NCBI RefSeq assembly: GCF_002727125.1 | Contig: NZ_NHOA01000043.1 | Coordinates: 62,001-126,000 of the forward strand | Reading direction: 5' to 3' | DNA from: Halorubrum persicum | GTDB lineage: Archaea; Halobacteriota; Halobacteria; Halobacteriales; Haloferacaceae | Length of the DNA: 64,000 nucleotides | Shown here: positions 1 to 64,000 of the stretch, piece after piece | How the letters are laid out: every line of letters starts with the position of its first letter | Numbering within the stretch: position 1 is the first letter of the stretch | Notes under the pieces: model-generated | What the model saw: only the letters and a program-made list of their open reading frames with translations | Told to the model about the DNA's origin: nothing | Databases searched by the model: none | Program-made: the position numbers and the translations under genes

Positions 1-56
1 CCGGCAACCCTCCTCCGGAACGGTAGACCTTTGGCGCCGCCGGTGCGAGCGAGCGT

Positions 57-461
57 ATGGTCTCGCTGGGACTGGTGGTGGCGCGGTTCAACGACTCCGT
101 CACGGAGCCGATGGCCGAGGCCGCCCGGGAGGCGGCCGCCGACCGCGACGCCGTCGTCGTCGACGAACTGAGCGTGCCGGGAGCGTACGACAGCCCGCTG
201 GCCGCCGACCGCCTCGCACGCCGAGACGACGTCGACGCCGTCGCGGTGATCGGCGCCATCGTCACCGGCGACACCGACCACGACCACGTGATCGCGAGCG
301 CGACCGCCGAGAAGCTCACGCAGGTGAGCCTCGACCGTGACACCCCCGTCACGTTCGGCGTGAGCGGTCCGGGAATGTCCGGCGCGGAGGCGCGCGAGCG
401 CATCGACAAGGGCGCAGACGCGGCGGACAGCGCGATCGACCTCGTGGAGGAGCTCGAATGA
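57..461 (+). CDS. ribH: 6,7-dimethyl-8-ribityllumazine synthase
   Basis: Cytosolic enzyme that condenses 5-amino-6-ribitylaminouracil with 3,4-dihydroxy-2-butanone 4-phosphate, the penultimate step of riboflavin synthesis. The 134-residue protein has the compact archaeal length. It opens with the family's substrate segment VARFNDSVTEPM and carries GDTDHDHV at residues 71-78, with H75 at the position of the catalytic histidine. The ATG is preceded by a weak AT-rich patch about 30 nt upstream and no Shine-Dalgarno, as for leaderless haloarchaeal genes. The aminotransferase follows after 31 nt on the same strand, so cotranscription is likely, although no metabolic link is obvious. Confidence 0.93.
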   Translation: MVSLGLVVARFNDSVTEPMAEAAREAAADRDAVVVDELSVPGAYDSPLAADRLARRDDVDAVAVIGAIVTGDTDHDHVIASATAEKLTQVSLDRDTPVTFGVSGPGMSGAEARERIDKGADAADSAIDLVEELE

Positions 462-492
462 CGGGCGCGCGGTCAGCACGGAGGACACCACA

Positions 493-1647
493 ATGAGCGA
501 CGCATACGACTTTTCAGAGCGGATCGGACGCGTAGAGCCCAGCGCCACGCTGGCGATATCGAACCTCGCTGCGGAGAAGGAAGCCGAGGGCGCCGACATC
601 GTCGACCTCTCGGTCGGCGAGCCCGACTTCGACACGCCGGCGAACATCGTCGAGGCGGGCAAAGCGGCCCTCGACGCCGGCCACACGGGCTACACCTCCT
701 CGAACGGGATCCCGCAGCTCAAGGAGGCGATCGCGGCGAAGCTCCGCGGCACCGGCGTCGACGCCGACGCCGACGAAGTGATCGTCACGCCCGGCGGCAA
801 GCAGGCCCTGTACGAGACGTTCCAGACGCTGATCGACGACGGGGACGAGGTCGTCCTGCTCGACCCCGCGTGGGTCTCCTACGAGGCGATGGCGAAGCTC
901 GCCGGCGCCGACCTCTCGCGGGTCGATCTGGCGCCGCACGGGTTCCAGCTGGAGCCGGCGCTCGACGCGCTCGCGGAGACGGTCTCGGACGAGACCGAAC
1001 TGCTCGTCGTCAACTCCCCGTCGAACCCCACGGGCGCGGTCTTCTCGGAGACCGCCTTGGAGGGCGTCCGCGACCTCGCGGTCGAACACGACATCGCCGT
1101 GATCTCCGACGAGATCTACGAGCAGATCACGTACGACGCCGACCACGTCTCGCTCGCGAGCCTCGAGGGGATGGCCGATCGGACCGTGACGATCAACGGC
1201 TTCTCGAAGGCGTACTCGATGACCGGCTGGCGGCTCGGCTACCTCCACGCGACCGACGAGTTCGTCGGGCAGGCCGGCAAGCTCCACTCCCACTCCGTCT
1301 CGTGCGCGGTCAACTTCGTCCAGCGCGCGGGCGTCGAGGCGCTGGAGAACACCGACGAGTCGGTCACGGAGATGCGGGACGCGTTCCGCGACCGCCGCGA
1401 CCTCCTCGTCGACCTGTTCGACGAGCACGGCGTCGACGTCGACGTGGGCGACGGCGCCTTCTACATGATGATCCCCGTCGACGACGACGATCAGGCGTGG
1501 TGCGAGGCCGCCATCGAAGAGGCGTCCGTCGCCTGCGTCCCCGGCGGTGCGTTCAACGCGCCCGGGTACGCCCGGATCTCGTACGCCGCGAGCGAACAGC
1601 GCCTGCGCGAGGCGGTCGATCGGCTCGTCTCGAACGACCTACTGTAG
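493..1647 (+). CDS. Pyridoxal phosphate-dependent class I aminotransferase
   Basis: Fold-type I aminotransferase of the AspC/aromatic aminotransferase group, moving amino groups between an amino acid and a 2-oxoacid in the cytosol. At 384 residues it is full length. The NPTG motif lies in NSPSNPTGAVF, and the PLP-binding lysine is K239 in FSKAYSMTGWR, followed by the phosphate-binding arginine. An ISDEIYE motif supplies the PLP pyridine-nitrogen aspartate and the conserved tyrosine. Substrate (aspartate, aromatic or other) cannot be told from the sequence. It lies 31 nt after ribH and is followed by a 128-nt spacer holding the promoter of the stress-protein gene. Confidence 0.9.
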   Translation: MSDAYDFSERIGRVEPSATLAISNLAAEKEAEGADIVDLSVGEPDFDTPANIVEAGKAALDAGHTGYTSSNGIPQLKEAIAAKLRGTGVDADADEVIVTPGGKQALYETFQTLIDDGDEVVLLDPAWVSYEAMAKLAGADLSRVDLAPHGFQLEPALDALAETVSDETELLVVNSPSNPTGAVFSETALEGVRDLAVEHDIAVISDEIYEQITYDADHVSLASLEGMADRTVTINGFSKAYSMTGWRLGYLHATDEFVGQAGKLHSHSVSCAVNFVQRAGVEALENTDESVTEMRDAFRDRRDLLVDLFDEHGVDVDVGDGAFYMMIPVDDDDQAWCEAAIEEASVACVPGGAFNAPGYARISYAASEQRLREAVDRLVSNDLL

Positions 1648-1736
1648 GCCAGCGGGCCGGCGGCCGCTCTCCGCGACGGGGAGCCGACGACTCTCTGTCC
1701 GAAGCAGAACCGGCGTGAGAGGGAATCTGCGCTGCG

Positions 1737-1745
1737 TTTTTATAT
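1737..1745 (+). promoter_or_regulatory. TATA element for the universal stress protein gene
   Basis: A run TTTTTATAT stands out in GC-rich surroundings about 31-39 nt before the downstream ATG. This is the spacing of a haloarchaeal TATA box with a start point a few bases before the start codon. Confidence 0.6.
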
Positions 1746-1775
1746 CTCCTATCCGAAACTTCTGCCGCTGATAAC

Positions 1776-2288
1776 ATGTACGACAACATACTATACCCAA
1801 CGGACGGGAGCGCTGGGTCAGAAGCGGCGGCGGCGCACGTGGGGACGCTCGCGGCGACGTTCGACGCGACCGTGCACGTGTTGCACGTCGTCGACACCCG
1901 CGAGGGGGGGTTGGGCCTGAGCGGGGCGTTCCTCGACGAGGAGAGCCAAGCGATGAGCGGCCGAACGCCCGACGAGGGGTACATCGGTCGGCACGAGGAC
2001 GGACCCGACCTGGACGAGATCGAGGCCGAAGTCACCGCCCACGCCGAGGAGCTCATCGAGGACTCGGCCGGCTCGCTCGACGGGATCGACGTGACCACCG
2101 CCGTCGTGATGGGGACGCCTCACTCGGCGATCCTGCAGTACGCTGACGACAACGACATCGACATCGTAGTGATGGGAACCCACGGGCGGACCGGCGTCGA
2201 GCGCTACCTGCTCGGCAGCGTCACGGAGAAGGTGGTGCGGCTCTCGGACCCGCCGGTGGTGACGGTCCGCGCCGACGAAGCGGAGTGA
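1776..2288 (+). CDS. Universal stress protein UspA family
   Basis: Single-domain Usp protein of 170 residues, a cytosolic nucleotide-binding stress protein. The N-terminus (YDNILYPTDGS) is the first beta strand with the conserved Asp. Near the C-terminus the ATP-binding signature reads GTHGRTGVERYLLGS followed by VVTVR, matching the G-2x-G-9x-G(S/T) pattern, so ATP binding is expected. An insertion of about 30 residues (residues 45-75, acidic) sits between strand 2 and helix 2. It has its own AT-rich promoter and stands alone. The specific stress is unknown. Confidence 0.9.
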   Translation: MYDNILYPTDGSAGSEAAAAHVGTLAATFDATVHVLHVVDTREGGLGLSGAFLDEESQAMSGRTPDEGYIGRHEDGPDLDEIEAEVTAHAEELIEDSAGSLDGIDVTTAVVMGTPHSAILQYADDNDIDIVVMGTHGRTGVERYLLGSVTEKVVRLSDPPVVTVRADEAE

Positions 2289-2368
2289 CGCCGCGTTCTC
2301 TTTTTGTACCGAGTGCGGCCGATGCGACGTTCCGAAACCCTTACTCCCGGTCCGGGACACCTCGAGGT

Positions 2369-2719
2369 ATGAGCGATACGTCCGAGTCGACGGATGCCGC
2401 GGATGCGGACGGGGCGGGCGACGCCGACGCGTCCGCCGGTGCCGACGCGGCCGCCGTCGACGCCGACGAAGTCCGTCACGTCGCCGATCTGGCACGGGTA
2501 CGCCTCGCCGACGACGAAGTCGAGACGTTCGCCGCCCAGTTCGGCGACATTCTCGACTACTTCGAGGCTCTCGACGAGGTCCCCGAGACCGAGCGCGAGG
2601 AGGAGCTCGTGAACGTGATGCGCCCCGACGAGGTCGAGTCCGGGCTCGCCCAGGAGGAGGCGCTGTCGAACGCCGAGGAGACGGAGGACGGCTACTTCGT
2701 CGGGCCGAAGGTGTCGTAG
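2369..2719 (+). CDS. gatC: Asp-tRNA(Asn)/Glu-tRNA(Gln) amidotransferase subunit C
   Basis: Small subunit of the GatCAB amidotransferase that converts misacylated Glu-tRNA(Gln)/Asp-tRNA(Asn) to the correct amide forms; GatC stabilises GatA. The start chosen is the internal ATG giving 116 residues. An upstream in-frame start would add an unrelated basic stretch, and a TATA-like TTACTCC lies about 28 nt before the chosen ATG. Residues 1-35 are an Ala/Asp-rich halophilic extension. The GatC core follows (VRHVADLARVRL, then FAAQFGDILDYF). The stop codon abuts the gatA ATG directly (TAGATG), so the two are translationally linked. gatB is not in this window. Confidence 0.9.
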   Translation: MSDTSESTDAADADGAGDADASAGADAAAVDADEVRHVADLARVRLADDEVETFAAQFGDILDYFEALDEVPETEREEELVNVMRPDEVESGLAQEEALSNAEETEDGYFVGPKVS

Positions 2720-4027
2720 ATGGCGGCCGACCACAACGCCTTCATCACGGAGGCGACGATCGAGGGCGACGCCGACGCCGAGGGCCCCCTCGCGGGGACG
2801 ACGGTCGCGGTCAAGGACAACATCTCCACCGCGGGAGTCCGGACGACCTGCGGCTCCGAGATGCTCGCCGACTACGTTCCCCCGTACTCCGCGACGGTCG
2901 TCGACCGCCTCACGGAGGCGGGCGCGACGATCGTCGGAAAGGCGAACATGGACGAGTTCGGGATGGGGACGACGACGGAGACCTCGGCGTTCGGCCCCAC
3001 TCGGAACCCGGCCGACCCGGAGCGCGTCCCCGGAGGCTCCTCTGGCGGCTCGGCGGCCGCGGTCGCCGCGGGTGACGCCGACGTGGCGCTCGGCTCGGAC
3101 ACCGGCGGGTCGGTGCGCTGTCCGGCCGCGTTCTGCGGCGTCGTCGGGATCAAACCCACCTACGGGCTCGTCTCGCGGTACGGCCTCATCGCGTACGCGA
3201 ACTCCCTCGAACAGATCGGGCCGATCGCGGGGACCGTCGAGGAGGCGGCCGCCGCGCTCGACGCCATCGCCGGTCCAGACCCCCACGACGGGACGACCCG
3301 CGACCTGTCCGAAGTCGAGGGCGCGGACCCCGACCCGAGCTACGCCGCGGCCGCCGACGGCGACGTCGACGGACTGACGGTCGGGGTTCCGACCGAGCTG
3401 TTCGACGGCGCCGACGAGCGCGTCGTCGAGACGGTCGAGGACGCGATCGCGGATCTGGAAGACCGGGGAGCCGAGACGACGGAGATCTCGCTGCCGTCGG
3501 TCGAGCACGCGGTGCAGGCGTACTACGTCATCGCGATGGCGGAGGCGTCCTCGAACCTCGCACGGTTCGACGGCGTCCGGTACGGCCATCGCGCCGAGTC
3601 GGACGGCAACTGGAACGAGTCGTTCGCGGAGACGCGCGACGAGGGGTTCGGCGCGGAGGTCAAACGCCGGATCCTGCTCGGCACGTACGCGCTCTCTGCG
3701 GGGTACCACGACAAGTACTACAAGAAGGCACAGGACGCCCGCGCGTGGGTCCGGCAGGACTTCGAGGACGCGTTCGCCGACGTGGACGTGATCGCGTCGC
3801 CGACGATGCCGGTGCTCCCCTTCGAACTCGGCGAGAGCCTCGACGACCCGCTCCGGATGTACCTCGCGGACGCGAACACGACGCCGGTGAACCTCGCGAA
3901 CCTCCCCGCGATCTCGGTGCCCGCCGGCGAGGCGGACGGGCTCCCGGTCGGGCTCCAGCTGGTCGGTCCGAAGTTCGACGAGGAGACGGTGATCCGCGCG
4001 GCGAGCGCGGTCGAAGACGCCAACTGA
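2720..4027 (+). CDS. gatA: Asp/Glu-tRNA amidotransferase subunit A (amidase)
   Basis: Glutaminase/amidase subunit of GatCAB that releases ammonia from glutamine for tRNA-bound Glu or Asp. The Ser-cisSer-Lys triad is visible as K32 (VAVKDN), S107 in the glycine-serine loop and S131 in SDTGGSVRCPA; the spacings of 75 and 24 residues match the family. At 435 residues it is slightly shorter than bacterial GatA (about 480). The gene begins immediately after the gatC stop with no spacer, as expected for partners in one complex. Confidence 0.94.
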   Translation: MAADHNAFITEATIEGDADAEGPLAGTTVAVKDNISTAGVRTTCGSEMLADYVPPYSATVVDRLTEAGATIVGKANMDEFGMGTTTETSAFGPTRNPADPERVPGGSSGGSAAAVAAGDADVALGSDTGGSVRCPAAFCGVVGIKPTYGLVSRYGLIAYANSLEQIGPIAGTVEEAAAALDAIAGPDPHDGTTRDLSEVEGADPDPSYAAAADGDVDGLTVGVPTELFDGADERVVETVEDAIADLEDRGAETTEISLPSVEHAVQAYYVIAMAEASSNLARFDGVRYGHRAESDGNWNESFAETRDEGFGAEVKRRILLGTYALSAGYHDKYYKKAQDARAWVRQDFEDAFADVDVIASPTMPVLPFELGESLDDPLRMYLADANTTPVNLANLPAISVPAGEADGLPVGLQLVGPKFDEETVIRAASAVEDAN

Positions 4028-4135
4028 CGATCGCCGGCGGCGGTGAACGCGCGGCCCGCGACTCTTAATCCGCGTAAAATCGCGTTGAGCGTCTTGGTCG
4101 GTTATGTGCCTCCCGCATCTCCGCCCGAGCGCACC

Positions 4136-4852
4136 ATGACCGAAACCGAATCGACGACTGACGCGTTCGATCGCGACAGTGTTCGCTCCGCCAGTCGGAT
4201 CGCCATCGCGGCGTTCGCGCTGGTGGGCGTCTTGTACCTGTTCACGCTGCTCCCGGGCGTCGACCGTCTGGTCCCGCTCACGCCGGTCACCTTCGCCGCG
4301 ATCGCCAGCGCGGTGGTGACGGCCGCGGTGGTCTCCCTCCTCGTGTACGCCGCGCCGAAGGTCGCCTCGCTGACGCGCACCGCGCTGCACCGGACCGACG
4401 CCGCCGATCACGTCGAGCGAATCGCCGAGAACGGCGGCGCGATGGCGTACTGGATCGTCGTGCTGGCGGCCGTGTTGGTCGCCCACCGCGGGTTCGCCGG
4501 CGCGGTCGTCCCCCTGCTCGACGGGCTCGCGTGGACCTACGACGCCGCGTTCCTGGTCGCGTCGTTCGTCCCGCTCGTCTTCTTCGTGGCGCGGTTGACC
4601 GTGACCGTCGACCCCCTCTCGGAACTCGTCGCCGACCGCGTGTCGGGGTCCGGCCCGACGGGAGATGAGGGGACGGACGCGAACGAAGGTGAGCCGTCGG
4701 CGGGTCGCGGTGCGTCCGACGAACCCGCCGACGAGTCCACCGGGATCGACACGGCCGACGCGCACGGCCACTCGATCGCGGGGCGGTGGGGCGTCGACGG
4801 CGAGTTCGGCGGGTCGGAGGACGCCGGAGCGGACGAGCAGACGGGGTCCTGA
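4136..4852 (+). CDS. Uncharacterised four-helix membrane protein
   Basis: I do not recognise a named family. The 238-residue protein has four predicted membrane helices (about residues 22-42, 52-75, 104-128 and 136-158), then a hydrophilic acidic Ser/Gly/Asp-rich tail of about 75 residues with a short HGHS stretch. An upstream ATG in frame exists, but the chosen start gives the usual short polar N-terminus before helix 1 and lies 31 codons further in. It sits alone between gatA and the DUF5797-like gene on the same strand. Function unknown. Confidence 0.75.
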   Translation: MTETESTTDAFDRDSVRSASRIAIAAFALVGVLYLFTLLPGVDRLVPLTPVTFAAIASAVVTAAVVSLLVYAAPKVASLTRTALHRTDAADHVERIAENGGAMAYWIVVLAAVLVAHRGFAGAVVPLLDGLAWTYDAAFLVASFVPLVFFVARLTVTVDPLSELVADRVSGSGPTGDEGTDANEGEPSAGRGASDEPADESTGIDTADAHGHSIAGRWGVDGEFGGSEDAGADEQTGS

Positions 4853-4985
4853 CGCCGATCGCGGAACGGCCGTCCGAACCGATCGCCAGCGTTCGGTTGC
4901 GACCCTCGCTTCGGCCCCACTTCCCGATCCACGGGTCCGGGCCGCGATCCGGAACGTCCATACCCGCCCCGGCGAACGACCACGT

Positions 4986-5492
4986 ATGGCGCTGACCGAC
5001 GAAGAGCGGAGCCGGCTCGCCGATGTCGTCCGCCTCCAGCCGACGAAGAACGGCGAGCTGCAGGACGCGTGGGAGCTCGACAGCGGCAGCGAGGTGCACC
5101 AGTACCTCGAGAACCACCTGAAGGAGTACTACTACCGCGACGACGACAGCCTGATCCGGTCGACCGCCGAGGCGAACGGCCTCGTCGACGTCGAGCCCGG
5201 GATCGAGGCGGACGCGGTCGCGAAGGGCGGCGCGCCGGAGACGATCCGCGTCCCCGAGCTGGAGGCGCGGGTGTTCGAGGTCGTGGCGGGCCCCGACGAA
5301 CGCTCGCAGTCGGTCGTGGCCGTGCTCAACGCGGTCCGCGAGGCGTTCGACCTCGACCCCGACGTGGACGAGGTGCGGCGCGCGCTCCGGAGCCTCGAGC
5401 GCAAGAACGTGGTCGAGGTGGTGTACCGGACGGTGCCGACGTTCAAACTGGCCGTCGAGCGCGACGAGGTCACCGTCGAGATCGCGGAGTAG
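4986..5492 (+). CDS. DUF5797-like winged-helix protein
   Basis: A 168-residue soluble protein of a haloarchaeal family I recall as DUF5797. The N-terminal part (DEERSRLADVVRLQPTKNGEL, then EVHQYLENHLKEYYYRDDD) reads like a helix-turn-helix/winged-helix. The C-terminal part (SVVAVLNAVREAF, then VRRALRSLERKNVVEVVYR) is a second HTH-like helical unit. A DNA-binding regulatory role is plausible but unproven. The start is the first ATG in frame, with a CCATACC patch about 28 nt upstream. It precedes coaBC by about 100 nt, which holds the coaBC promoter. Confidence 0.75.
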   Translation: MALTDEERSRLADVVRLQPTKNGELQDAWELDSGSEVHQYLENHLKEYYYRDDDSLIRSTAEANGLVDVEPGIEADAVAKGGAPETIRVPELEARVFEVVAGPDERSQSVVAVLNAVREAFDLDPDVDEVRRALRSLERKNVVEVVYRTVPTFKLAVERDEVTVEIAE

Positions 5493-5560
5493 CGTCCTGT
5501 CGGTGGAGCCGGCGACGCCTCCGACGGCGCGGCGAGCGCGAGGGCGTTCCGCAACGACAT

Positions 5561-5568
5561 CTTATAAG
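5561..5568 (+). promoter_or_regulatory. TATA element for coaBC
   Basis: CTTATAAG lies 27-34 nt before the coaBC ATG in otherwise GC-rich sequence. This is a consensus-like haloarchaeal TATA box giving a leaderless or near-leaderless transcript. Confidence 0.65.
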
Positions 5569-5594
5569 CCACCGGGGCGGAAACCGTCTCGGTA

Positions 5595-6764
5595 ATGCTA
5601 CAGGGGGTCAACGTCGCGCTCGGCGTCTCGGGGAGCATCGCGGCGGTGAAGGTCGTCGAACTCGCCCACGAGCTGCGCCGCCACGGTGCGAGCGTCCGCG
5701 CCGTCATGTCCCCGGCGGCGACGAACATCGTTCACCCGTGGGCGGTGGACTTCGCGACCGACGAGCCCGTCGTCACCGAGATAACCGGCGACGTGGAACA
5801 CGTCGAGCTGTGCGGCCGAGACGGGTGGGCCGACGTGCTCCTGCTCGCGCCGGCGACGGCGAACACCGCGGGGAAGATAGCGGCCGCGGTCGACGACACG
5901 CCGGTCACCACCTGCGCGACGACCGCGCTCGGTGCGGGCGTGCCGGTGGTGATGGCGCCGGCGATGCACGAGCCGATGTACGACCACCCGGGCGTGCTGG
6001 AGGCGCTCGACCGGCTGGAAGCGTGGGACGTGCGGTTCGCCGATCCCCGGATCGAGGAGGGGAAGGCGAAGATCGCCGGCGAGGAGGAGATCGTGACCGA
6101 GGTCGCCCGGGCGACGGCCCCGCAGTCCCTCGCGGGGACCCACGTCGTCGTCACCGCGGGCGCGACGAAAGAGCGGATCGACCCGATCCGGATCCTGACG
6201 AACCGGGCGTCGGGGAAGACCGGTCGTGCGGTGGCGCGGGCGCTGTACGTCCGCGGCGCGACCGTGACGCTGGTGCAGGACGGCCCGACGGTCCCCTACG
6301 CCGACGTGGTCGCGGTCGAGACCGCGGCGGAGATGATGGACGCGTGCCGCCGGACCGCGGCCACCGCGGACGCGCTGATCTCCGCGGCGGCCATCTCCGA
6401 CTTCACCGCCGACGCGGTCGATGAGAAGATCCGATCTGGCTCCCCGCTGTCGGTCGAGTTGGAGCCGACGCCGAAGCTGATCGACTCGGTCCGGGAGGCG
6501 TATCCGGACCTCCCGATCGTCGGCTTCAAAGCCGAGACCTCCGGCGACGACGACGCGATGATCGCGGAGGCGGAGCGGATCCGCGACCGGGTCGGGCTCG
6601 CGTTCGTCGTCGCCAACGACGCGAGCGTGATGGGCGGCGACGAGACCCGCGTCCTCCTCGTCGGCGAGGACGGGACCGAGCCCGAGGCGGCCGCCGGCTC
6701 GAAGGACGCCGTCGCGGGACGGATCGCCGACAGACTGGCCGCGGAACTCGGGCGATCGGCGTAG
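5595..6764 (+). CDS. coaBC: Bifunctional phosphopantothenate-cysteine ligase / PPC decarboxylase
   Basis: Two-domain coenzyme A enzyme of 389 residues. The N-terminal flavin-dependent CoaC domain (about residues 1-175) has the FMN-binding SGSIAAVK start, a TANTAGKIA segment and the substrate clamp APAMHEPMY. The C-terminal CoaB domain (about 180-385) begins VVVTAGATKERIDPIR with the nucleotide-binding NRASGKTG and has the dimer segment around VGFKAETS. It joins cysteine to 4'-phosphopantothenate and decarboxylates the product to 4'-phosphopantetheine. Length and domain order are normal for archaeal CoaBC (Dfp). It stands alone behind its own TATA element. Confidence 0.94.
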   Translation: MLQGVNVALGVSGSIAAVKVVELAHELRRHGASVRAVMSPAATNIVHPWAVDFATDEPVVTEITGDVEHVELCGRDGWADVLLLAPATANTAGKIAAAVDDTPVTTCATTALGAGVPVVMAPAMHEPMYDHPGVLEALDRLEAWDVRFADPRIEEGKAKIAGEEEIVTEVARATAPQSLAGTHVVVTAGATKERIDPIRILTNRASGKTGRAVARALYVRGATVTLVQDGPTVPYADVVAVETAAEMMDACRRTAATADALISAAAISDFTADAVDEKIRSGSPLSVELEPTPKLIDSVREAYPDLPIVGFKAETSGDDDAMIAEAERIRDRVGLAFVVANDASVMGGDETRVLLVGEDGTEPEAAAGSKDAVAGRIADRLAAELGRSA

Positions 6765-6918
6765 CCCCGTCCGGATCTGCGGCGGCGACCGCTCCGCCGG
6801 CGGGGATTCCGAAACCGTCGCGGATACAAACTGTTTTGAGGCGGTAGAGAAAGGATCGGGACAGAGATACACATGTGCATAGAGACGGCGAAACTCGGCT
6901 CAGTCGGAGGTGTGGTGG

Positions 6919-8193
6919 GTGGCTGACACCGACGCCGGCAGCGACCCGACGGGCGGTGAGGCAGGTGACTCCGGCGACCCGGAGTCCGACTCCCCGTCTG
7001 CACCGACCGGGGGGCTCGTCGTTCCCGTCGAACCGACCCCGACCCTCCGTGCGATGGTCGCGTACGCGGTCGAGGCGGCGGCCGACAACGGGTTCTCGAC
7101 GATTCACCTCGTGGAGATCGCGTCGTGGCGCAGCGGCGACCCCGACGCCGACGACCGGGCGTCGGCGGCCGAACGCGTCCTCGAACGCGCCGAGGCGTGG
7201 GCCAACTCCGATCTCGACGACTTCGACGGGGAGCGGCCGTCGGTAACGATCGCGACGAAGCTCATCGGCGCCGACGAGTACCTGTTCGGGCCGGACGACT
7301 ACGTCCAGGTGCTCGCCGCCTACGCGGAGGAACACGGCGCCGACACGGTGCTTCTCGACCCCGAGTACACGCCCGTCGGCAACACCACGCTGCTCCAGCC
7401 GCTTGAGTTCGCGCTGTCGAACACCTCGCTCTCCGTCGAAACCGCGCCGGTGACGCGCCCGACCCGGCGCGAGCGGCTCCGGAGCGAGGCGACCGGGAAG
7501 CGGTTCGTCGCGATGTTCGGCTTCTCGCTGGCGTTCTACCTCGTGCTCGGCGACCCGTTCTACTGGTTCGACTGGGTCACCGGCATCGCGACCGCGGCGA
7601 TCGTGTCGATCACCCTCTCGCGGGTCAGCATCGACGCCGAGCCGGCGATTCCGCGGACGCCGATGCGGGTGTTCCGCGGCCTGATATACGTCCCCATCCT
7701 CCTCTTCGAGATCGTCAAGGCGAACGTCGAAGTCGCCCGGGTGATCCTGGACCCGCGGCTCCCGATCGAGCCGACGATGAACCGGATGCGCGTGATCGTC
7801 GGCAGCGGGCTTCCGCTGATGACGCTCGCGAACTCGATCACGCTGACGCCGGGGACGCTGACGGTTCGCGCCCGCGACAGCGATCTGTACGTCCACTCGC
7901 TCATCCCGGCCTCCCGCGACGGGCTCTTCGACGGCTCCCTGGAGCGCTGGACGCGGTTCGTCTACTACGGCCGGTCGTCGGCGCGGCTCCCGACGCCGCG
8001 CGAGCGGGACGACTGCGCGATTCTGCAGGGGCCGGACGCGACGGAGGAGCTGCCGATCGCCGCCGCCGACGGCGGCACGTCGTCGGCCGACGGCGGGGGC
8101 TCGTCTGCCGCTGCCGACTCGGCGGTCGCGTCCGGCGACGAGAAACGCGCTGATCGCGGGAAGCGCGAGGCGGCGGAGGTGGCCGACGAATGA
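6919..8193 (+). CDS. Antiporter subunit MrpE fused to an N-terminal Usp-like domain
   Basis: First gene of the antiporter operon. Residues about 25-150 look like a universal-stress-protein fold (LVVPVEPTPTLRAMVAYAVE, later IATKLIGADEYLFG). Residues about 165-330 are the MrpE membrane subunit, with hydrophobic helices FVAMFGFSLAFYLVLG and VTGIATAAIVSITL, and GSGLPLMTLANSITLTPGT. A disordered Ser/Ala/Asp tail follows. The GTG at 6919 is preferred because GGAGGTG lies 7 nt upstream; a GTG at 6910 overlaps that ribosome site and is less likely. The stop overlaps mrpF by 4 nt. MrpE is needed for assembly of Mrp complexes in bacteria; the fused Usp domain may sense nucleotides (inference). Confidence 0.88.
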   Translation: MADTDAGSDPTGGEAGDSGDPESDSPSAPTGGLVVPVEPTPTLRAMVAYAVEAAADNGFSTIHLVEIASWRSGDPDADDRASAAERVLERAEAWANSDLDDFDGERPSVTIATKLIGADEYLFGPDDYVQVLAAYAEEHGADTVLLDPEYTPVGNTTLLQPLEFALSNTSLSVETAPVTRPTRRERLRSEATGKRFVAMFGFSLAFYLVLGDPFYWFDWVTGIATAAIVSITLSRVSIDAEPAIPRTPMRVFRGLIYVPILLFEIVKANVEVARVILDPRLPIEPTMNRMRVIVGSGLPLMTLANSITLTPGTLTVRARDSDLYVHSLIPASRDGLFDGSLERWTRFVYYGRSSARLPTPRERDDCAILQGPDATEELPIAAADGGTSSADGGGSSAAADSAVASGDEKRADRGKREAAEVADE

Positions 8194-8495
8194 GCGTGGT
8201 CGACGCCACGCTCGTCGCCGGCTACACGGTCGGCGACTTCCTGCTTCTCGCGGCCGCGGGCTTCACCGTGCTCGCGATCGGGATGCTCTACCGGGCCGTG
8301 AAGGGGCCGACGATGCAGGATCGGGTGCTCGCGGTGAACGTCCTCGGGACGAACACCGTCGTCATCCTCGCCATTCTGAGCGCCGCGCTCTCCGAGCCGA
8401 CGTTCCTCGACATCGCGCTGGTGTACGCGCTGTTGAACTTCCTGATGGCGATCGCCATCTCGAAGTTCACCGTCGAGCGGGGTGGTGTCCTGTGA
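8190..8495 (+). CDS. mrpF: Monovalent cation/proton antiporter subunit MrpF
   Basis: Membrane subunit of 101 residues with three helices and the family segment YRAVKGPTMQDRVLAVNVLGTN, then ALVYALLNFLMAIAISKF. The ATG overlaps the mrpE stop (ATGA) and the stop is followed at once by mrpG (TGATG), so translation is coupled. Length and order E-F-G match Mrp/Mnh operons. Confidence 0.92.
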   Translation: MSVVDATLVAGYTVGDFLLLAAAGFTVLAIGMLYRAVKGPTMQDRVLAVNVLGTNTVVILAILSAALSEPTFLDIALVYALLNFLMAIAISKFTVERGGVL

Positions 8496-8821
8496 TGGAC
8501 GCGCTCGAGACCGCCCGGGTGGCGCTCGTCGTCGGTTTCACGCTGCTCGGACTGTTCTTCACGTTCGTTTCGATGACGGGCGTCCTCCGGCTGCCGGACG
8601 TGTACTCGCGAGCGCACACCGCCTCGCAGGCGGACACGCTCGGCGCCGGCTTCGGGCTGGCCGCGGTCGCGCTCACGATCGGCTGGGAGGCCGCCGGGGT
8701 CAAGAGCGTGCTCCTGCTGTTCTTCATCTTCGTGACGAACCCGACGGCAGCCCACGCGATCGCTCGGGCCGCCTTCGAGGAGGGGACCGTGCCGTGGACC
8801 GAGGGGGACGAGCGCCGATGA
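8495..8821 (+). CDS. mrpG: Monovalent cation/proton antiporter subunit MrpG
   Basis: Membrane subunit of about 108 residues with three helices. The signature VSMTGVLRLPDVYSRAHTASQADTLG and the later LLFFIFVTNPTAAHAIARAA are typical of MrpG/MnhG. The ATG used here overlaps the mrpF stop as TGATG; a GTG one codon earlier is possible. The stop overlaps the next ATG by 4 nt. Confidence 0.92.
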   Translation: MDALETARVALVVGFTLLGLFFTFVSMTGVLRLPDVYSRAHTASQADTLGAGFGLAAVALTIGWEAAGVKSVLLLFFIFVTNPTAAHAIARAAFEEGTVPWTEGDERR

Positions 8822-9435
8822 CGGGCGCGGTTCCGCTCGTGACCGGCTCGGTCGGCTCGGTCGGTTCGGTCGCCCCCGTCTCTCCGGTCGTCGCACAGGT
8901 CACCGCGATCGAGGCGAGCCTGCTCGCGTTCGTCGTGTTCACGGCGCTCGCGACCGCGTTCGCCCGCGACGTGCTCGCGGCGGTCATCGTCTTCGGGGCG
9001 TACAGCCTCGGGATGGCCGCGCTGTACACGTTCTACCGCGCGCCCGACGTGGCGCTGACGGAGGCCGCGATCTCCGCCGGCGTGACGACCGTCCTGCTGC
9101 TGTTGACGCTCGCGAAGACAACCCGGATCGACCACGAGACCGCCTTCGAGTCGGTGAACCTCCCCGCCGCGGGCGCCGCCGGGTTCCTGTTCGCCGGGCT
9201 CCTGCTCACCATGGGGGATATTCCGGCGATCGGGTCGCCGGACGCGCCGGTCTGGTCGAATCCGGACGTGACGCAGTGGTACCTCACCGAAACCTACGCG
9301 CAGACCCACGTCGAGAACACCGTGATGGCGGTGCTGGCGGCGTTCCGTGGGTTCGACACCTTCGGCGAGGCGGTCGTCGTCTTCGCCGGCGGTATCGCGG
9401 CGCTGATCGTGCTACACCGGGAGGTGTTCGCATGA
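8818..9435 (+). CDS. DUF4040 (MbhD/MbhE-like) antiporter subunit
   Basis: A 205-residue membrane protein corresponding to the C-terminal part of bacterial MrpA or to MbhD plus MbhE of membrane-bound hydrogenases. The DUF4040 segment AVIVFGAYSLGMAALYTFYRAPDVALTEAAISAG (residues about 58-91) is diagnostic, and the C-terminus NTVMAVLAAFRGFDTFGEAVVV is the MbhE motif. It lies between mrpG and mrpB with 4-nt overlaps on both sides. So MrpA is split here: its NuoL-like part is supplied by one of the large downstream subunits. Confidence 0.85.
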   Translation: MTGAVPLVTGSVGSVGSVAPVSPVVAQVTAIEASLLAFVVFTALATAFARDVLAAVIVFGAYSLGMAALYTFYRAPDVALTEAAISAGVTTVLLLLTLAKTTRIDHETAFESVNLPAAGAAGFLFAGLLLTMGDIPAIGSPDAPVWSNPDVTQWYLTETYAQTHVENTVMAVLAAFRGFDTFGEAVVVFAGGIAALIVLHREVFA

Positions 9436-10121
9436 GCGACGCCGTCGACGACACCGACATGACCGACACAGCTACCAACAGCGGGGCAGACGCGCCCACC
9501 GACGCCGAGTCCGACCTCCCGCCGCACCGCGCCGCCGCCCGGTCGGGGCGTCTCGACTCAGAGAACCGGCAGGGAACGCCGTACACGGAGAGCCAGGTCA
9601 TCATGCCGACCGTGAAAGTGATCGCGCCGTTCGCGTTCACCTTCGGCCTCTTCATCACCTTCCACGGGAGCGGCTCTCCGGGCGGCGGGTTCCAGGGCGG
9701 GGCGATCATGGCCGCCGTGGTGTTCATGATCGCGTTCGCGTTCGGCATCGAGTCGACGCGCGACTGGCTCGCGAACACCGTCGTCGTCGCGCTCGCGGTC
9801 GGCGGCGCGCTCGCGTTCGCCGGAATCGGACTCGTCCCGGTCGCGCTCGGCGGGGCGTTCCTCCAGTACGACCTGCTGCCGATCCCGATCCTCAACCCCG
9901 TCAAGTACGGGATGGAGGGGGTCGAGGTGATCGGGATCGCCCCCATCGTGGCCGGCGTGCTCATGGGGCTGTTCTTCCTGCTCGCGAACGGCTTCAGCTC
10001 CGACGGCGGCGGGTTCGGAAACGGCTCCCTCGACGAGGACGGATCGATCGACGAGGGCGAACCGGTCGACGATGACGGCTCCCCCGAAGCGGGGGCCGCC
10101 GACGCCGGGGGTGACCGATGA
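9432..10121 (+). CDS. mrpB: Monovalent cation/proton antiporter subunit MrpB (MnhB)
   Basis: MnhB-domain membrane protein of 229 residues. A polar Asp/Thr-rich N-terminal extension (about 45 residues) precedes the core, which has the family motif FITFHGSGSPGGGFQGGAI and four hydrophobic helices, then an acidic tail of about 35 residues. N- and C-terminal acidic extensions make it longer than bacterial MrpB (about 140). Start and stop both overlap neighbouring genes by 4 nt. It is one of the small subunits of the proton/sodium-translocating complex. Confidence 0.9.
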   Translation: MSDAVDDTDMTDTATNSGADAPTDAESDLPPHRAAARSGRLDSENRQGTPYTESQVIMPTVKVIAPFAFTFGLFITFHGSGSPGGGFQGGAIMAAVVFMIAFAFGIESTRDWLANTVVVALAVGGALAFAGIGLVPVALGGAFLQYDLLPIPILNPVKYGMEGVEVIGIAPIVAGVLMGLFFLLANGFSSDGGGFGNGSLDEDGSIDEGEPVDDDGSPEAGAADAGGDR

Positions 10122-10612
10122 CGGGCGCTCTCGACGCCGCGGTCGGCGTCGCCTCGGTCCTCGCGTCCGGGACCGCGACCGCCTCGGCGTTCGACGTGTT
10201 GACGACGAGACACTCGTACGTCGCCTTCGCGCTGCTGTTGTGTATCGGACTGTACATGATGATCGCCAACCCCAACCTCGTGAAGAAGATTATCGGCCTC
10301 AACCTGTTCCAGACGGCGATATTCCTGCTGTTCATCACCTCGGCGTACGTCGAGGGCGGCGCGATGCCGATCGTCCCCGAAGGGGCGGCCGAGACGCAGA
10401 CGTTCGTCAGCCCGCTCCCCCACGTGATCGTGCTCACGGCCATCGTCGTCGGCGTGAGCCTCACCGCTGTGGGGCTCGCGCTCTGTATCCGTATCTACGA
10501 CGAGTACGGGACGCTCCGGACCGACGTGCTCCGAGATCTGCTGCGCGACGAGGGGTCGCTCCCCGAGCGACCCGCGATCGGCGGTAACGACGGAGGTGAG
10601 GCCGATGAGTGA
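10118..10612 (+). CDS. mrpC: Antiporter subunit MrpC (NuoK-like)
   Basis: NuoK/MrpC-type membrane protein of 164 residues with three helices. The signature GLYMMIANPNLVKKIIGLNLFQTAIFLLF precedes PLPHVIVLTAIVVGVSLTAVGLAL, both typical of MrpC. An acidic tail extends past the family core. It overlaps mrpB by 4 nt and its last codons overlap the start of the next gene, whose ribosome site GGAGGTGA lies inside the mrpC 3' end. Confidence 0.92.
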   Translation: MTGALDAAVGVASVLASGTATASAFDVLTTRHSYVAFALLLCIGLYMMIANPNLVKKIIGLNLFQTAIFLLFITSAYVEGGAMPIVPEGAAETQTFVSPLPHVIVLTAIVVGVSLTAVGLALCIRIYDEYGTLRTDVLRDLLRDEGSLPERPAIGGNDGGEADE

Positions 10613-12239
10613 CGTGCTCCTCCCGATCGCCATCGCCACCCCGCTGGTCGCGGCGACGCTCCCGCTCGCGCTCGGGCTGAAGTACGAGGACGCCGGGTGG
10701 TCGGTCGCGGCGGTCGCGACGACCGCCCTCGCCGGGCTCGCGGCGGGGATCGGCCTCGAAGTGGCCCGCGGCGGAACGCTCTCGCACGCGCTCGGAACGT
10801 ACGAGCCGCCGATCGGGATCGAGCTGGTCGCCGACGAGCTGTCGGTCGCGGTGCTCGTCCTGGTCGCCGCCGTCTCGCTGGCGACGCTCGCGTTCGCGCG
10901 GGTGGCCGGCCCCCGCGGCAACTCGTTTTACAGCGGGTATCTGCTCTTAGTCGGGGGGCTCACCGGGCTCGTGCTCACGGGCGACCTGTTCAACATGTTC
11001 GTCTTCCTGGAGATCGTCGGGATCTCCACGTACGCGCTCATCGCGGCGGACCGGTCGGGCGCGAGCGCGTACGCCTCGCTGAAGTACCTCGTGGTGGGGA
11101 CGGTCGGCGCCTCGCTGTACCTGCTCGGCGTGGGCTACGCGTTCCTCGCAACGGGGACGCTGAACATGCTCGACATGCAGGTGCAGATCCTCGAGCAGGC
11201 GAGCTACGCCGATCCGCTGATCCGCGCGAGCTACGCGCTGATCGTCGCGGGGCTCGGGCTGAAGATCGCCGTCTTCCCGATCCACGCGTGGCAGCCGGAC
11301 GCGTACCAGCGCGCGCCGGACGCGGTGACGACGATCGTCGCGGCGCTCGTGTCGACCGCGAGCGCGTACGCGCTGATCCGCGTGTCGTACACCGTCTTCA
11401 CCGTCGACTTCCTCGCGGCCAACGACGCGATCACGACGGTCATGCTGATCGTCGCCGGCGCGTCGATCCTCGCGGGCTCCGCGCTCGCGGCGATGCAGTC
11501 CGACCTCAAGCGGATGTTCGCCTACTCGTCGGTCGCGCAGTTCGGCATGATCGTCGCCGCGGTCGCGCTCGCGAACGAGACCGCGCTGCTCGGCGGGATC
11601 GTTCACCTCGTCGGGCACGGCCTGCTGAAGTTCGGCCTGTTCCTCGGAATCGGGCTGTTGGCGCTCGGCTACGGCGCCCGCGAGCTCGACGACCTCGCGA
11701 GCGCCGCCCGGTCCGCGCCGTACACGGGCGGTGCGGTCGCCCTGCTCGGGCTCGGACTCGTCGGCATCCCGCCGTCGATCGGCTTCCTCGGGAAGTGGTA
11801 CATCGGCGTCGGCGCGGTCGAGTCGAGCCTGGGCGGCGGCGGTCCCGCCGGAATCGGGATCGCGGTCGTGATCTTCATCAGCACGCTGTTCACGCTGTCG
11901 TACGTCGCGCGGGTGATAGAGCGGTTCTACTTCGCCGGCGTCGGCGTTCCGGGCGGTCACGGCGACGACGACCACAGCGACGGACACGACGACGATGACC
12001 GCGGTGACGGGCACGCCGCCGAGGTCGCGGCCGACGGCGGCCACGAATCGGCGACCGGAGACGGCGGTCCCCTCACGCCCGTCGAGGGGGCGGCGCGCTC
12101 GCGGTTCGTACCGGACCGCGTGCCACCGGCGTCGCTCGCGATCCTGATCCTCACGGCGTTCGCGACGGTCGGGCTCGGCTTCGCCGGCTACGCGCTGTTC
12201 GAGTGGTTCGATCCGTTCCTCACGGAGGTGTTCGCATGA
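10605..12239 (+). CDS. Antiporter subunit MrpD-like 1 (NuoL/M/N family)
   Basis: Proton-channel-family subunit of 544 residues with about 14 helices. The TM5 glutamate is present (FVFLEIVGIS), and HAWQPDAYQRAPDAV before TM7 and MQSDLKRMFAYSSVAQFG at TM8 are family motifs. Odd point: the TM7 lysine of the family (TK in LLTKVGxYA) is replaced by threonine, T251 in ALVSTASAYALIR, unlike the two paralogues downstream. A His/Asp-rich hydrophilic stretch (about residues 450-490) lies before the last helix. The ATG has GGAGGTGA 6 nt upstream. The stop overlaps the next gene by 4 nt. Confidence 0.9.
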   Translation: MSDVLLPIAIATPLVAATLPLALGLKYEDAGWSVAAVATTALAGLAAGIGLEVARGGTLSHALGTYEPPIGIELVADELSVAVLVLVAAVSLATLAFARVAGPRGNSFYSGYLLLVGGLTGLVLTGDLFNMFVFLEIVGISTYALIAADRSGASAYASLKYLVVGTVGASLYLLGVGYAFLATGTLNMLDMQVQILEQASYADPLIRASYALIVAGLGLKIAVFPIHAWQPDAYQRAPDAVTTIVAALVSTASAYALIRVSYTVFTVDFLAANDAITTVMLIVAGASILAGSALAAMQSDLKRMFAYSSVAQFGMIVAAVALANETALLGGIVHLVGHGLLKFGLFLGIGLLALGYGARELDDLASAARSAPYTGGAVALLGLGLVGIPPSIGFLGKWYIGVGAVESSLGGGGPAGIGIAVVIFISTLFTLSYVARVIERFYFAGVGVPGGHGDDDHSDGHDDDDRGDGHAAEVAADGGHESATGDGGPLTPVEGAARSRFVPDRVPPASLAILILTAFATVGLGFAGYALFEWFDPFLTEVFA

Positions 12240-14425
12240 CTGAAGCTCCAATCACCGATCTACGTCCGCTACTGGCGGTTCTCGTCTCGTTCGTCGCGTC
12301 GTTCTTCATCGTCGCGTCGTACCGTTCCCCGAACGTCCGTGAGGGGTGGACGATCGCGGCCGCGGTCGCGAAGTTCGCGATCGTCGCCTCGATGCTGCCG
12401 GCCGTCCTCGGCGGCGCGGTGTTCGAGACCTCGCTCGGGACGTTCCTGCCCGGCATCGAGTTCGCGCTGCGCGCGGACGCGCTGGGGATGCTGTTCGCGT
12501 TCCTCGCGAGCGGGCTGTGGATCGTCACGTCGTTTTACAGCATCGGCTACATGCGCGGCAACGACGAGACCAACCAGACCCGGTACTTCGCCGCGTTCGC
12601 GGTGTCGCTGTCGGCGACGATGGGGATCGCGTTCGCGGGCAACCTCGTGACGATCTTCGTCTTCTACGAGGTCCTCTCGATCGCGACGTACCCGCTCGTC
12701 GCCCACGACGAGACGGACGAGGCCCGCGCGGCCGGCCGGAAGTACCTCGCGTACACGATGTTCGGCGGCGGCGTGCTCGTGCTCGCCGGCACCGCCCTCG
12801 TCTACCTGATCGCCGGCAACGTCTCGTTCACGGCCGGCGGGATCCAGGAGCTAGCCAACGCCGACCCCGGGCTCGCGATGCTCGCGTTCTTCCTGCTCGC
12901 GATCGGGTTCGGCGTGAAGGCCGGGATCATGCCGCTCCACCAGTGGCTCCCCGAGGCGATGGTGGCCCCGACGCCCGTCTCCGGGCTGCTCCACGCGGTC
13001 GCGGTCGTCAAGTCCGGGGCGTTCGGCGTCTCGCGGGTCGTCCTCGACGTGTTCGGCCCGGAGCTCGTGTTCGACCTGTCGCTCCCGCTCGGCTTCTCGG
13101 CCGGGCTCGTGCTGTCGACCATCGGCGCGATCACGCTGACGGCGGCCTCGATCATCGCGCTGCGGAAGGACCACCTGAAACAGCGGCTCGCCTACTCGAC
13201 GGTGAGCCAGCTGAGCTACATCATCCTCGGGCTCGGGCTGTTCGGCTGGTACGGGCTCGTCGGAGCGCTCCTGCACATCCCGGCGCACGCGTTCATGAAG
13301 CTCACCCTGTTCTTCTGTGCCGGGAACATCCACGTCTCGACGCACACCGACTACATCTCGGAGATGGCGGGGATCGGCAAGCGGATGCCCCTGACGATGG
13401 GGGCGTTTACCGTCGCCTCGCTCGGGATGGCGGGCATCCCGCTTCTGGCCGGGTTCGTCAGCAAGTACTACATGCTGATCGGCGGGATCCGAATGGGCGC
13501 CCAGCTGACCCCGGTCGCCTACTACCTCGTCGGTGCGCTGCTGCTGTCCGGCGTCCTCAACATCGCGTACTTCTGGCCGGTGATCTACACCGCCTTCTTC
13601 GAGGCCGAAGACGCCCACGACGCGAAGCCGCTCGTCGACTTCCAGCTGGGCGGGGAGTCGCGGTCGACGCTTCCGGCGACAGACGGGGGCCGCGCAGCTG
13701 ACGACGCGGCGACAGACGGGGGCCGCGCAGCTGACGACGCGGCCACCGATGGAGGCCAGCCAGAAGACGAAGGCGGAGACGACGAAGCCGACCTCGACGA
13801 CGTGGTCGAGAGCGCCGAGGGCGACGCGACGGTCGACGCCGAGGACGCGGTGTCCGTCGGCGACGGCCCCGAGGTGCCGGACGACTCGGACATCCCCGAC
13901 GCGGAGATGGACGACCTCCCGACCGACGAAGAGGGCGTGGTCCGCCCGGACTTCAACACGAGCGACCGCGACTTCTCCGAGCCGGCGGAGCGCGTTGACA
14001 CCGGCGACTATGCGGTCGACGCGCGACCCTCGGACGCCGACGTGCCGTTCGGCGTGGGGGAGAGCGGCGACGGCGACGGAGCCGACGGTCGCACCGGCCA
14101 CGGCGACGACGATACCCGCGACGGCGGCACCCGTGACGACGATACTCGCGACGACGACTCCCGCGACGATCAGGACGGCGGTCAGGAAACCCACGCTCAC
14201 GACGACCACGGCCACGCCGGCGGACCGCCCGCGGGCGGCTGGGAGCACGTTTCCGGCCTCGAGGCCCTCCGCGGCCGCGAGTCCACGTGGTTCATGCTCG
14301 GCCCGATCCTCACCGCGATGGCGCTGGCGGTGCTTCTCGGCGTGATTCCCTACGAGATGGGCTTCTTGGAGCTGATTGAGCTCATCGTCGACACGCGGCT
14401 CCCCGAGGAGGTGATGCGGCCATGA
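12236..14425 (+). CDS. Antiporter subunit MrpD-like 2 with a large acidic insertion
   Basis: NuoL/M/N-family proton-translocating subunit of 729 residues. The membrane core covers about residues 1-460: TM5 glutamate in FVFYEVLSIATYP, HQWLPEAMVAPTPVSG, the TM7 lysine K259 (VVKSGAFG) and ALRKDHLKQRLAYSTVSQLSY. A hydrophilic Asp-rich stretch of about 210 residues follows, containing a perfect tandem repeat and a His/Asp cluster, then a final helix (about 685-720). This insertion makes the protein far longer than usual MrpD (about 500). Start and stop overlap neighbours by 4 nt. Confidence 0.9.
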   Translation: MTEAPITDLRPLLAVLVSFVASFFIVASYRSPNVREGWTIAAAVAKFAIVASMLPAVLGGAVFETSLGTFLPGIEFALRADALGMLFAFLASGLWIVTSFYSIGYMRGNDETNQTRYFAAFAVSLSATMGIAFAGNLVTIFVFYEVLSIATYPLVAHDETDEARAAGRKYLAYTMFGGGVLVLAGTALVYLIAGNVSFTAGGIQELANADPGLAMLAFFLLAIGFGVKAGIMPLHQWLPEAMVAPTPVSGLLHAVAVVKSGAFGVSRVVLDVFGPELVFDLSLPLGFSAGLVLSTIGAITLTAASIIALRKDHLKQRLAYSTVSQLSYIILGLGLFGWYGLVGALLHIPAHAFMKLTLFFCAGNIHVSTHTDYISEMAGIGKRMPLTMGAFTVASLGMAGIPLLAGFVSKYYMLIGGIRMGAQLTPVAYYLVGALLLSGVLNIAYFWPVIYTAFFEAEDAHDAKPLVDFQLGGESRSTLPATDGGRAADDAATDGGRAADDAATDGGQPEDEGGDDEADLDDVVESAEGDATVDAEDAVSVGDGPEVPDDSDIPDAEMDDLPTDEEGVVRPDFNTSDRDFSEPAERVDTGDYAVDARPSDADVPFGVGESGDGDGADGRTGHGDDDTRDGGTRDDDTRDDDSRDDQDGGQETHAHDDHGHAGGPPAGGWEHVSGLEALRGRESTWFMLGPILTAMALAVLLGVIPYEMGFLELIELIVDTRLPEEVMRP
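13676..13741 (+). repeat. Perfect 33-bp tandem duplication inside the antiporter gene
   Basis: Two identical head-to-tail 33-bp units (13676-13708 and 13709-13741) encode ATDGGRAADDA twice, followed by a decayed third copy beginning ATDGGQ. The unit is a multiple of three, so the frame is kept. Perfect identity suggests a recent slippage or recombination event in a tolerant acidic linker. Confidence 0.95.
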
Positions 14426-16209
14426 ATCCGATCCTCACGTCGGTGCCGCCGTACGTGCTGCTCGCGCTCGCCGCGCTCGCCGTCCTCGCGCTCCCGCGCC
14501 GCCTCGGCCACGCGGCGGCCGCGCTGGCGACCGGGTTCACGTTCGTGCAGGCCCTCCTGCTCGGCGACGGGGGGACGGGGACGCACCTCGCGACGCAGTT
14601 CCTCGGCTTCGACGTGGTGTGGTTCAACGTCGACCAGTTCTCGCTGCTGATGGGCGTCGTCGTCGGCTTCCTCGCGACCGCGGCGGTGTTGTACGCGTAC
14701 GGCACCGAGGCGCCCACGTGGGTGACGGCGTTCGCGCTGATCTACGTCTCCTCGACGGTCGGGACGATCTACGCCGGCGACTGGCTCACGCTGATCTTCT
14801 TCTGGGAGCTGATGGCCGTCACCTCGACGCTGCTCGTGTGGCAGTACGGCGGCGCCGCGGTGCGGGCCGGCTACCGCTACGCCCTGTTCCACGGGATCGG
14901 CGGGACGTTCCTGCTCGGTGCCGTCGTCGTCCACGGCGCGTCGATGCTCGGGAGCGTGCCGGCCAGCGAGATCTTCCTGTTCTCGTCGGCGACCGGGATC
15001 CACGCCAACGCGACCCTGCTCGCGGCGATCGGCGTCGGCGTCAACTGCGGGTTCATCTTCCTGCACACGTGGCTGCCGGACACCTACCCGCGCCCACACG
15101 TGGCGGCGTCGGTGTTCCTCTCCGTGTTCACCACGAAGACGGCGGCGTACGTGATGTACCGCACGTTCCCCGAGGGCGGGATGTGGCTCGCGTACCTCGG
15201 CGGGTTCATGGCGGTCTACGGCGCGTTCTTCGCGCTGCTGCAGTACGACCCGCGCCGCCTGCTCTCGTACCACATTCAGGCGCAGTTGGGCTACATGCTG
15301 GCCGGCTTCGGGCTCGCGACGTACGTCGGCGAGTTCGCCGTCACCGGCGGCTTCGCCCACCTGTTCAACAACGTGCTGTACAAGAGCCTGCTGTTCATGG
15401 CCGTCGGCGTCGTGATCTACCGGACCGGCGTCGAGGATATCAGAGACATGGGCGGGCTCTGGCGAGAGATGCCGGTCACGTTCGTCGTCTACCTGATCGG
15501 CGCCGCCTCGATTACGGCCGTTCCGGGGTTCAACGGGTTCATCTCGAAGGGAATGGTGATCGACTCCGCCCACGAGCTCCACAACTTCGAGCTGCTGTTC
15601 GGCGAGGGGCTCCTCTGGTGGCTGCTGATCCTCGGCGGCGTGGGGACGTTCATGTCGTTCATCAAGCTCGGCTACTACGTGTTCTTCCACGGGTCGGCGA
15701 CGCTGTCGCCGAAGGACGCCACGCCGTTCCAGACGGCCGGCATGCTGCTGGCCGGCGGCGCCTGCGTCTTCTTCGGTACGCCGCTCACCTACGGCTACCT
15801 CGTCGAGCTGATGCCGTTCACGGCCGAGGTCGCGCCCGAGCTCCACCCGTACAGCACGAGCCACCTGACGGAGAGCGCGGCGCTGCTCGTAACCGGCTTC
15901 GTCGGCTTCTTCGCGCTGAAGCGACCGCTCGGCTGGCTCGCTCACCACATGCGGGACATCGACGCGGTGACGTACCCGGCCGCGTTCTACCTCGCTCGCG
16001 GCTCGATCTGGGGCGTCACGGAGCTGTGGGCCGCCGTCGACCGCGCGGTGATGAGCACGATCGCGGCCGTCGAGTGGACCGGGATGCACCCGCGGGAGGC
16101 GCTGGCTCGCGCGGGCGTCGACACCGAGATCCGGACGGGGATCGGTCGGAGCGTCCTCTTCCTCACGCTCGCCGCCGGCGTCGCGCTGTTCGTGTTCGTC
16201 CTCGCCTAG
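14422..16209 (+). CDS. Antiporter subunit MrpD-like 3 (NuoL/M/N family)
   Basis: Third proton-channel-type subunit, 595 residues and about 14-16 helices, ending the operon. It has the TM5 glutamate in FFWELMAVTSTLL, HTWLPDTYPRPHVAAS, the TM7 lysine K239 (FTTKTAAYVMY) and FNGFISKGMVIDS around TM12. It begins with ATG overlapping the previous stop by 4 nt. With the DUF4040 protein it probably substitutes for a one-piece MrpA. The complex should exchange Na+ (or K+) for H+ across the membrane, for salt and pH homeostasis. Confidence 0.9.
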   Translation: MNPILTSVPPYVLLALAALAVLALPRRLGHAAAALATGFTFVQALLLGDGGTGTHLATQFLGFDVVWFNVDQFSLLMGVVVGFLATAAVLYAYGTEAPTWVTAFALIYVSSTVGTIYAGDWLTLIFFWELMAVTSTLLVWQYGGAAVRAGYRYALFHGIGGTFLLGAVVVHGASMLGSVPASEIFLFSSATGIHANATLLAAIGVGVNCGFIFLHTWLPDTYPRPHVAASVFLSVFTTKTAAYVMYRTFPEGGMWLAYLGGFMAVYGAFFALLQYDPRRLLSYHIQAQLGYMLAGFGLATYVGEFAVTGGFAHLFNNVLYKSLLFMAVGVVIYRTGVEDIRDMGGLWREMPVTFVVYLIGAASITAVPGFNGFISKGMVIDSAHELHNFELLFGEGLLWWLLILGGVGTFMSFIKLGYYVFFHGSATLSPKDATPFQTAGMLLAGGACVFFGTPLTYGYLVELMPFTAEVAPELHPYSTSHLTESAALLVTGFVGFFALKRPLGWLAHHMRDIDAVTYPAAFYLARGSIWGVTELWAAVDRAVMSTIAAVEWTGMHPREALARAGVDTEIRTGIGRSVLFLTLAAGVALFVFVLA

Positions 16210-16275
16210 CGCGGCGGGCGGCGATCCGCACGCGCCCGGCGCGGCCCGTCCTCGAACGCGCTCGGTCGCGAGCGC

Positions 16276-16284
16276 ATATATAAG
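16276..16284 (+). promoter_or_regulatory. TATA element before the ASPIC/UnbV gene
   Basis: ATATATAAG stands alone in GC-rich sequence 55-63 nt before the next ATG, giving a leader of about 30 nt. A second weaker patch (TTCTTATT, near 16310) lies 23-29 nt before the ATG and could drive a leaderless transcript. Confidence 0.5.
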
Positions 16285-16338
16285 GCTGTCTCCGGGCGGA
16301 CCCGTGAGTTCTTATTCCCCGAGCGGTGACGGACGGCC

Positions 16339-17808
16339 ATGTTCACCGAGCGGTCCGACCTCGTCGCGGACGACGACCCAGTTCGTGGGTACGGCGTCGC
16401 GGTGACGCCCGGCCGAGAGGGACCGCTCGTGTTCGTCGCGGGGTACGGAGAGCCCAACCGGCTGTACGCCCGCGACGGCGACCGCTTCGTCGACACGGCC
16501 TGCGGCATCGTCGCCGACGGGACCCGACACGGGATGGGCGTGTGCGCGGCCGACCTCGACGCCGACGGCTGCGAGGAGGTGTACGTCCACAACTGCACCA
16601 AGGGCGTCGACGGCGGCGGCGATCCGGACCTCCTCCTGAACCGGCTCGAGTCCGAGCGCTACCGGTGGACCGACCTGTTCGCGCTCGACGTGAACGCGGA
16701 CCGGCTCGCCGTCCGCGCCGGGCGGTCGGTCGCCGCGCTCGACCGGCTCGGGACCGGGCGCTACGGAGTCGCTGTCTCCGGATACGCCGCCCCCCTCTCC
16801 TTCTACGAGATCGGCGACGACGGGGAGATCACGGACATGGCCGACGCGGTCGGCCTGGAGGTCGAAGGGGGATGCCGGTCCCTGCTCGCGGTGCCGCACT
16901 GCTCGGGGGAGGGCGACCTGTTCGCGGGCGTCGAGCGCGGGCCGAACCGGCTGTTCCGAAACGACAGGGGTCACTACGACAGCGCCGACGGCGGCGCGGC
17001 GCTCTCGGACCCGGCGGGCGACACGCGGGGCGCCGCCCTTGTCGACGAGGGGGGACGGTTCGCGTTCGCGGTCGGCAACGAGAGCGGGCCGAACCGGCTC
17101 CTCCGGCAAACGCCCGACGGGGGGTTCGCCGACGCCGCGCCGCCAGCGCTCCGAGACACCGGGCGAGTCCGGACCGTCGTCGCCGCCGACTTCGACAACG
17201 ACGGCCGGGAGGAGCTGTTCTTCAACGCCTCGGGAGAGCCGAATCGGCTCTTCGCCCGCGGCGGCGTGACCCGCGACGAGACGGACGGCGCGCGCTGGTC
17301 CCGTGTGGGGCCGGGGCCTGCCGCCGAGCCGGACGGGTTCGGGACCGGCGCGGTCGCGGCCGACATCGACCGGGACGGCGTGCTCGAACTGATCGTGGTC
17401 CACGGCGAAGTCGCGGCTCAACCGATCTCGGTGTACAAGGACCCGACCGCAGCAGACGCCGGGTGGCTTCGCGTCCGGCCGACCACGCGTCACGGAGCGC
17501 CCGCGCGCGGTGCCGTGGTTCGGCTCGAAACGACCGACGGCGTCCAGCGCCGCACCGTCGACGCCGGCGGCGGCTGCCTCTGCCAGACCGAGCCGGTCGC
17601 GCACTTCGGGCTCGGCGGGTCGACCCCGGTTCGGGTGGACGTCCGGTGGCCGGACGGCCGCGAGCGGACGCTCATCGACCCGGCGGCGAACGCGGAGCTC
17701 GCGGTCGAACACCCCTCGCTGACCCCGGCGTCGGCCGGGAAGCGACGGGGTCGGAGCGACGGGGCGAAGCGGAGCGACGGGGCGAAGCGGAGCGACGGGA
17801 GGCGGTAA
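16339..17808 (+). CDS. FG-GAP/VCBS repeat protein with ASPIC/UnbV C-terminal domain (CRTAC family)
   Basis: Beta-propeller-type protein of 489 residues. Repeats carry calcium-loop-like motifs: ADLDADGCEEVYV, LDVNADRLAV, ADFDNDGREELFFN and ADIDRDGVLELIV, each followed by EPNRLF- or GPNRLF-like blades. The C-terminal 100 residues match ASPIC/UnbV (VRLETTDGVQRRTVDAGGG, then HFGLGG and VRWPDGRERTLIDP). I see no signal peptide, which is odd because CRTAC relatives are usually secreted. The last residues are a basic tandem repeat (RSDGAK), unlike the acidic bulk. Role unknown; calcium-dependent binding is plausible. Confidence 0.85.
   Translation: MFTERSDLVADDDPVRGYGVAVTPGREGPLVFVAGYGEPNRLYARDGDRFVDTACGIVADGTRHGMGVCAADLDADGCEEVYVHNCTKGVDGGGDPDLLLNRLESERYRWTDLFALDVNADRLAVRAGRSVAALDRLGTGRYGVAVSGYAAPLSFYEIGDDGEITDMADAVGLEVEGGCRSLLAVPHCSGEGDLFAGVERGPNRLFRNDRGHYDSADGGAALSDPAGDTRGAALVDEGGRFAFAVGNESGPNRLLRQTPDGGFADAAPPALRDTGRVRTVVAADFDNDGREELFFNASGEPNRLFARGGVTRDETDGARWSRVGPGPAAEPDGFGTGAVAADIDRDGVLELIVVHGEVAAQPISVYKDPTAADAGWLRVRPTTRHGAPARGAVVRLETTDGVQRRTVDAGGGCLCQTEPVAHFGLGGSTPVRVDVRWPDGRERTLIDPAANAELAVEHPSLTPASAGKRRGRSDGAKRSDGAKRSDGRR
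17752..17800 (+). repeat. 18-bp tandem repeat at the gene's 3' end
   Basis: The unit CGGAGCGACGGGGCGAAG occurs twice perfectly (17752-17769, 17770-17787), then 13 bases of a third copy. It encodes repeated RSDGAK residues, giving a basic tail on an otherwise acidic protein. Confidence 0.9.
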
Positions 17809-17830
17809 CACGAAAGAGACGACGGTCGCC

Positions 17831-17866
17831 CGGTCGGTCGGTGAGCCCCGGTCGGTCGGTGAGCCC
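17831..17866. repeat. Second 18-bp tandem repeat just after the stop
   Basis: Two perfect copies of CGGTCGGTCGGTGAGCCC lie 23 bp beyond the stop codon. The sequence differs from the in-gene repeat but has the same 18-bp period. No function is evident. Confidence 0.9.
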
Positions 17867-17929
17867 GAGTCGCTCGGCCAGAACTGCCGCCCTTCGCAGG
17901 TTCAAGTGTCCGGAGGTGTACGGACGGGT

Positions 17930-18130
17930 ATGGTAGATCCGACTTCCGACCTCGAGGGGGACATCGACGAGGAGTCCGCGCCGCGCTGTGCGGCCTGTGG
18001 GGAACCGGCGCTCGGCACCGGGCGCCGGACGGTGACGTGGGTCGACGGCGACGACGCGGTGCATCGACAGTTCTGTTCGCAGGGCTGTCGGGACGAGTGG
18101 ACCGACGAGCGAGCCTCGGCGGGGAAGTGA
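17930..18130 (+). CDS. Small zinc-finger protein
   Basis: A 66-residue acidic protein with two cysteine pairs, CAAC (with GEPAL after it) and CSQGC, separated by about 27 residues and preceded by an FCS aromatic. This is a treble-clef or zinc-ribbon-like pattern (CxxC...CxxxC) of the kind common in small haloarchaeal proteins. The ATG gives an acidic N-terminus, and a TTCAAGTG patch lies 25-32 nt upstream. A hairpin with a T run follows about 50 nt after the stop. Function unknown; nucleic-acid or protein binding is possible. Confidence 0.75.
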   Translation: MVDPTSDLEGDIDEESAPRCAACGEPALGTGRRTVTWVDGDDAVHRQFCSQGCRDEWTDERASAGK

Positions 18131-18180
18131 CGCGGGGGGCGAAAGCGAGATCGAGGAGAAGGCCGCGATGGAGGGGCCGT

Positions 18181-18208
18181 CCCCGCGGCGCGTCGCGGGG
18201 GGCTTTTT
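18181..18208 (+). terminator. Terminator-like hairpin with T run
   Basis: Perfect 7-bp arms CCCCGCG and CGCGGGG around a 6-nt loop are followed by GGC and five T. It lies between the zinc-finger gene and sdo1. The T run may also serve as the TATA-like element of sdo1, 26-30 nt before its ATG. Confidence 0.5.
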
Positions 18209-18233
18209 CAGTGTAGGGGTGGTATCGGGGGGT

Positions 18234-18959
18234 ATGATATCGCTCGACGAAGCCGTGACGGCCCGACTGGAGTCGCACGGCGAACGGTTCGAAGTGCTGA
18301 TCGACCCGGACGCCGCGCTCGCGATGAAACGCGGGGAGTTCGAGGGCGAGCTGGAGGACGTGATCGCCGCCGAGGACGTGTTCGAGAACGCGTCCCGGGG
18401 CGACCGTCCGGCCGAGGAGGACTTGGAGACCGTGTTCGGCACGACCGATCCGCTGGCGATCATCCCCGAAGTCGTCGAACGCGGAGAGATCCAGATCACC
18501 GCCGAGCAGCGCGAGGAGATGATGGAGCGCAAGCACAACCAGCTCGTCACCACCATCACGCGCAACGCGGTGAACCCGCAGATGGACGACTCGCCGCACC
18601 CGCCCGAGCGCATCGAGCGCGCCCTCGAAGAGGCTGGCTTCCAGATCGATCCGATGGAGCCGGTCGAGAATCAGGTCGACGACGCCCTCGAGGCGCTCCG
18701 CCCCGTCATCCCGATCCGGTTCGAGGAGGTGACGATGGCGGTCCAACTCCCCGCCGACTACGCCGGATCCGGACAGGCGCAGATCCGCGAGTTCGGCGAC
18801 CTCGAACGCGAGGAGTGGCAGAACGACGGGTCGTGGGTCGGCGTGCTCACCTTCCCGGCCGGCCTGCAGAACGACCTGTACGACCTCGTCAACGAGGTCA
18901 CGTCCGGCGAGGGCGACGCCCGCGTGATCAAGGACAAAGACGATCTGCGGACGCGCTGA
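18234..18959 (+). CDS. Ribosome assembly factor SBDS/Sdo1
   Basis: Archaeal orthologue of the Shwachman-Bodian-Diamond protein, 241 residues, the normal length. The N-terminal FYSH domain (residues about 1-85) has the LIDPDAALAMKRG motif. The middle domain has QREEMMERKHNQLVTTITRNAVNP, and a ferredoxin-like C-terminal domain follows. In eukaryotes SBDS with EFL1 releases eIF6/Tif6 from the large subunit; the archaeal protein is thought to act in late 60S-like assembly. The start is the ATG after the T run; an upstream in-frame ATG would add an unrelated leader. It stands alone. Confidence 0.92.
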   Translation: MISLDEAVTARLESHGERFEVLIDPDAALAMKRGEFEGELEDVIAAEDVFENASRGDRPAEEDLETVFGTTDPLAIIPEVVERGEIQITAEQREEMMERKHNQLVTTITRNAVNPQMDDSPHPPERIERALEEAGFQIDPMEPVENQVDDALEALRPVIPIRFEEVTMAVQLPADYAGSGQAQIREFGDLEREEWQNDGSWVGVLTFPAGLQNDLYDLVNEVTSGEGDARVIKDKDDLRTR

Positions 18960-19076
18960 CCGGCGACGGCTTCGACTGTCGCTTTCGGCGACCCCGATTC
19001 GGCTACTCTGTTTCGACCGACCCGCATAGTACCGCATCCGAGGGGTTGATGCCGGCTCCCGTCCCTCTGTCCCGTC

Positions 19077-19571
19077 ATGCACGAACGCGCGGCTGAGTTC
19101 GCGGAGCGGGCGCGGGATCGACACGACATCGACCTCGAGGTGGTGGAGTTCGACGCGGGGACGAAGACGGCGGCCGCGGCCGCCGACGCCGTCGGCTGTG
19201 ACACCGCGGCGATCGCCTCCACCATCGTGGTGTCGCTCTCGGAGCCGGAACGGGAGGCGGGACCGGACGACCTGATCGCGGCGATCACGAGCGGCGCGAA
19301 CCGACTCGACCTCGACGCGGTCGCGGAGCGGTTCGGCGCGACCGCGGCGACGATGGCGGATCCAGGGCAGATCCGCGAGGTCGTCGGGTGGAGCATCGGC
19401 GGCGTCCCGCCGGTCTGTCACGACGCGGCGCTCCCGACGGTCTTCGATCCGACGCTCACGGAGTACGACACGGTGTACGGCGCGGCGGGAACGCCGAGCG
19501 CGCTGTTCGCGGTCTCCCCGGACGCGTTAGCCGACCTCGCCGGAGCGACGGTCGTCGACCTCACCGAGTGA
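19077..19571 (+). CDS. YbaK/ProX-type aminoacyl-tRNA deacylase
   Basis: YbaK/EbsC domain protein of 164 residues, full length. These proteins hydrolyse mischarged tRNAs in trans (for example Cys-tRNA-Pro or Ala-tRNA-Pro). Visible family features are the TKTAAAAADAVGCDTAAIASTIVV opening, ITSGANRLDLDAVAERFG in the middle and the GWSIGGVPPVCH loop, then ALFAVSPDAL. Which amino acid is cleared cannot be told. It is a single gene between sdo1 and the zinc importer. Confidence 0.85.
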   Translation: MHERAAEFAERARDRHDIDLEVVEFDAGTKTAAAAADAVGCDTAAIASTIVVSLSEPEREAGPDDLIAAITSGANRLDLDAVAERFGATAATMADPGQIREVVGWSIGGVPPVCHDAALPTVFDPTLTEYDTVYGAAGTPSALFAVSPDALADLAGATVVDLTE

Positions 19572-19649
19572 GCGGTTCGCGAGCCGCCCGCCCGCGAGGA
19601 CCGCCCGCAGACCCGTCGTTGTTAATCGCCCCCGCTCTCGACCCAGTGA

Positions 19650-19679
19650 GTTATTAAATTTCTATTGTGAAATAACAAT
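19650..19679. promoter_or_regulatory. AT-rich znuA promoter with operator-like palindromes
   Basis: This stretch is strikingly AT-rich. It contains GTTATT (19650-19655) and AATAAC (19671-19676) as 6-bp inverted arms, and overlapping them ATTGTGAAATAACAAT (19664-19679), a 5-bp-arm palindrome. It ends 31 nt before the znuA ATG, so it covers the BRE/TATA area. A metal-responsive repressor site is the natural inference for a zinc importer. Confidence 0.55.
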
Positions 19680-19710
19680 CCTTTTCTGTTAAACTGCGGT
19701 AGCAGTAGGT

Positions 19711-20736
19711 ATGACACACTCACGTCGATCGGTGCTGACACGCGGAGCGGGGCTGGTGGCCGCCGGCGCGGCGGCCTCCCTCGCCGGCTGTTCGGACGCC
19801 GCAGACGAGGGCAGTGCCGGGTTCGACGGCGGGTACACCGCCTTCTTCACGCTCAACGACTGGGCGAACGTGGTCGCCGGGGACCGCGCGAGCTTCGAAA
19901 GCCCCGTCGAGGTCGGGCGCCTCGGCCACGGCTGGACCCCCGACGGCACCCTCGCGACCGACGTGGCCTCGACCGACGCGTTCGTCTACCTCGACAACCC
20001 CGAGTTCTCGTGGGCGCAGGACCTCGCCGCGACGCTGGAGGCGGACTACGACTCCGTCGCCGTCATCGACGCGCTCGCCGACGTCGAAGACGACCTCTTG
20101 GAGTGGAACCACTCGCACGGGGGGGAGGACGGCGAGGACGGGCATGACGAAGGGACTCACGACGAGGAAACTCACGACGAAGAGACTCACGACGACCGCC
20201 AGTACGACCCCCACGTCTGGGTCGATCCGGTGTTGGCGGCCGACATGGTCGAGACCATCGCGACCGGGCTCGGTGAGGCCGATCCCGACAACGCCGATGC
20301 CTACGCCGATAACGCGGCCGCGTACGCCGAGGAGCTCGGCGAGGTCGACGCCGCCTTCGAGTCGATCGCCGAGGACGCCGCCCGCGACGTGGCCGTCATC
20401 GCGGGCCACAACTCCTTCCAGTACCTGGAGGCGCGCTACGGGTTCCGGCTCCACTCGCCGGTCGGCGTCTCGCCGCAGAACGAGCCGAGCCAGAGCGAGA
20501 TCGCCGACACCATCGAGCTGGTGAACGACGGGGGGATCGACACGATCCTCTACGACCGCTTCGAGTCGACCCGGCTTGCCGAGACGATCGTCGAGAACAG
20601 CGACGCGACGGAGGCGACCGCTGTCTCGCCGGCCGGCGGCACCACGGAGGAGTGGAACGACGCCGGCTACGGCTACCTCGAACAGATGACCGAGGTAAAC
20701 GTGCCCGCGTTCGAACGGGCGTTCGGCGCGCAGTGA
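19711..20736 (+). CDS. znuA: Zinc (metal) ABC transporter substrate-binding lipoprotein
   Basis: Cluster A-I metal-binding protein of 341 residues. The N-terminus is a Tat signal (SRRSVLTRG) with a lipobox LAGC, so C27 is probably the lipidated first residue outside the membrane. Metal ligands expected of ZnuA are visible as H in LGHGW, H in YDPHVWVDP and H in AGHNSFQYLE. Between lobes lies a His/Asp-rich loop (residues about 130-168, with repeated THDEE). Its position before znuC and znuB and the AT-rich operator-like promoter fit regulated zinc uptake. Manganese is a possible alternative. Confidence 0.9.
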   Translation: MTHSRRSVLTRGAGLVAAGAAASLAGCSDAADEGSAGFDGGYTAFFTLNDWANVVAGDRASFESPVEVGRLGHGWTPDGTLATDVASTDAFVYLDNPEFSWAQDLAATLEADYDSVAVIDALADVEDDLLEWNHSHGGEDGEDGHDEGTHDEETHDEETHDDRQYDPHVWVDPVLAADMVETIATGLGEADPDNADAYADNAAAYAEELGEVDAAFESIAEDAARDVAVIAGHNSFQYLEARYGFRLHSPVGVSPQNEPSQSEIADTIELVNDGGIDTILYDRFESTRLAETIVENSDATEATAVSPAGGTTEEWNDAGYGYLEQMTEVNVPAFERAFGAQ

Positions 20737-20827
20737 GCGGGACGGTGGAGGAGCGGCGGGCGACCCCCGGCGCCGACGACGGACTAAAAGAGCTAAACGT
20801 TCGGGCGACCCAGAACGGGTACACGCA

Positions 20828-21568
20828 GTGACCGCAATCGTCGACCTCGACGGCGTGACGTTCGCCTACGGCGACACCGTCGCCGTGAGAGACGTCTCTC
20901 TGACGGTCGAGGAGGGCGACTTCCTCGGGCTCGTCGGACCGAACGGCTCCGGGAAGACCACCCTGCTCCACCTCATGCTCGGGCTCCACGAGCCCGACGA
21001 GGGCTCCGTCGAGCTGTTCGGCCGACCGGTCGACGAGTTCGACGACGGCGGCCGGATCGGCTACGTCTCCCAGAAGGCGACGAGCCGGGGCGGCGCGATG
21101 CCGGTCACCGTCCGCGAGTGCGTCACGATGGGACGGTTCGCGCACGCCGGCCGGGGGCGGCTCTCCGAGGCCGACCGCGCGGCCGTCGCGGACGCGATCG
21201 AGACGGTCGGCATCGTCGACCTCGCCGACCGGCTCGTCTCGGAGCTGTCAGGGGGGCAGAAACAGCGGGCGTACATCGCCCGGGCCCTCGCGAGCGACGC
21301 GGACCTCCTCGCGCTCGACGAACCGACCGTCGGCGTCGACGCCGAGTCGCGCGACGCCTTCTACGCCCTCCTCGACGAGCTGAACGGCGAGGGGATCACC
21401 ATCATCCTCATCGAGCACGACATCGGCGTCGTCACCGACCGCGCGAACCGCATCGCCTGTATCAACACCGAGCTGTACCACCACGGGGACACCGAGTCGT
21501 TCGTCGAGAGCGACGCCCTCGCGGAGGCGTACGGCACCACCGGACAGGTCGTCCACCACCACCACTGA
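20828..21568 (+). CDS. znuC: Zinc ABC transporter ATP-binding protein
   Basis: ATPase subunit of 246 residues. Walker A is GPNGSGKTT (residues about 38-46), the signature is LSGGQKQR, Walker B is LLALDEPTVGVD and the switch histidine lies in IEHDIG. The C-terminus ends in four histidines, a possible metal-sensing tail. The start is GTG; an AT-rich ACTAAAAGAGCTAAACG about 35-50 nt upstream may be an internal promoter. The stop overlaps the znuB ATG as TGATG. Confidence 0.93.
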   Translation: MTAIVDLDGVTFAYGDTVAVRDVSLTVEEGDFLGLVGPNGSGKTTLLHLMLGLHEPDEGSVELFGRPVDEFDDGGRIGYVSQKATSRGGAMPVTVRECVTMGRFAHAGRGRLSEADRAAVADAIETVGIVDLADRLVSELSGGQKQRAYIARALASDADLLALDEPTVGVDAESRDAFYALLDELNGEGITIILIEHDIGVVTDRANRIACINTELYHHGDTESFVESDALAEAYGTTGQVVHHHH

Positions 21569-22647
21569 TGAGCGGAGACACACCCTCGGGTCCGCGGGAC
21601 GCAGACGCGGAAACGGGCATGGAGGCGAGGCCGGACCGCGGGCTCCGGCGGCGGGTCGAACTCGCCGGCATCGGCCTCACCGCGTTCGTCGCGCTCGGCA
21701 TGCTCGGGTTCCTCCTGCTCTACTGGGCACGGGACTTCCCGGTCGCGAACCAGCTGTACGCGACGTTCCGGTCGTTCGGGCGGGGAATGGACGCCGCCCT
21801 CGGGACGAACGTGTTCCGGCATCCGATCATGTGGCAGTCGATGGCGGTCGGCGTGCTCGTCGGCGTCGTCGCGCCGCTCGTGGGGTCGTTCCTCGTCCAC
21901 CGCGAGATGGCGCTGATCGGCGAGACGCTCGCGCACACCGCGTTCGCGGGCGTCGCGATCGGGATCCTCGTCAACGCGACGACGGGGTGGAACGGCTCGC
22001 TGCTGCTGATCGCCCTGGTCGTCGGGATCCTCGGCGCGCTCGTGGTACAGTGGCTCACCGAGCGCACCGACGCCTACGGCGACGTGCCGATCGCGATCAT
22101 GCTCAGCGGGAGCTTCGCGGTCGGCACGCTGATCGTCAGCTACGGCCGCGGGCTGACGGCGATCAACATCGAGGGGTACCTGTTCGGGAACCTCGCGGTC
22201 GTCACGGCCGAGGGCGCGCGGCTGATGGGCGCGCTCTCACTCCTCGTCGTCGCCGGCGTGGCGCTGACGTACAAACAGCTGCTGTTCATCACCTTCGACG
22301 AGCAGGCCGCGCGGGTCGCCCAGCTCAACGTCACCGGCTACAACACCCTGCTCGTGGTGTTGACCGCGGTCGTCGTCGTGGGTGCGATGCAGGTGCTCGG
22401 CGTCATCCTCGTCGCGGCGATGCTCGTCGTCCCCGTCGCGGCCGCCTCGCAGATCGCCCGGAGCTTCCGCGAGACGATGTACCTCGCGGTGATCTTCGGC
22501 CAGCTGTCGGTGATCGGCGGCTTCGCCGTCTCCATCGGCCTCGGGCTCCCCTCCGGCGGGTCGATCGTCGTGACGGCCATCGCGGTGTACCTCGCGAGCA
22601 TCGTCGGCTCCGGCTTCTCGGTGAAGGCGATCTCGGCACACGGGTGA
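21568..22647 (+). CDS. znuB: Zinc ABC transporter permease
   Basis: ABC-3 family permease of 359 residues with about eight or nine helices. After a 30-residue polar N-terminus, the conserved GSFLVHREMALIGETLAHTAFAG segment is the coupling region. LNVTGYNTLLV and VGAMQVLGVILVAAMLVVPVAAA are family motifs. It is slightly longer than bacterial ZnuB (about 260) because of N-terminal extensions. Start and stop arrangement with znuC indicates coupled translation. Confidence 0.92.
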   Translation: MSGDTPSGPRDADAETGMEARPDRGLRRRVELAGIGLTAFVALGMLGFLLLYWARDFPVANQLYATFRSFGRGMDAALGTNVFRHPIMWQSMAVGVLVGVVAPLVGSFLVHREMALIGETLAHTAFAGVAIGILVNATTGWNGSLLLIALVVGILGALVVQWLTERTDAYGDVPIAIMLSGSFAVGTLIVSYGRGLTAINIEGYLFGNLAVVTAEGARLMGALSLLVVAGVALTYKQLLFITFDEQAARVAQLNVTGYNTLLVVLTAVVVVGAMQVLGVILVAAMLVVPVAAASQIARSFRETMYLAVIFGQLSVIGGFAVSIGLGLPSGGSIVVTAIAVYLASIVGSGFSVKAISAHG

Positions 22648-22772
22648 AGGCGGCCGGAGCGACACCGGCGCGACCGCCGAGCGCGGCGCTCACCGCCGGT
22701 GAGGTTCCCTCGGCCAACCCGCCCCGCGCCCGGTTTCCACAGACCCTTATGTACGGCCCCCGTCCGACGGGT

Positions 22773-23057
22773 ATGGGAGACACCGAGACGTACACCGTCA
22801 CCGATCCCGACGGCAACGAGGAGTCCTTCGAACTGCCCGCCGGCCTCGTCGACGTGCTCAGCCAGCAGGGCGAGGAGCCGACCCGCGTCGTCAGCGACGT
22901 CGTGGTGCAGGCGATGGCCCAGCAGGCCCACGTCATCGCCCACCACAGCGAGGGCGAGGTGCCCGACGACATCGCGGAGATGAACGACACCGCCGCGGAG
23001 CTGTTCGAGGAGCGCTTCGGTCAGTCGCTCGAAGACGCCCTCGGCCACTCGCACTAA
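22773..23057 (+). CDS. Uncharacterised small acidic haloarchaeal protein
   Basis: A 94-residue protein I cannot assign. It starts with MGDTETYTVTDPDGNEESF, then an amphipathic helical region VVSDVVVQAMAQQAHVIAHH and a C-terminal helix ending in GHSH. A CTTATGT patch 25-30 nt before the ATG fits a leaderless promoter. It is followed by a terminator-like hairpin, so it is a one-gene unit. Composition and codon use match real genes here. Function unknown. Confidence 0.75.
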   Translation: MGDTETYTVTDPDGNEESFELPAGLVDVLSQQGEEPTRVVSDVVVQAMAQQAHVIAHHSEGEVPDDIAEMNDTAAELFEERFGQSLEDALGHSH

Positions 23058-23067
23058 CCAGCCCGTT

Positions 23068-23103
23068 CGGTCCGCCGTGGACCGCCGAAACTCAGCCATT
23101 TTT
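23068..23103 (+). terminator. Terminator-like hairpin after the small acidic gene
   Basis: Arms CGGTCC and GGACCG enclose a 5-nt loop; 14 nt later comes a run of five T. It lies 10 nt after the stop codon. Confidence 0.45.
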
Positions 23104-23171
23104 GACGCCGCACCGACGCCCGAAGCCGCCCCGGCAGGCCGCTTAAGCCGCCGGAGCGCGTACCCGCAGGT

Positions 23172-23606
23172 ATGGACACCGACCCGGACGCGCCGGTGCT
23201 GATCTTCGACGGCGACTGCCCGTACTGTTCCGTGGCCGCCGTGGCGCTCCGGCGGTTAGAGGGCGTCGTCGCGGTCCCGTGGGAGGCCGATCCGGTCGGG
23301 GAGTTCCTCGACGCGCAGTTCGGCGCTCGCCCGTTCGCGATGGTGTTCGTCGACCCCGGCGAACGGCGGGTGTACGCCGGGCGCTCGGCGGCCCAGGAGT
23401 TGGCCGATCGGGCGGGGACGCCGGGAATCGTCGGCGGGCTCGTGCGCGACAACTACGACCGGATCGCCGGCGTCGTCGGGGCGCTGTCGGGGCGGGGTCG
23501 CGACCCGGACGACGTGCACGAGACGTATCAGCTGACCGACGCCGCGAGCGAGCTCGTGGACGACCTTCGCTCGGCGGCGAGCGAGCCGCCGGAGGCGCTG
23601 TCGTGA
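23172..23606 (+). CDS. DCC-family thiol-disulfide oxidoreductase-like protein (DUF393)
   Basis: A 144-residue protein with the family name motif near the N-terminus: FDGDCPYCSVAA (residues about 12-23), where the CxxC pair sits at the start of a thioredoxin-like fold. The middle holds RPFAMVFVDPGERRVYAGRSAA. DCC proteins are predicted redox proteins with unknown substrates. A GCTTAAGC element 26-33 nt before the ATG suggests a leaderless start. The last codon overlaps the next gene (GTGA). Confidence 0.88.
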   Translation: MDTDPDAPVLIFDGDCPYCSVAAVALRRLEGVVAVPWEADPVGEFLDAQFGARPFAMVFVDPGERRVYAGRSAAQELADRAGTPGIVGGLVRDNYDRIAGVVGALSGRGRDPDDVHETYQLTDAASELVDDLRSAASEPPEALS

Positions 23607-24139
23607 GCGGGGACGGGAGCGGGAGCACCGACCCCGGAAGCGACGCGGGCGGCACCTACACCCTCGTCGTCGAGCTCACGGCGCCGGCGACGATCGAGGT
23701 CGGTGCGCTCGGCGAACACCGGTTCGAATCCGGCGCCTACGCGTACACGGGCAGCGCGCTCGGCGCCGGGGGGTTCTCGCGCGTCGACCGCCACCGGCGC
23801 ACCGCCCGCGGCGAACACGACGTGCGCCACTGGCACGTCGACCACCTGCTCGGACACCCCGACGCCCGCATCGACCGCGTCGTGCGAAGCGTCGGGGGCG
23901 ACGTGGAGTGTGCGGTCGCCGACCGGCTCCCGGCGGGCCCGGTCGACGGCTTCGGCGCGTCCGACTGCGACTGCGGGAGCCACCTCGCGGCGGGGACCGG
24001 TCCCCCCGCCGACCTCGCGGCGCTGGTCCGCGAGGCGCACGAGGCCGCAGTCGCGGAGGCCGGCGGAGCCGTCGACGTGGTCGACGGGTCGACGGCATCG
24101 GCCGCCGGCGCCGTCACCGACGCGAACGCGACTCAGTGA
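23603..24139 (+). CDS. DUF123 GIY-YIG-like nuclease-fold protein
   Basis: A 178-residue protein of the DUF123 (Uri/GIY-YIG superfamily) group. After a Gly/Ser-rich start it has YTLVVELTAPATIEVGALGEHRF, AYAYTGSALG (the GIY-YIG-like pair), RVDRHRR and HWHVDHLL, then a Cys/His cluster DCDCGSH near the end of the core. The GTG start overlaps the previous stop by 4 nt, so it is cotranslated with the DCC protein. Nuclease activity is possible but not shown by the sequence alone. Confidence 0.82.
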   Translation: MSGDGSGSTDPGSDAGGTYTLVVELTAPATIEVGALGEHRFESGAYAYTGSALGAGGFSRVDRHRRTARGEHDVRHWHVDHLLGHPDARIDRVVRSVGGDVECAVADRLPAGPVDGFGASDCDCGSHLAAGTGPPADLAALVREAHEAAVAEAGGAVDVVDGSTASAAGAVTDANATQ

Positions 24140-24182
24140 GCGATCGGGGGCGCTCGTCAGCGCTCGTCGGCCCGACCGCCGG

Positions 24183-24665
24183 CTACAGGTCGTACCGCTC
24201 GACGACCTCCCGGAGCTGCTCGCGGCGCCCCTCGATCGCGTCGTCGCGCAGCGCCTCCTCCTCCTCGGTGGGTGCGGTCAGTTCCGGCACGCTCGCCGGG
24301 GTCCCCTCGTCGTCGAGCGCCACGAACGTGAAGTAGGAGGTCGTCGTCCGGCGGCGCTCGTCGGTTCGAGGGTTCTCCGCGCTGACGTGAACCTTCACGT
24401 CGAGGCTCGTTCGCCCGACGTTGAACACGTACCCCTCGATCACGGCGACTTCGCCCATCTCGATGGGCGAGATGAAGTCGACGTGGTCCATCGAGGCTGT
24501 GACGACCTGTCGGTTCGAGAAGCGCATCCCGGCGATGGCGCCGCAGATGTCCATCCAGTGGAGGACCGCGCCCCCGAGCGCCCGCTCGAGGTTGTTCGTG
24601 TCGTTCGGCAACAGCAGTTCGGTCATCTCGGTGTACGACTCCGCGACCGTCGCCGTCTCGTCCAT
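24183..24665 (-). CDS. Acyl-CoA thioesterase (hotdog fold)
   Basis: Hotdog-fold thioesterase of the YciA/BACH type, 160 residues. The segment LLLPNDTNNLERALGGAVLHWMD carries the catalytic N/D environment and active-site helix, and HVDFISPIEMGEVAVIEGYVFNVGRTSLDVKVHV forms the central strands. It hydrolyses acyl-CoA to free acid plus CoA in the cytosol; chain-length preference is unknown. It is convergent with the DUF123 gene, with only 43 nt between them. Confidence 0.88.
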   Translation of the reverse strand: MDETATVAESYTEMTELLLPNDTNNLERALGGAVLHWMDICGAIAGMRFSNRQVVTASMDHVDFISPIEMGEVAVIEGYVFNVGRTSLDVKVHVSAENPRTDERRRTTTSYFTFVALDDEGTPASVPELTAPTEEEEALRDDAIEGRREQLREVVERYDL

Positions 24666-24739
24666 GCCGTCGGTGAGACGGCCGGCGACTTGAACCCCCT
24701 GAACGGTGACGGCTTGCCGGGCGACCGGCAGCGCGGCGG

Positions 24740-25192
24740 TCAGCTTCCCTCTCGAGTGCCGTCGTCGAACTGGACCGAGTCCTGCGGCCGGCCCGCCTCG
24801 TCGATCACGTCGTCGGAGACGACGATCGGGCAGTCGATCCGGACGGCGAGCGCGAGCGCGTCGGAGGGGCGCGCGTCGAAGACGAACCGCTCCGGCTCGC
24901 CGTCCTCGTACCGCTCGGCGTCGACCTTGGCGTAGAAGGTGCCGTCCCGGAGGTCGTCGACCCGGACGCGATCGATCGCACCCCCGAACTCGGTGAGGAT
25001 GTCGACGAGGAGATCGTGTGTCAGCGGGCGGTCGAACGGCTCGCCTTCGAGCGCCATCCCGATCGACTGCGCCTGATCGGCGCTGACGAAGATCGGGACG
25101 TACTCGCTGCGAACGGACAAGATGACCGCCGGCACGTCGCCGCCGGGTGCGGAGCCCGCTCCGACCCCGACGACCTCGGCTTCGTGTTCCAT
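24740..25192 (-). CDS. Bifunctional nuclease family protein (DUF151)
   Basis: A 150-residue protein of the BFN/DUF151 family, some members of which cut RNA and DNA in vitro. Family features are ILSVRSEYVPIFVSADQAQSI, DLLVDILTEFGGAIDRVRVDDL, FYAKVDAERY and ARPSDALALAVRIDCPI. The ATG chosen gives the core with a short N-terminus; an in-frame ATG eight codons earlier is possible. It lies behind the thioesterase gene on the minus strand, 74 nt upstream of it, and may be its operon leader. Confidence 0.88.
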   Translation of the reverse strand: MEHEAEVVGVGAGSAPGGDVPAVILSVRSEYVPIFVSADQAQSIGMALEGEPFDRPLTHDLLVDILTEFGGAIDRVRVDDLRDGTFYAKVDAERYEDGEPERFVFDARPSDALALAVRIDCPIVVSDDVIDEAGRPQDSVQFDDGTREGS

Positions 25193-25278
25193 ACCGGATC
25201 GTTGCGGCGGCGGCATGAATAGCTGTCCCACGCGAGCGCCGGCGGGGGCGTCGGCGCCTCGATCGGGTAGCGGCCCCC

Positions 25279-25965
25279 TCAGCGACCGCCCCAGTACCAG
25301 TACGCCCAGCCGACCGTGAACACGAGCGCGGCGCCGAGGAAGAAGATGACGCCCGGCTCGAGCAGCGAGACCGCGTACTCCGCCAGCGGGTCGACGACGT
25401 ACTCGACGGTGCCGTCGACCTCTCCGCCCGCGCCGCTGTCGGGCGTCGTCTCGATGGACGGGCCGCCCCCGCTGTCCTCGGTCGCGGCGTCGCCGCCCGC
25501 GTTCTTGGCCACGCGGGCCGTCGGTCCCGCCACCGAGAGGACCCGTTGGGCCGCGAACGCCGCGAGCCCGATGATCCCGTAGCCGCCGAGCAGTCGCATC
25601 AGGGCGGACTTGATCCCGCGCGACCCCTCGGAGCCGCCGGCGAACAGCACGAGCGGCTCGTCGGCGGCCGCGTACACGTCCATCTCGCGGCCCTTCTCGG
25701 AGTAGGTCGTGTCGATGACGTCGACGAGGTCGGCGCCGTCGAGCTTCGAGAGGTGGTACTGGACGTTCTGGAGCGAGGTGTCGACGGCGTCGGCGAGCTC
25801 CGATTTGGTCGCCGGCTCGTCGTGGAGTCGCGTGAGGATTTCGCGCGCCGTCTCGGAGCCGAGGGCGGCGATGAGCTCGTCCGCGTCGTCGTCGTCGACG
25901 CCGACCACCCGGGGTTCGCGGTCTTCGGGGGTTGCGTCGGGGAGGGAGGGCAACAGCCGCGACAT
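25279..25965 (-). CDS. Membrane-anchored winged-helix (ArsR-like) regulator
   Basis: A 228-residue protein with an N-terminal winged helix (residues about 28-110: LGSETAREILTRLHDEPATKSELADAV, then NVQYHLSKLDGADLVDV). This is followed by two hydrophobic segments, about 127-143 (GYGIIGLAAFAAQRVL) and 200-224 (EPGVIFFLGAALVFTVGWAYWYW), separated by an acidic linker. The DNA-binding domain would lie in the cytosol. It is transcribed divergently from the TraB gene, and a perfect 10-bp palindrome lies in the shared promoter. Targets are unknown; autoregulation and control of traB are inferences. Confidence 0.85.
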   Translation of the reverse strand: MSRLLPSLPDATPEDREPRVVGVDDDDADELIAALGSETAREILTRLHDEPATKSELADAVDTSLQNVQYHLSKLDGADLVDVIDTTYSEKGREMDVYAAADEPLVLFAGGSEGSRGIKSALMRLLGGYGIIGLAAFAAQRVLSVAGPTARVAKNAGGDAATEDSGGGPSIETTPDSGAGGEVDGTVEYVVDPLAEYAVSLLEPGVIFFLGAALVFTVGWAYWYWGGR

Positions 25966-25990
25966 ATCTGGCCCTCCGCCCCGTGAGAAT

Positions 25991-26000
25991 ACAAATTTGT
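25991..26000. promoter_or_regulatory. Palindrome in the divergent regulator/TraB promoter
   Basis: ACAAATTTGT is a perfect 10-bp palindrome 26 nt before the regulator's start codon on the minus strand and overlaps its TATA-like region. It is a candidate operator or simply the TATA area. Confidence 0.4.
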
Positions 26001-26072
26001 TGGATCATCGAGTGGGAGACGGAGGTCACCGACTCACAAACCCTAAACGCGGCGACGAAGTACGTCGTGGCA

Positions 26073-27866
26073 ATGACAGAGACGCCAGGGGGATCCGACG
26101 GCGCGTCCCCGCCCCCGACGGCGAGCGACCCGGCGGCGGCCGCCGGCGACGAGAATACCCCCGCGAGCGGGACGGTCGGAACGCCCTCCGGCGGCGACGG
26201 GGACGGCTCGGTGACGGTGGTCGGCACCGCGCACGTCTCCAAGCAGTCCGTCGACGAGGTCGAGGAGACGATCGAACGCGAGCGGCCCGACGTGGTCGCC
26301 GTCGAGCTCGACGAGGGGCGGTACCGACAGATGAACGGCGAGAGCCCGGAGGATCTCGACGCCAGCGACCTGCTGCGGGGGAACACCGTCTTCCAGTTCC
26401 TCGCGTACTGGATGCTCTCGTACGTCCAGACACAGCTCGGCGACCGCTTCGACATCGAGCCCGGCGCCGACATGCGGGCCGCCATCGACGTCGCCGAGGG
26501 GCTCGGCATCGACGTGGCGCTGGTCGATCGGGACATCCAGACGACGATCCAGCGCTTCTGGGCCCGGATGTCGGTCACGGAGAAGCTACGGATGGTCGGC
26601 GGGCTCGCGTTCGGCGTCACCGACTCCCGCGTCGTCGGGGTGTTGGTGGGGCTGTTCGTCGGGATCCTCGCCGGCCCCGTGATCGGGCTCTTCGGCGGGA
26701 GCGTCGGGGTCACCGACGCGCTGTTAACGAGCGTCACCGGCGGCGTGCTCGCCGCGGTCGCGGTCGCGGTCGCGGTCGATCAGGTCGGGAAAGTCGCGCT
26801 CTCACCCGACGGACGACTCTACGCCGCGGCGGCGCTGGGCGTCGCCGCCGGGGTCACCGCCGCCGCGGTCGGCGCGATCGACGGGATCGTCGCGACGTAC
26901 CTCGGCGGATTCACCGTGCGGGCGGTCGGGAGCCTCGGGCTGGGCGTGTCGCTGGGGCTGACGCTCGGCGTGCTCGCGTCGCTCGCGATGAGCGTCGTCG
27001 GACGGGGGGCCAGCGAGCCCGAACACGGCGGGATCGAGGAGCTCGGGATGGAGGACCTGACCGACACCGACGTGGTGACGATGATGATGGAGGAGTTCCG
27101 CCAGTTCTCCCCGGGCGGCGCGGAGGCGCTCATCGACGAGCGCGACGCCTTCATCGCCCACCGGCTCGTCGCCCTCCGCGAGGCCGGCTACGACGTGGTC
27201 GCCGTCGTCGGCGCGGGCCACCGCGCGGGGATCGAAGAGTATCTCGCGAACCCCGCCTCCCTCCCGCCGATGGAGGACCTCGTCGGGAAGGAGCGCGGGC
27301 GCGGGCTCCCGTGGAAGAAGGCGGTCGGCTACGCGATCACCGTCGGCTTCGTCGGCTTCTTCGTCCTGCTCGCGCTCGCCGGCGTGGAGAACGCGTTCCT
27401 CTTCCGGCTGTTCGGCGCGTGGTTCCTGATCAACGGCGCGTTCGCGTTCGCGTTCGCGAAGCTCGCGGGAGCTCGCTGGGCCTCGGCCGGGGTCGGCGGC
27501 GCCGTCGCGTGGATGACCTCGATCAACCCGGTGCTCGCGCCCGGCTGGTTCACGGGCTACGTCGAGCTGCGAAATCTGACGGTGAACGTCGGTGACATCG
27601 GGCAGCTCAACGAGCTGCTCTCCGACGAGACGCAGTCGCCCTCGGAGCTGGTCTCCGCGATGCTCGACGTCCCCCTGTTCAAGCTCATCGTCGTGGTCGC
27701 GATGACGAACATCGGGAGCATCGTCGCGAGCTTCCTCTTCGCGGTGTACGTCATCCCCGCGATGTTCGGCGACGTTGGCGGCGTCGACGAGGTGGGGCGG
27801 CTCATGATCGAAGGGGCGAGCACCGGCGCGGAACTGCTCCGACGCGCGATCACGGGGGGAGCGTGA
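26073..27866 (+). CDS. TraB/PrgY-family membrane protein
   Basis: A 597-residue protein. After a 45-residue disordered start, the TraB domain runs from about 47 to 180: VVGTAHVSKQSVDEVEETIE, RPDVVAVELDEGRY and a later GAGHRAGIEEYL, motifs shared with PrgY/TraB and GumN/TIKI proteins. Around it are about eight membrane helices, in an internal block (residues 190-320) and a C-terminal block (430-590). PrgY in enterococci reduces pheromone activity; the archaeal role is unknown, and TIKI relatives suggest metal-dependent proteolysis. The start is the ATG preceded by CCCTAAACG about 30 nt upstream. Confidence 0.88.
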   Translation: MTETPGGSDGASPPPTASDPAAAAGDENTPASGTVGTPSGGDGDGSVTVVGTAHVSKQSVDEVEETIERERPDVVAVELDEGRYRQMNGESPEDLDASDLLRGNTVFQFLAYWMLSYVQTQLGDRFDIEPGADMRAAIDVAEGLGIDVALVDRDIQTTIQRFWARMSVTEKLRMVGGLAFGVTDSRVVGVLVGLFVGILAGPVIGLFGGSVGVTDALLTSVTGGVLAAVAVAVAVDQVGKVALSPDGRLYAAAALGVAAGVTAAAVGAIDGIVATYLGGFTVRAVGSLGLGVSLGLTLGVLASLAMSVVGRGASEPEHGGIEELGMEDLTDTDVVTMMMEEFRQFSPGGAEALIDERDAFIAHRLVALREAGYDVVAVVGAGHRAGIEEYLANPASLPPMEDLVGKERGRGLPWKKAVGYAITVGFVGFFVLLALAGVENAFLFRLFGAWFLINGAFAFAFAKLAGARWASAGVGGAVAWMTSINPVLAPGWFTGYVELRNLTVNVGDIGQLNELLSDETQSPSELVSAMLDVPLFKLIVVVAMTNIGSIVASFLFAVYVIPAMFGDVGGVDEVGRLMIEGASTGAELLRRAITGGA

Positions 27867-27915
27867 TCCGGCCCCTCGGGACGGGCGCCTCCCGGCGTGT
27901 CCGTGAGGTGAACGC

Positions 27916-28584
27916 GTGAGCGGAACCGTTCAGGGCCGGCGGATAGCCGGGCTCTACTTCAGCGGGACCGAGATCCGCGACCTGCTGGTCGCGTGGCTCG
28001 CGCTCGGCGTCGCGTTCACGTTCTTCTTCGTGAACGGCACCGCCGGCTTCGATCGGCTGCTCGCGGCGGGCGTCTTTCCGCCGCTGCTGGTCGGACTGCT
28101 CACCGCGGGCGTCGCGTTCCTGCTCCACGAGATCGCCCACAAGGTCGTCGCGGTCCACTACGACCAGGTGGCCGAGTTCCGCGCGGACAACAGCATGCTG
28201 TTTCTGGCGGTGATGAGCTCGCTCCTCGGGTTCATCTTCGCCGCGCCGGGCGCGGTCCACCACCGAGGCCGGCTGACGCCCCGTGAGCACGGTCACATCG
28301 CGCTGGCGGGGCCGGTGGTCAACCTCCTGCTCACGGTCGTGTTCGTGCCGGCGCTCCTGCTCGGCCCCGTGATCGGGAGTCCGGTGGTCACGCTGATCGG
28401 CTCCCGCGGGATCGCGATCAACGTCTTCCTCGCGGCGTTCAACCTGATCCCGTACGGCCCCCTCGACGGGAAGACCGTGATCGGGTGGAGCAAGGGCGTG
28501 TGGGCCGGCTTCTTCGCGCTCTCCGTCCTGCTCACGGTCGGGCTCGTGTTCGTGCTCGGGCTCGGCTTCGGCGGACCGTTCTGA
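27916..28584 (+). CDS. M50-family intramembrane metalloprotease
   Basis: Site-2-protease-like membrane enzyme of 222 residues with about six helices. The zinc motif HEIAH is at H71/E72/H75, and the third ligand motif NLIPYGPLDG places D184. The start is GTG, 49 nt after the TraB stop, so the two are probably cotranscribed. M50 enzymes release membrane-bound regulators by regulated intramembrane cleavage, and a membrane-tethered regulator is encoded just upstream of traB. There are no PDZ or CBS domains, so this is the minimal form. Confidence 0.9.
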   Translation: MSGTVQGRRIAGLYFSGTEIRDLLVAWLALGVAFTFFFVNGTAGFDRLLAAGVFPPLLVGLLTAGVAFLLHEIAHKVVAVHYDQVAEFRADNSMLFLAVMSSLLGFIFAAPGAVHHRGRLTPREHGHIALAGPVVNLLLTVVFVPALLLGPVIGSPVVTLIGSRGIAINVFLAAFNLIPYGPLDGKTVIGWSKGVWAGFFALSVLLTVGLVFVLGLGFGGPF

Positions 28585-28676
28585 GCCGGGCACCGCGGTC
28601 GGCGACGACCGACATCGCGGACCTCCGCCTCGCGGGGAACGGTGCGCTTTTGCTCCGCGGGCGTCCCTCGACACAC

Positions 28677-29699
28677 ATGACCGAGGGCGACGGCGGAGAC
28701 GACGGAAGCAGTGGCGGGGACGGTGCCGTGGACGAACTCACCTACGCGGACGCCGGCGTCGACATCGGCGCCAGCGAGGCGGCGACGGCCGCGTTGATCG
28801 GCGCGGTCGGCGAGGGCGAGGGCGACTACGCCGGCCTGCTCGACATCGGCGACCGCTACCTCGCGCTGGCGACCGACGGCGTGGGGACGAAGCTCCTCGT
28901 CGCCGAGGCGCTCGGCGACTACTCGACGGTCGGCGTCGACTGCATCGCGATGAACGTCAACGACCTGGTCGCCGCCGGCGTCCGCCCCGTCGCGTTCGTC
29001 GACTACCTCGCGGTCGACGAGCCCGACGAGCGGTTCGCCGAGCAGGTCGGCGAGGGGCTCGCGCGCGGCGCCGGCCTCGCCGACATGGAGCTCGTCGGCG
29101 GCGAGACCGCGGTGATGCCCGACGTGATCCGCGGGCTCGACCTGGCCGGGACCTGCGCCGGCCTCGCCGCGAAGGACGCCGTCTTCGACGGCGAGGCGGA
29201 GCCGGGCGACGCCCTCGTCGGCTGGCGCTCCTCCGGGATCCACTCGAACGGGCTCACGCTCGCGCGCGAGGCCGCGACCCGCGATCACGAGTACACCGAC
29301 CCCTGTCCGTTCGAGGGGTACGAGACGGTCGGCGAGGCGCTGCTGGAGCCGACCCGCATCTACACCGACCTGCTCGACCCGATGCGGGAGCACGGCGTGC
29401 GCGGCGCGGCCCACGTCACCGGGGGCGGCTGGACCAACCTGACGCGGCTCGGCGCCAACCGGTACGTCGTCGAGGACGCCTTCGACCCCCAGCCGGTCTT
29501 CGAGTTCGTGCAGTCGGAGGGGGGCGTCTCCGACGAGGAGATGCACCGGACGTTCAACATGGGAACCGGCTTCGTCGCCGCCGTCGACCCCGACGCGGCC
29601 GAGTCGCTGGCCGCCGAGACCGACGGACGCGTGATCGGGCGGGTGGAAGACGGCGAGGGCGACGAGGGAAGCGTCGCGATCCGCGGACTGGAGCTATAA
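28677..29699 (+). CDS. purM: Phosphoribosylformylglycinamidine cyclo-ligase (AIR synthetase)
   Basis: Fifth step of purine synthesis: ATP-dependent closure of FGAM to 5-aminoimidazole ribotide. It is 340 residues, normal length plus a 20-residue acidic N-terminus. Family motifs are TYADAGVDI, LALATDGVGTKLLVAEAL, DCIAMNVNDLVAAGVRPVAFVDY, GGETAVMP, GIHSNGLTLAR and AHVTGGGWTNLTRL. The ATG follows a CGCTTTTGC patch by about 30 nt. It is a single gene, followed by the structured element described separately. Confidence 0.94.
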   Translation: MTEGDGGDDGSSGGDGAVDELTYADAGVDIGASEAATAALIGAVGEGEGDYAGLLDIGDRYLALATDGVGTKLLVAEALGDYSTVGVDCIAMNVNDLVAAGVRPVAFVDYLAVDEPDERFAEQVGEGLARGAGLADMELVGGETAVMPDVIRGLDLAGTCAGLAAKDAVFDGEAEPGDALVGWRSSGIHSNGLTLAREAATRDHEYTDPCPFEGYETVGEALLEPTRIYTDLLDPMREHGVRGAAHVTGGGWTNLTRLGANRYVVEDAFDPQPVFEFVQSEGGVSDEEMHRTFNMGTGFVAAVDPDAAESLAAETDGRVIGRVEDGEGDEGSVAIRGLEL

Positions 29700-29727
29700 C
29701 CGGTCGCCGTCGATACCGCTCTCGATC

Positions 29728-29930
29728 GCTTATAAATATCCAACTTCGGCTCGACGGTAAACGCGTCCAGAGACGCAACCGCCCACTGGTGAATCGTTGG
29801 TTCCGAGTCGGGAACGAATCCCTCCAGATCCCCGGCCGCGAAGCGCTTCGTGCCTCTGGCAGCCGGCGGCTGTGCCGCCGGCGACCTCCCGCAAGCGACT
29901 CGCGGCCGACGGCCGCTCGTCGGCACGCGC
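29728..29930. other. Structured non-coding element after purM
   Basis: This 246-nt convergent spacer holds an AT-rich start (CTTATAAATATCC) and then a dense set of inverted repeats: GTTCC/GGAAC (near 29797), the perfect 12-bp palindrome CGAAGCGCTTCG (29839-29850), a 9-bp-arm hairpin GCCGGCGGC/GCCGCCGGC (29862-29882, loop TGT) and GCGGCC/GGCCGC (29902-29916). It reads unlike a codon-structured gene. I have a weak recollection of similar spacer sequence recurring in Halorubrum-type genomes, so it may be a dispersed repeat, a MITE remnant or a structured RNA. Confidence 0.4.
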
Positions 29931-29945
29931 CACCGCACCGTTCAG

Positions 29946-30245
29946 TTACGAAGAGTTGGCACCACCGTTTTGCGCGGCCTCGACCCGGTCCGCCGTCGAC
30001 GCCAGCGCCTCGGCGAGGGTCCGCGCCTGCGCCACCGAGAGATCGACCTCGTCGGCGTGGGCGGGGAGGTCGCCGAGCGCCGTGTCGTCGAGTTCGACCG
30101 CCAGCGTGACCTGTTCCGGGTCCTCTCTGGGCGCGGTGACGTTCACGACGCCGGGCGCGGCGACATCGAACTCGTGGCCGCGAGCGCGACCCTCCACGAG
30201 GTCGAGGGTCGTGTAAGCGTTCACGCGGAGCAGGCGATCGCTCAT
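29946..30245 (-). CDS. DUF6360-like small protein
   Basis: A 99-residue protein I associate with DUF6360, a haloarchaeal family of unknown function. It has a beta-rich first half (LLRVNAYTTLDLVEGRARGHEFDVAAPGVVNVTA) and a C-terminal helix (VAQARTLAEALASTADRVEAA). It lies 31 nt after the siroheme reductase gene on the same strand, so it is probably cotranscribed with it and may support that enzyme. Confidence 0.8.
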   Translation of the reverse strand: MSDRLLRVNAYTTLDLVEGRARGHEFDVAAPGVVNVTAPREDPEQVTLAVELDDTALGDLPAHADEVDLSVAQARTLAEALASTADRVEAAQNGGANSS

Positions 30246-30276
30246 CGGACCGCCTCCGAGTCAGTCGCTCGCATCG

Positions 30277-32052
30277 TCAGTCGTCCGCCGGGGTCAGCGG
30301 CGCGTCCTCCATCGAGTCTTCCTCGGCGTACGGGTACCACGTCCGCTTCGTGTTGTGCATCATCGGGTCCTCGTAGTCGGTCTCTTCCGGGTCGACGAAG
30401 GCGTCCAGTTCCTCGTCGTCGTGGCGGGCGACGAACGCCCGGAACGACTCGCCCTCCTCGCGCTCGGCGGCGAAGCTCTCGATCAGGTTCGCGATCGCAC
30501 CGGGCACCTCGTCGACCGGCACGCGCTGGGTGACCCACCGAGCGAACTGCGGGTTCTCGCCGAGCCCGCCGCCGAGGCCCACGTCGAGCGCCTCGACCGG
30601 GTCCCCGTCCTTGCGGGTCTTCATCCCGCGCAGGCTCACGTCGGCGATCTGAGGCTGCGCGCACGAGGCCGTACAGCCGGAGAGGTGGATGTGGAACTCG
30701 TCGACGTCGGCCGGGAGGTCGACGTTCGCTTTCAGCCAGCGGGCGAACCGGACCTGCCGGTTCTTCGTCTCGACGATCGACAGCGAGCAGAACTCCGTGC
30801 CGGTACACGCGACCGAACCGCGCATGAACGGGGACGGCTCCGACGAGTAGTGCTCCAAGAGAGGCTCGTCGAGGAACTCGTCGAGCGCCGCGTCCGGCAC
30901 GTCGGTGACGATGACGTTCTGGCGCTGCGAGAGGCGGACCTCGCCGGAGCCGTACTCGTCGGCGAGATCCGCCAGTTCGAGCACGTCGTCCGCGCCCATC
31001 CGCCCGACGAGCACGTTCAGCCCGACGAAGTTCGTCCCGTCCTTCTGGTCGTGGACGCCGATCAGGTCGTTGCGCTCGCCCTCGCCGGCGTTGTACGTGT
31101 ACTCCTCGCGAACGTCGCGTCCGGCGGATTCGAGTTCGAAGTCGACGTACTCCTCCTGAAGCGTCTCGCGGACCTCGTCCGCGCCCCACTCGTCGACGAG
31201 GAACTTCACCCGCGCGTTGTACCGGTCCTCGCGGTCGCCGTAGTCGCGGAACAGCGCGGAGAGGCCGCCGGCGACGTCCGGCACCCTCTCCGGCGGCACC
31301 CAGACGTCGATGTCGCGGGCGAGCCGCGGCTCGTTGCGCGAAAGCCCCCCGCCGACGCGGACGTTGAAGCCGACGGCGTCCTCGCTCTCGTCGCCGTCGC
31401 CGCCGTTTCCTCCGGTGACCGCCTTATACGCGGGCTCGAACGCGAGATCGTTGATGTCGCCCTGCCCGGAGCCGTCGGCGGACCCGGTCACGGACACCTT
31501 CCACTTTCGCGGGAGGTTCGCGTGGTCGTCGTCCCCTTTGAACCGCTCGTTGAGGTCGCGGATCACCGGCCACGCGTCGATCACCTCCTGCCCGTCCTTT
31601 CCCGCGACCGGATTTCCGACGATGTTCCGCCAGGAGTCCCCGCAGGCCTGCTGCGTCGAGAGCCCGTTCTCCTCCAACTTCTCGAAGATCGCCGGCACGT
31701 CCGACAGCTCGATCCAGTGGAGCTGGATCGACTGGCGGGTGGTGAAATCGGCGTACACGTCGCCGAAGATCGGGTTCACTCCCGGGCCGCGGGCGTACTC
31801 GTCGGCGATTTCCCCGACAACCCGAAGCTGTCCCGGTTCGAGCACGCCGTTCGGGGTTCCGATCCGCATCATGAAATACCCCTCCTGTCCGTTCCGCTGG
31901 TGGTACAGCCCCCACCATTTGAACCGCTCGAACCACGCGTCGCGCTCGTCGTCCGGGATCGAGTCGAACCCCGCCTCGGCGAACTCGAACAAGCGGTCGC
32001 GGATCTCGTTGCCGTACACCTCCGATTTCCAGTTCTCGACGTCCGTTGGCAT
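30277..32052 (-). CDS. Siroheme ferredoxin-dependent nitrite/sulfite reductase
   Basis: Two-repeat nitrite/sulfite reductase of 591 residues that reduces nitrite to ammonia or sulfite to sulfide with six electrons from ferredoxin. The ferredoxin-like half-domains are seen in PNGVLEPGQLRVVGEIADEY and FVGLNVLVGRM. The 4Fe-4S/siroheme cysteines are CTGTEFC (C-x5-C) and, about 40 residues on, SGCTASCAQ (C-x3-C). TRQSIQLHWI and SQRQNVIVTDV are siroheme contacts. No nitrate reductase or sulfate-activation genes are nearby, so the substrate is undecided. The downstream DUF6360-like gene is in the same transcript. Confidence 0.92.
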   Translation of the reverse strand: MPTDVENWKSEVYGNEIRDRLFEFAEAGFDSIPDDERDAWFERFKWWGLYHQRNGQEGYFMMRIGTPNGVLEPGQLRVVGEIADEYARGPGVNPIFGDVYADFTTRQSIQLHWIELSDVPAIFEKLEENGLSTQQACGDSWRNIVGNPVAGKDGQEVIDAWPVIRDLNERFKGDDDHANLPRKWKVSVTGSADGSGQGDINDLAFEPAYKAVTGGNGGDGDESEDAVGFNVRVGGGLSRNEPRLARDIDVWVPPERVPDVAGGLSALFRDYGDREDRYNARVKFLVDEWGADEVRETLQEEYVDFELESAGRDVREEYTYNAGEGERNDLIGVHDQKDGTNFVGLNVLVGRMGADDVLELADLADEYGSGEVRLSQRQNVIVTDVPDAALDEFLDEPLLEHYSSEPSPFMRGSVACTGTEFCSLSIVETKNRQVRFARWLKANVDLPADVDEFHIHLSGCTASCAQPQIADVSLRGMKTRKDGDPVEALDVGLGGGLGENPQFARWVTQRVPVDEVPGAIANLIESFAAEREEGESFRAFVARHDDEELDAFVDPEETDYEDPMMHNTKRTWYPYAEEDSMEDAPLTPADD

Positions 32053-32144
32053 CGAGAGCCCCTACAGCCGACGCCCCCATAGGCGACCGCGTCGGGTCAA
32101 CATTCGGCGGTGCTGCATCACGGTGGCACGTGTTGCCGTCATCT

Positions 32145-32450
32145 TCACCGTCGCACGCGGCGGACCGCGGATCGGTCGAGTTCGGCGAACTCACCCCCGC
32201 GTACCCGCCCGACGGGGATCCACCCGGTGGTTCCCTTCTCCCCGCACGCGATACACTGGCCGTACACCTGCACCTCAACGGTCGAGCCGTCGGCGCCGAC
32301 CGACTGGAAGTTCTCGACGACCAGATCGGTGAGCGCACACTCGCACAGATCCGGCGCGTCGAGGCGCCACAGCTCGCTGACACGCACTTTTCGGTCGTCG
32401 TTGACGGAGATCCACGCCCCGTCGTCGAGGACGCGCAAACGAGTGGTCAC
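32145..32450 (-). CDS. Uncharacterised cysteine-containing protein
   Basis: A protein of about 101 residues with CECALTD and CIACGEKG (CxxC) motifs separated by about 30 residues; the last part reads TGWIPVGRVRGGEFAELD. A small zinc-binding fold is likely. The start is uncertain: GTG at 32450 is used, and a TTG nine codons earlier is the only other option. It lies 92 nt upstream of the siroheme reductase on the same strand. I do not recognise a functional family. Confidence 0.6.
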   Translation of the reverse strand: MTTRLRVLDDGAWISVNDDRKVRVSELWRLDAPDLCECALTDLVVENFQSVGADGSTVEVQVYGQCIACGEKGTTGWIPVGRVRGGEFAELDRSAVRRVRR

Positions 32451-32577
32451 ACGTCCGATACGCCCGGGAGGACCCAATGGGTGACGGTGCTCGCAATCGG
32501 CGACCGTTTCGATGACGCCGCGTATGCGACAGATCGCACGACTGCGCCGCGATACCGCGTGAGAGTTTCTTCCGCAC

Positions 32578-32598
32578 TACCGGACACGAAATCCGGTA
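32578..32598. promoter_or_regulatory. Inverted repeat upstream of the tiny acidic genes
   Basis: Perfect 7-bp arms TACCGGA and TCCGGTA flank a 7-nt spacer in the divergent region between the cysteine protein (minus) and the two tiny genes (plus). It could be an operator or a hairpin. Confidence 0.4.
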
Positions 32599-32666
32599 TC
32601 GGTGAGTGGTGGTTCGATTTACATGTGTGACGGTACTTATGGCTCGTGCGCGCTTACGACGGCGTA

Positions 32667-32795
32667 ATGACCGAGACGGTTCCCGACTCCAGCGGCGATC
32701 GACCCGCTAGTCGGGTCGACGACGCCGAGTACCGACAACACGCGTCCGCGGACGTAGCGCCCGAACTGTTCGACGCCGACCAGGAGGGACGATGA
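32667..32795 (+). CDS. Very small acidic protein (42 residues)
   Basis: ATG-initiated frame of 42 residues beginning MTETVPDSS and ending ELFDADQEGR, acidic and typical of haloarchaeal composition. A GGTACTTATGG element 26-36 nt upstream is a plausible TATA box for a leaderless message. The stop overlaps the start of the next tiny frame (ATGA), the same coupling seen in real operons of this window. That overlap and the composition are the main support. Function unknown. Confidence 0.5.
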   Translation: MTETVPDSSGDRPASRVDDAEYRQHASADVAPELFDADQEGR

Positions 32796-32971
32796 CCGAT
32801 CGGGCGGACCCCCAGACGAGCGACGAGGAGCGAGAGGGCGCCGAGAACGACGCGGACGCGGAAGAGCCCGATCGCGAACCCGACGACGGCACGGGTCACC
32901 TCGACGACATCGAGGACGGGATCGGCTGTACGGAAATCTGGGAGCGGCTCTCTGAGCGCCGGGAGGGGTAG
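32792..32971 (+). CDS. Small acidic protein with C-terminal GIGCTEIWERLSE motif
   Basis: A 59-residue, extremely acidic frame whose C-terminus reads GIGCTEIWERLSERR. I recall very similar GxGCTEIWExLSE endings in many small haloarchaeal proteins, which makes this a likely real gene despite its size. It starts inside the stop codon of the preceding 42-residue frame (ATGA). The single cysteine and the WERLSE helix suggest a protein-interaction tail. Function unknown. Confidence 0.65.
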   Translation: MTDRADPQTSDEEREGAENDADAEEPDREPDDGTGHLDDIEDGIGCTEIWERLSERREG

Positions 32972-33019
32972 GTTCACCGTCGCGGCACGTCTCAAACTCC
33001 GTGGGGACCCGGGTGCGTC

Positions 33020-33559
33020 TTACGAGAGGTGCGCGGCGATGTCGGCCTCGGTGATGATCCCGACCGTCTCGCCGCCGTCGGTCACCATCACCGCCTTGTA
33101 GTGGTCGAGGAGGTTCCGGACCTCGTCGACGGTCGCGCCCGGCGCGACGGTGGGGAACGACTCGCTCATCACCTCGCTGACCGGGTGGTCGCCGACGTTC
33201 TCGCCGGCGTGGATCACGTCGCCCTGACTGATCGAGCCGACCGGGACGCCGTTCTGAAGCACCGGGAGCTGCGAGTACGCCTCCTCCTCCATCAGGTCGA
33301 CCGCCTCGCGCACCGCGTCGTCGGGGGCGACGCTGATCACCGTCTCGTTCATCAGGTCGCTCGCGCGAACGACCTCGCCCTCCGCCTCCTGCAGCGCGTT
33401 GACGATCCGCCGGAGCGTCGAGAGCCGCGGGTCGACGTCCCCGCCTTCGATACGGGCGATGAGCGGCTGCGAGACGTCCGCCGCGTCCGCGAGTTCGCTC
33501 TGGGTCAGCTCCAGCGTCGTCCGCCGCTCGCGGAGGTCCTGTGGCGTCGGGAGTTCCAT
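33020..33559 (-). CDS. XRE-type HTH regulator with two CBS domains
   Basis: A 179-residue DNA-binding regulator. Residues 5-60 are an XRE helix-turn-helix (LRERRTTLELTQSELADAADVSQPLIARIEGG). Residues about 65-178 are a CBS pair (ISVAPDDAVREAVDLMEEEAYSQLPVLQNG, then FPTVAPGATVDEVRNLLDHYKAVMV) expected to bind an adenine nucleotide. The architecture suggests DNA binding tuned by energy state. A perfect inverted repeat lies 7 nt upstream of the start codon between TATA and ATG, fitting autorepression. Targets unknown. Confidence 0.9.
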   Translation of the reverse strand: MELPTPQDLRERRTTLELTQSELADAADVSQPLIARIEGGDVDPRLSTLRRIVNALQEAEGEVVRASDLMNETVISVAPDDAVREAVDLMEEEAYSQLPVLQNGVPVGSISQGDVIHAGENVGDHPVSEVMSESFPTVAPGATVDEVRNLLDHYKAVMVTDGGETVGIITEADIAAHLS

Positions 33560-33565
33560 ACGCTG

Positions 33566-33582
33566 AATAACTCGGGGTTATT
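33566..33582. promoter_or_regulatory. Operator-like inverted repeat at the XRE-CBS promoter
   Basis: AATAAC, 5-nt spacer, GTTATT: perfect 6-bp arms lying from 7 to 23 nt before the regulator's ATG, just downstream of a TTTTCTAATAA TATA-like element on the minus strand. Binding here would block transcription start. Confidence 0.55.
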
Positions 33583-33689
33583 AGAAAAGGTTTCGACGAC
33601 GACCGATTTCGCGGGAGCGCCGCGCAGACCGCCGCTCCCGCGATCAGTGCGGCGCGTCGACCGTTCCGGCTATCGTCGGTTGGTCGTGG

Positions 33690-34070
33690 TTACTGCCCGG
33701 CGTCGACGTCGGCGTCCTCCTCGTCGCCCTCGGTCTCGATGACCTCGATGACCTCGAGGGGAACGTCGCGGAGCGCGCCGCCGACCTCGCTTTTCGCGAT
33801 CCGCTCGGCGTGCTCTTCGCTGTCGGCGTTGAAGATGTCGATCTCTAAGAGGAGACCGACGAGAGCGGTGTTCGCGGCGAGGAACGCGGCGTCGAACGGC
33901 TCCCCGCAGACCGGACAGCCGGTGACGCCGGGTTCGACCTCGACGTACTGCTTGTCCGTCTCGTTGAGTCGCTTGCCGGCTTCGCTGACCGCGACGCCGA
34001 TGGCGTCGTCGGTCTCCTCGACATCACGGACCAACCAGGCTGCTTCCATCGCGACTTCGTAGTTGCTCAT
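33690..34070 (-). CDS. UPF0212 (DUF555) family protein
   Basis: A 126-residue archaeal protein of the UPF0212/DUF555 family, unknown function. It begins with NYEVAMEAAWLVRDVEETDDAIGVAVSEAG and has a central zinc-binding-like CPVCGEPFD, then FLAANTALVGLLLEIDIF, and an acidic tail. The start is the ATG after the family's usual MSNYEV opening; longer frames upstream on this strand are antisense to leuB-side sequence. It is a single gene between the CBS regulator and leuB. Confidence 0.88.
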   Translation of the reverse strand: MSNYEVAMEAAWLVRDVEETDDAIGVAVSEAGKRLNETDKQYVEVEPGVTGCPVCGEPFDAAFLAANTALVGLLLEIDIFNADSEEHAERIAKSEVGGALRDVPLEVIEVIETEGDEEDADVDAGQ

Positions 34071-34216
34071 ACCCGAGCCGACGGGCCGCAGGGTTTCCTT
34101 TCTTGTGGTTCGCCCGTGGTCCGCGGGTCTCGGTCGCACACCGTCGAACGTCGGGCGCTCGATCGCACGCCGAAGCGACAGCACGGCCGGCGCGCATCGA
34201 ACGCGGCGGGCGACGC

Positions 34217-35215
34217 CTACAGCCGGTCGACGATCGCCGCGGTGACCTCGTCGGTCGTCGCGTCGCCTCCGAGGTCGCCGGTGCGCGGACCGTCGGAGAG
34301 CACGCCCTCCACGGCGGCACGCACCCGCTGGCCCTCCTCGGCGTGGCCGAGGTACTCCAGCAGCATGGCCGCGGAGAGGATCGTCGCGGTCGGGTTGGCG
34401 ATCCCCTCGCCGGCGATGTCGGGCGCGGTGCCGTGAACCGGCTCGAACAGCGCGTTGTCGTGGCCGACGTTCGCCGAGGGGAGCAGGCCGAGCCCGCCGA
34501 CGAGACCGGCCGCCAGATCGGAGAGCACGTCGCCCGCGAGGTTCGGACAGACGATCACGCCGTACTGGCTCGGGTCGAGCGGGAGCTTCGTGGCGAACGC
34601 GTCCATCAGCTCCTCGTCGGCGTCGACGCCGCGCTCCTCGGCGACCGCGAGCACCTCCTCGCGGAAGCGGCCGTCCGTCTCGCGCATCACGTTGGCCTTG
34701 TGCGCGACGGTGAACCCCTCGTCGGGGTCGCCGGCGGGGCCTCGGCCGTCTTCGACGAACTCGCAGGCGTACTCGGCCAGTTCGCGGGAGGCCGAGGAGG
34801 TGACGACCCGCGTCAGCGTCGAGAGGTCGTCCGAGAGTCGGTCCTCGTGGCCCGAGTAGACGCCCTCGGTGTTCTCGCGGAGGAAGACCACGTCCGTCTC
34901 CGGTCGGACCGCGTCGACGCCGGGGTAGGCCCTGGCGGGCCGGACGTTGACGAACGAGTTCACGGCGTCCCGGAGCGGAAGGATCACGTCGGCGGCGGTC
35001 TCGCCGGCCGCGCCGAACAGCGTCGCGTCCGCGTCCGCGGCGAGGTCGTACGTCTCCGCCGGGAGCGCCTCGCCGGTCGCCTCTTTGGTCGCGTCGCCCG
35101 CGTCCGCCTCGACGAACTCGAAGTCGACGGGAAGCGCCTTCAGCACCTCGACGGCTGCAGGGATGACCTCGCGGCCGATCCCGTCGCCCTCGATGACGAC
35201 GACCTCGCGGCTCAC
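34217..35215 (-). CDS. leuB: 3-isopropylmalate dehydrogenase
   Basis: NAD-dependent oxidative decarboxylase of 332 residues in the isocitrate/isopropylmalate dehydrogenase family. It opens with [31 protein letters not shown] and [10 protein letters not shown] flank the substrate arginines, [14 protein letters not shown] holds the catalytic lysine, and [22 protein letters not shown] the metal aspartates. [25 protein letters not shown] is the cofactor loop. The GTG start overlaps the leuD stop (GTGA). It closes the leucine branch of the operon; homoisocitrate dehydrogenase is a less likely alternative given the neighbours. Confidence 0.92.
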
Positions 35216-35868
35216 GCCTCGTCCTCCGCGACGTGTTCGGCCGGGACGTACGGCAGCGACCGGGCGGTCTCGCGGACCGCTTCCTCGTTCGCACCCATCA
35301 GCGCCGTGGTGTCCCAGACGCCCTCGACGAGCGCCTTCCGCTGCGCGTCGTGAACCTCCGCGTCGATCACGGTGTCGTCGTAGGTGATCGTCTCCGCGGC
35401 CACGTCGATGTCGACCTCGGCGTCGGGATTGGCCTCGACGTAGTCCTGGAGCGCCTCGATGTCATCCTGGTCGGCCGTGACGGTCGGTACCCCGAGCGCG
35501 AGGCAGTTCCCCGCGAAAATCTCCGCGAACGACTCGCCCACGACCGCGTCGATCCCCCAGCGCATCAGCGCCTGCGGGGCGTGTTCGCGCGAGGAGCCGC
35601 AGCCGAAGTTGGCGTTGACGACCAACACGTTCGCGCCCCGGTACTGTTCCTCGTTGAACGGGTGGTCCTTCTCGTTGTCGTCGTCGTCGAACCGCTGGTC
35701 GAAGAAGGAGAACTGGCCCAGCCCGTCGAAGGTGACGACCTTCATGAACCGCGCCGGGATGATCTGGTCGGTGTCGATGTCGTTGCCCCGGACCGGGATC
35801 CCGGTGCCGGAGACCTCGGTGACCTTCTCCGCCGGCGCCTCGCCGGCGCTGAACTCGGGCGAGCTCAT
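35212..35868 (-). CDS. leuD: 3-isopropylmalate dehydratase small subunit
   Basis: Small (swivelling) subunit of 218 residues that with LeuC isomerises 2- to 3-isopropylmalate. The active-site loop [17 protein letters not shown] and the [13 protein letters not shown] segment are diagnostic. The N-terminal 20 residues are an acidic extension and the tail reads [16 protein letters not shown]. The ATG overlaps the leuC stop and the stop overlaps the leuB GTG, so leuC-D-B are tightly coupled. Confidence 0.94.
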
Positions 35869-37286
35869 ACGGTCGCCACCTCCTCCATCTCGCGGACGTC
35901 GGTGACCTCGCCGGTCACCGCCGCGGCCGCGACCATGATCGGACTCATCAGCACCGTGCGCCCGTCCTTCGATCCCTGCCGGCCGACGAAGTTCCGGTTC
36001 GACGAGGAGGCGCTCGCCTCGTCGCCCTCGAGCTGGTCGTCGTTCATGCCGAGACACATCGAACAGCCGGGTTCGCGCCAGTCGAAACCGGCCTCCTTGA
36101 ACACCTCGTCGAGCCCCTCGGCCTCCGCGGCGTCGCGGACGCGCTGGCTGCCGGGGACGACCATCGCGCGCACGTCGTCGGCGACCTCGCGGCCCTCGAC
36201 GAACGCCGCGGCCTCGCGGAGGTCCTTCAGCCGCGCGTTGGTACACGAGCCGAGGAACGCCACGTCGATGTCGTACCCCTCCATCGTGTCGCCGGGCTCG
36301 ACGCGCATGTGCTTCTGCGCGCGTCGCGCCGTGTCGCGGTCCTCCTCGGGGAGGTCGTCGGGATCCGGGATCGGCTCGGTGATGCCCGCGGTCTGGCCGG
36401 GCGTGGTCCCCCACGTCACCGTCGGCTCGATCGCCGAGCCGTCGATGGTGACGACGTCGTCGTACTCCGCGTCGTCGTCGGTCCGGATCGACTCCCAGTA
36501 GGGCTTCAGCCGCTCGAACTCCTCGGGATCGTCGGCGAAGGCGTCCGTCCCTTTCAGCCACTCGTAGGTGGTCTCGTCGGGGTTGACGTAGCCCGCGCGG
36601 GCGCCGCCCTCGATCGACATGTTACAGATGGACATCCGCCCCTCCATCCCCAGGTCCTCGATGGCCTCGCCGGCGTACTCGTACACGTAGCCGACGCCGC
36701 CGTCGGTCCCGAGCTTCCCGATGATCGTCAGGATGACGTCCTTCGCGGTGACGCCCTCGCCGAGCTCGCCCGTGACCTCGATCTTGCGGACCTTCTGTTT
36801 CTCCATGGCGACGCAGCCCGTCGCCAGCACGTCGCGGATCTGCGACGTGCCGATGCCGAACGCCAGCGCGCCGAACGCGCCGTGCGTCGACGTGTGCGAG
36901 TCGCCACAGACGATCGTCATCCCCGGCTGGGTGAGTCCCTGCTCCGGCCCGATGACGTGGACGATCCCCTGATCGCCGGAGTCCGGATCGGAGAAGTCGA
37001 TGCCGGAGTCCCGGACGTTCTCCTCCAGCTCCGCCATCATGCTCTCGGCCGCGTCGTCGCGGTAGGGGCGATCGCGGTTGCCGGTCGGCACGATGTGGTC
37101 GACCGTCGCGTGCGTGCGCTCCGGGAACGCGACCTCCTGCCCGCGCTCCTGCAGCATGCCGAACGCCTGCGGGCTGGTGACCTCGTGGACGAGGTGGAGC
37201 CCGACGAACAGCTGGTCCTGCCCGGTGGGCAGCCGAGTCACCTTGTGCCGGTCCCACACCTTGTCGTACAGCGTTCCCTCGCTCAT
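35865..37286 (-). CDS. leuC: 3-isopropylmalate dehydratase large subunit
   Basis: Aconitase-family 4Fe-4S subunit of 473 residues. Cluster cysteines are in [10 protein letters not shown] and in CSMCLGMN (CxxC) near the C-terminus. [33 protein letters not shown] and [14 protein letters not shown] are family motifs. The ATG at 37286 is preferred to a GTG two codons earlier because its A overlaps the stop of a 24-residue frame between ilvC and leuC (ATGA). It is cotranscribed with leuD and leuB. Confidence 0.94.
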
Positions 37287-37357
37287 CGGCACACACCTGC
37301 GTGGCGCGCCGACCGCACGGTCCCGTCCGTCCGGTTCTCGCCGCCGCGTACGCCCAT
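37283..37357 (-). CDS. Coupled 24-residue mini-ORF between ilvC and leuC
   Basis: This frame exactly fills the ilvC-leuC gap: its ATG overlaps the ilvC stop as TGATG and its stop overlaps the leuC ATG as ATGA. It encodes 24 residues, basic and glycine/arginine-rich, starting [10 protein letters not shown]. Ribosomes could pass from ilvC to leuC through it without leaving the message. The peptide may have no function beyond coupling. Homology was not tested. Confidence 0.4.
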
Positions 37358-38415
37358 CAGGCGGTCACCTCGGCGCTCTCTTCCTCGTCTTCTTCGCCCT
37401 CGTCCTGCCACGCGAACAGGCCGCGCAGCTCCTCGCCGACGGCCTCGATCTCGTGGTTCTTCTCCGCGGTCCGGAGCTGGGTGTAGGAGGGGCGTCCCGC
37501 CTGGTTCTCCGCGATCCACTCGCGGGCGAACTCGCCGTTCTGGACCTTCTCTAAGACTTCTTCCATGTTCTCGCGGGCGTGCTCGTCGACGACCACGTCG
37601 CCCTGCGTGAGCCCGCCGTACTCGGCGGTGTCGGAGACGGAGTCCCACATCTCGCCGAGCCCGCCCTCGTACATCAGGTCGACGATGAGCTTGAGCTCGT
37701 TGAGACACTCGAAGTAGGCCATCTCCGGGGAGTAGCCGGCGTCGACCAGCGTCTCGTACCCCTGCTTCACGAGCGAGGTGACGCCGCCGCAGAGGACGGC
37801 CTGCTCGCCGAACAGGTCGGTCTCGGTCTCCTCGCGGAACGACGTCTCGACGACGCCGGCGCGGGTACAGCCGATGGCGGCCGCGTACGCGAGCCCCTGG
37901 TCGTGGGCGTCCCCGGTCGCGTCCTGATACACCGCCAGCAGACCGGGCGTCCCCTCGTCGTTCTCGTAGTTGCGGCGGACGAGGTGGCCCGGCGACTTCG
38001 GCGCGACCATCGTCACGTCGACGTCTTCGGGCGGCTGGATCTGGTTGTAGTGGATGTTGAACCCGTGCGCGAACTGGAGCGTGTCGCCCGCCTCCAGATT
38101 CGGCTCGATGGCGTTCTCGTACACGTCCGGCTGGACCGTGTCGGGTACGAGCACGCTGACGATGTCGGCCTCGGCGACGGCGTCCGCGGGGGTCTCGACG
38201 CGGAGCCCGTCGCTCTCGGCGGCGCTTCGGGAAGAGCTGTCCTCTCGGAGGCCGACGATCACGTCGACGCCGCTCTCGGAGAGGTTCTGAGCGTGCGCGT
38301 GGCCCTGCGAGCCGTAGCCGAGTACGGCTACGGTCTTGTGAGCGATCGCCTCCTCGTCGGCGTCTTCGTCGTAGTATACGGTCGAGTCGAACGTCTGTGT
38401 GTCGTCTTCAGTCAT
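37357..38415 (-). CDS. ilvC: Ketol-acid reductoisomerase
   Basis: Class I reductoisomerase of 352 residues, converting acetolactate/acetohydroxybutyrate to dihydroxy acids with NADPH and magnesium. The Rossmann motif is [31 protein letters not shown] is the linker, and metal ligands are in [12 protein letters not shown] and [18 protein letters not shown]. An acidic Glu-rich tail is haloarchaeal. The ATG follows the ilvN stop by 32 nt, an ACAC-rich spacer. The stop overlaps the mini-ORF leading to leuC. Confidence 0.95.
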
Positions 38416-38447
38416 GTGAATCGTGTGTGTATGCGTGCGTTCGCGTG

Positions 38448-39110
38448 TCAGTCGTCGTGCGTCGTCGGTTCGCCGGCCGTTCCGGGCTTCTCTCCGGGCG
38501 CCGTCGGCGTGTTGCCGCGCGCGAGGGCGGTCGGCCCGGTGCGCGCGATCTCGACGATGCCGAACCGCTCGAAGGCGCCGATCGCGTTGTCGATGCTGGC
38601 GTTGTCGCCGGTGAGTTCGACGGTGATCGTCTCCGGACCGGCGTCGACCGTCCGGCCGTCGTACATCTCGGCGACCGCGTGGACCGCGGCCGGGTCGTCG
38701 GCCTCGACCTTCAGCAGGACGAGCTCCGAGGTGACCGCGTCGCCGGCGACCTCGCCGACGGAGATGACCGGCTTCAGCTTCGCCATCTGCTTTTCGATCT
38801 GGTCGATGCCGGGGTCCGTCTCCTCGACGACCATCGTGATCCGGGAGTGACCGTCCACGGTCGTCGGGCCGACGGTGAGGCTCTCGATGTTGAACTGGCG
38901 GCGGGAGACGAGTCCGGAGACGCGCGCGAGCACGCCCGGTTCGTCCTCCACCAGCGCCGAGATGACGGCGCGGCGCGACTCGTGTTCCGCCTCGACGACG
39001 GGGTCGATGCGGATCCCTTCGAGGTTCCGGCGCCCGTCGGGGTGGTCGCGCTCCTCGGGGCCGGGCTGTTCGCTGGGTGCGGGCCGAGATTCGGATGCGT
39101 CCCCGCTCAT
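38448..39110 (-). CDS. ilvN: Acetolactate synthase small (regulatory) subunit
   Basis: Regulatory subunit of 220 residues. After a polar 45-residue start, an ACT domain (about residues 47-120) reads [35 protein letters not shown], the valine-binding fold. The second domain (about 125-200) has [26 protein letters not shown]. It should mediate feedback inhibition of IlvB by valine. Its ATG overlaps the ilvB stop by 4 nt. Confidence 0.94.
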
Positions 39111-40906
39111 AGCTGGTCCTCCGTGGTGGCGAACTTCCCGTTCGCACCGCCGCTCGGCACCATCGGCAGCACGTTCTCCTCCGGGTCGATGTGGAAGTCG
39201 ATCACGGCCGGGCCGTCGTAGTCGAGGGCCTCCTCGACCGCCGGCGCGACCTCGTCGTAGTCGTCGACGCGGAGGCCCAAGGCGCCGAACGCCTCCGCGA
39301 GCTTGTCGAACTCGGGCATCCACGTGTAGTCGGAGGCCATGTGACGGCCCTCGTAGAAGGCGTCCTGCCACTGGCGCACCATGCCGATGTACTCGTTGTT
39401 GAGCACGGCGATCGTGATGTCGAGGTCCTCGCGGACGGCCACCGACAGCTCCTGCATCGTCATCAGGAAGGAGCCGTCGCCGTCGAAACACACCACGTCG
39501 CGGTCGGGCTCGCCCATCGTGTCGGCCGCGACGCGCGCGCCGACGGCGGCGGGCACGCCGTATCCCATCGTGCCGAGCCCGTGCGAGGAGACCCACGTCC
39601 GGGGCTCCGTGTACGTCCAGAACTGCGATGCCCACATCTGGTGTTGCCCCACGCCGGTCGTCACGATGGTGTCGTCGTCGGTCGCCTCGTCGAACGCCTC
39701 GACGACGAACTGCGGCTTCAGCGGCTCGTCGTCCGGCGTCGCGTACGTGAGCGGGTACGTCTCCTTCCACTCCGCACAGCGATCGCGCCACGCCTCGGCG
39801 TCCGGCGCCTCGCGGACCGCCGCGGTCAGCTGGTCGAGGACGCGCCCGGCGTCGCCGATCAGCGGGTAGTCGGCGAAGACGTTCTTCGAGATCTCGGCGG
39901 GGTCGATGTCGACGTGGACGACCTCGGCCTCCGGCGCGAACGTGTCGATCCCGCCCGTCAGCCGGTCGTCGAACCGGGTGCCGACCGCGATCAGGCAGTC
40001 GGTGTGAGTGATCGCCATGTTGGCGTAGCCGGTGCCGTGCATCCCGGCCCACGAGAGACAGAGGTCGTCGTCCTCGGGGAACGAGCCGATGCCGGGCATC
40101 GTCGTCGTCACCGGGATGCCGTACGTCCGCGCGAAGGTGCGCGCGGCGTCGCTCGCGTCGGCCTTGATCACGCCGCCGCCGAACAGGCACACGGGTCGGT
40201 CGGCCGCCTCGATCGCGCGGGCGGCCTCCTCGACCGCGTCGGGGTCGGCGTTCGGGTCGGGGTCGGTGCCGGCCGGCGGGGTCGCCGGTCCGGGCGTCTC
40301 GTCGGTCTCGTCCTGCGTCACGTCCTTCGGGAGGTCGACGAGCGTCGGGCCGGGCCGCCCGGCGCGCGACAGCTCGAACGCCTCGCCGACGGTGTCGCCG
40401 ACGGAGTCCGCGCCGTCCGCGAAGTAGTTGTGCTTCGTGATCGGGCGGGTGACGCCGACCGTGTCGGTCTCCTGGAACGCGTCGTTACCGACGAACTCGG
40501 TGGGCACCTGTCCGGTCAGCGCCAACATCGCGTCGGAGTCCATGTCGGCGTCGGCGATGCCGGTGACGAGGTTCGTCGCCCCCGGCCCCGAGGTCGCCAG
40601 ACAGAGGCCTGGCTCGCCGGCGACGACGCCGTAGGCGTCGGCGGCGTGCGCCGCGCCCTGCTCGTGGGCCATCGTCACGTGGCGGATCGAGGAGTCGTAC
40701 AGCGCGTCGTAGACGGGCATGATCGCGCCGCCCTGAACGCCGAAGGCGGTCTCTGCGCCGGCGGCCTCCAGCGCGGCGACGACCGACTCTGCGCCGGTCG
40801 ACACCGGTCCCGCGGCGGGACCGTCGGCGTCGTTCGGATCGTCGGTGCCGGTCTCGGCGGATTCGTCCGCGTCGTCCTCTCGTGGCTGTGCTGCTGTGTC
40901 GCTCAT
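39107..40906 (-). CDS. ilvB: Acetolactate synthase large (catalytic) subunit
   Basis: Thiamine diphosphate enzyme of 599 residues making acetolactate or acetohydroxybutyrate. The N-terminal PYR domain has [23 protein letters not shown], with the catalytic glutamate in [17 protein letters not shown]/central motifs follow, and the C-terminal PP domain has the ThDP motif [19 protein letters not shown] and [13 protein letters not shown] 40-residue acidic extension precedes the core. Upstream is a 352-nt spacer with two GC-flanked TATA elements and a 9-codon frame whose stop overlaps this ATG. Confidence 0.95.
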
Positions 40907-40932
40907 TGTCGTGGTGGTGTTCGGTGGTGCAT
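40903..40932 (-). CDS. Nine-residue leader frame overlapping the ilvB start
   Basis: ATG-initiated frame encoding MHHRTPPRQ whose TGA overlaps the ilvB ATG (ATGA). It has no run of branched-chain codons, so it does not look like a classical attenuator peptide. It may couple ribosomes onto ilvB or be chance. Confidence 0.25.
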   Translation of the reverse strand: MHHRTPPRQ

Positions 40933-41040
40933 CTCGCGGGTGTGAGAGTGGGTCGGTCCGAACGCCGAGTCGCCGGACGAGAACTGGCTCGCTCGGTGGC
41001 GTTCGTCGATGCGTGGCGTCGGTGAGGAAAGGGTGATGTA

Positions 41041-41054
41041 GGGGGTTATACCCC
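41041..41054. promoter_or_regulatory. GC-flanked TATA palindrome proximal to ilvB
   Basis: GTAGGGG and CCCCTAC form perfect 7-bp inverted arms (41038-41057) around a TATAAC box read on the minus strand, about 140 nt before the ilvB ATG. The arms make it a candidate operator superimposed on the promoter of the ilvBNC-leuCDB operon. Confidence 0.55.
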
Positions 41055-41141
41055 TACAATGATCGGCGCGACGGCTCCGGCGACATCGGCGGTCGTCGGG
41101 GTCTGGAAGCGCCGTCGCATCTCGGCTCGACCAACGCGTCC

Positions 41142-41155
41142 GGGGTATAAATCCC
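41142..41155 (-). promoter_or_regulatory. Second GC-flanked TATA element upstream of ilvB
   Basis: On the minus strand this reads GGGATTTATACCCC, matching 12 of 14 bases of the ilvB-proximal element when that one is read in the opposite direction. It lies about 100 bp further upstream. It may be a distal promoter or the second half of a regulator binding pair. Confidence 0.45.
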
Positions 41156-41258
41156 TGTCGGGGAACGGAACCGGCAGACCGGCTCCGGGCGGGGGCGATC
41201 CCGTCCGCGCGCCCGTACGGCCGTCGCTCGGCGGGCTCCCCGCGCAGGGAGGCGGCCA

Positions 41259-42480
41259 TCAGACCCGGACCTCCTCCTCGCGGTCGACGTCCGCCTCCTC
41301 GGCGAACCGCTCGACGTCGCCGGCGGTCACCTGCCGCTTGCCGGAGCCGTACTCCTTGACGCGCTTGGTGATGCGCCGGACCTCGCTGTCGCTCGGGTCG
41401 AAGCCGGCCTCCACCAGGTGCTTGCGCACGCTGTGGGTGCCGGTGTGTTTCCCGAGCACGAACTCGCGTTCGGCTCCGACCATCTCCGGGGTCATCACGC
41501 CGGTCTCGAACGTGTCGGCGTTCTCGATGACGCCGGCGGCGTGGATGCCCGACTCGTGGGCGAACGCGTTCCGCCCGGTGACGGGTTTGTTCGCCGGCAC
41601 CGGGATGTCCGAGGCCTCCTCGACGATCCGCGCCAGCTTGGTGATCTGGGTCGTGTCGATCCCGGTGTCGACGCCGTACACCGACTCGACGGCCATCACG
41701 ACCTCCTCGTAGGCGGCGTTGCCGGCGCGCTCGCCGATCCCGTTGACCGACACTTGCGCCTGCTCCGCGCCGTTCTCGAAGCCGGTGACCGCGTTCGCCG
41801 CGGCCATCCCGAAGTCGTCGTGGGTGTGCACGTCGACGCGGGCGTCGGTCGCCTCGACGACCGCCTTCACCGTCTTCCCGAAGCTGGTCGGCATCGCGAC
41901 CCCACACGTGTCCGGGATGTTGATCCAGTCGGTGCCCGCGTCGCTGACCGCCTCGACGATCTCGCGCAGGTAGTCGGGGTCGGTCCGCGTCGCGTCCATC
42001 GGCGAGAACATGCATTCGACGCCGGCGTCTTTCACCTGCTCGACGGCGTCGACCGCGCGCTGTTTCGCCTCCTGCCGGGTCGCGTGCATCGAATCTTCCA
42101 GCTGTACGTCGCTGGTCGAGACGAACACGTGGACCATCTCGACGCCGGAGTCGATGGCGGCGTCGATGTCGCCCTCGACGACCCGCGCCAGCCCGCAGAC
42201 GGTGGTGTCCGTCGCGGCGGCGATGTCGCTCACTGCCTCGAACTCCGCGTCCGAGTTCACCGGGAACCCCGCCTCGATGACGTGGGTGTTCATGTCGTCC
42301 AGCGTCGCCGCTATGCGGCGTTTCTCGTCGTAGCTGAACGACGTGCGCGGTGACTGTTCACCGTCTCGTAACGTCGTGTCGAAGATCCGTACAGGACCGA
42401 TATCGATGTTAGAAGCTATCGTGCCCTGGAAGAACTCGATCCGCCGGGGTGTCCGACGAAGCCTCCGTGATGTCTGTCAT
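41259..42480 (-). CDS. leuA: 2-isopropylmalate synthase/citramalate synthase family, frameshifted near the N-terminus
   Basis: Condenses acetyl-CoA with 2-oxoisovalerate as first committed step to leucine. An uninterrupted ATG frame starts only at 42293 (344 residues), but the same frame upstream, without any start codon, encodes RIEFFQGT and VRIFDTTLRDGEQSP, the catalytic N-terminus of the family. An ATG at 42480 with a TTAAG element about 25-30 nt upstream lies in another frame. Removing one C from the run of four at 42446-42449 joins them into a protein of about 406 residues, the expected length. HTHDDFGMA and GKHTGTHS are intact. Sequencing error, mutation or programmed shift are all possible. 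Confidence 0.8.
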
Positions 42481-42491
42481 CGACTGACAGA
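42473..42491. promoter_or_regulatory. Hairpin/palindrome spanning the leuA start codon
   Basis: TCTGTCA and TGACAGA are perfect 7-bp inverted arms around TCGAC, and the leuA ATG (minus strand) falls inside. It could be an operator at the transcription start or an RNA hairpin masking the start codon. Confidence 0.45.
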
Positions 42492-42525
42492 AACACGGTG
42501 GAGAACTTAACACTTGTGCCGACTG

Positions 42526-42563
42526 CAAAAACGGCCCGGCTGAGCGCGCTCGACGTTCGAGCG
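42526..42563 (-). terminator. Terminator-like hairpin after the GCS2-family gene
   Basis: On the minus strand CGCTCGA and TCGAGCG form perfect arms with a 3-nt loop, followed 20 nt later by five T. It is about 220 nt beyond the GCS2-family stop and just before the leuA promoter. Confidence 0.4.
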
Positions 42564-42603
42564 TCGATACGGAAAATCGCACGACATCAACGGATTGGTT
42601 CGT

Positions 42604-42622
42604 CCTTATACACATTATACAC
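42604..42622. promoter_or_regulatory. Tandem TATA-like repeats in the leuA upstream spacer
   Basis: Two copies of TTATACACA lie side by side; on the minus strand they read TATAATGTGTATAA, about 130 nt before the leuA ATG at 42480. They may be a distal leuA promoter giving a long leader. No convincing gene is visible in the rest of the 42540-42781 spacer. Confidence 0.4.
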
Positions 42623-42781
42623 ACACGGAGGCGATCGGCGTGATGTGGTTTCGGAACCGGGTAGATAAACGGAATAGACGTTCGTTTCGTTCCGGACGAA
42701 GCCGGCGCGCGGTCAGCGCGCGGTCTGCGGTCGCCCCAGCCGCCGGAGTTGCCCCACTCTCCGGTCACCCCAGGGGCTGCC

Positions 42782-44341
42782 TCACTCCCCGTTCAGCCAC
42801 GCCGAAAAGCCGCCCTCGATGAGCGTCTCGGCCTGCCGGTCGATGTACTCGCGCTGGGTGTCGTGGACCGCGGTGTCGAAGTCGTCGCCGGCGTCGAGGC
42901 GCTCGCGGACGCGGTCGCGCTTCCAACTCGCCGGCGTCGTCCGGTTCGCCACTCGCCACCGGAGCGGGGCGAGCCACGCGGCCGCCTCCTCCTCGGGGCA
43001 GCCCGCCGTCCGGAGGCCCGCCTCGGCGTGGTCGAGGAGGTCCGCGTACAGCGCGTCGGTGTCGGTCGTGCGCTCGCCGTCGAGGCCGATCCACTCGATC
43101 TCCGCGCCGAGCCCGTCGGCGACCGCGGCGTAGAAGTTGTCGCGGGCGGTCCCCCAGTCGAGCCCGATGACGGGGTGCTCCCGCTGGGGGAGCGCCTGCA
43201 TGAGCCCGGCGAACGCCGCCTGGAACGCGATCGAGTCGCGGACGGTGGGTTGCCCGGGGATCGGGCGAAACTCGATCCGGGCGTTGGCGCTCGACCGGCT
43301 CGCGCCCTCGAAGACGGGGCGGACCCACCGCCAGTAGCTGCCGTGTTTCGTCCGGAACGTCGCGAACTCGTCGTCGAACCGGTCGGTGCCGTCGGGTTCC
43401 GGCATCGGGATCAGCGTCTCGTCGGCGGTGACCCGGTCGACGGCGGTCTCGACGTCGTGGAACTCCCGCGGGAACCGGACCTTCCTCCCGTCGGTGCGTG
43501 CGTTGAGCACCGACTCGAACACGTGGATCCGGTTCTCCGTCGCACCCTCCGCGAGGACGCGCTCACCGTCCCACCCGTCGTCGTACAGGTCCGGCGGGAA
43601 GAGCGGCGAGTTGACCCCGAGCGCGAGCAGGGGGCCGGCGATCCGGAGCGCGTACCGGAAGTGCCGCGGCAGCGTCTCGGCCTGCGCGACCTGGTAGTGC
43701 GGCTGGATCGACGTGATGAGGCTCTCGGGCATCACCGTGTCCGCCGCGAGCGACACCCCCGGCGCCTCGACGACCGTCCCGTGTCGCCCCTCTGTGCCCG
43801 CGTTCGCCATCGCGTGGTACCGGACCGCGTCGCTCATGTTGACGGCGACGGTGACCCCGTCGACGTCGACGCTGTCGGTGAGGTACCCGCGGGCCGTCTC
43901 CCCGGCCGGCGGGATCGTCCAGAGGCCGTCCGAAACGAGCCGCATCCCCTCGACGCCCGCGGTGTTCTCCGCGGCCTCCAGCCGCGCCCGGACCTCCGCG
44001 AGCTGCGCCCGGAGCCCGTGGTCTGACAGCGGCTGCGGGCTCGTCGACATCTCGGCGTTGTGGAGCCCGAGCTCCTTCTCGAACCCCATCAGCTCCAGCA
44101 GCCGACGAGGGACCCGCATCAGGGCGTACTCGCCCGCGCGCGACTCCTCGCTCCACCGCCCGTCGGCGACCGCGTAGAACTCGTACTCGAAGCCGACGAT
44201 CGACTGGTGGTTGTCGAAGGCGCCGTCGCGGAGCGCCTGCTTGACGACCTCCGCCTCCTCCTCGGCGCGGGCGTCGAACTCCTCGGGGTCGACCGCGAGC
44301 GCCTCACGGACACCGTCGGCGAGGGCGGACTCGGTGCTCAT
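42782..44341 (-). CDS. Glutamate-cysteine ligase 2 (GCS2) family protein
   Basis: A 519-residue protein with the carboxylate-amine ligase fold: NHQSIVGFEYEFYAV (N-terminal ATP/metal strand), HNAEMSTSPQPLSDHGLRAQL, NMSDAVRYHAM, VMPESLITSIQPHYQV and ARIEFRPIPGQPTVRDS. It is longer than the GshA enzyme reported for haloarchaea (about 360 residues, my recollection), so it may be a paralogue joining another acid and amine. A CCTTTTTACC patch 28-37 nt upstream suggests a leaderless start. The real substrate is unknown. Confidence 0.8.
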   Translation of the reverse strand: MSTESALADGVREALAVDPEEFDARAEEEAEVVKQALRDGAFDNHQSIVGFEYEFYAVADGRWSEESRAGEYALMRVPRRLLELMGFEKELGLHNAEMSTSPQPLSDHGLRAQLAEVRARLEAAENTAGVEGMRLVSDGLWTIPPAGETARGYLTDSVDVDGVTVAVNMSDAVRYHAMANAGTEGRHGTVVEAPGVSLAADTVMPESLITSIQPHYQVAQAETLPRHFRYALRIAGPLLALGVNSPLFPPDLYDDGWDGERVLAEGATENRIHVFESVLNARTDGRKVRFPREFHDVETAVDRVTADETLIPMPEPDGTDRFDDEFATFRTKHGSYWRWVRPVFEGASRSSANARIEFRPIPGQPTVRDSIAFQAAFAGLMQALPQREHPVIGLDWGTARDNFYAAVADGLGAEIEWIGLDGERTTDTDALYADLLDHAEAGLRTAGCPEEEAAAWLAPLRWRVANRTTPASWKRDRVRERLDAGDDFDTAVHDTQREYIDRQAETLIEGGFSAWLNGE

Positions 44342-44502
44342 GGGACGGTCGACGACTCCGCCCGGTAAAAAGGTCTGCGCCCGATCGGCGGCGTGGGACC
44401 GGTCGCCACGCGGCGTCGGCGGCCCGCGGTCGCTCGCGGTCCCCCGTCGTCGAGACCGGCCCGTATCGGGGCGCTTTTGCCGAGCGATCGCCGACTCGGG
44501 GT

Positions 44503-46329
44503 ATGGAGTTCGCAGCGTTCGGCGACCGAGCGGAGGCGCTGGCGGCCGAGCCCGGCGACATCGAGACGACCCGGCTCGTCGCCGACCTGCTCGCGACCGC
44601 CGGCGGCGTCGGGGGCCCCGGCGGAGATGGGACCGGCGACAGCGACGACCTCGCGACCGTCACCCGGTTCCTGCTCGGTCGCGTCTTCCCCGCGCACGAC
44701 ACTCGGACGCTCGACGTGGGGCCGGCCCTGTGTCGCGAGGCGATCGCCCGCGCCGCCGGGCCGAACGTGACCGCGGCCGACGTGGAGGACCGGCTGGCCG
44801 AGGCCGGCGAGATCGGCGCGGTCGCCGCCGGCTTCGAGTTCGGCGGCCAGCGCGGGCTCGCCGCCTTCGGCGAGGGGCGCGATCGGCTCACCGTCGCGGG
44901 CGTCGACGCGGCGCTGCGCGAGCTGGCGGCCGCCGTCGGCGACGGCAGCGAGTCCCGGAAGCGAGACGCGCTGTTCGGGCTGTTCAACAGGTGTGAGCCC
45001 GCCGAGGCGAAGCTGCTCGCGCGGCTGGTGCTCGGGGAGATGCGGCTCGGCGTCGGCGAGGGAGCCGTCCGCGACGCGATCGCCGAAGCCTTTCTGGCGG
45101 GCGAAGCCGAGGGCGACGTGCACGCCGACGGCGACGCGGCGGTTGACGGCGCCGACAGCGACGACGACCCGACCCTCCGCGCCGACGACGACGCCGTCGC
45201 GGCCGCCGAGCGCGCGCTGCAGGTGACCAACGACTACGGCCGCGTCGCGGTTCTCGCCCGCGATGAGGGGATCGCCGGCCTGCGCGCCGAGGGGCTGGAA
45301 GTCGGTCGGCCGGTACAGGCGATGCTCGCGCAGGCGGGGACCGCGACCGACGCGGTCGAGGCGTTCGGCGAGGTCGCCGTCGAGACCAAGTTCGACGGCG
45401 CGCGGGTGCAGATCCACTACGTCCCGGGGGTCGGTGGCGACGGCGGCGACGCTGCCGGCGGCCCCGGGCTCGGCCCGCGGATCTACTCGCGGAACATGGA
45501 CGACGTGACCGACGCGCTCCCGGAAATCGTCGAGTACGTCGAAGCGCGCGTCTCGGACCCGCTCATTCTCGACGGCGAGGTCGTCGCCGTCGACGACGAC
45601 GGCGACCCGCTCCCGTTTCAGGAGGTGTTGCGGCGCTTCCGCCGGAAACACGACGTGGACCGGATGCGCGAGGAGGTCGGCCTCCGGCTCCACGCGTTCG
45701 ACTGCCTCCACGCGGACGGCGCGGACCTGCTCGACGAGCCACTCCGGGTCCGCCACGACCGGCTCCGCGCGGTCCTCCCCGACGCGGCCGCGAGCGTCGA
45801 GTTCGCGGACAACCCGGCGGCGGTCGAGGCGGCGGAGGCGGCCGCGCTTGACGCGGGCCACGAGGGCGTGATGCTGAAGAACCCCGAGTCGGCGTACACA
45901 CCCGGCGATCGGGGGCAAGACTGGCTGAAGCGCAAACCCGACGTGGAGACGCTCGACGCCGTCGTGGTCGGCGCGGAGTGGGGCGAGGGGCGCCGCGCGG
46001 AGCTGTTCGGGACGTTCCTGCTCGGCGTGCGGGCGGGCGACGACGAGTTCGACACGATCGGCAAGGTCGCGACCGGGCTCACGGACGAGGCGCTCGCCGA
46101 CCTCACCGAGCGGCTGGAGCCGCACGTGGTGAGCGAGGCGGGGACCGAGATCGAGATCCGACCCGAGGTGGTCCTCGAAGTCGGCTACGAGGAGATCCAG
46201 ACCTCCCCCACCTACTCGTCGGGGTACGCCCTGCGGTTCCCGCGGTTCGTCGGCGTCCGCGAGGACAAATCCGTCGCCGACGCCGACTCGCTGGAGCGCG
46301 TCGCGCGCCTCGCCAGAGACGCCGAGTAG
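44503..46329 (+). CDS. lig: ATP-dependent DNA ligase
   Basis: Archaeal replicative DNA ligase of 608 residues, joining Okazaki fragments. The adenylation lysine is K296 in ETKFDGARVQIHY. Further nucleotidyltransferase motifs are IYSRNMDDVTDALPEI, LDGEVVAVD, EGVMLKNPESAYTPG and DWLKRKP. An N-terminal DNA-binding helical domain (about 1-230) precedes, interrupted by an acidic insertion near 205-228. The C-terminal OB fold includes FLLGVRAGDDEF. It has its own CGCTTTTGCC promoter patch. Confidence 0.94.
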   Translation: MEFAAFGDRAEALAAEPGDIETTRLVADLLATAGGVGGPGGDGTGDSDDLATVTRFLLGRVFPAHDTRTLDVGPALCREAIARAAGPNVTAADVEDRLAEAGEIGAVAAGFEFGGQRGLAAFGEGRDRLTVAGVDAALRELAAAVGDGSESRKRDALFGLFNRCEPAEAKLLARLVLGEMRLGVGEGAVRDAIAEAFLAGEAEGDVHADGDAAVDGADSDDDPTLRADDDAVAAAERALQVTNDYGRVAVLARDEGIAGLRAEGLEVGRPVQAMLAQAGTATDAVEAFGEVAVETKFDGARVQIHYVPGVGGDGGDAAGGPGLGPRIYSRNMDDVTDALPEIVEYVEARVSDPLILDGEVVAVDDDGDPLPFQEVLRRFRRKHDVDRMREEVGLRLHAFDCLHADGADLLDEPLRVRHDRLRAVLPDAAASVEFADNPAAVEAAEAAALDAGHEGVMLKNPESAYTPGDRGQDWLKRKPDVETLDAVVVGAEWGEGRRAELFGTFLLGVRAGDDEFDTIGKVATGLTDEALADLTERLEPHVVSEAGTEIEIRPEVVLEVGYEEIQTSPTYSSGYALRFPRFVGVREDKSVADADSLERVARLARDAE

Positions 46330-46429
46330 CGGTCCGGGCCGCGTCGAGAGGCGAGCGTCCCGGCGTCCGGCGAGCGGCGACGCGAGGGCGATAGCCACCC
46401 TCAAGGCGCCCGCGTCCGGAGGCCCGCGC

Positions 46430-47164
46430 ATGACGGTCCATTACGACGACTTCTCGGTCGAGTGGCTCGGGTACGCGACGGCGCGACTGGAGCCCGAGGG
46501 CGGCCCCGTCGCCTACACGGACCCCGGTCGATACGGCGTCCTCGACGACTACTGGGCCCGCGACGGCGACCTCGTCGTCGTCACCCACGACCACCACTAC
46601 GACCCCGAGGGGATCCGGTCCGTGGCGCGTGAGGACGCGACGATCGTGATCTACGAGGCGGTCGACGCCGCGGGGATCGATCGCGACGTGGAGCCGGTCG
46701 AGTCGCTGGCCGAGGAGTACGACGTGATCCGAGTCGACGACGAGGCGCGCGTCGACGTGGCGACCCCGGCCGGCGAGGTCGCCGTCTGGTCGGTCGCCGC
46801 GTACAACGATCCCGAAGGACCCAACGCCGGACCGGACGGCTCGGTCATGCACCCGCCGGGACTCGGCTGCGGGTTCCTCCTCGGGCTCGGCGACCGCACC
46901 GTCTTCTGGCCGGGGGACTCCGACGCGTTCGAGGGGTTCGCGGAGCTCGACGTGTCCGTCTTCCTCGCGAACATCGGGGGCGGCGGGATCGTCTCCGACC
47001 GCGGCGCCGCCGCCGAGCTGGCCGACGCGATGGACCCGGATCTGGTCGTTCCGATCCACTACGACACCTTCGAACAGCTGGCGGCGGACGGCGAGGCGTT
47101 CGCGGGCGACGTGGCCGCGCGCTCGATCCCGGTCGCGCTCGACGCGCGGTCGGCGAACCAGTAG
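46430..47164 (+). CDS. Metallo-beta-lactamase-fold hydrolase (UPF0173-like)
   Basis: A 244-residue MBL-fold protein. WLGYATARLEPEGGPVAYTDPG is the first strand pair, the metal loop reads VVTHDHHYDPEG, then VWSVAAYNDP, FWPGDSDAFEG and VPIHYDTFEQL (last His). The HDHHYD loop departs from the usual HxHxDH, so the metal site may be altered. It is related to UPF0173 hydrolases with no known substrate. It follows the ligase gene by 100 nt on the same strand. Confidence 0.85.
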   Translation: MTVHYDDFSVEWLGYATARLEPEGGPVAYTDPGRYGVLDDYWARDGDLVVVTHDHHYDPEGIRSVAREDATIVIYEAVDAAGIDRDVEPVESLAEEYDVIRVDDEARVDVATPAGEVAVWSVAAYNDPEGPNAGPDGSVMHPPGLGCGFLLGLGDRTVFWPGDSDAFEGFAELDVSVFLANIGGGGIVSDRGAAAELADAMDPDLVVPIHYDTFEQLAADGEAFAGDVAARSIPVALDARSANQ

Positions 47165-47220
47165 CGGCGGGAGAAGGGGCACGCCGCGGGCAACGATCCG
47201 CTGGAGGGGGCGAAGGTCGC

Positions 47221-48396
47221 CTACGGTCGACGCGCGATCAGCGCCGCAGCGAGCGCCGCGGTCAGAGCCGCCACGACGCCGAACCCGGGCGCTTGGCTCT
47301 CCGAGCCGTCGTCACCGTCGGTCGTTCCGTCATCGCCGCCTGACGTTCCGTCGTCGCCGTCGCTTGTTCCGTCGTCGCCGTCGTCACCGTCAGTCGTCTC
47401 ATCGTCGCCGTCGCTCGCTCCCTCGCCCCCCGTCTGCAGCTCCTCGACCGCGGTCGCGAGCGTTCTCGTCGACTCGATGACGCTCCGCGGGGCGGGCTGA
47501 TTGAGGTAGTTCACGTTCATCACGACGTAGTTGTCCTCGAGCCCCGCGGTCGTGCTGGCGTACGGCTCCTCGTCGAGGATCGACGCCTCGGGGTCGGTGA
47601 CGAGGACGATCTCGGGATCGGTCTGGAGGATGACCTCGCTCGAGAGCTGGGGGTAGCCGTCGCCCTCGGCGGCGGCGACGTTGTCCACGCCGCCGACCGC
47701 CATGATGGAGTTGATGAACGTGTTGTTCGCGGCGACGTAGCCGTCACCGAGCGGATACAGCGCGGCGGGGCGGTCGAGGTCGGCGGTGCGGTTCTCGGCG
47801 TCCGCGACCGCCTGGTTCATCTCCGCGTTCGTCTCGGCGGCGGCCTCGCAGTTGCCGACGAGCCGCCCGGTCGTCTCCGTCTTCGCCGCGATGTCATCGA
47901 CCGAGGTCGCCGCGGCGAAGTGGTACACCGTGAGGTTCTGCTCGCGGAGGGTCTCCGCCGTGCTCGCCGAGGACGCGTTCGGGACGAGCACGAGGTCCGG
48001 TTCGGTGCCGACGACGCGCTCGACGCTGACGCCGAACCCCTCGGCCGAGACGTTCGCCCGCTCGCTGGCCCCGTCGAGGTAGGCGGCGTACTGCGTCACG
48101 CCGACGACGCGGTCCTGCGCGCCGATCTCCCAGAGCGTCTGGGCGGCCGACGGGTTCGTCGTCGTGATCCGCTCGGGTCGCTCGTCGAGCGTGACCGTCG
48201 TCCCCGTGGCGTCCGTGATCTCCAGCGGGAACCCGCACGCGTCGTCCGTCTGGGAGACGCTCGGACCGTCGCTCGGGGAGTCGACGGTCGGCGTCGGCTC
48301 CGTCGTCGGCTGTGCGCCCGCGACCGGGCCCGCGACGCCGCCCAGAAGGGCGGTCGTCACGAGCAGGGCCATCACGATGACGTGCCTGTCTCGCAT
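47221..48396 (-). CDS. btuF: Cobalamin (B12-type) ABC transporter substrate-binding protein with PGF-CTERM
   Basis: Class III binding protein of 391 residues outside the cell. Residues 1-27 are a Sec signal peptide. The binding domain (about 50-300) has VTLDERPERITTTNPSAAQTLWEIGAQDRVVGV and ALYPLGDGYVAANNTFIN. Then comes a repetitive Asp/Gly/Thr linker (about 320-370) and a C-terminal APGFGV, hydrophobic stretch and RRP: a PGF-CTERM anchor cut by archaeosortase. It is divergent from btuC-btuD across a 62-nt AT-rich promoter. Heme or siderophore binding is a possible alternative. Confidence 0.88.
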   Translation of the reverse strand: MRDRHVIVMALLVTTALLGGVAGPVAGAQPTTEPTPTVDSPSDGPSVSQTDDACGFPLEITDATGTTVTLDERPERITTTNPSAAQTLWEIGAQDRVVGVTQYAAYLDGASERANVSAEGFGVSVERVVGTEPDLVLVPNASSASTAETLREQNLTVYHFAAATSVDDIAAKTETTGRLVGNCEAAAETNAEMNQAVADAENRTADLDRPAALYPLGDGYVAANNTFINSIMAVGGVDNVAAAEGDGYPQLSSEVILQTDPEIVLVTDPEASILDEEPYASTTAGLEDNYVVMNVNYLNQPAPRSVIESTRTLATAVEELQTGGEGASDGDDETTDGDDGDDGTSDGDDGTSGGDDGTTDGDDGSESQAPGFGVVAALTAALAAALIARRP

Positions 48397-48410
48397 CGCG
48401 TCGACGACGG

Positions 48411-48450
48411 CGCTCGTTCAATAAGTATTTACCTACTACAAGTTTTGTTG
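48411..48450. promoter_or_regulatory. Divergent AT-rich promoter of btuF and btuC
   Basis: The short btuF-btuC spacer is AT-rich in its middle (TCAATAAGTATTTACCTACTACAAG), with TATA-like boxes readable both ways, so both importer transcripts start here. No B12 riboswitch-like structure fits in 62 nt. Confidence 0.55.
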
Positions 48451-48458
48451 GAGAACGA

Positions 48459-49601
48459 ATGAGTGCCTGGGGGCGAGCCGCGGGCTGGTCGGCGGCGTTA
48501 GCGGCGACGCTGGCCCTCGTGGCCGTGGTGAGCGCCGCGATCGGTCCCGTCCGCGTTCCGCCCACGGCGGTGGTGAAAGCGGTGTTGAACGCGCTCGTCG
48601 TTCCGACCGGCGTGGAGACGACCGCCCAGGGCGCCGGGACGCTTACGCTTCCGGGGGTGGACCTCGTGTACCGGTCGCCGTTCGCGTTCCCCGTCGACCG
48701 CGTGCACCAGCAGATCGTCGTCGGCGTCCGGCTCCCGCGGATCCTCATGGCCGCGCTCGTGGGGTTCGCGCTCGCGGCCGCCGGAACGGTGATGCAGGGG
48801 TTCTTCCGCAACCCGATGGCCGACCCGTCGATCATCGGCGTGTCTTCGGGCGCCGCGGTCGGTGCGGTCGCGTTCATCGTGTTCCCCACCGCGCTGTCGG
48901 CGACCCTGGTGCTCCCGCTGGTCGGCTCGGTCGACGTGGCGCTCTCGCACGGCGCTGGGGTGAGCCTCTTCGCGTTCGTCGGCGCGCTCGCCGCCGCCTT
49001 CGGCGTGTACGCCATCGCGACGCGGCACGGCCGGACGCCGGTCGCGACCCTCCTCCTCGCCGGCGTCGCCGTGCAGACGTTCCTCGGCGCGGTCATCTCG
49101 TACCTCCAGCTGCAGGCCGGCGAGTCGCTCCGGCGGATCGTCGCGTGGCTGATGGGCCACCTCTCCGGCGCCGGGTGGAGCGACGTCGCCGTCACCGCGG
49201 TCGTCGTCCCGCCGCTGTTCTGCGTCCTCCTGGTGTACGCGCGCGACCTCAACGTCATGCTGCTGGGCGAAGAGGAGGCCCAGGGGCTCGGTATCGCGGT
49301 CGAGCGCACGAAGCGGATCCTGCTCGGCGCCTCGGCGCTGATCACGGCCGCGGGCGTCGCGTTCGCGGGGGTCATCGGCTTCGTCGGCCTGATCGTTCCG
49401 CACATGCTCCGGCTGGTCGTCGGCCCCGACCACCGCGTCCTGCTCCCGAGCGCCGCGCTCGCTGGCGGGTCGTTCCTCGTCGCGGCCGACACCGTGGCGC
49501 GGGCCGGGAGCACGGAGCTCCCCGTCGGGATCGTCACCGCCGCCGTGGGCGCGCCCTTCTTCGTCTACCTGCTCGTGACCCGGGAGGTGCACGAGCTGTG
49601 A
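48459..49601 (+). CDS. btuC: Cobalamin ABC transporter permease
   Basis: FecCD/BtuC-family permease of 380 residues with about ten helices. Conserved VGVRLPRILMAALVGFALAAAGTVMQGFFRNPMADPSIIGVSSGAA and LLGEEEAQGLGIAVERTKRI (the coupling helix) are clear, and FVGLIVPHMLRLVVG is the late family motif. GGAG 6-9 nt before the ATG is a usable ribosome site. The stop overlaps the btuD GTG start by 4 nt. Confidence 0.92.
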   Translation: MSAWGRAAGWSAALAATLALVAVVSAAIGPVRVPPTAVVKAVLNALVVPTGVETTAQGAGTLTLPGVDLVYRSPFAFPVDRVHQQIVVGVRLPRILMAALVGFALAAAGTVMQGFFRNPMADPSIIGVSSGAAVGAVAFIVFPTALSATLVLPLVGSVDVALSHGAGVSLFAFVGALAAAFGVYAIATRHGRTPVATLLLAGVAVQTFLGAVISYLQLQAGESLRRIVAWLMGHLSGAGWSDVAVTAVVVPPLFCVLLVYARDLNVMLLGEEEAQGLGIAVERTKRILLGASALITAAGVAFAGVIGFVGLIVPHMLRLVVGPDHRVLLPSAALAGGSFLVAADTVARAGSTELPVGIVTAAVGAPFFVYLLVTREVHEL

Positions 49602-50902
49602 CCGCCGACTCCCCCGCCGTCGGCGATGGGGCGTCCCGCACGCCCGACGACGCCGGGGCCCCACCGATCGAGGTCCGTGACCTGTCGGTCGCCTTCGGCG
49701 ATGTCCCGGTCGTCTCGGGCGTCGATCTCCGGGTCGAGCGCGGGTCGCTCGTGGGGCTCGTCGGCCCGAACGGCGCGGGGAAGACGACGGTCCTTCGGGC
49801 GATCAAGGGGACGCTCTCGCCCGACGCCGGCGAGGTCCGGCTCGACGGCGACCCCGCCGACTCGCTGTCCCCGCGGGAGGCCGGACGCCGGGTCGCCAGC
49901 GTCCCGCAGGAGACGAGCCTCGCCTTCGACTTCCGCGTCCGACAGATCGTCGAGATGGGGCGCACGCCGCACCTCGGCCGGTTCGACGGTCACGGGCCGG
50001 CCGACGATCGGGCGGTCCGCGAGGCCATGGACGCGGCCGGGGTCGCGCGCTTCGCGGACCGGGCGATCACCGAGGTCTCCGGCGGCGAGCGCCAGCGGGT
50101 CCTGCTCGCGCGGGCGCTGGCACAGGAGACCCCGTCGCTGCTGCTCGACGAGCCGACGGCGAGTCTCGACGTGAACCACGCGGTCCGGACCCTCGAACTC
50201 GTCAGGGGTCTCGTCGACGGGGAGCGCGCCGCGATCGCGGCGATCCACGACCTCGACGTGGCCGCGCGGTACTGCGACGAGATCGTCGTCCTCGCGAACG
50301 GCGGCGTCCGGGCCGCCGGGCCGCCGGCGGACGTGTTGACGGCGGGGACCCTCCGGGACGCGTTCGACGCCGAGGCGTTCGTCGGTGAGAACCCGTCGAC
50401 CGGGACGCCGACGGTCACCGCGTTCGACGCGCTCGACGGAGCCGACGAGAGCGGTGGAGCCGAATCGACCGACGCCCGTGAGTCGACCGACGCCCGCGAA
50501 CCGCGCCGCGTCCACGTCGTCGGAAGCGGCCGATCGGCGGCGCGAGCGGTCGCGCGGCTGGCCGCCGCGGGCCACGCCGTCTCCGTCGGGGTCGTCCCCG
50601 AGGGCGACGCCGCGGCGGGCGTCGCGACCGACGCGGGCGCGACGGCGGTGACGGCGCCCCCGTTCGCGGCGGTCCCTGCCGAGCGCCGGGCCGAAGCGGT
50701 CGCTCTCGCCGAGGAGGCCGACGTGACGGTCGCAGCCGGGAGCGGGGAACGGGGAGAGACGGAGGCGAATTCCGAAGCGGGCGCGAACGCGGCGGTGTTG
50801 GCGGCCGGCGACCGGATCGCGCGTATCGACGACGGATTCGGCGATAGCGAACTGCTCGACGCGGTACGCGAGTGCGACGGGAACGACGCAGCGGATCGAT
50901 AA
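49598..50902 (+). CDS. btuD: Cobalamin ABC transporter ATPase with C-terminal extension
   Basis: ATPase of 434 residues. The N-terminal ABC domain (about 25-265) has Walker A GPNGAGKTT, signature VSGGERQR and Walker B LLLDEPTASLD. Beyond it comes an acidic linker and then an extra domain (about 300-425) starting RRVHVVGSGRSAARAVARLAAAG, a glycine-rich Rossmann-like beginning. This C-terminal domain is not part of the standard BtuD of about 250 residues. GTG start overlapping the btuC stop. Confidence 0.9.
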   Translation: MTADSPAVGDGASRTPDDAGAPPIEVRDLSVAFGDVPVVSGVDLRVERGSLVGLVGPNGAGKTTVLRAIKGTLSPDAGEVRLDGDPADSLSPREAGRRVASVPQETSLAFDFRVRQIVEMGRTPHLGRFDGHGPADDRAVREAMDAAGVARFADRAITEVSGGERQRVLLARALAQETPSLLLDEPTASLDVNHAVRTLELVRGLVDGERAAIAAIHDLDVAARYCDEIVVLANGGVRAAGPPADVLTAGTLRDAFDAEAFVGENPSTGTPTVTAFDALDGADESGGAESTDARESTDAREPRRVHVVGSGRSAARAVARLAAAGHAVSVGVVPEGDAAAGVATDAGATAVTAPPFAAVPAERRAEAVALAEEADVTVAAGSGERGETEANSEAGANAAVLAAGDRIARIDDGFGDSELLDAVRECDGNDAADR

Positions 50903-50944
50903 CCCGGTCGAGCGGGAGCGCGGCCGCTAACGGGTGTGAAAACG

Positions 50945-51259
50945 GATATGAATGGCGGACAGGCGGGGTTGCCCGGCGTTCCGGCGCGGGGTATCCCGGT
51001 TGCCTTCTCCACCCCGCGACCCGACGAGCGACGGGCGTCCGGCGGTGGGCTGCTCGCTTCCGCGCCTGACCCAGTGTCGCCGACGAACCGCGACGGACCG
51101 CTCCTGCGAGCGGACGCCGCGGACCGCTGTCCCCGGCGGACGAGGCTTCCACGTTGGCTCTCGGGGCCCGCGCCGGTCAGACCGGACGCGCCCGCTGTTC
51201 GGTCCCCGCTAAAGACTACCTCACGGGTGACGAGCGGGGCCTAACCGCCCGACCTAGTC
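50945..51259 (-). ncRNA. ffs: Archaeal SRP RNA (7S RNA)
   Basis: RNA scaffold of the signal recognition particle, binding SRP54 and SRP19. The 426-nt gap after btuD holds no gene, but its minus strand shows SRP features. Near the 5' end CTAGGTCGGGCGGTTAGG resembles the start of archaeal 7S RNA. Domain IV (complement of about 51048-51072) reads GGTCAGG, CGCGGAAG, CGAGCAGCC, the SRP54-binding helix 8 pattern. A TATA-like CCTTAAGG lies about 25 nt before the 5' end. The 3' end is set before a TTTT run near 50937-50941, giving about 315 nt, the usual size. Ends are approximate. Confidence 0.85.
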
Positions 51260-51281
51260 CACTTCGAGGTACACGGCACCA

Positions 51282-51289
51282 CCTTAAGG
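51282..51289 (-). promoter_or_regulatory. TATA element of the SRP RNA gene
   Basis: CCTTAAGG is the only AT-containing box in this GC-rich spacer. It lies about 23-30 nt upstream of the inferred RNA 5' end on the minus strand. Confidence 0.5.
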
Positions 51290-51328
51290 GCCTTTCGTTC
51301 GCCGGACAGCCGGTCGGAGACCGGGCCC

Positions 51329-51742
51329 CTACGCCAGCAGTTCGCGGGCGTACACCGCGGCGGACACCGGCATCAGGACCGAGAGAACGACCACGGCGCG
51401 AGCGTGCCACTCCAGCCAGCGGTGTTCGGCGAACATCGTGGTGGGCTCGACCGCCGCGGCCCACAGCGCCGCGCTCAGCGTCGTCGCGACGCCGAGCATC
51501 ACCGCGACGCCGGCGAGCGTCCCCGGATCGAGGTTGCCGCGCTCGACGGAGGCGACGACGACCGCGCCGAGCAGCGCGAACAGGGCGACGCCGGCGCCGC
51601 CGAGCGGGCCGGAGGCGTAGTAGCCGGCGAGCTGGGACGCGTACTCGCCGCCCGACACGACCGCGTACGGCGCGCCGAGCGCGATCACGGTGACGACGCC
51701 GGCGGCGATTCCCGCCCGGCGCGAGATGTCGCGGAGCTCCAT
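51329..51742 (-). CDS. Uncharacterised small membrane protein (four helices)
   Basis: A 137-residue protein with four predicted helices (about residues 10-28, 44-66, 75-97 and 110-133). It starts MELRDISRRAG and carries little besides hydrophobic segments, and a short HRWLEWH loop between helices 3 and 4. I do not recognise a functional family; a haloarchaea-specific DUF is likely. It lies upstream of the SRP RNA on the same strand. Confidence 0.75.
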   Translation of the reverse strand: MELRDISRRAGIAAGVVTVIALGAPYAVVSGGEYASQLAGYYASGPLGGAGVALFALLGAVVVASVERGNLDPGTLAGVAVMLGVATTLSAALWAAAVEPTTMFAEHRWLEWHARAVVVLSVLMPVSAAVYARELLA

Positions 51743-51862
51743 GGTCGTGGCTCGGGAGGGGACGGCGGTAAAAGGACCGGATCGCGGCGAGTCGTCGGCG
51801 TGCGGCGGCGTCCGCCGGCGTGCTCCCGTAGCGTTTTGGGTCGCCGGCGCGGAGGGAGGCAC

Positions 51863-52321
51863 ATGACCCTCGATGTCGACCCGCCGGAGCCGCCCGAGCT
51901 CGCCGCCGTGGACCCCAACGAGTACGAGGACGCGGAGGTCGCGGGCGGGGAGTACCGCCGCGACGAGCTGGAGGCGTTCCTGCGCGAAGGCGCGTGGGAG
52001 GAGGCGTTCGAGGAGTGGGCCGCCGGCAGCGACATGGACGAGGCGGACTGGCGGATCGCGCTCGACCTCGATCTGGTCTCCCGGTTCGACTTCTTCTGGG
52101 ACGACTTCGCCGACCGAGTGGGGTACCACGCCCCCGGACTCCCCGAGGACTGGAAGGAGCGCGACCTCCACCCCGACCTGGACTCGTGGGGCACCGTCTC
52201 GGCGATCAACGCGGGGCTCACCGAGCTCGGGCAGATCGTCTGCGAGACGCTGAAACGGGAGTACATCGACTGGGAGGCCGAGTTCGAGGCGCCGGACGAC
52301 CTTCCCGACTTCGACGAGTAG
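51863..52321 (+). CDS. Uncharacterised acidic Trp-rich haloarchaeal protein
   Basis: A 152-residue soluble, very acidic protein rich in tryptophan and aspartate (AWEEAFEEWAAGSDMDEADWRIALDLDL, FDFFWDDFADRVG). GGAGGGAGG lies just before the ATG, and a GCGTTTTGGG patch about 30 nt upstream is a candidate promoter. It has no recognisable motif, signal peptide or helices. Convergent with the aldo/keto reductase. Function unknown. Confidence 0.75.
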   Translation: MTLDVDPPEPPELAAVDPNEYEDAEVAGGEYRRDELEAFLREGAWEEAFEEWAAGSDMDEADWRIALDLDLVSRFDFFWDDFADRVGYHAPGLPEDWKERDLHPDLDSWGTVSAINAGLTELGQIVCETLKREYIDWEAEFEAPDDLPDFDE

Positions 52322-52356
52322 CGCCGTGCGAGAGGCGGAGTCGAGGGGGCGACCGC

Positions 52357-53382
52357 TCAGTGCCCCCAAAGGTTCCCGTCCGGGGCGTAGCGCGCGTCCA
52401 TGATCCGGTTCCACTGCCCGTCAGAGAGGTCGAGATCGGTGGCCGCGACGTTTTCCGCGAGCTGGTCGGGCGTGCGCGCGCCGACGATGGGGACACAGGT
52501 GAACTCGTCCCACTCCGTGAGCCACGCGAGCGCGGTCTGGGCGGGCGTCGCGTCGAGCTCGTCGGCGACCTCGCGCACCGCGTCGAGCACCTTCCAGCCG
52601 CGCTCCGAGAGGTAGAAGCGCTCGAACCGGTCGTCGAAGCTCGCCCGCGATCCGTCCGGGGCGATCACCTGCTCCGGGTCCTCCGGGTCCGCGCGCTCGT
52701 ACTTCCCGGTGAGGAACCCGCCCGCGAGCGGGGAGTACGGACACACCGCGAGGTCCTGGTCGGCGCAGACGTCGAGGTACCCCTCCACGTCCTCGTAGTA
52801 GCCGGCGTGGTGGAGCGGCTGGACCACGTCGAAGCGCGCGTAGTCGTTGGCGTCGGCGGTCCACAGCGCCTTCGTCAGCTGCCACGCCGCCATCGTCGAG
52901 GCGCCGAGGTAGTGCACCTTCCCCTCCGAGACGAGCTCGTCGAGGACACGCATCGTCTCCTCGATCGGCGTCTCCTCGTCCCAGCGGTGGATGTAGTACA
53001 CGTCGAGGTACTCCGTGTCGAGCCGGTCGAGGGTCCCCTCGACCTGCGCGCGAACGTGCTTTCGCCCCAGTCCCGAGTCGTTGGGGCCGGGCTCGCCGCG
53101 CCCGTCGAACGGGAAGTACACCTTCGAGGCGATCACGTAGTCCTCGCGGTCGCGGTCGGCGAGCCACTCGCCGATGTACTCCTCGCTTTTCCCGTTCGGC
53201 GTCCCGTACACGTTGGCGGTGTCGATGAAGTTGATCCCGCGGTCCGCCGCCGCGTCGAGCAGTTCGTGGGCCTCCTCGCGCCCCGTCTCCACGACGCCGT
53301 TCGTCTCTCGCCCGAAGCGCCACGTCCCGAAGCAGAGCTCGGAGACGCTGAGTCCCGTGTTGCCGAGTCGTCGATACTCCAT
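52357..53382 (-). CDS. Aldo/keto reductase
   Basis: NADPH-dependent oxidoreductase of 341 residues with the AKR (beta/alpha)8 fold. The catalytic tetrad is visible as Asp and Tyr in FIDTANVYG, Lys in VIASKVYF and His in VYYIHRWD. GASTMAAWQL and VQPLHHAGYYEDVEGYLDVCADQ are family motifs, with PIVGARTPDQLAENV the cofactor loop. It is close to the YajO/VdmG-like or Kv-beta type; substrate unknown. The ATG chosen gives the standard EYRRLGNTGLSVSELCFGT opening. Confidence 0.92.
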   Translation of the reverse strand: MEYRRLGNTGLSVSELCFGTWRFGRETNGVVETGREEAHELLDAAADRGINFIDTANVYGTPNGKSEEYIGEWLADRDREDYVIASKVYFPFDGRGEPGPNDSGLGRKHVRAQVEGTLDRLDTEYLDVYYIHRWDEETPIEETMRVLDELVSEGKVHYLGASTMAAWQLTKALWTADANDYARFDVVQPLHHAGYYEDVEGYLDVCADQDLAVCPYSPLAGGFLTGKYERADPEDPEQVIAPDGSRASFDDRFERFYLSERGWKVLDAVREVADELDATPAQTALAWLTEWDEFTCVPIVGARTPDQLAENVAATDLDLSDGQWNRIMDARYAPDGNLWGH

Positions 53383-53447
53383 ACGGTCCCCTCTCGCCGC
53401 CGATCTGTAAAGCGTGGCGGCAGCGGCGGTTCGGACGAAAAATCCCG

Positions 53448-53618
53448 CTATCCGCCGCCGATCCCGCCGTATCCGCCGCTCCGCGCCTCCGCCTCGCGCT
53501 CGCGGCGGTTCCGCTCGTCGTCCCCGTCCGGCGGCGTCGACCGCTCCGGGTCCCGGTCGGGCCTCCGTGCCACGAGCGCCCAGCCGAGGTTCTCGCGCGC
53601 GAGCTGTCGGAGGGACAC
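53448..53618 (-). CDS. Possible small protein with amphipathic start and GGYGGIGGG tail
   Basis: A 56-residue frame starting at GTG with SLRQLARENLGWALVARRP, an amphipathic basic segment, then an Arg/Glu-rich charged stretch and a glycine-rich end GGYGGIGGG. The plus-strand frames over this stretch are low-complexity Arg/Pro and look non-coding. No clear promoter is seen, and longer upstream starts would add a Ser/Arg leader. A tentative gene. Confidence 0.4.
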   Translation of the reverse strand: MSLRQLARENLGWALVARRPDRDPERSTPPDGDDERNRREREAEARSGGYGGIGGG

Positions 53619-53737
53619 GGCCCACGTTCTCGTCCGCGAGGGAAGGGCCCTGTTCCGAAGGGGCCACGAGGCCGAACTCGCCGGGCGGCGTCGCCGACCG
53701 CTGTGGGAGTTAAGCCGACGCCGGACGAACGTCACGT

Positions 53738-54205
53738 ATGGAACACGTTCACTACGCGTACACTCGCGGGATGAACGACGACGAGGCCGCCGAACGCCTA
53801 CGCACGGCGGACTCCGGCGTCCTGTCGCTCGCTCGGGATAACGACGCGTACGCGCTTCCGCTGGCGCACTACTACGACGGCGAGAAGCTCTACTTCCGCC
53901 TCGGACTGCGCGACGAGAGCACGAAGCGAGCCTTCTGGGACGCGACCGAAACCGCCTGCTACGTCGTCCACGACACGGACCCGACCGACGAACCGCAGGA
54001 GCTCGACTCGTGGAGCGTCGTCGTCACCGGGCGGCTCGCGGAGCTGTCCGAGGCCGAGCGCGAGCGCTTCGACACCGCCGAGATCAACCGTCGATTTACG
54101 CCGATCCGCGTGTTCGACGAAGCGATCGAAGCCGTCGATATCACCATCGCCGAGTTCGAGATCCGCACGATGACCGGGCGGACGACGCCGGCCGCGGACC
54201 GCTGA
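53738..54205 (+). CDS. Pyridoxamine 5'-phosphate oxidase-like flavin-fold protein
   Basis: Split-barrel FMN-binding-fold protein of 155 residues. SGVLSLARDNDAYALPLAHYYDGEKLYFRLG is the typical N-terminal barrel, then STKRAFWDATETACYVVHDTD and WSVVVTGRLAEL. These proteins bind FMN or F420 and reduce or sequester small molecules; substrate unknown. AGTTAAGCC 22-30 nt before the ATG fits a leaderless start; an internal ATG at residue 12 is an alternative. Confidence 0.85.
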   Translation: MEHVHYAYTRGMNDDEAAERLRTADSGVLSLARDNDAYALPLAHYYDGEKLYFRLGLRDESTKRAFWDATETACYVVHDTDPTDEPQELDSWSVVVTGRLAELSEAERERFDTAEINRRFTPIRVFDEAIEAVDITIAEFEIRTMTGRTTPAADR

Positions 54206-54283
54206 CGCGAGTCGCGCGTCGCCGATGGGGACGGTCGGCGCAGAGTCCGCCGTATTCAAATACGCGCGCGCAGACCAACGGAT

Positions 54284-57200
54284 ATGGACGAGATCGACGA
54301 CCAGTACACGCCCGCGGACGTGGAGTCCGGGGTCGACGAGTACTGGGACGACACCGACGCCTACGAGTCGGCGAAGGAGGCGCACGCCGACGACCCGCCC
54401 TTCTTCTTCGTCGACGGCCCGCCGTACACCTCCGGACAGATGCACCTCGGCACGGCGTGGAACAAGACGCTGAAGGACGCGATCATCCGCCACAAGCGGA
54501 TGACGGGGCACCGCGTCACCGACCGCCCGGGGTACGACATGCACGGGCTCCCGATCGAGGTGAAAGTCGAGGAGGAGCTCGGCTTCGAGAACAAGCGGGA
54601 CATCGAGGAGTACGGCATGGAGTCGTTCATCGAGAAGTGCAAGGAGTTCGCCCTGCGAAACCGCGCGGCGATGGACGAGGACTTCAAATCCATCGGCGTG
54701 TGGATGGACTGGGACGACCCCTACGAGACGATCAGCCCCGAGTACATGGAGGCGACGTGGTGGGCGTTCTCCGAGGTCGCCGACAACGGGCTCGTCGAAC
54801 AGGGGAAACGCTCCATCTCGCAGTGCCCGCGGTGTGAGACCGGGCTCGCCAACAACGAGGTCGAGTACGAGGACGTCGAGGACCCCTCCATCTACGTGAA
54901 GTTCCCGCTCGCCGACCGCGAGGGGAGCCTCGTCATCTGGACGACGACGCCGTGGACGATCCCCGCGAACACCTTCGTCGCCGTCGACGAGGAGCTCACC
55001 TACAACGCCGTCCGCGCCGAGAGGGACGGCGAGGAGGAGCTCCTCTACGTCGCCGCCGAGTGCGTCGAGGACGTGCTGCAAGAGGGGCGTTACGAGGAGT
55101 ACGAGGTCGAAGGCGAACTGACGGGCGACGAGCTCGTCGGCTGGGAGTACGACCACCCGCTCGCCGACCACGTCGCCGACTACCCCGACTTCGAGGGCGC
55201 CGGACAGGTGTACGCCGCCGACTACGTGGAGGCCGACCGCACCGGCCTGGTCCACTCCGCGCCGGGCCACGGGGAGGAGGACTTCCACCGCGGCACCGAA
55301 CTCGGGCTCGAGATCCGCTGTCCGGTCGCCCCCAACGGCGAGTTCACGGCGGCCGCCGGAGCGTACGCCGGCCAGTTCGTGCGCGACGCCAACGACGACA
55401 TCGTCGACGACCTGGTCGCCGACGGCCACATGCTCGCGCACGGCACCGTCGATCACAGCTACGGCCACTGCTGGCGCTGTGACACCGGCATCATCCAGCT
55501 GGTCACCGACCAGTGGTTCATCTCGATCACGGACGTGAAAGACGACCTCCTCGACAACATGGAGGAGTCGGAGTGGCATCCCCAGTGGGCCCGCGACAAC
55601 CGCTTCCGCGACTTCATCCAGGACGCGCCCGACTGGAACGTCTCCCGCCAGCGCTACTGGGGCGTCCCGATCCCGATCTGGGTGCCGGAGGACGCCGACG
55701 CCGGGAACCTCGACGAGGACATGATCGTGATCGGCACCCGTGAAGAGCTCGCCGAGCGCGTCGAGGAGGACATCGACCCCGAGACGATCGACCTCCACCG
55801 TCCCGCCGTCGACGACCTGACCATCGTCGAGGACGGGACCGCCTACCGCCGGGTCGAGGACGTGTTCGACGTGTGGCTCGACTCCTCGGTCGCCTCGTGG
55901 GGCACGCTCGGCTACCCGAGCGACGAGGCGGCCCACGACGAGCTGTGGCCCGCCGACCTCATCGTCGAGGCGCACGACCAGACCCGCGGCTGGTTCTGGT
56001 CCCAGCTCGGGATGGGCACCGCCGCGGTGGATCAGGTGCCCTACGAAGAGGTGCTCATGCACGGGTTCGCCAACGACGAGGACGGGCGGAAGATGTCCAA
56101 GTCCGTCGGCAACATCGTCACGCCCGAGGAGGCGATCGAGCGCGCCGGTCGCGATCCGCTGCGCACCTACCTGCTCAGCCACGACCAGCAGGGCGTCGAC
56201 CTCGCGTTCGAGTGGGACGGGCTCGGTGAGATCCAGGGCAAGCTCAACATCCTCTGGAACGTGTTCCGGTTCCCGCTGGAGTACATGGACCTCGACGGCT
56301 ACGACCCCGCCGAGGCCGACCTCGACGACGGCGACCTCGAACTCGTCGACGAGTGGGTGCTCTCGCGGCTCCAGTCGGTGGAGACGGAGGTCGAGGCGGC
56401 GTGGGAGGACTACCGCGTCAGCGACGCCGTCAACGCGGTGATCGAGTTCGTCACCCAGGACGTGTCACGGTTCTACGTGAAGGCGGTCCGCGACCGCATG
56501 TGGGAGGAGGCCGACTCCGCCTCGAAGCGCGGCGCCTACGCGACGCTCGCGACGGTCCTCGACGAGACGACCCGACTGCTCGCGCCGATCGCGCCGTACA
56601 TGACGGAGCGCATGTACCAGACGCTCGACGGCGAGGCCACGACGGTCCACCAGCTCGACTATCCCGAAGCCGACGAGACCCTCCGCGACCCGGATCTCGA
56701 GCACGATATGGCCGTCCTCCGCGACGTGGAGGAGGCCGCCGCGAACGCCCGCCAGCAGGCCGGCCGGAAGCTCCGCTGGCCCGTGCCGCGCGTGGTCGTC
56801 GAGAGCGACGACGAGGGCGTGACCGCCGCGGTCGAGCGCCTCTCGGAACTGATCGCCGAGCGCGTCAACGCCCGCGAGGTGACCGTCACCGACGCCTTCG
56901 ACGAGCTGGTCGAGACCGCCGAGCCGCAGATGGGCGCGATCGGCCCCGCCTTCGGCGCCGACGCCCAGAAGGTGATGGAAGCGGTGCAGGGCGCGCCCCG
57001 CGCCGCGGTCGAGAACGGCGAGGTGACCGTCGACGGCGAGCCCGTCGACCTCGACGACGAGATGGTCGAGTACGTCGCCGAGCCGCCGGAGCACGTCTCC
57101 GGCGCCGACTTCGACGGCGGCGCCGTCTACGTCGACACCTCTCTCACTCCGGAGATCGAGTCCGAGGGATACGCCCGCGACGTGATCCGCCGCGTACAGG

Positions 57201-57436
57201 AGATGCGCAAGGATCTCGATCTGGACGTGGAGGCTCGGATCCGCGTCGGCGTCGCCGTCGACGACGACCGGGTCTCCGGCTTCGTCGACGACCACGCCGA
57301 CCTGATCGCCGGCGAGGTGCGCGCCGACACGTGGCTCGACGACCCGAGCGACGCCGCAAACGTCGACGGCGGCCTCGTCGAGGAGTGGGAGGTCGAAGGC
57401 GTCGCGATCACGATCGGGATCGAGCCGGTCGCCTGA
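54284..57436 (+). CDS. ileS: Isoleucyl-tRNA synthetase
   Basis: Class I aminoacyl-tRNA synthetase of 1050 residues, normal archaeal length. The HIGH-type motif is HLGT in GQMHLGTAWNKTL, and KMSKS starts at K603 (GRKMSKSVGN). The editing CP1 domain includes VIWTTTPWTIPANTFVAVD and HSAPGHGEEDF. The QRYWGVPIPIW motif and the anticodon-binding helices with a C-terminal part (IDPVRRIR-like region absent zinc knuckles) follow. The start is the first ATG, with TATTCAAATACG about 25-35 nt upstream as promoter. Confidence 0.95.
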   Translation: MDEIDDQYTPADVESGVDEYWDDTDAYESAKEAHADDPPFFFVDGPPYTSGQMHLGTAWNKTLKDAIIRHKRMTGHRVTDRPGYDMHGLPIEVKVEEELGFENKRDIEEYGMESFIEKCKEFALRNRAAMDEDFKSIGVWMDWDDPYETISPEYMEATWWAFSEVADNGLVEQGKRSISQCPRCETGLANNEVEYEDVEDPSIYVKFPLADREGSLVIWTTTPWTIPANTFVAVDEELTYNAVRAERDGEEELLYVAAECVEDVLQEGRYEEYEVEGELTGDELVGWEYDHPLADHVADYPDFEGAGQVYAADYVEADRTGLVHSAPGHGEEDFHRGTELGLEIRCPVAPNGEFTAAAGAYAGQFVRDANDDIVDDLVADGHMLAHGTVDHSYGHCWRCDTGIIQLVTDQWFISITDVKDDLLDNMEESEWHPQWARDNRFRDFIQDAPDWNVSRQRYWGVPIPIWVPEDADAGNLDEDMIVIGTREELAERVEEDIDPETIDLHRPAVDDLTIVEDGTAYRRVEDVFDVWLDSSVASWGTLGYPSDEAAHDELWPADLIVEAHDQTRGWFWSQLGMGTAAVDQVPYEEVLMHGFANDEDGRKMSKSVGNIVTPEEAIERAGRDPLRTYLLSHDQQGVDLAFEWDGLGEIQGKLNILWNVFRFPLEYMDLDGYDPAEADLDDGDLELVDEWVLSRLQSVETEVEAAWEDYRVSDAVNAVIEFVTQDVSRFYVKAVRDRMWEEADSASKRGAYATLATVLDETTRLLAPIAPYMTERMYQTLDGEATTVHQLDYPEADETLRDPDLEHDMAVLRDVEEAAANARQQAGRKLRWPVPRVVVESDDEGVTAAVERLSELIAERVNAREVTVTDAFDELVETAEPQMGAIGPAFGADAQKVMEAVQGAPRAAVENGEVTVDGEPVDLDDEMVEYVAEPPEHVSGADFDGGAVYVDTSLTPEIESEGYARDVIRRVQEMRKDLDLDVEARIRVGVAVDDDRVSGFVDDHADLIAGEVRADTWLDDPSDAANVDGGLVEEWEVEGVAITIGIEPVA

Positions 57437-57605
57437 CGCCTGATCGGGAGCGCCGCGGGAGACCGTACGGCGATCCGTAAGGACAGGCAGTTGTCAGACG
57501 CGGACTCCCGACGGAGCTGATCGGTTTGGGTATTCTCGCCCGTTATTCCCCGTGAAACGTTCTCGTCCCGAAACCTATAGGTGACTTCTTTACCCACGGT
57601 CGTAT

Positions 57606-58130
57606 ATGCATGTCCGGGCGGCGCGGCCCGACGACGCGGAGGCGCTGCGGACGGCAGTCTCGCGAGCCCGCGAGGCGACCGTCTTCGACGACATCGGAGC
57701 TCCCCTTCTCGACGTGTCCGCCGCCGGCGTCCGCGAGGCCGCCGCGGAGGCCGAGTGGTCGTTCCTGATGGAGGACGAGGACGGACCGGTGGGCGTCGCC
57801 ATCGCCCACCCTGACGCGGAGGGGGCGTCCGACGAACCGGGATCAAACCAAGCGCGCGGCGACGCCGGCGCGGGCGATCTGGAAGCCGAACTGCTCGCGC
57901 TGTGGGTCCACCCGAACCACGCGGGGGAGGGCGTGGCGACCGAACTGCTCGCGCGCGTCGCGTCGTCGGTGACCGAACGCGGCGTCGGAACCCTTCGCGC
58001 GACCGTCCCCGCCGACAGTCCCGGCGCCACCGAGTTCTTCAGCGCGCACGGATTCTCTCACCGCGACACCCGTCGCGGCCCGGCCGGTGACGAGTTGGTC
58101 GTCGTCGCCGACGTGGCCGCGCTGCGATAG
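57606..58130 (+). CDS. GNAT-family N-acetyltransferase
   Basis: A 174-residue acetyltransferase. It begins with HVRAARPDDAEALRTAVSRA, the first GNAT strand and helix, and the acetyl-CoA loop region is LLALWVHPNHAGEGVATELLARVASSV, with GEGVAT as the Q/RxxGxG/A-like loop. ATVPADSPGATEFFSAHGFSHRDTRR is motif B. A 20-residue acidic insertion is in the middle. TCGTATATG provides an AT-rich patch right before the ATG, and a CCTATAGG element lies about 30 nt upstream. Substrate unknown. Confidence 0.88.
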   Translation: MHVRAARPDDAEALRTAVSRAREATVFDDIGAPLLDVSAAGVREAAAEAEWSFLMEDEDGPVGVAIAHPDAEGASDEPGSNQARGDAGAGDLEAELLALWVHPNHAGEGVATELLARVASSVTERGVGTLRATVPADSPGATEFFSAHGFSHRDTRRGPAGDELVVVADVAALR

Positions 58131-58200
58131 CGCCCGCGTCGCCGCGCTCACCAACCGGTAGAAGGGATCTGTCGATGCCGGACGGACCGCCCGCCGCGAG

Positions 58201-58629
58201 TTACTTCAGACGCTCCTGCAGGAACGAGGGGTGCGCCGCGGTGACGCCGTCGACGCCGAGGAGTTTCTCGGAGATGACGTCGCCGAGTTCGTCGCCGTCG
58301 CCGGCGCGGACCTCGGCCATCAGCATGTGGTCGCCGGAGGAGGTGTACAGCGCCTGCACCTCGTCGAGCTCCTTCAGCTTGCGAGTCGCGCCCACGTACT
58401 GACCCGAGTCGACGTCCATACCCACCATCGCGATCGACTGCGACGAGAGCTTCTTCGGGTCGATCTCCGCGGAGTAGCCGACGATCACGCCCTTCTCCTC
58501 GAGGCGGTCGATGTACTTCCGCACCGTCGGCTTCGAGACGTCAGCCCGGTCGGCGATCTCCGCACAGGAGGCCTGCGCGTCCTCCTCTAACACCGACAGG
58601 ATCCGTTCCTCCGTCGATACCGTACTCAT
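58201..58629 (-). CDS. Lrp/AsnC-family transcriptional regulator
   Basis: A 142-residue feast/famine regulator: N-terminal HTH (EERILSVLEEDAQASCAEIADRADVSKPTVRKYIDRLEEKGVI) and a C-terminal RAM ligand domain (SIAMVGMDVDSGQYVGATRKL, then VQALYTSSGDHMLMAEVRAGD). It lies 108 nt after the 2-oxoacid oxidoreductase genes on the same strand, so it may control them or be controlled with them. A perfect palindrome surrounds its start codon, suggesting autoregulation. Confidence 0.93.
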   Translation of the reverse strand: MSTVSTEERILSVLEEDAQASCAEIADRADVSKPTVRKYIDRLEEKGVIVGYSAEIDPKKLSSQSIAMVGMDVDSGQYVGATRKLKELDEVQALYTSSGDHMLMAEVRAGDGDELGDVISEKLLGVDGVTAAHPSFLQERLK

Positions 58630-58634
58630 GAGTA
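58623..58634. promoter_or_regulatory. Palindrome centred on the lrp start codon
   Basis: TACTCATGAGTA is a perfect 12-bp palindrome containing the regulator's ATG. For a leaderless gene the start codon is at the transcription start, so a dimer bound here would block its own promoter. Confidence 0.45.
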
Positions 58635-58736
58635 TCGCTTTGTCTCCACAGAAAAAATACCTTGCGAATCAAAAAACGAGACGAACGGACGACGAACCCC
58701 GGCGGGACCGCCGGTCGATCCCGGCGTACGGCCGTA

Positions 58737-59675
58737 TCAGGCGTGCTTGTCGAGGAACATGTCGTGGGAGCGCTCCCACTCGTAATCGTCATCCCAGTAG
58801 CGCTCGGCCAGCGGCTCCTCGGGCATCTCGCCGATCGACTGCTTCTCGGCGCCGTAGGACGGACGGTCCTCGTCGACGTAGAAGCGGCCGGTGAGCACCT
58901 CGCCCTCGTACAGCGACTCTTCGGTCTCGCGCATCATCTCCGCGGCCTCGACGCGGTCGGTCTTGTCGAAGTCGTAGTCGTCGGACTCGTTGACGTCGAT
59001 GTACGGGACGTACTGGCGCGCGTCCTTGTTCCAGGTCGGACACTGGGTGAGGAAGTCGACGTGCGCGAAGCCGTCGTGTTCGATCGCCTCGATCAGGATC
59101 TCCTTGGCCTGGTTCGGGTTGACCGCGGCGGTCCGGGCGACGTAGGAGGCGCCGGCGTTCAGCGACATCGAGAGCGGCTTGATCGGCTCCTTGGCGCTGC
59201 CGTGCGGCTGCGTCTTCGACTTGTGGCCCTTCGGGCTGGTCGGGGAGGTCTGCCCCTTCGTGAGCCCGAAGATCTCGTTGTTGAAGACGATGTACGTCAT
59301 GTCGTGGTTCTCCCGGGCCGTGTGGATGAAGTGGTTCCCGCCGATCCCGTAGCCGTCGCCGTCACCGCCGGCGGCGATCACTTCGAGGTCGGGGTTCGCG
59401 AGCTTCGCGGCGCGGGCCACGGGCAGCGAGCGCCCGTGGATCGTGTGGAACCCGTACGTGTCGAGGTAGCTGTTCAGCTTGCCCGAGCAGCCGATCCCCG
59501 TACACAGCAGGGTCTCCTCCGGCGAGCGGCCGACCTCGGGGAGCGCCTGCTTGAGCGCCTTCAGGACGCTGAAGTCACCGCAGCCGGGACACCACGTCGG
59601 CTGAGGCTCGACGCCGGGCGTGTACTCGTCGCGGTCGATCTCTCGCTCCTCTCCGATTGCTGAAAACGTGCTCAT
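58737..59675 (-). CDS. 2-oxoacid:ferredoxin oxidoreductase beta subunit
   Basis: ThDP-binding beta subunit of 312 residues. WCPGCGDFSVLKAL starts the fold; the ThDP/metal motif is AAGGDGDGYGIGGNHF and FNNEIFGLTKGQTSPTSPKG follows. The enzyme oxidatively decarboxylates pyruvate or 2-oxoglutarate to acyl-CoA and reduces ferredoxin; haloarchaea have both types, and I cannot settle which this is. Cysteines C24, C27 and others bind the Fe-S cluster. It starts 3 nt after the alpha subunit gene. Confidence 0.92.
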   Translation of the reverse strand: MSTFSAIGEEREIDRDEYTPGVEPQPTWCPGCGDFSVLKALKQALPEVGRSPEETLLCTGIGCSGKLNSYLDTYGFHTIHGRSLPVARAAKLANPDLEVIAAGGDGDGYGIGGNHFIHTARENHDMTYIVFNNEIFGLTKGQTSPTSPKGHKSKTQPHGSAKEPIKPLSMSLNAGASYVARTAAVNPNQAKEILIEAIEHDGFAHVDFLTQCPTWNKDARQYVPYIDVNESDDYDFDKTDRVEAAEMMRETEESLYEGEVLTGRFYVDEDRPSYGAEKQSIGEMPEEPLAERYWDDDYEWERSHDMFLDKHA

Positions 59676-59678
59676 TGG

Positions 59679-61574
59679 TTAGTCACCTGCGGCTGGGACG
59701 AAGGTGGTCTGCTGGCCGGACGCATCGCCGTCGCCCTCGATGATTGCGGTCTCGAACCCGTCGACGACCTCCGCCGGCTCGAACGGGTTCCCGTTGTACT
59801 TCAGCAGGCTCGACAGCTTCTCGCCGTAGCGGCCGAGATTCTTCTGAATGAGCCCGCGGAACTGTCCGGACGCCGTCATCTCGACGACGAGGACCTCGTC
59901 GACGCTCTCGACGAACGCCTCCACCTGCTCCGTCGGGAAGGGGAGCATGTCGGAGACGCCGTACGACTTCACCGAGATGCCGGCGTCGTTGAGGCGACCG
60001 ACCGCCTCTTCGACGGTCCCCTGCTGGCTGCCGAACGTGAGGATACCGTACTGGGCGTCCTCGGGGCCGGCGTACGACCCGGTGTCCTCTTGGTCGAGGT
60101 CGGCGCGGATCGCTTCCAGCTTCTCCGTGCGCCGGTCGATCTGCGCGACGCGGTTGTCGGGCGACTCCGCGATGTGGCCGGTCGGGTCGTGCTCGTTGCC
60201 GGTCGCGAGGAAGCGACCGCCCTTCTGACCGGGGATCGACCGCGGCGAGACGCCGTCCTCGACGTCGTGCTGGAACCGGTGGAACTTCCCGTCGGCCGAG
60301 TGCGGCTCGTCGGCCAGCGCGTCTTCCGAGAGCGTCTTCCCGAGCGTCGGGTTCGGCTCGCGGTCGAAGTGGCTCTTCGGGACGTTGGTCATCTCGCCGC
60401 CGAGCTTCTGGTCGTACAGGAGGATCGACGGGATCTGGTACTCGTACGCCAACCGGAAGGCGATCCGCGACTGCTCGTACGCCTCCTCGACGGTTCCGGG
60501 TGCCAGCACGACGCGCTGGGAGTCACCCTGCGAGGTGTACAGGACGTGCTCGAGGTCGGACTGCTCCGGCTTCGTCGGCATCCCGGTCGACGGCCCGGCG
60601 CGCATGGCCTCGACGAGGACGACGGGAGTCTCCGTCATCTCCGCGAGCCCGAGCGGTTCCGACATCAGCGCGAAGCCGCCGCCGGAGGATCCGGACATGG
60701 CCTTCACGCCGGCGTGCGAGGCCCCGACAGCGAGCGCGGCCGCAGCGATCTCGTCTTCCACCTGCTCGGAGATCCCGCCGAGCTTCGGCAGGTTCTTCGT
60801 CATGATGGTGAACACCTCGGTCCACGGCGTCATCGGGTAGCCGGCGATGAACCGGCACCCCTCGTCGATGGCGCCGTAGGAGATGGCGTCCGAGCCGGAC
60901 ATGAGCAGCTGCGTCTCGTCGTGCTCGCCGGTCGGCACCCCAACGTCCGGGGCGTCCACGTCGTACTCCTCGCTGACCTGGTCGTAGGCGGTCTCGAGGA
61001 TCTCGATGTTCGGTTCGAGGATCTTCTCCGGCATCGCGTCGCGCATCAGGTCCTCGACGTGATTGAGGTCCATCCCGGTCAGCGCGCAGGTCGCGCCGAC
61101 GCCGGCGGTGTTGCGCATGACCTCGCGCCCCATGTCGCGGGCGAGGCCGCGCAGGTCGAGCGGGTATACGTGCCAGTTGTTCTCCTCGGCGCGCTCCTCG
61201 AAGTTCGGAATCTCGGAGGCGTCGAGCAGTCCCTCGTCGTATACGATAACCCCGCCCTCGCGGAGCTCGTCGAGGTTCTCCGAGAGCGGCTTGATCTCTT
61301 CGTTCCCGTAGACGGCCTCCTCCTGCGGGTTTCGGGCGAACGAGTCGCCGAGCGCCAGCAGGAAGTTGTAGCCGTCTCCCCGGGAGTTCACCGGGTCCGA
61401 GGACGCCCGGACTTCGGTGTAGGTGTGACCCCCGCGGATCCGCGACGGGTAGTGGCGATGCGTGAAGACGTTGAGCCCCGATCGCATCAAGGCCTTCGCG
61501 AAGTTCTGGCTGGTCGAAGCGATCCCGTCACCGGATCCCCCCGAAATCCGCCAGATGAGTTCGTCGTCAGTCAT
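59679..61574 (-). CDS. 2-oxoacid:ferredoxin oxidoreductase alpha (gamma-alpha fused) subunit
   Basis: A 631-residue fused subunit. The gamma domain (about 1-190) starts WRISGGSGDGIASTSQNFAKALMRSG and has YPSRIRGGHTYTEVR. The alpha domain (about 220-590) has LLMSGSDAISYGAIDEGCRFIAGYPMTPWTEVFTIMT with substrate and ThDP-contacting residues, and EAMRAGPSTGMPTKPEQSDL. The fused form is standard in Halobacteria. The beta gene follows after only 3 nt. An AAGAGGTAACC box lies about 55-65 nt upstream. Confidence 0.92.
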   Translation of the reverse strand: MTDDELIWRISGGSGDGIASTSQNFAKALMRSGLNVFTHRHYPSRIRGGHTYTEVRASSDPVNSRGDGYNFLLALGDSFARNPQEEAVYGNEEIKPLSENLDELREGGVIVYDEGLLDASEIPNFEERAEENNWHVYPLDLRGLARDMGREVMRNTAGVGATCALTGMDLNHVEDLMRDAMPEKILEPNIEILETAYDQVSEEYDVDAPDVGVPTGEHDETQLLMSGSDAISYGAIDEGCRFIAGYPMTPWTEVFTIMTKNLPKLGGISEQVEDEIAAAALAVGASHAGVKAMSGSSGGGFALMSEPLGLAEMTETPVVLVEAMRAGPSTGMPTKPEQSDLEHVLYTSQGDSQRVVLAPGTVEEAYEQSRIAFRLAYEYQIPSILLYDQKLGGEMTNVPKSHFDREPNPTLGKTLSEDALADEPHSADGKFHRFQHDVEDGVSPRSIPGQKGGRFLATGNEHDPTGHIAESPDNRVAQIDRRTEKLEAIRADLDQEDTGSYAGPEDAQYGILTFGSQQGTVEEAVGRLNDAGISVKSYGVSDMLPFPTEQVEAFVESVDEVLVVEMTASGQFRGLIQKNLGRYGEKLSSLLKYNGNPFEPAEVVDGFETAIIEGDGDASGQQTTFVPAAGD

Positions 61575-61793
61575 AATGGTATGTGAGCCCGTGAGGGCCT
61601 CGTAGGTCGATGTTATGTTGGTTACCTCTTAGGGCTTGCTATGGAATCACAAGAGACGATCATGTAGGACCGTCCCGATCGGCTCTCGCGACCGTTCGTA
61701 TCGCTCGCCGCCGACCGCGTGGGTCGATCGTCCGCCGCTCCGATCGGGACGCCCTTCCGCGTCCTTTTACTCGCCGGCCCCCCGACGGACCGT

Positions 61794-62591
61794 ATGCTCA
61801 CGTTCATCGGTCTCGGACTCTACGACGAGCGGTCGATAACCGTCGAGGGGCGCGAAGCGCTCCGGTCCGCGGACCGGGTCTTCGCCGAGTTTTACACCAG
61901 CAAACTGGTCGGCGCCGGCGTCGAGGAGTTGGAGGCGTATCACGACGCGGAGATCGAGGTCCGGTCGCGCGAGGGCGTCGAACAGGACCCGGAAGCGATC
62001 CTCTCGGCGGCGGACGACGGGCACGCCGCGTTCCTCACCGCCGGTGACACGATGATCTCGACGACCCACACCGACCTCCGGCTGCGCGCCGAGGAGCGCG
62101 GGATCGACACCCGCGTGATCCACGGCGTGACCGCCCAGTCGGCCGCGTCGAGCCTGACCGGGCTCCAGAACTACCGGTTCGGGAAGGCGACGACGCTCCC
62201 GTTCCCGTACGCCCACGGCGGCGACGACGTGCCCGGAAGCGTGGTCGACACCATCGAGGCGAACCGCGAGCGGGGGCTCCACACCGTCGTCTACCTCGAC
62301 ATCAAGGTCGGCACCGGGCCGACCGGCCCCGACCCGGATCACGAGGAGTACATGGCCGCCGACGTCGCCGCCGGCCTGCTCGCCGACGGGTGGGAGGACG
62401 CGCTCGCGGTCGTCGTCGCCCGCGCCGGATCGCCCGACTCGGTCGTCGCCGCGGACCGCCTGAGCGCGCTCGCGGACCGCGAGTTCGGCGACCCGCTCCA
62501 CCTGCTCGTGATCCCCGGCGACCTTCACCACGTCGAGGCCGACGCGCTCGCCGGGCTGGCGGGCGCGCCGGCGGACCTCGTCGAGGAGTGA
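61794..62591 (+). CDS. dph5: Diphthine synthase
   Basis: SAM-dependent methyltransferase of 265 residues that trimethylates the modified histidine of elongation factor 2 on the way to diphthamide. The tetrapyrrole-methylase-type motifs are clear: MLTFIGLGLYDERSITVEGREAL, FLTAGDTMISTTHTDLRLRAEERG and VIHGVTAQSAASSLTGLQNYRFGKATTLPFP. DIKVG and VARAGSP follow. A CCTTTTACTC box 22-31 nt before the ATG suggests a leaderless message. It is a single gene, divergent from the oxidoreductase. Confidence 0.94.
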   Translation: MLTFIGLGLYDERSITVEGREALRSADRVFAEFYTSKLVGAGVEELEAYHDAEIEVRSREGVEQDPEAILSAADDGHAAFLTAGDTMISTTHTDLRLRAEERGIDTRVIHGVTAQSAASSLTGLQNYRFGKATTLPFPYAHGGDDVPGSVVDTIEANRERGLHTVVYLDIKVGTGPTGPDPDHEEYMAADVAAGLLADGWEDALAVVVARAGSPDSVVAADRLSALADREFGDPLHLLVIPGDLHHVEADALAGLAGAPADLVEE

Positions 62592-62657
62592 GCGCGGCGG
62601 GGCGTCCGACCCCAGCGACCGGTCGTTTGATATTCCCATCTCGCGTCACCATACCAC

Positions 62658-63044
62658 ATGACCGATATCCCAGTCGAGCGGCTGATGTCGACCGAGCTCG
62701 TCACGATCGGATCGGGGGCGGCCGCAGCGGACGCGGCCGAACGCATGTTGGAAACCGGCGTGAGTTCGGTTCTCGTCGTCGACGACGACGGGCGCCTCGC
62801 CGGTCTGATCACCGCGACCGACTTCGTGTCGCTCGTTCGGCGGAACGACCCGGAGGACGAGACGCCCGTCGAGGCGTTCATGACGACGGAGATCGCCACC
62901 GTGTCTCCCGACGATTCCGTCGAGGAGCTCGCGGAGCCGACGGACGAGGGGTACACGCACCTGCCGGTCGTCGACGCGGAGAGCCAGCTGGTCGGGATGG
63001 TCTCGACGACCGACCTCACGGCGTACCTCTCCGGACAGCGGTGA
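62658..63044 (+). CDS. CBS-pair protein 1
   Basis: A 128-residue stand-alone CBS-domain pair (about 5-60 and 70-125): VERLMSTELVTIGSGAAAADAAERM, VLVVDDDGRLAGLITATDF, then VEAFMTTEIATVSPDDSVEEL and LPVVDAESQLVGMVSTTDL. CBS pairs bind AMP/ATP or SAM and act as regulatory modules. A GATATTCCC element about 30 nt upstream is the probable TATA region. Partner unknown. Confidence 0.9.
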   Translation: MTDIPVERLMSTELVTIGSGAAAADAAERMLETGVSSVLVVDDDGRLAGLITATDFVSLVRRNDPEDETPVEAFMTTEIATVSPDDSVEELAEPTDEGYTHLPVVDAESQLVGMVSTTDLTAYLSGQR

Positions 63045-63132
63045 GCCGCTCGCCGCCCCGCCGCGGAAGTCGGGGTGACCGGAGGGGTCGCCTACCGGAA
63101 GAGTAATCAAATATGCTATCACATCACACAGT

Positions 63133-63507
63133 ATGGATTTGAACGACCGGACTCGCGTCAGCGAGGTCATGTCGACGCCGCTCGAAACGATCGGAGCCGA
63201 CGAGCCGCTCCGAGAGGCGGCCCGGCGGATGAACGGGGACGACATCAGCGCGCTCGTCGTGACGACCGGCGGGGGCTGTATCGTCACCCAAAGCGACATC
63301 GTCGGAGCCGTCGCCGCGGGCAGAGACCTCGACAGTGCGGTGGTTCGCGACGTGATGACCGAAAACGTCGAGACCGTGACGCCCGATCTCATGATGGAGG
63401 AGGTCGCGGCGATGATGACGATGTACGGCGTGAAACACCTCCCCGTCGTCGACGACGACTACGTCGGCATGGTCTCGTCGACCGACGTGGCCGAACACCT
63501 GTCCTAA
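63133..63507 (+). CDS. CBS-pair protein 2
   Basis: A 124-residue CBS pair similar to its neighbour: VSEVMSTPLETIGADEPLREAARRM, ISALVVTTGGGCIVTQSDIVG, then VRDVMTENVETVTPDLMMEEVAAMM and HLPVVDDDYVGMVSSTDVAEHLS. It has a separate AT-rich promoter (ATCAAATATGCTATCAC) in the 88-nt spacer after the first CBS gene. The pair may be paralogues arisen by duplication. Confidence 0.9.
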   Translation: MDLNDRTRVSEVMSTPLETIGADEPLREAARRMNGDDISALVVTTGGGCIVTQSDIVGAVAAGRDLDSAVVRDVMTENVETVTPDLMMEEVAAMMTMYGVKHLPVVDDDYVGMVSSTDVAEHLS

Positions 63508-63532
63508 CCGGGGCGGCAAGAGCCCCAGGCGG

Positions 63533-64000
63533 TTACAGGAGCAGCAGCGGCACGCCGACAGCCATCCCCGCCGCGATCAACACGAGGTTCCAGAACAACA
63601 CCGGCCGGATCAGCTCGCGCGCGATGCTCGCGGCGAACGCCGTCTTCACGAGGACGCTCGCGAGCGTCCCCGCGACGACCCCCGTGACCGCGGTGTCGAC
63701 GGTGATCTGTCCGGTCCCTAAAAGTGAGACGGCCGTGGTCGTCGCCGTCCCGGAGGAGACGAGCCCAGCGAGGAACGACGTGGCGACGAACCCACTGGCG
63801 CCGAACGCGCGCTCGGCGCCCGCCGAAACGACCAGCACGAGGAGGAACAGCGCCCCGAACGTCAGGGCGTTCCGGAGGCTGAACGGCGAGGTGAGCTCCG
63901 CCTCCATCGTCGTCCGCCAGTCGCTGCGCCACACCGCGATCCCCACGCCGGCGACCGTGATCGCGCCCAGCGGCGCGCCGACGATCAGGGCGGCTTCGGG
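63533..64000 (-). CDS. DUF4010/MgtC-type membrane protein (partial, 5' end beyond window)
   Basis: The last 155 codons of a membrane protein that runs off the window edge. Hydrophobic segments include LIVGAPLGAITVAGVGIAVW, NALTFGALFLLVLVVSAGAERAFG, VATSFLAGLVSSGTATTTAVSL and LFWNLVLIAAGMAVGVPLLLL. The GLVSSGTATTTAVSLLGTGQ segment matches the C-terminal DUF4010 part of MgtC/SapB-family proteins. It is convergent with the CBS genes, 25 nt apart. Transport role unknown. Confidence 0.8.
   Translation of the reverse strand, partial: PEAALIVGAPLGAITVAGVGIAVWRSDWRTTMEAELTSPFSLRNALTFGALFLLVLVVSAGAERAFGASGFVATSFLAGLVSSGTATTTAVSLLGTGQITVDTAVTGVVAGTLASVLVKTAFAASIARELIRPVLFWNLVLIAAGMAVGVPLLLL

Follow-up and report, generated by a model that had tools for sequence, protein, structure and literature searches.

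A TraB-family protein and its adjoining site-2 protease probably work together in halophilic archaea and many related methanogens

TraB proteins range from archaea to mitochondria, and their biochemical role is disputed. To our knowledge, the physiological role of the archaeal site-2 proteases (S2Ps) is not known either. Members of both families act in Enterococcus: peptide pheromones are released from their membrane precursors by Eep, an M50 protease, and are cleared by PrgY/TraB (PMC7117660). The archaeal pair described here consists of the same two families, of which the S2P frees membrane peptides in Enterococcus and the TraB protein removes them. However, eep is a chromosomal gene and traB is plasmid-borne beside traC, whereas the archaeal genes are adjacent. 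In addition, Eep makes the signals that TraB silences in Enterococcus, while the archaea considered here have no known pheromone.

Three other described groups of proteins are close to the genes of the locus. The S2Ps of the MjS2P type, which contain CBS domains (MJ0392; HVO_0285 class), have the M50 core, the HExxH motif, and the N..P...LDG motif in common with the M50 protein of the window, by which we mean the whole stretch of 64,000 nucleotides from Halorubrum persicum that was analysed. The window M50 lacks a CBS domain, however, and belongs to a separate lineage. The TIKI/TraB family (Tiki1/2, TRABD) shares the TraB domain, in which GxxH-type motifs occur as a pair together with a conserved glutamate. 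The archaeal form differs by a membrane domain at the C-terminus, often a four-helix insertion in the catalytic domain, and a genomic linkage to an S2P. The TIKI endopeptidase VvRRSP has a 2His/2Glu set with an ExH pair (PMC6254334). The membrane winged-helix regulators of the HVO_1552 type are represented by a winged-helix (wHTH) protein with both an HTH_20 and an HVO_1552_C domain, whose gene is one local copy next to traB and the M50 gene that does not belong to the conserved unit. Deletion of traB in Methanococcus maripaludis gave viable cells without a transformation defect, and no other phenotype was found in that paper (PMC10133366). The M50 protein HVO_1555 of Haloferax volcanii is listed as an S2P without known function and has been detected in the proteome (PMC9263693). 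In our literature search, whose coverage is incomplete, we found no papers on archaeal TraB function or HVO_1552, and none reporting a TraB-S2P linkage. The features of the locus are:

24740-25192, minus strand: BFN_dom (bifunctional-nuclease-domain) gene, PF02577 with 120 bits; follows the wHTH gene
25279-25965, minus strand: wHTH gene of the HVO_1552_C family, 228 aa; HTH_20 and HVO_1552_C over cut-off
25991-26000, no strand: palindrome ACAAATTTGT, read as the TATA/BRE region of the wHTH gene
26035-26049, plus strand: probable traB core promoter CACAAACCCTAAACG, with TAAA 26-29 nt before the ATG
26073-27866, plus strand: traB, TraB/PrgY-family membrane protein, 597 aa, ATG start at 26073
26619-27047, plus strand: region of traB coding for the lineage-variable four-helix membrane insertion, residues about 183-325
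27916-28584, plus strand: M50 mini site-2 protease, 222 aa, GTG start at 27916
28677-29699, plus strand: purM-like gene, assigned from sequence, downstream of the M50 gene; a recurrent, looser neighbour

The wHTH gene is divergent from traB, and 49 nt separate the traB stop from the GTG of the M50 gene. The three-gene layout given by the first-pass annotation, including this gap, is therefore found in full.

The TraB protein and the mini site-2 protease

The window TraB matches the full-length family profile TIGR00261 with 258 bits (E 1.3e-76; cut-off 178.35) and belongs to this family, while a peptidase activity of the archaeal branch is putative. The homology to the enterococcal protein is not restricted to the catalytic domain. 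The archaeal TraB profile spans positions 5-380 of the 399 residues of the E. faecalis plasmid TraB, the membrane domain included, with 258 bits, and the match is reciprocal; by tblastn, the E. faecalis plasmid TraB is matched with an E of 2e-15. TraB consists of a TIKI-type domain, which is split by an optional four-helix membrane insertion, and a conserved C-terminal membrane domain. The latter includes the segment W-x-TS-x-NP-x-LAPGWF and ranks with the best-conserved regions of the protein. In the model, the helices of the insertion comprise residues 185-211, 215-242, 245-266, and 279-312; the insertion is missing from seven sequences of alignment A2 (L049, L051, L065, L066, L069, L071, and L072). 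In this alignment of 24 homologues from across the order, G51-T-x-H54, E78, R83, and G380-x-G-H383 are invariant, and both histidines, the glutamate, and the arginine are still invariant in comparison to more distant TraBs. Of the TIKI active-site set, two histidines and one glutamate are clear, and the full 2His/2Glu set is only partly recognisable: the position of the ExH glutamate of VvRRSP is occupied by Thr52, for which another invariant glutamate could substitute. Single-sequence searches with TraB and M50 found no relatives of solved structure, for which profiles were required. The AlphaFold model of TraB has a mean pLDDT of 79.9, and its top fold match in the PDB is a TraB-family protein of the Tetrahymena complex IV (probability 1.00).

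The M50 protein has six hydrophobic segments and neither CBS nor PDZ domains. The first-pass annotation had described it as a minimal M50 protease with intact HExxH and NxxPxGPLDG motifs, which is confirmed here. Both motifs are present (HEIAHK and NLIPYGPLDG), and H71, E72, H75, N176, P179, D184, and G185 are invariant in 21-26 homologues comprising both mini- and CBS-S2Ps. As a single protein, the M50 scores below the Pfam cut-off of PF02163 (24.9 vs 27.2 bits), but the family profile finds the S2P of M. jannaschii (3b4r) with an E of 1.5e-6. The same structure is the sole credible Foldseek match (probability 1.00, TM 0.44) of the predicted model, which has a pLDDT of 91. By its motifs, profile, and predicted fold the protein is a site-2-type protease, for which zinc-dependent intramembrane proteolysis is predicted. 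The N-terminal domain of TraB has no signal peptide and is K/R-rich in the methanogen TraBs, and the second hydrophobic segment of the M50 ends with the HExxH motif. Therefore, both active sites would be placed at the cytosolic side. A counter-point to this placement of the archaeal TraB is that PrgY is thought to act extracellularly (PMC7117660).

Linkage of traB to two types of site-2 proteases

Within Halobacteriales we surveyed 146 evenly sampled genomes, many of which are drafts. traB was found in 144 and the M50 gene in 139 of them, and both are present in all high-quality genomes (122/122 each). Coordinates for both genes were available in 137 genomes, and in 134 of these the two are adjacent and co-oriented, with the M50 gene just downstream of traB. 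The median gap is about 20 nt, and the genes often touch or overlap. The three exceptions (G009, G011, and G025) belong to the families f9 and f11 and have traB and the M50 gene on different contigs. A linked two-protease unit is well supported by these data. In the phylum as a whole, TraB without a linked M50 was found in f9, f11, and f2, in Methanophagales, and in some Methanomicrobiales and Methanosarcina loci.

To look beyond the order, we searched 197 genomes of the phylum with the profiles A1 and A2. In sister lineages, the CBS-containing form of the MjS2P type is found upstream of TraB. Eight of 20 loci from other families have the order CBS-S2P, TraB, mini-S2P, and another eight have CBS-S2P followed by TraB. 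The same arrangement dominates 80 named loci from Methanosarcinales, Methanoperedens, Archaeoglobi, and others: CBS-S2P is encoded directly upstream of TraB in 57 (six of these also have the mini-S2P downstream), and somewhat more distantly upstream in three further loci. In Methanophagales and some others TraB stands alone, and several loci without the linkage lie at contig ends. By inspection of the sequences, the CBS domains are located at the C-terminus of the long M50s. The Halorubrum persicum genome encodes a CBS-S2P orthologue as well, on contig C87, far from traB. TraB is thus linked to one or both of two lineages of S2Ps, an arrangement most simply explained by one ancestral operon. 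No TraB-M50 linkage was seen in two loci representing bacterial plasmids (Cytobacillus, E. faecalis).

The winged-helix gene and the promoter region

The wHTH protein matches HTH_20 with 48.4 bits and HVO_1552_C with 46.8 bits, both over the cut-off (27). It contains hydrophobic segments at residues 121-139, with a borderline hydropathy of 1.61, and 198-216 (2.07). The earlier description as a winged-helix protein with two membrane segments is accordingly correct, the first segment being borderline. Of the 19 genomes sampled from the window's family, 10 carry the gene immediately beside traB in divergent orientation, and four more have it within 1.4-1.6 kb of traB. In the two loci inspected closely, L035 and L037, a glycerate-kinase-like gene separates the two. 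The order wHTH, kinase, traB, M50 fits the consecutive H. volcanii locus numbers HVO_1552 to HVO_1555. The Pfam domain in the wHTH protein is named after HVO_1552, and HVO_1555 is the listed S2P (PMC9263693), so that by gene order HVO_1554 should be traB.

Outside the window's family, neither the fetched loci nor the best-scoring matches listed contain a wHTH gene next to traB. Its homologues are located elsewhere there, and in L012 the pair of wHTH and BFN genes is intact away from traB. In addition, 28 of the 146 Halobacteriales genomes yielded no member of the HVO_1552_C family, and many of these keep traB and the M50 gene adjacent (f5 g12, f14 g21, and G060); examples of genomes with the traB-M50 pair but without the wHTH family are G005, G014, G053, G057, and G061. 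The wHTH gene is therefore a lineage-specific neighbour and not a conserved member of the traB-M50 unit. The neighbourhood whose conservation the first-pass annotation asked about is kept only for traB and the M50 gene, and we reject both a three-gene module across Halobacteria, because the wHTH gene is beside traB only locally and missing from many genomes in which the pair is retained, and an obligate pairing of wHTH and M50, with which the co-occurrence does not agree. The data do not support the wHTH protein as a substrate of the M50 protease, though its two membrane segments would allow for such cleavage.

The palindrome ACAAATTTGT had been considered to fit feedback regulation from a shared promoter. 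It is real and located 26-35 nt upstream of the ATG of the wHTH gene, but about 60 ten-base palindromes are expected by chance in 64 kb according to a simple count. An AACAAAnTTyAT-like element is found at the same position before wHTH genes that are far from traB. Because of this position and the related element at distant wHTH genes, ACAAATTTGT is read as the TATA/BRE region of a leaderless wHTH gene. The dyad is broken in six of nine congeners and shows no covariation, as half-sites exchanged between species match each other about as well as the native pairs do. A feedback operator of traB was rejected as unsupported: the palindrome sits at the TATA position of the wHTH gene, and its dyad shows neither conservation nor covariation. 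traB has its own element, CACAAACCCTAAACG, which is invariant or nearly so in eight congeners, and a similar CGACAxxxGTAAAAA element is found at the same distance before traB in other families. traB would thus have a separate core promoter, and the spacing suggests a leaderless transcript.

Function of the TraB-S2P pair

TraB and the adjoining site-2 protease probably work together in the salt-loving archaea and many methane-making relatives. How they do so is a more tentative matter. It is quite possible, though we would not call it probable, that traB and the M50 gene form a co-transcribed unit acting on shared membrane substrates, in which the M50 protease cuts and TraB trims, destroys, or gates the pieces. 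The gene linkage, the conservation of the motifs, and the full-length homology to the pheromone-shutdown TraB are observed, and from these we infer co-transcription, common substrates, topology, and activity of the pair. Both would be membrane proteins with intact catalytic residues made from one transcript. The M50 protease would cut membrane-embedded segments such as signal-peptide remnants, protein stubs, and tethered peptides near the cytosolic face, and the TIKI-fold domain of TraB, on the same side, would trim, destroy, or gate the products. Joint handling of peptides is proposed because the archaeal operon puts a member of the pheromone-shutdown family beside an S2P. In the sister lineages, the CBS-S2P could tie the unit to the adenylate pool. 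The transcript of HVO_1555 is up under perchlorate (PMC12175516), which hints weakly at clearance of damaged membrane proteins.

The circuit envisaged by the first-pass annotation assigns another task to the proteases. The M50 protease, with TraB either making the first cut or acting alongside as a partner, would free the wHTH protein, which would feed back on the traB promoter. M50 enzymes release tethered regulators, and the wHTH protein combines a DNA-binding domain of cytosolic type with two membrane segments and is encoded divergently from traB in ten genomes of the family. However, the regulator is not found beside traB outside this family (in the fetched loci and among the best-scoring matches listed), is lacking in many genomes where the pair is retained, and is paired with the BFN gene elsewhere. 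With the palindrome being the core-promoter region of the wHTH gene and its dyad not conserved, we regard the circuit as very unlikely. What stands of it is the linkage of the two proteases (134/137), while the conserved tethered regulator is missing from the neighbourhood.

TraB could also be no protease but a partner in the membrane that controls how the S2P works, is assembled, or is presented with substrates, the pair being a regulated S2P complex. The high conservation of its C-terminal membrane domain and its coupling to two different S2P lineages would be in agreement with this. But the two GxxH-type motifs do not vary, nor does E78, as one would expect of an enzyme, and some TraB ORFs of just 229-237 aa (L089 and L092), which have no membrane domain, are still located between two S2Ps. 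Such a role seems unlikely to us, if conceivable. The adjacency might further be inherited gene order without functional coupling, given that housekeeping neighbours (purM, thioesterase, and BFN) are also retained. Homologues of purM, traced by clustering, are found near the M50 gene in 22 Halobacteriales and eight other loci (30 in total), and in f9/f11 loci with displaced TraB (L050, L068, and L070) purM remains next to the M50 gene. Old gene order could explain part of the linkage. However, the coupling of TraB and S2P is far tighter than that of other neighbour pairs and outlives changes in the other neighbours, and across deep families TraB retains the one S2P, the other, or both, so that inherited order without any coupling is quite improbable.

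The cooperation of TraB with its S2Ps might have an even wider frame. CBS-S2P, TraB, and mini-S2P may represent an ancient archaeal membrane-peptidolysis complex, in which CBS-S2P would sense the energy state and TraB would destroy the peptides liberated by the S2Ps, and pheromone shutdown in enterococci would in that case have branched off, on plasmids, from a general clearance of S2P products. We offer this as speculation that is rather unlikely to hold in full. The order-wide and sister-lineage linkage of TraB with two types of S2Ps leads to a specific and cheap hypothesis, namely that TraB handles the products of S2Ps. Because orthologues are present in the genetically tractable Haloferax volcanii, the role of the S2P and the role of TraB are testable together.

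The divergent side of traB

24740-25192, bifunctional-nuclease-domain gene, after the winged-helix (wHTH) gene
24183-24665, 4HBT thioesterase gene, on the divergent side of traB

The pair formed by the wHTH gene and the bifunctional-nuclease-domain gene is also found far from traB (locus L012). Some family members have a gene between wHTH and traB (L035, 2758-4083; L037, 3849-5210), which reads from its sequence as glycerate-2-kinase-like. The thioesterase gene recurs on the divergent side of traB, for example in L041 and L049, and is also a neighbour in families without wHTH.

TraB and its flanking proteases

26619-27047, traB region encoding a four-helix membrane insertion, from an alignment of TraB homologues (A2)

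According to this alignment, the window's family shares with some other families this insertion, which interrupts the catalytic domain of TraB; L049, L051, L065, L066, L069, L071, and L072 lack it. Two different site-2 protease (S2P) genes flank TraB in eight loci (L074-L077, L087, L089, L092, L093), in the order CBS-domain S2P upstream, TraB, and mini-S2P, the window-type M50 without CBS domains, downstream. The short TraB ORFs of L089 (4576-5262) and L092 (3305-4015) comprise 229-237 residues and miss the C-terminal membrane domain; they are still flanked by both S2P genes. One congener matches traB in two pieces with differing frames (G120:C1:763845-765610), which is possibly a frameshift or an assembly error.

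The purM-like neighbour

28677-29699, purM-like gene, 3' of M50

M50 is followed by a purM-like gene in 22 Halobacteriales loci, and such a gene is close to the traB-M50 unit in 8 further loci. Where TraB has moved away (L050, L068, L070), the purM-like gene is still found with M50.
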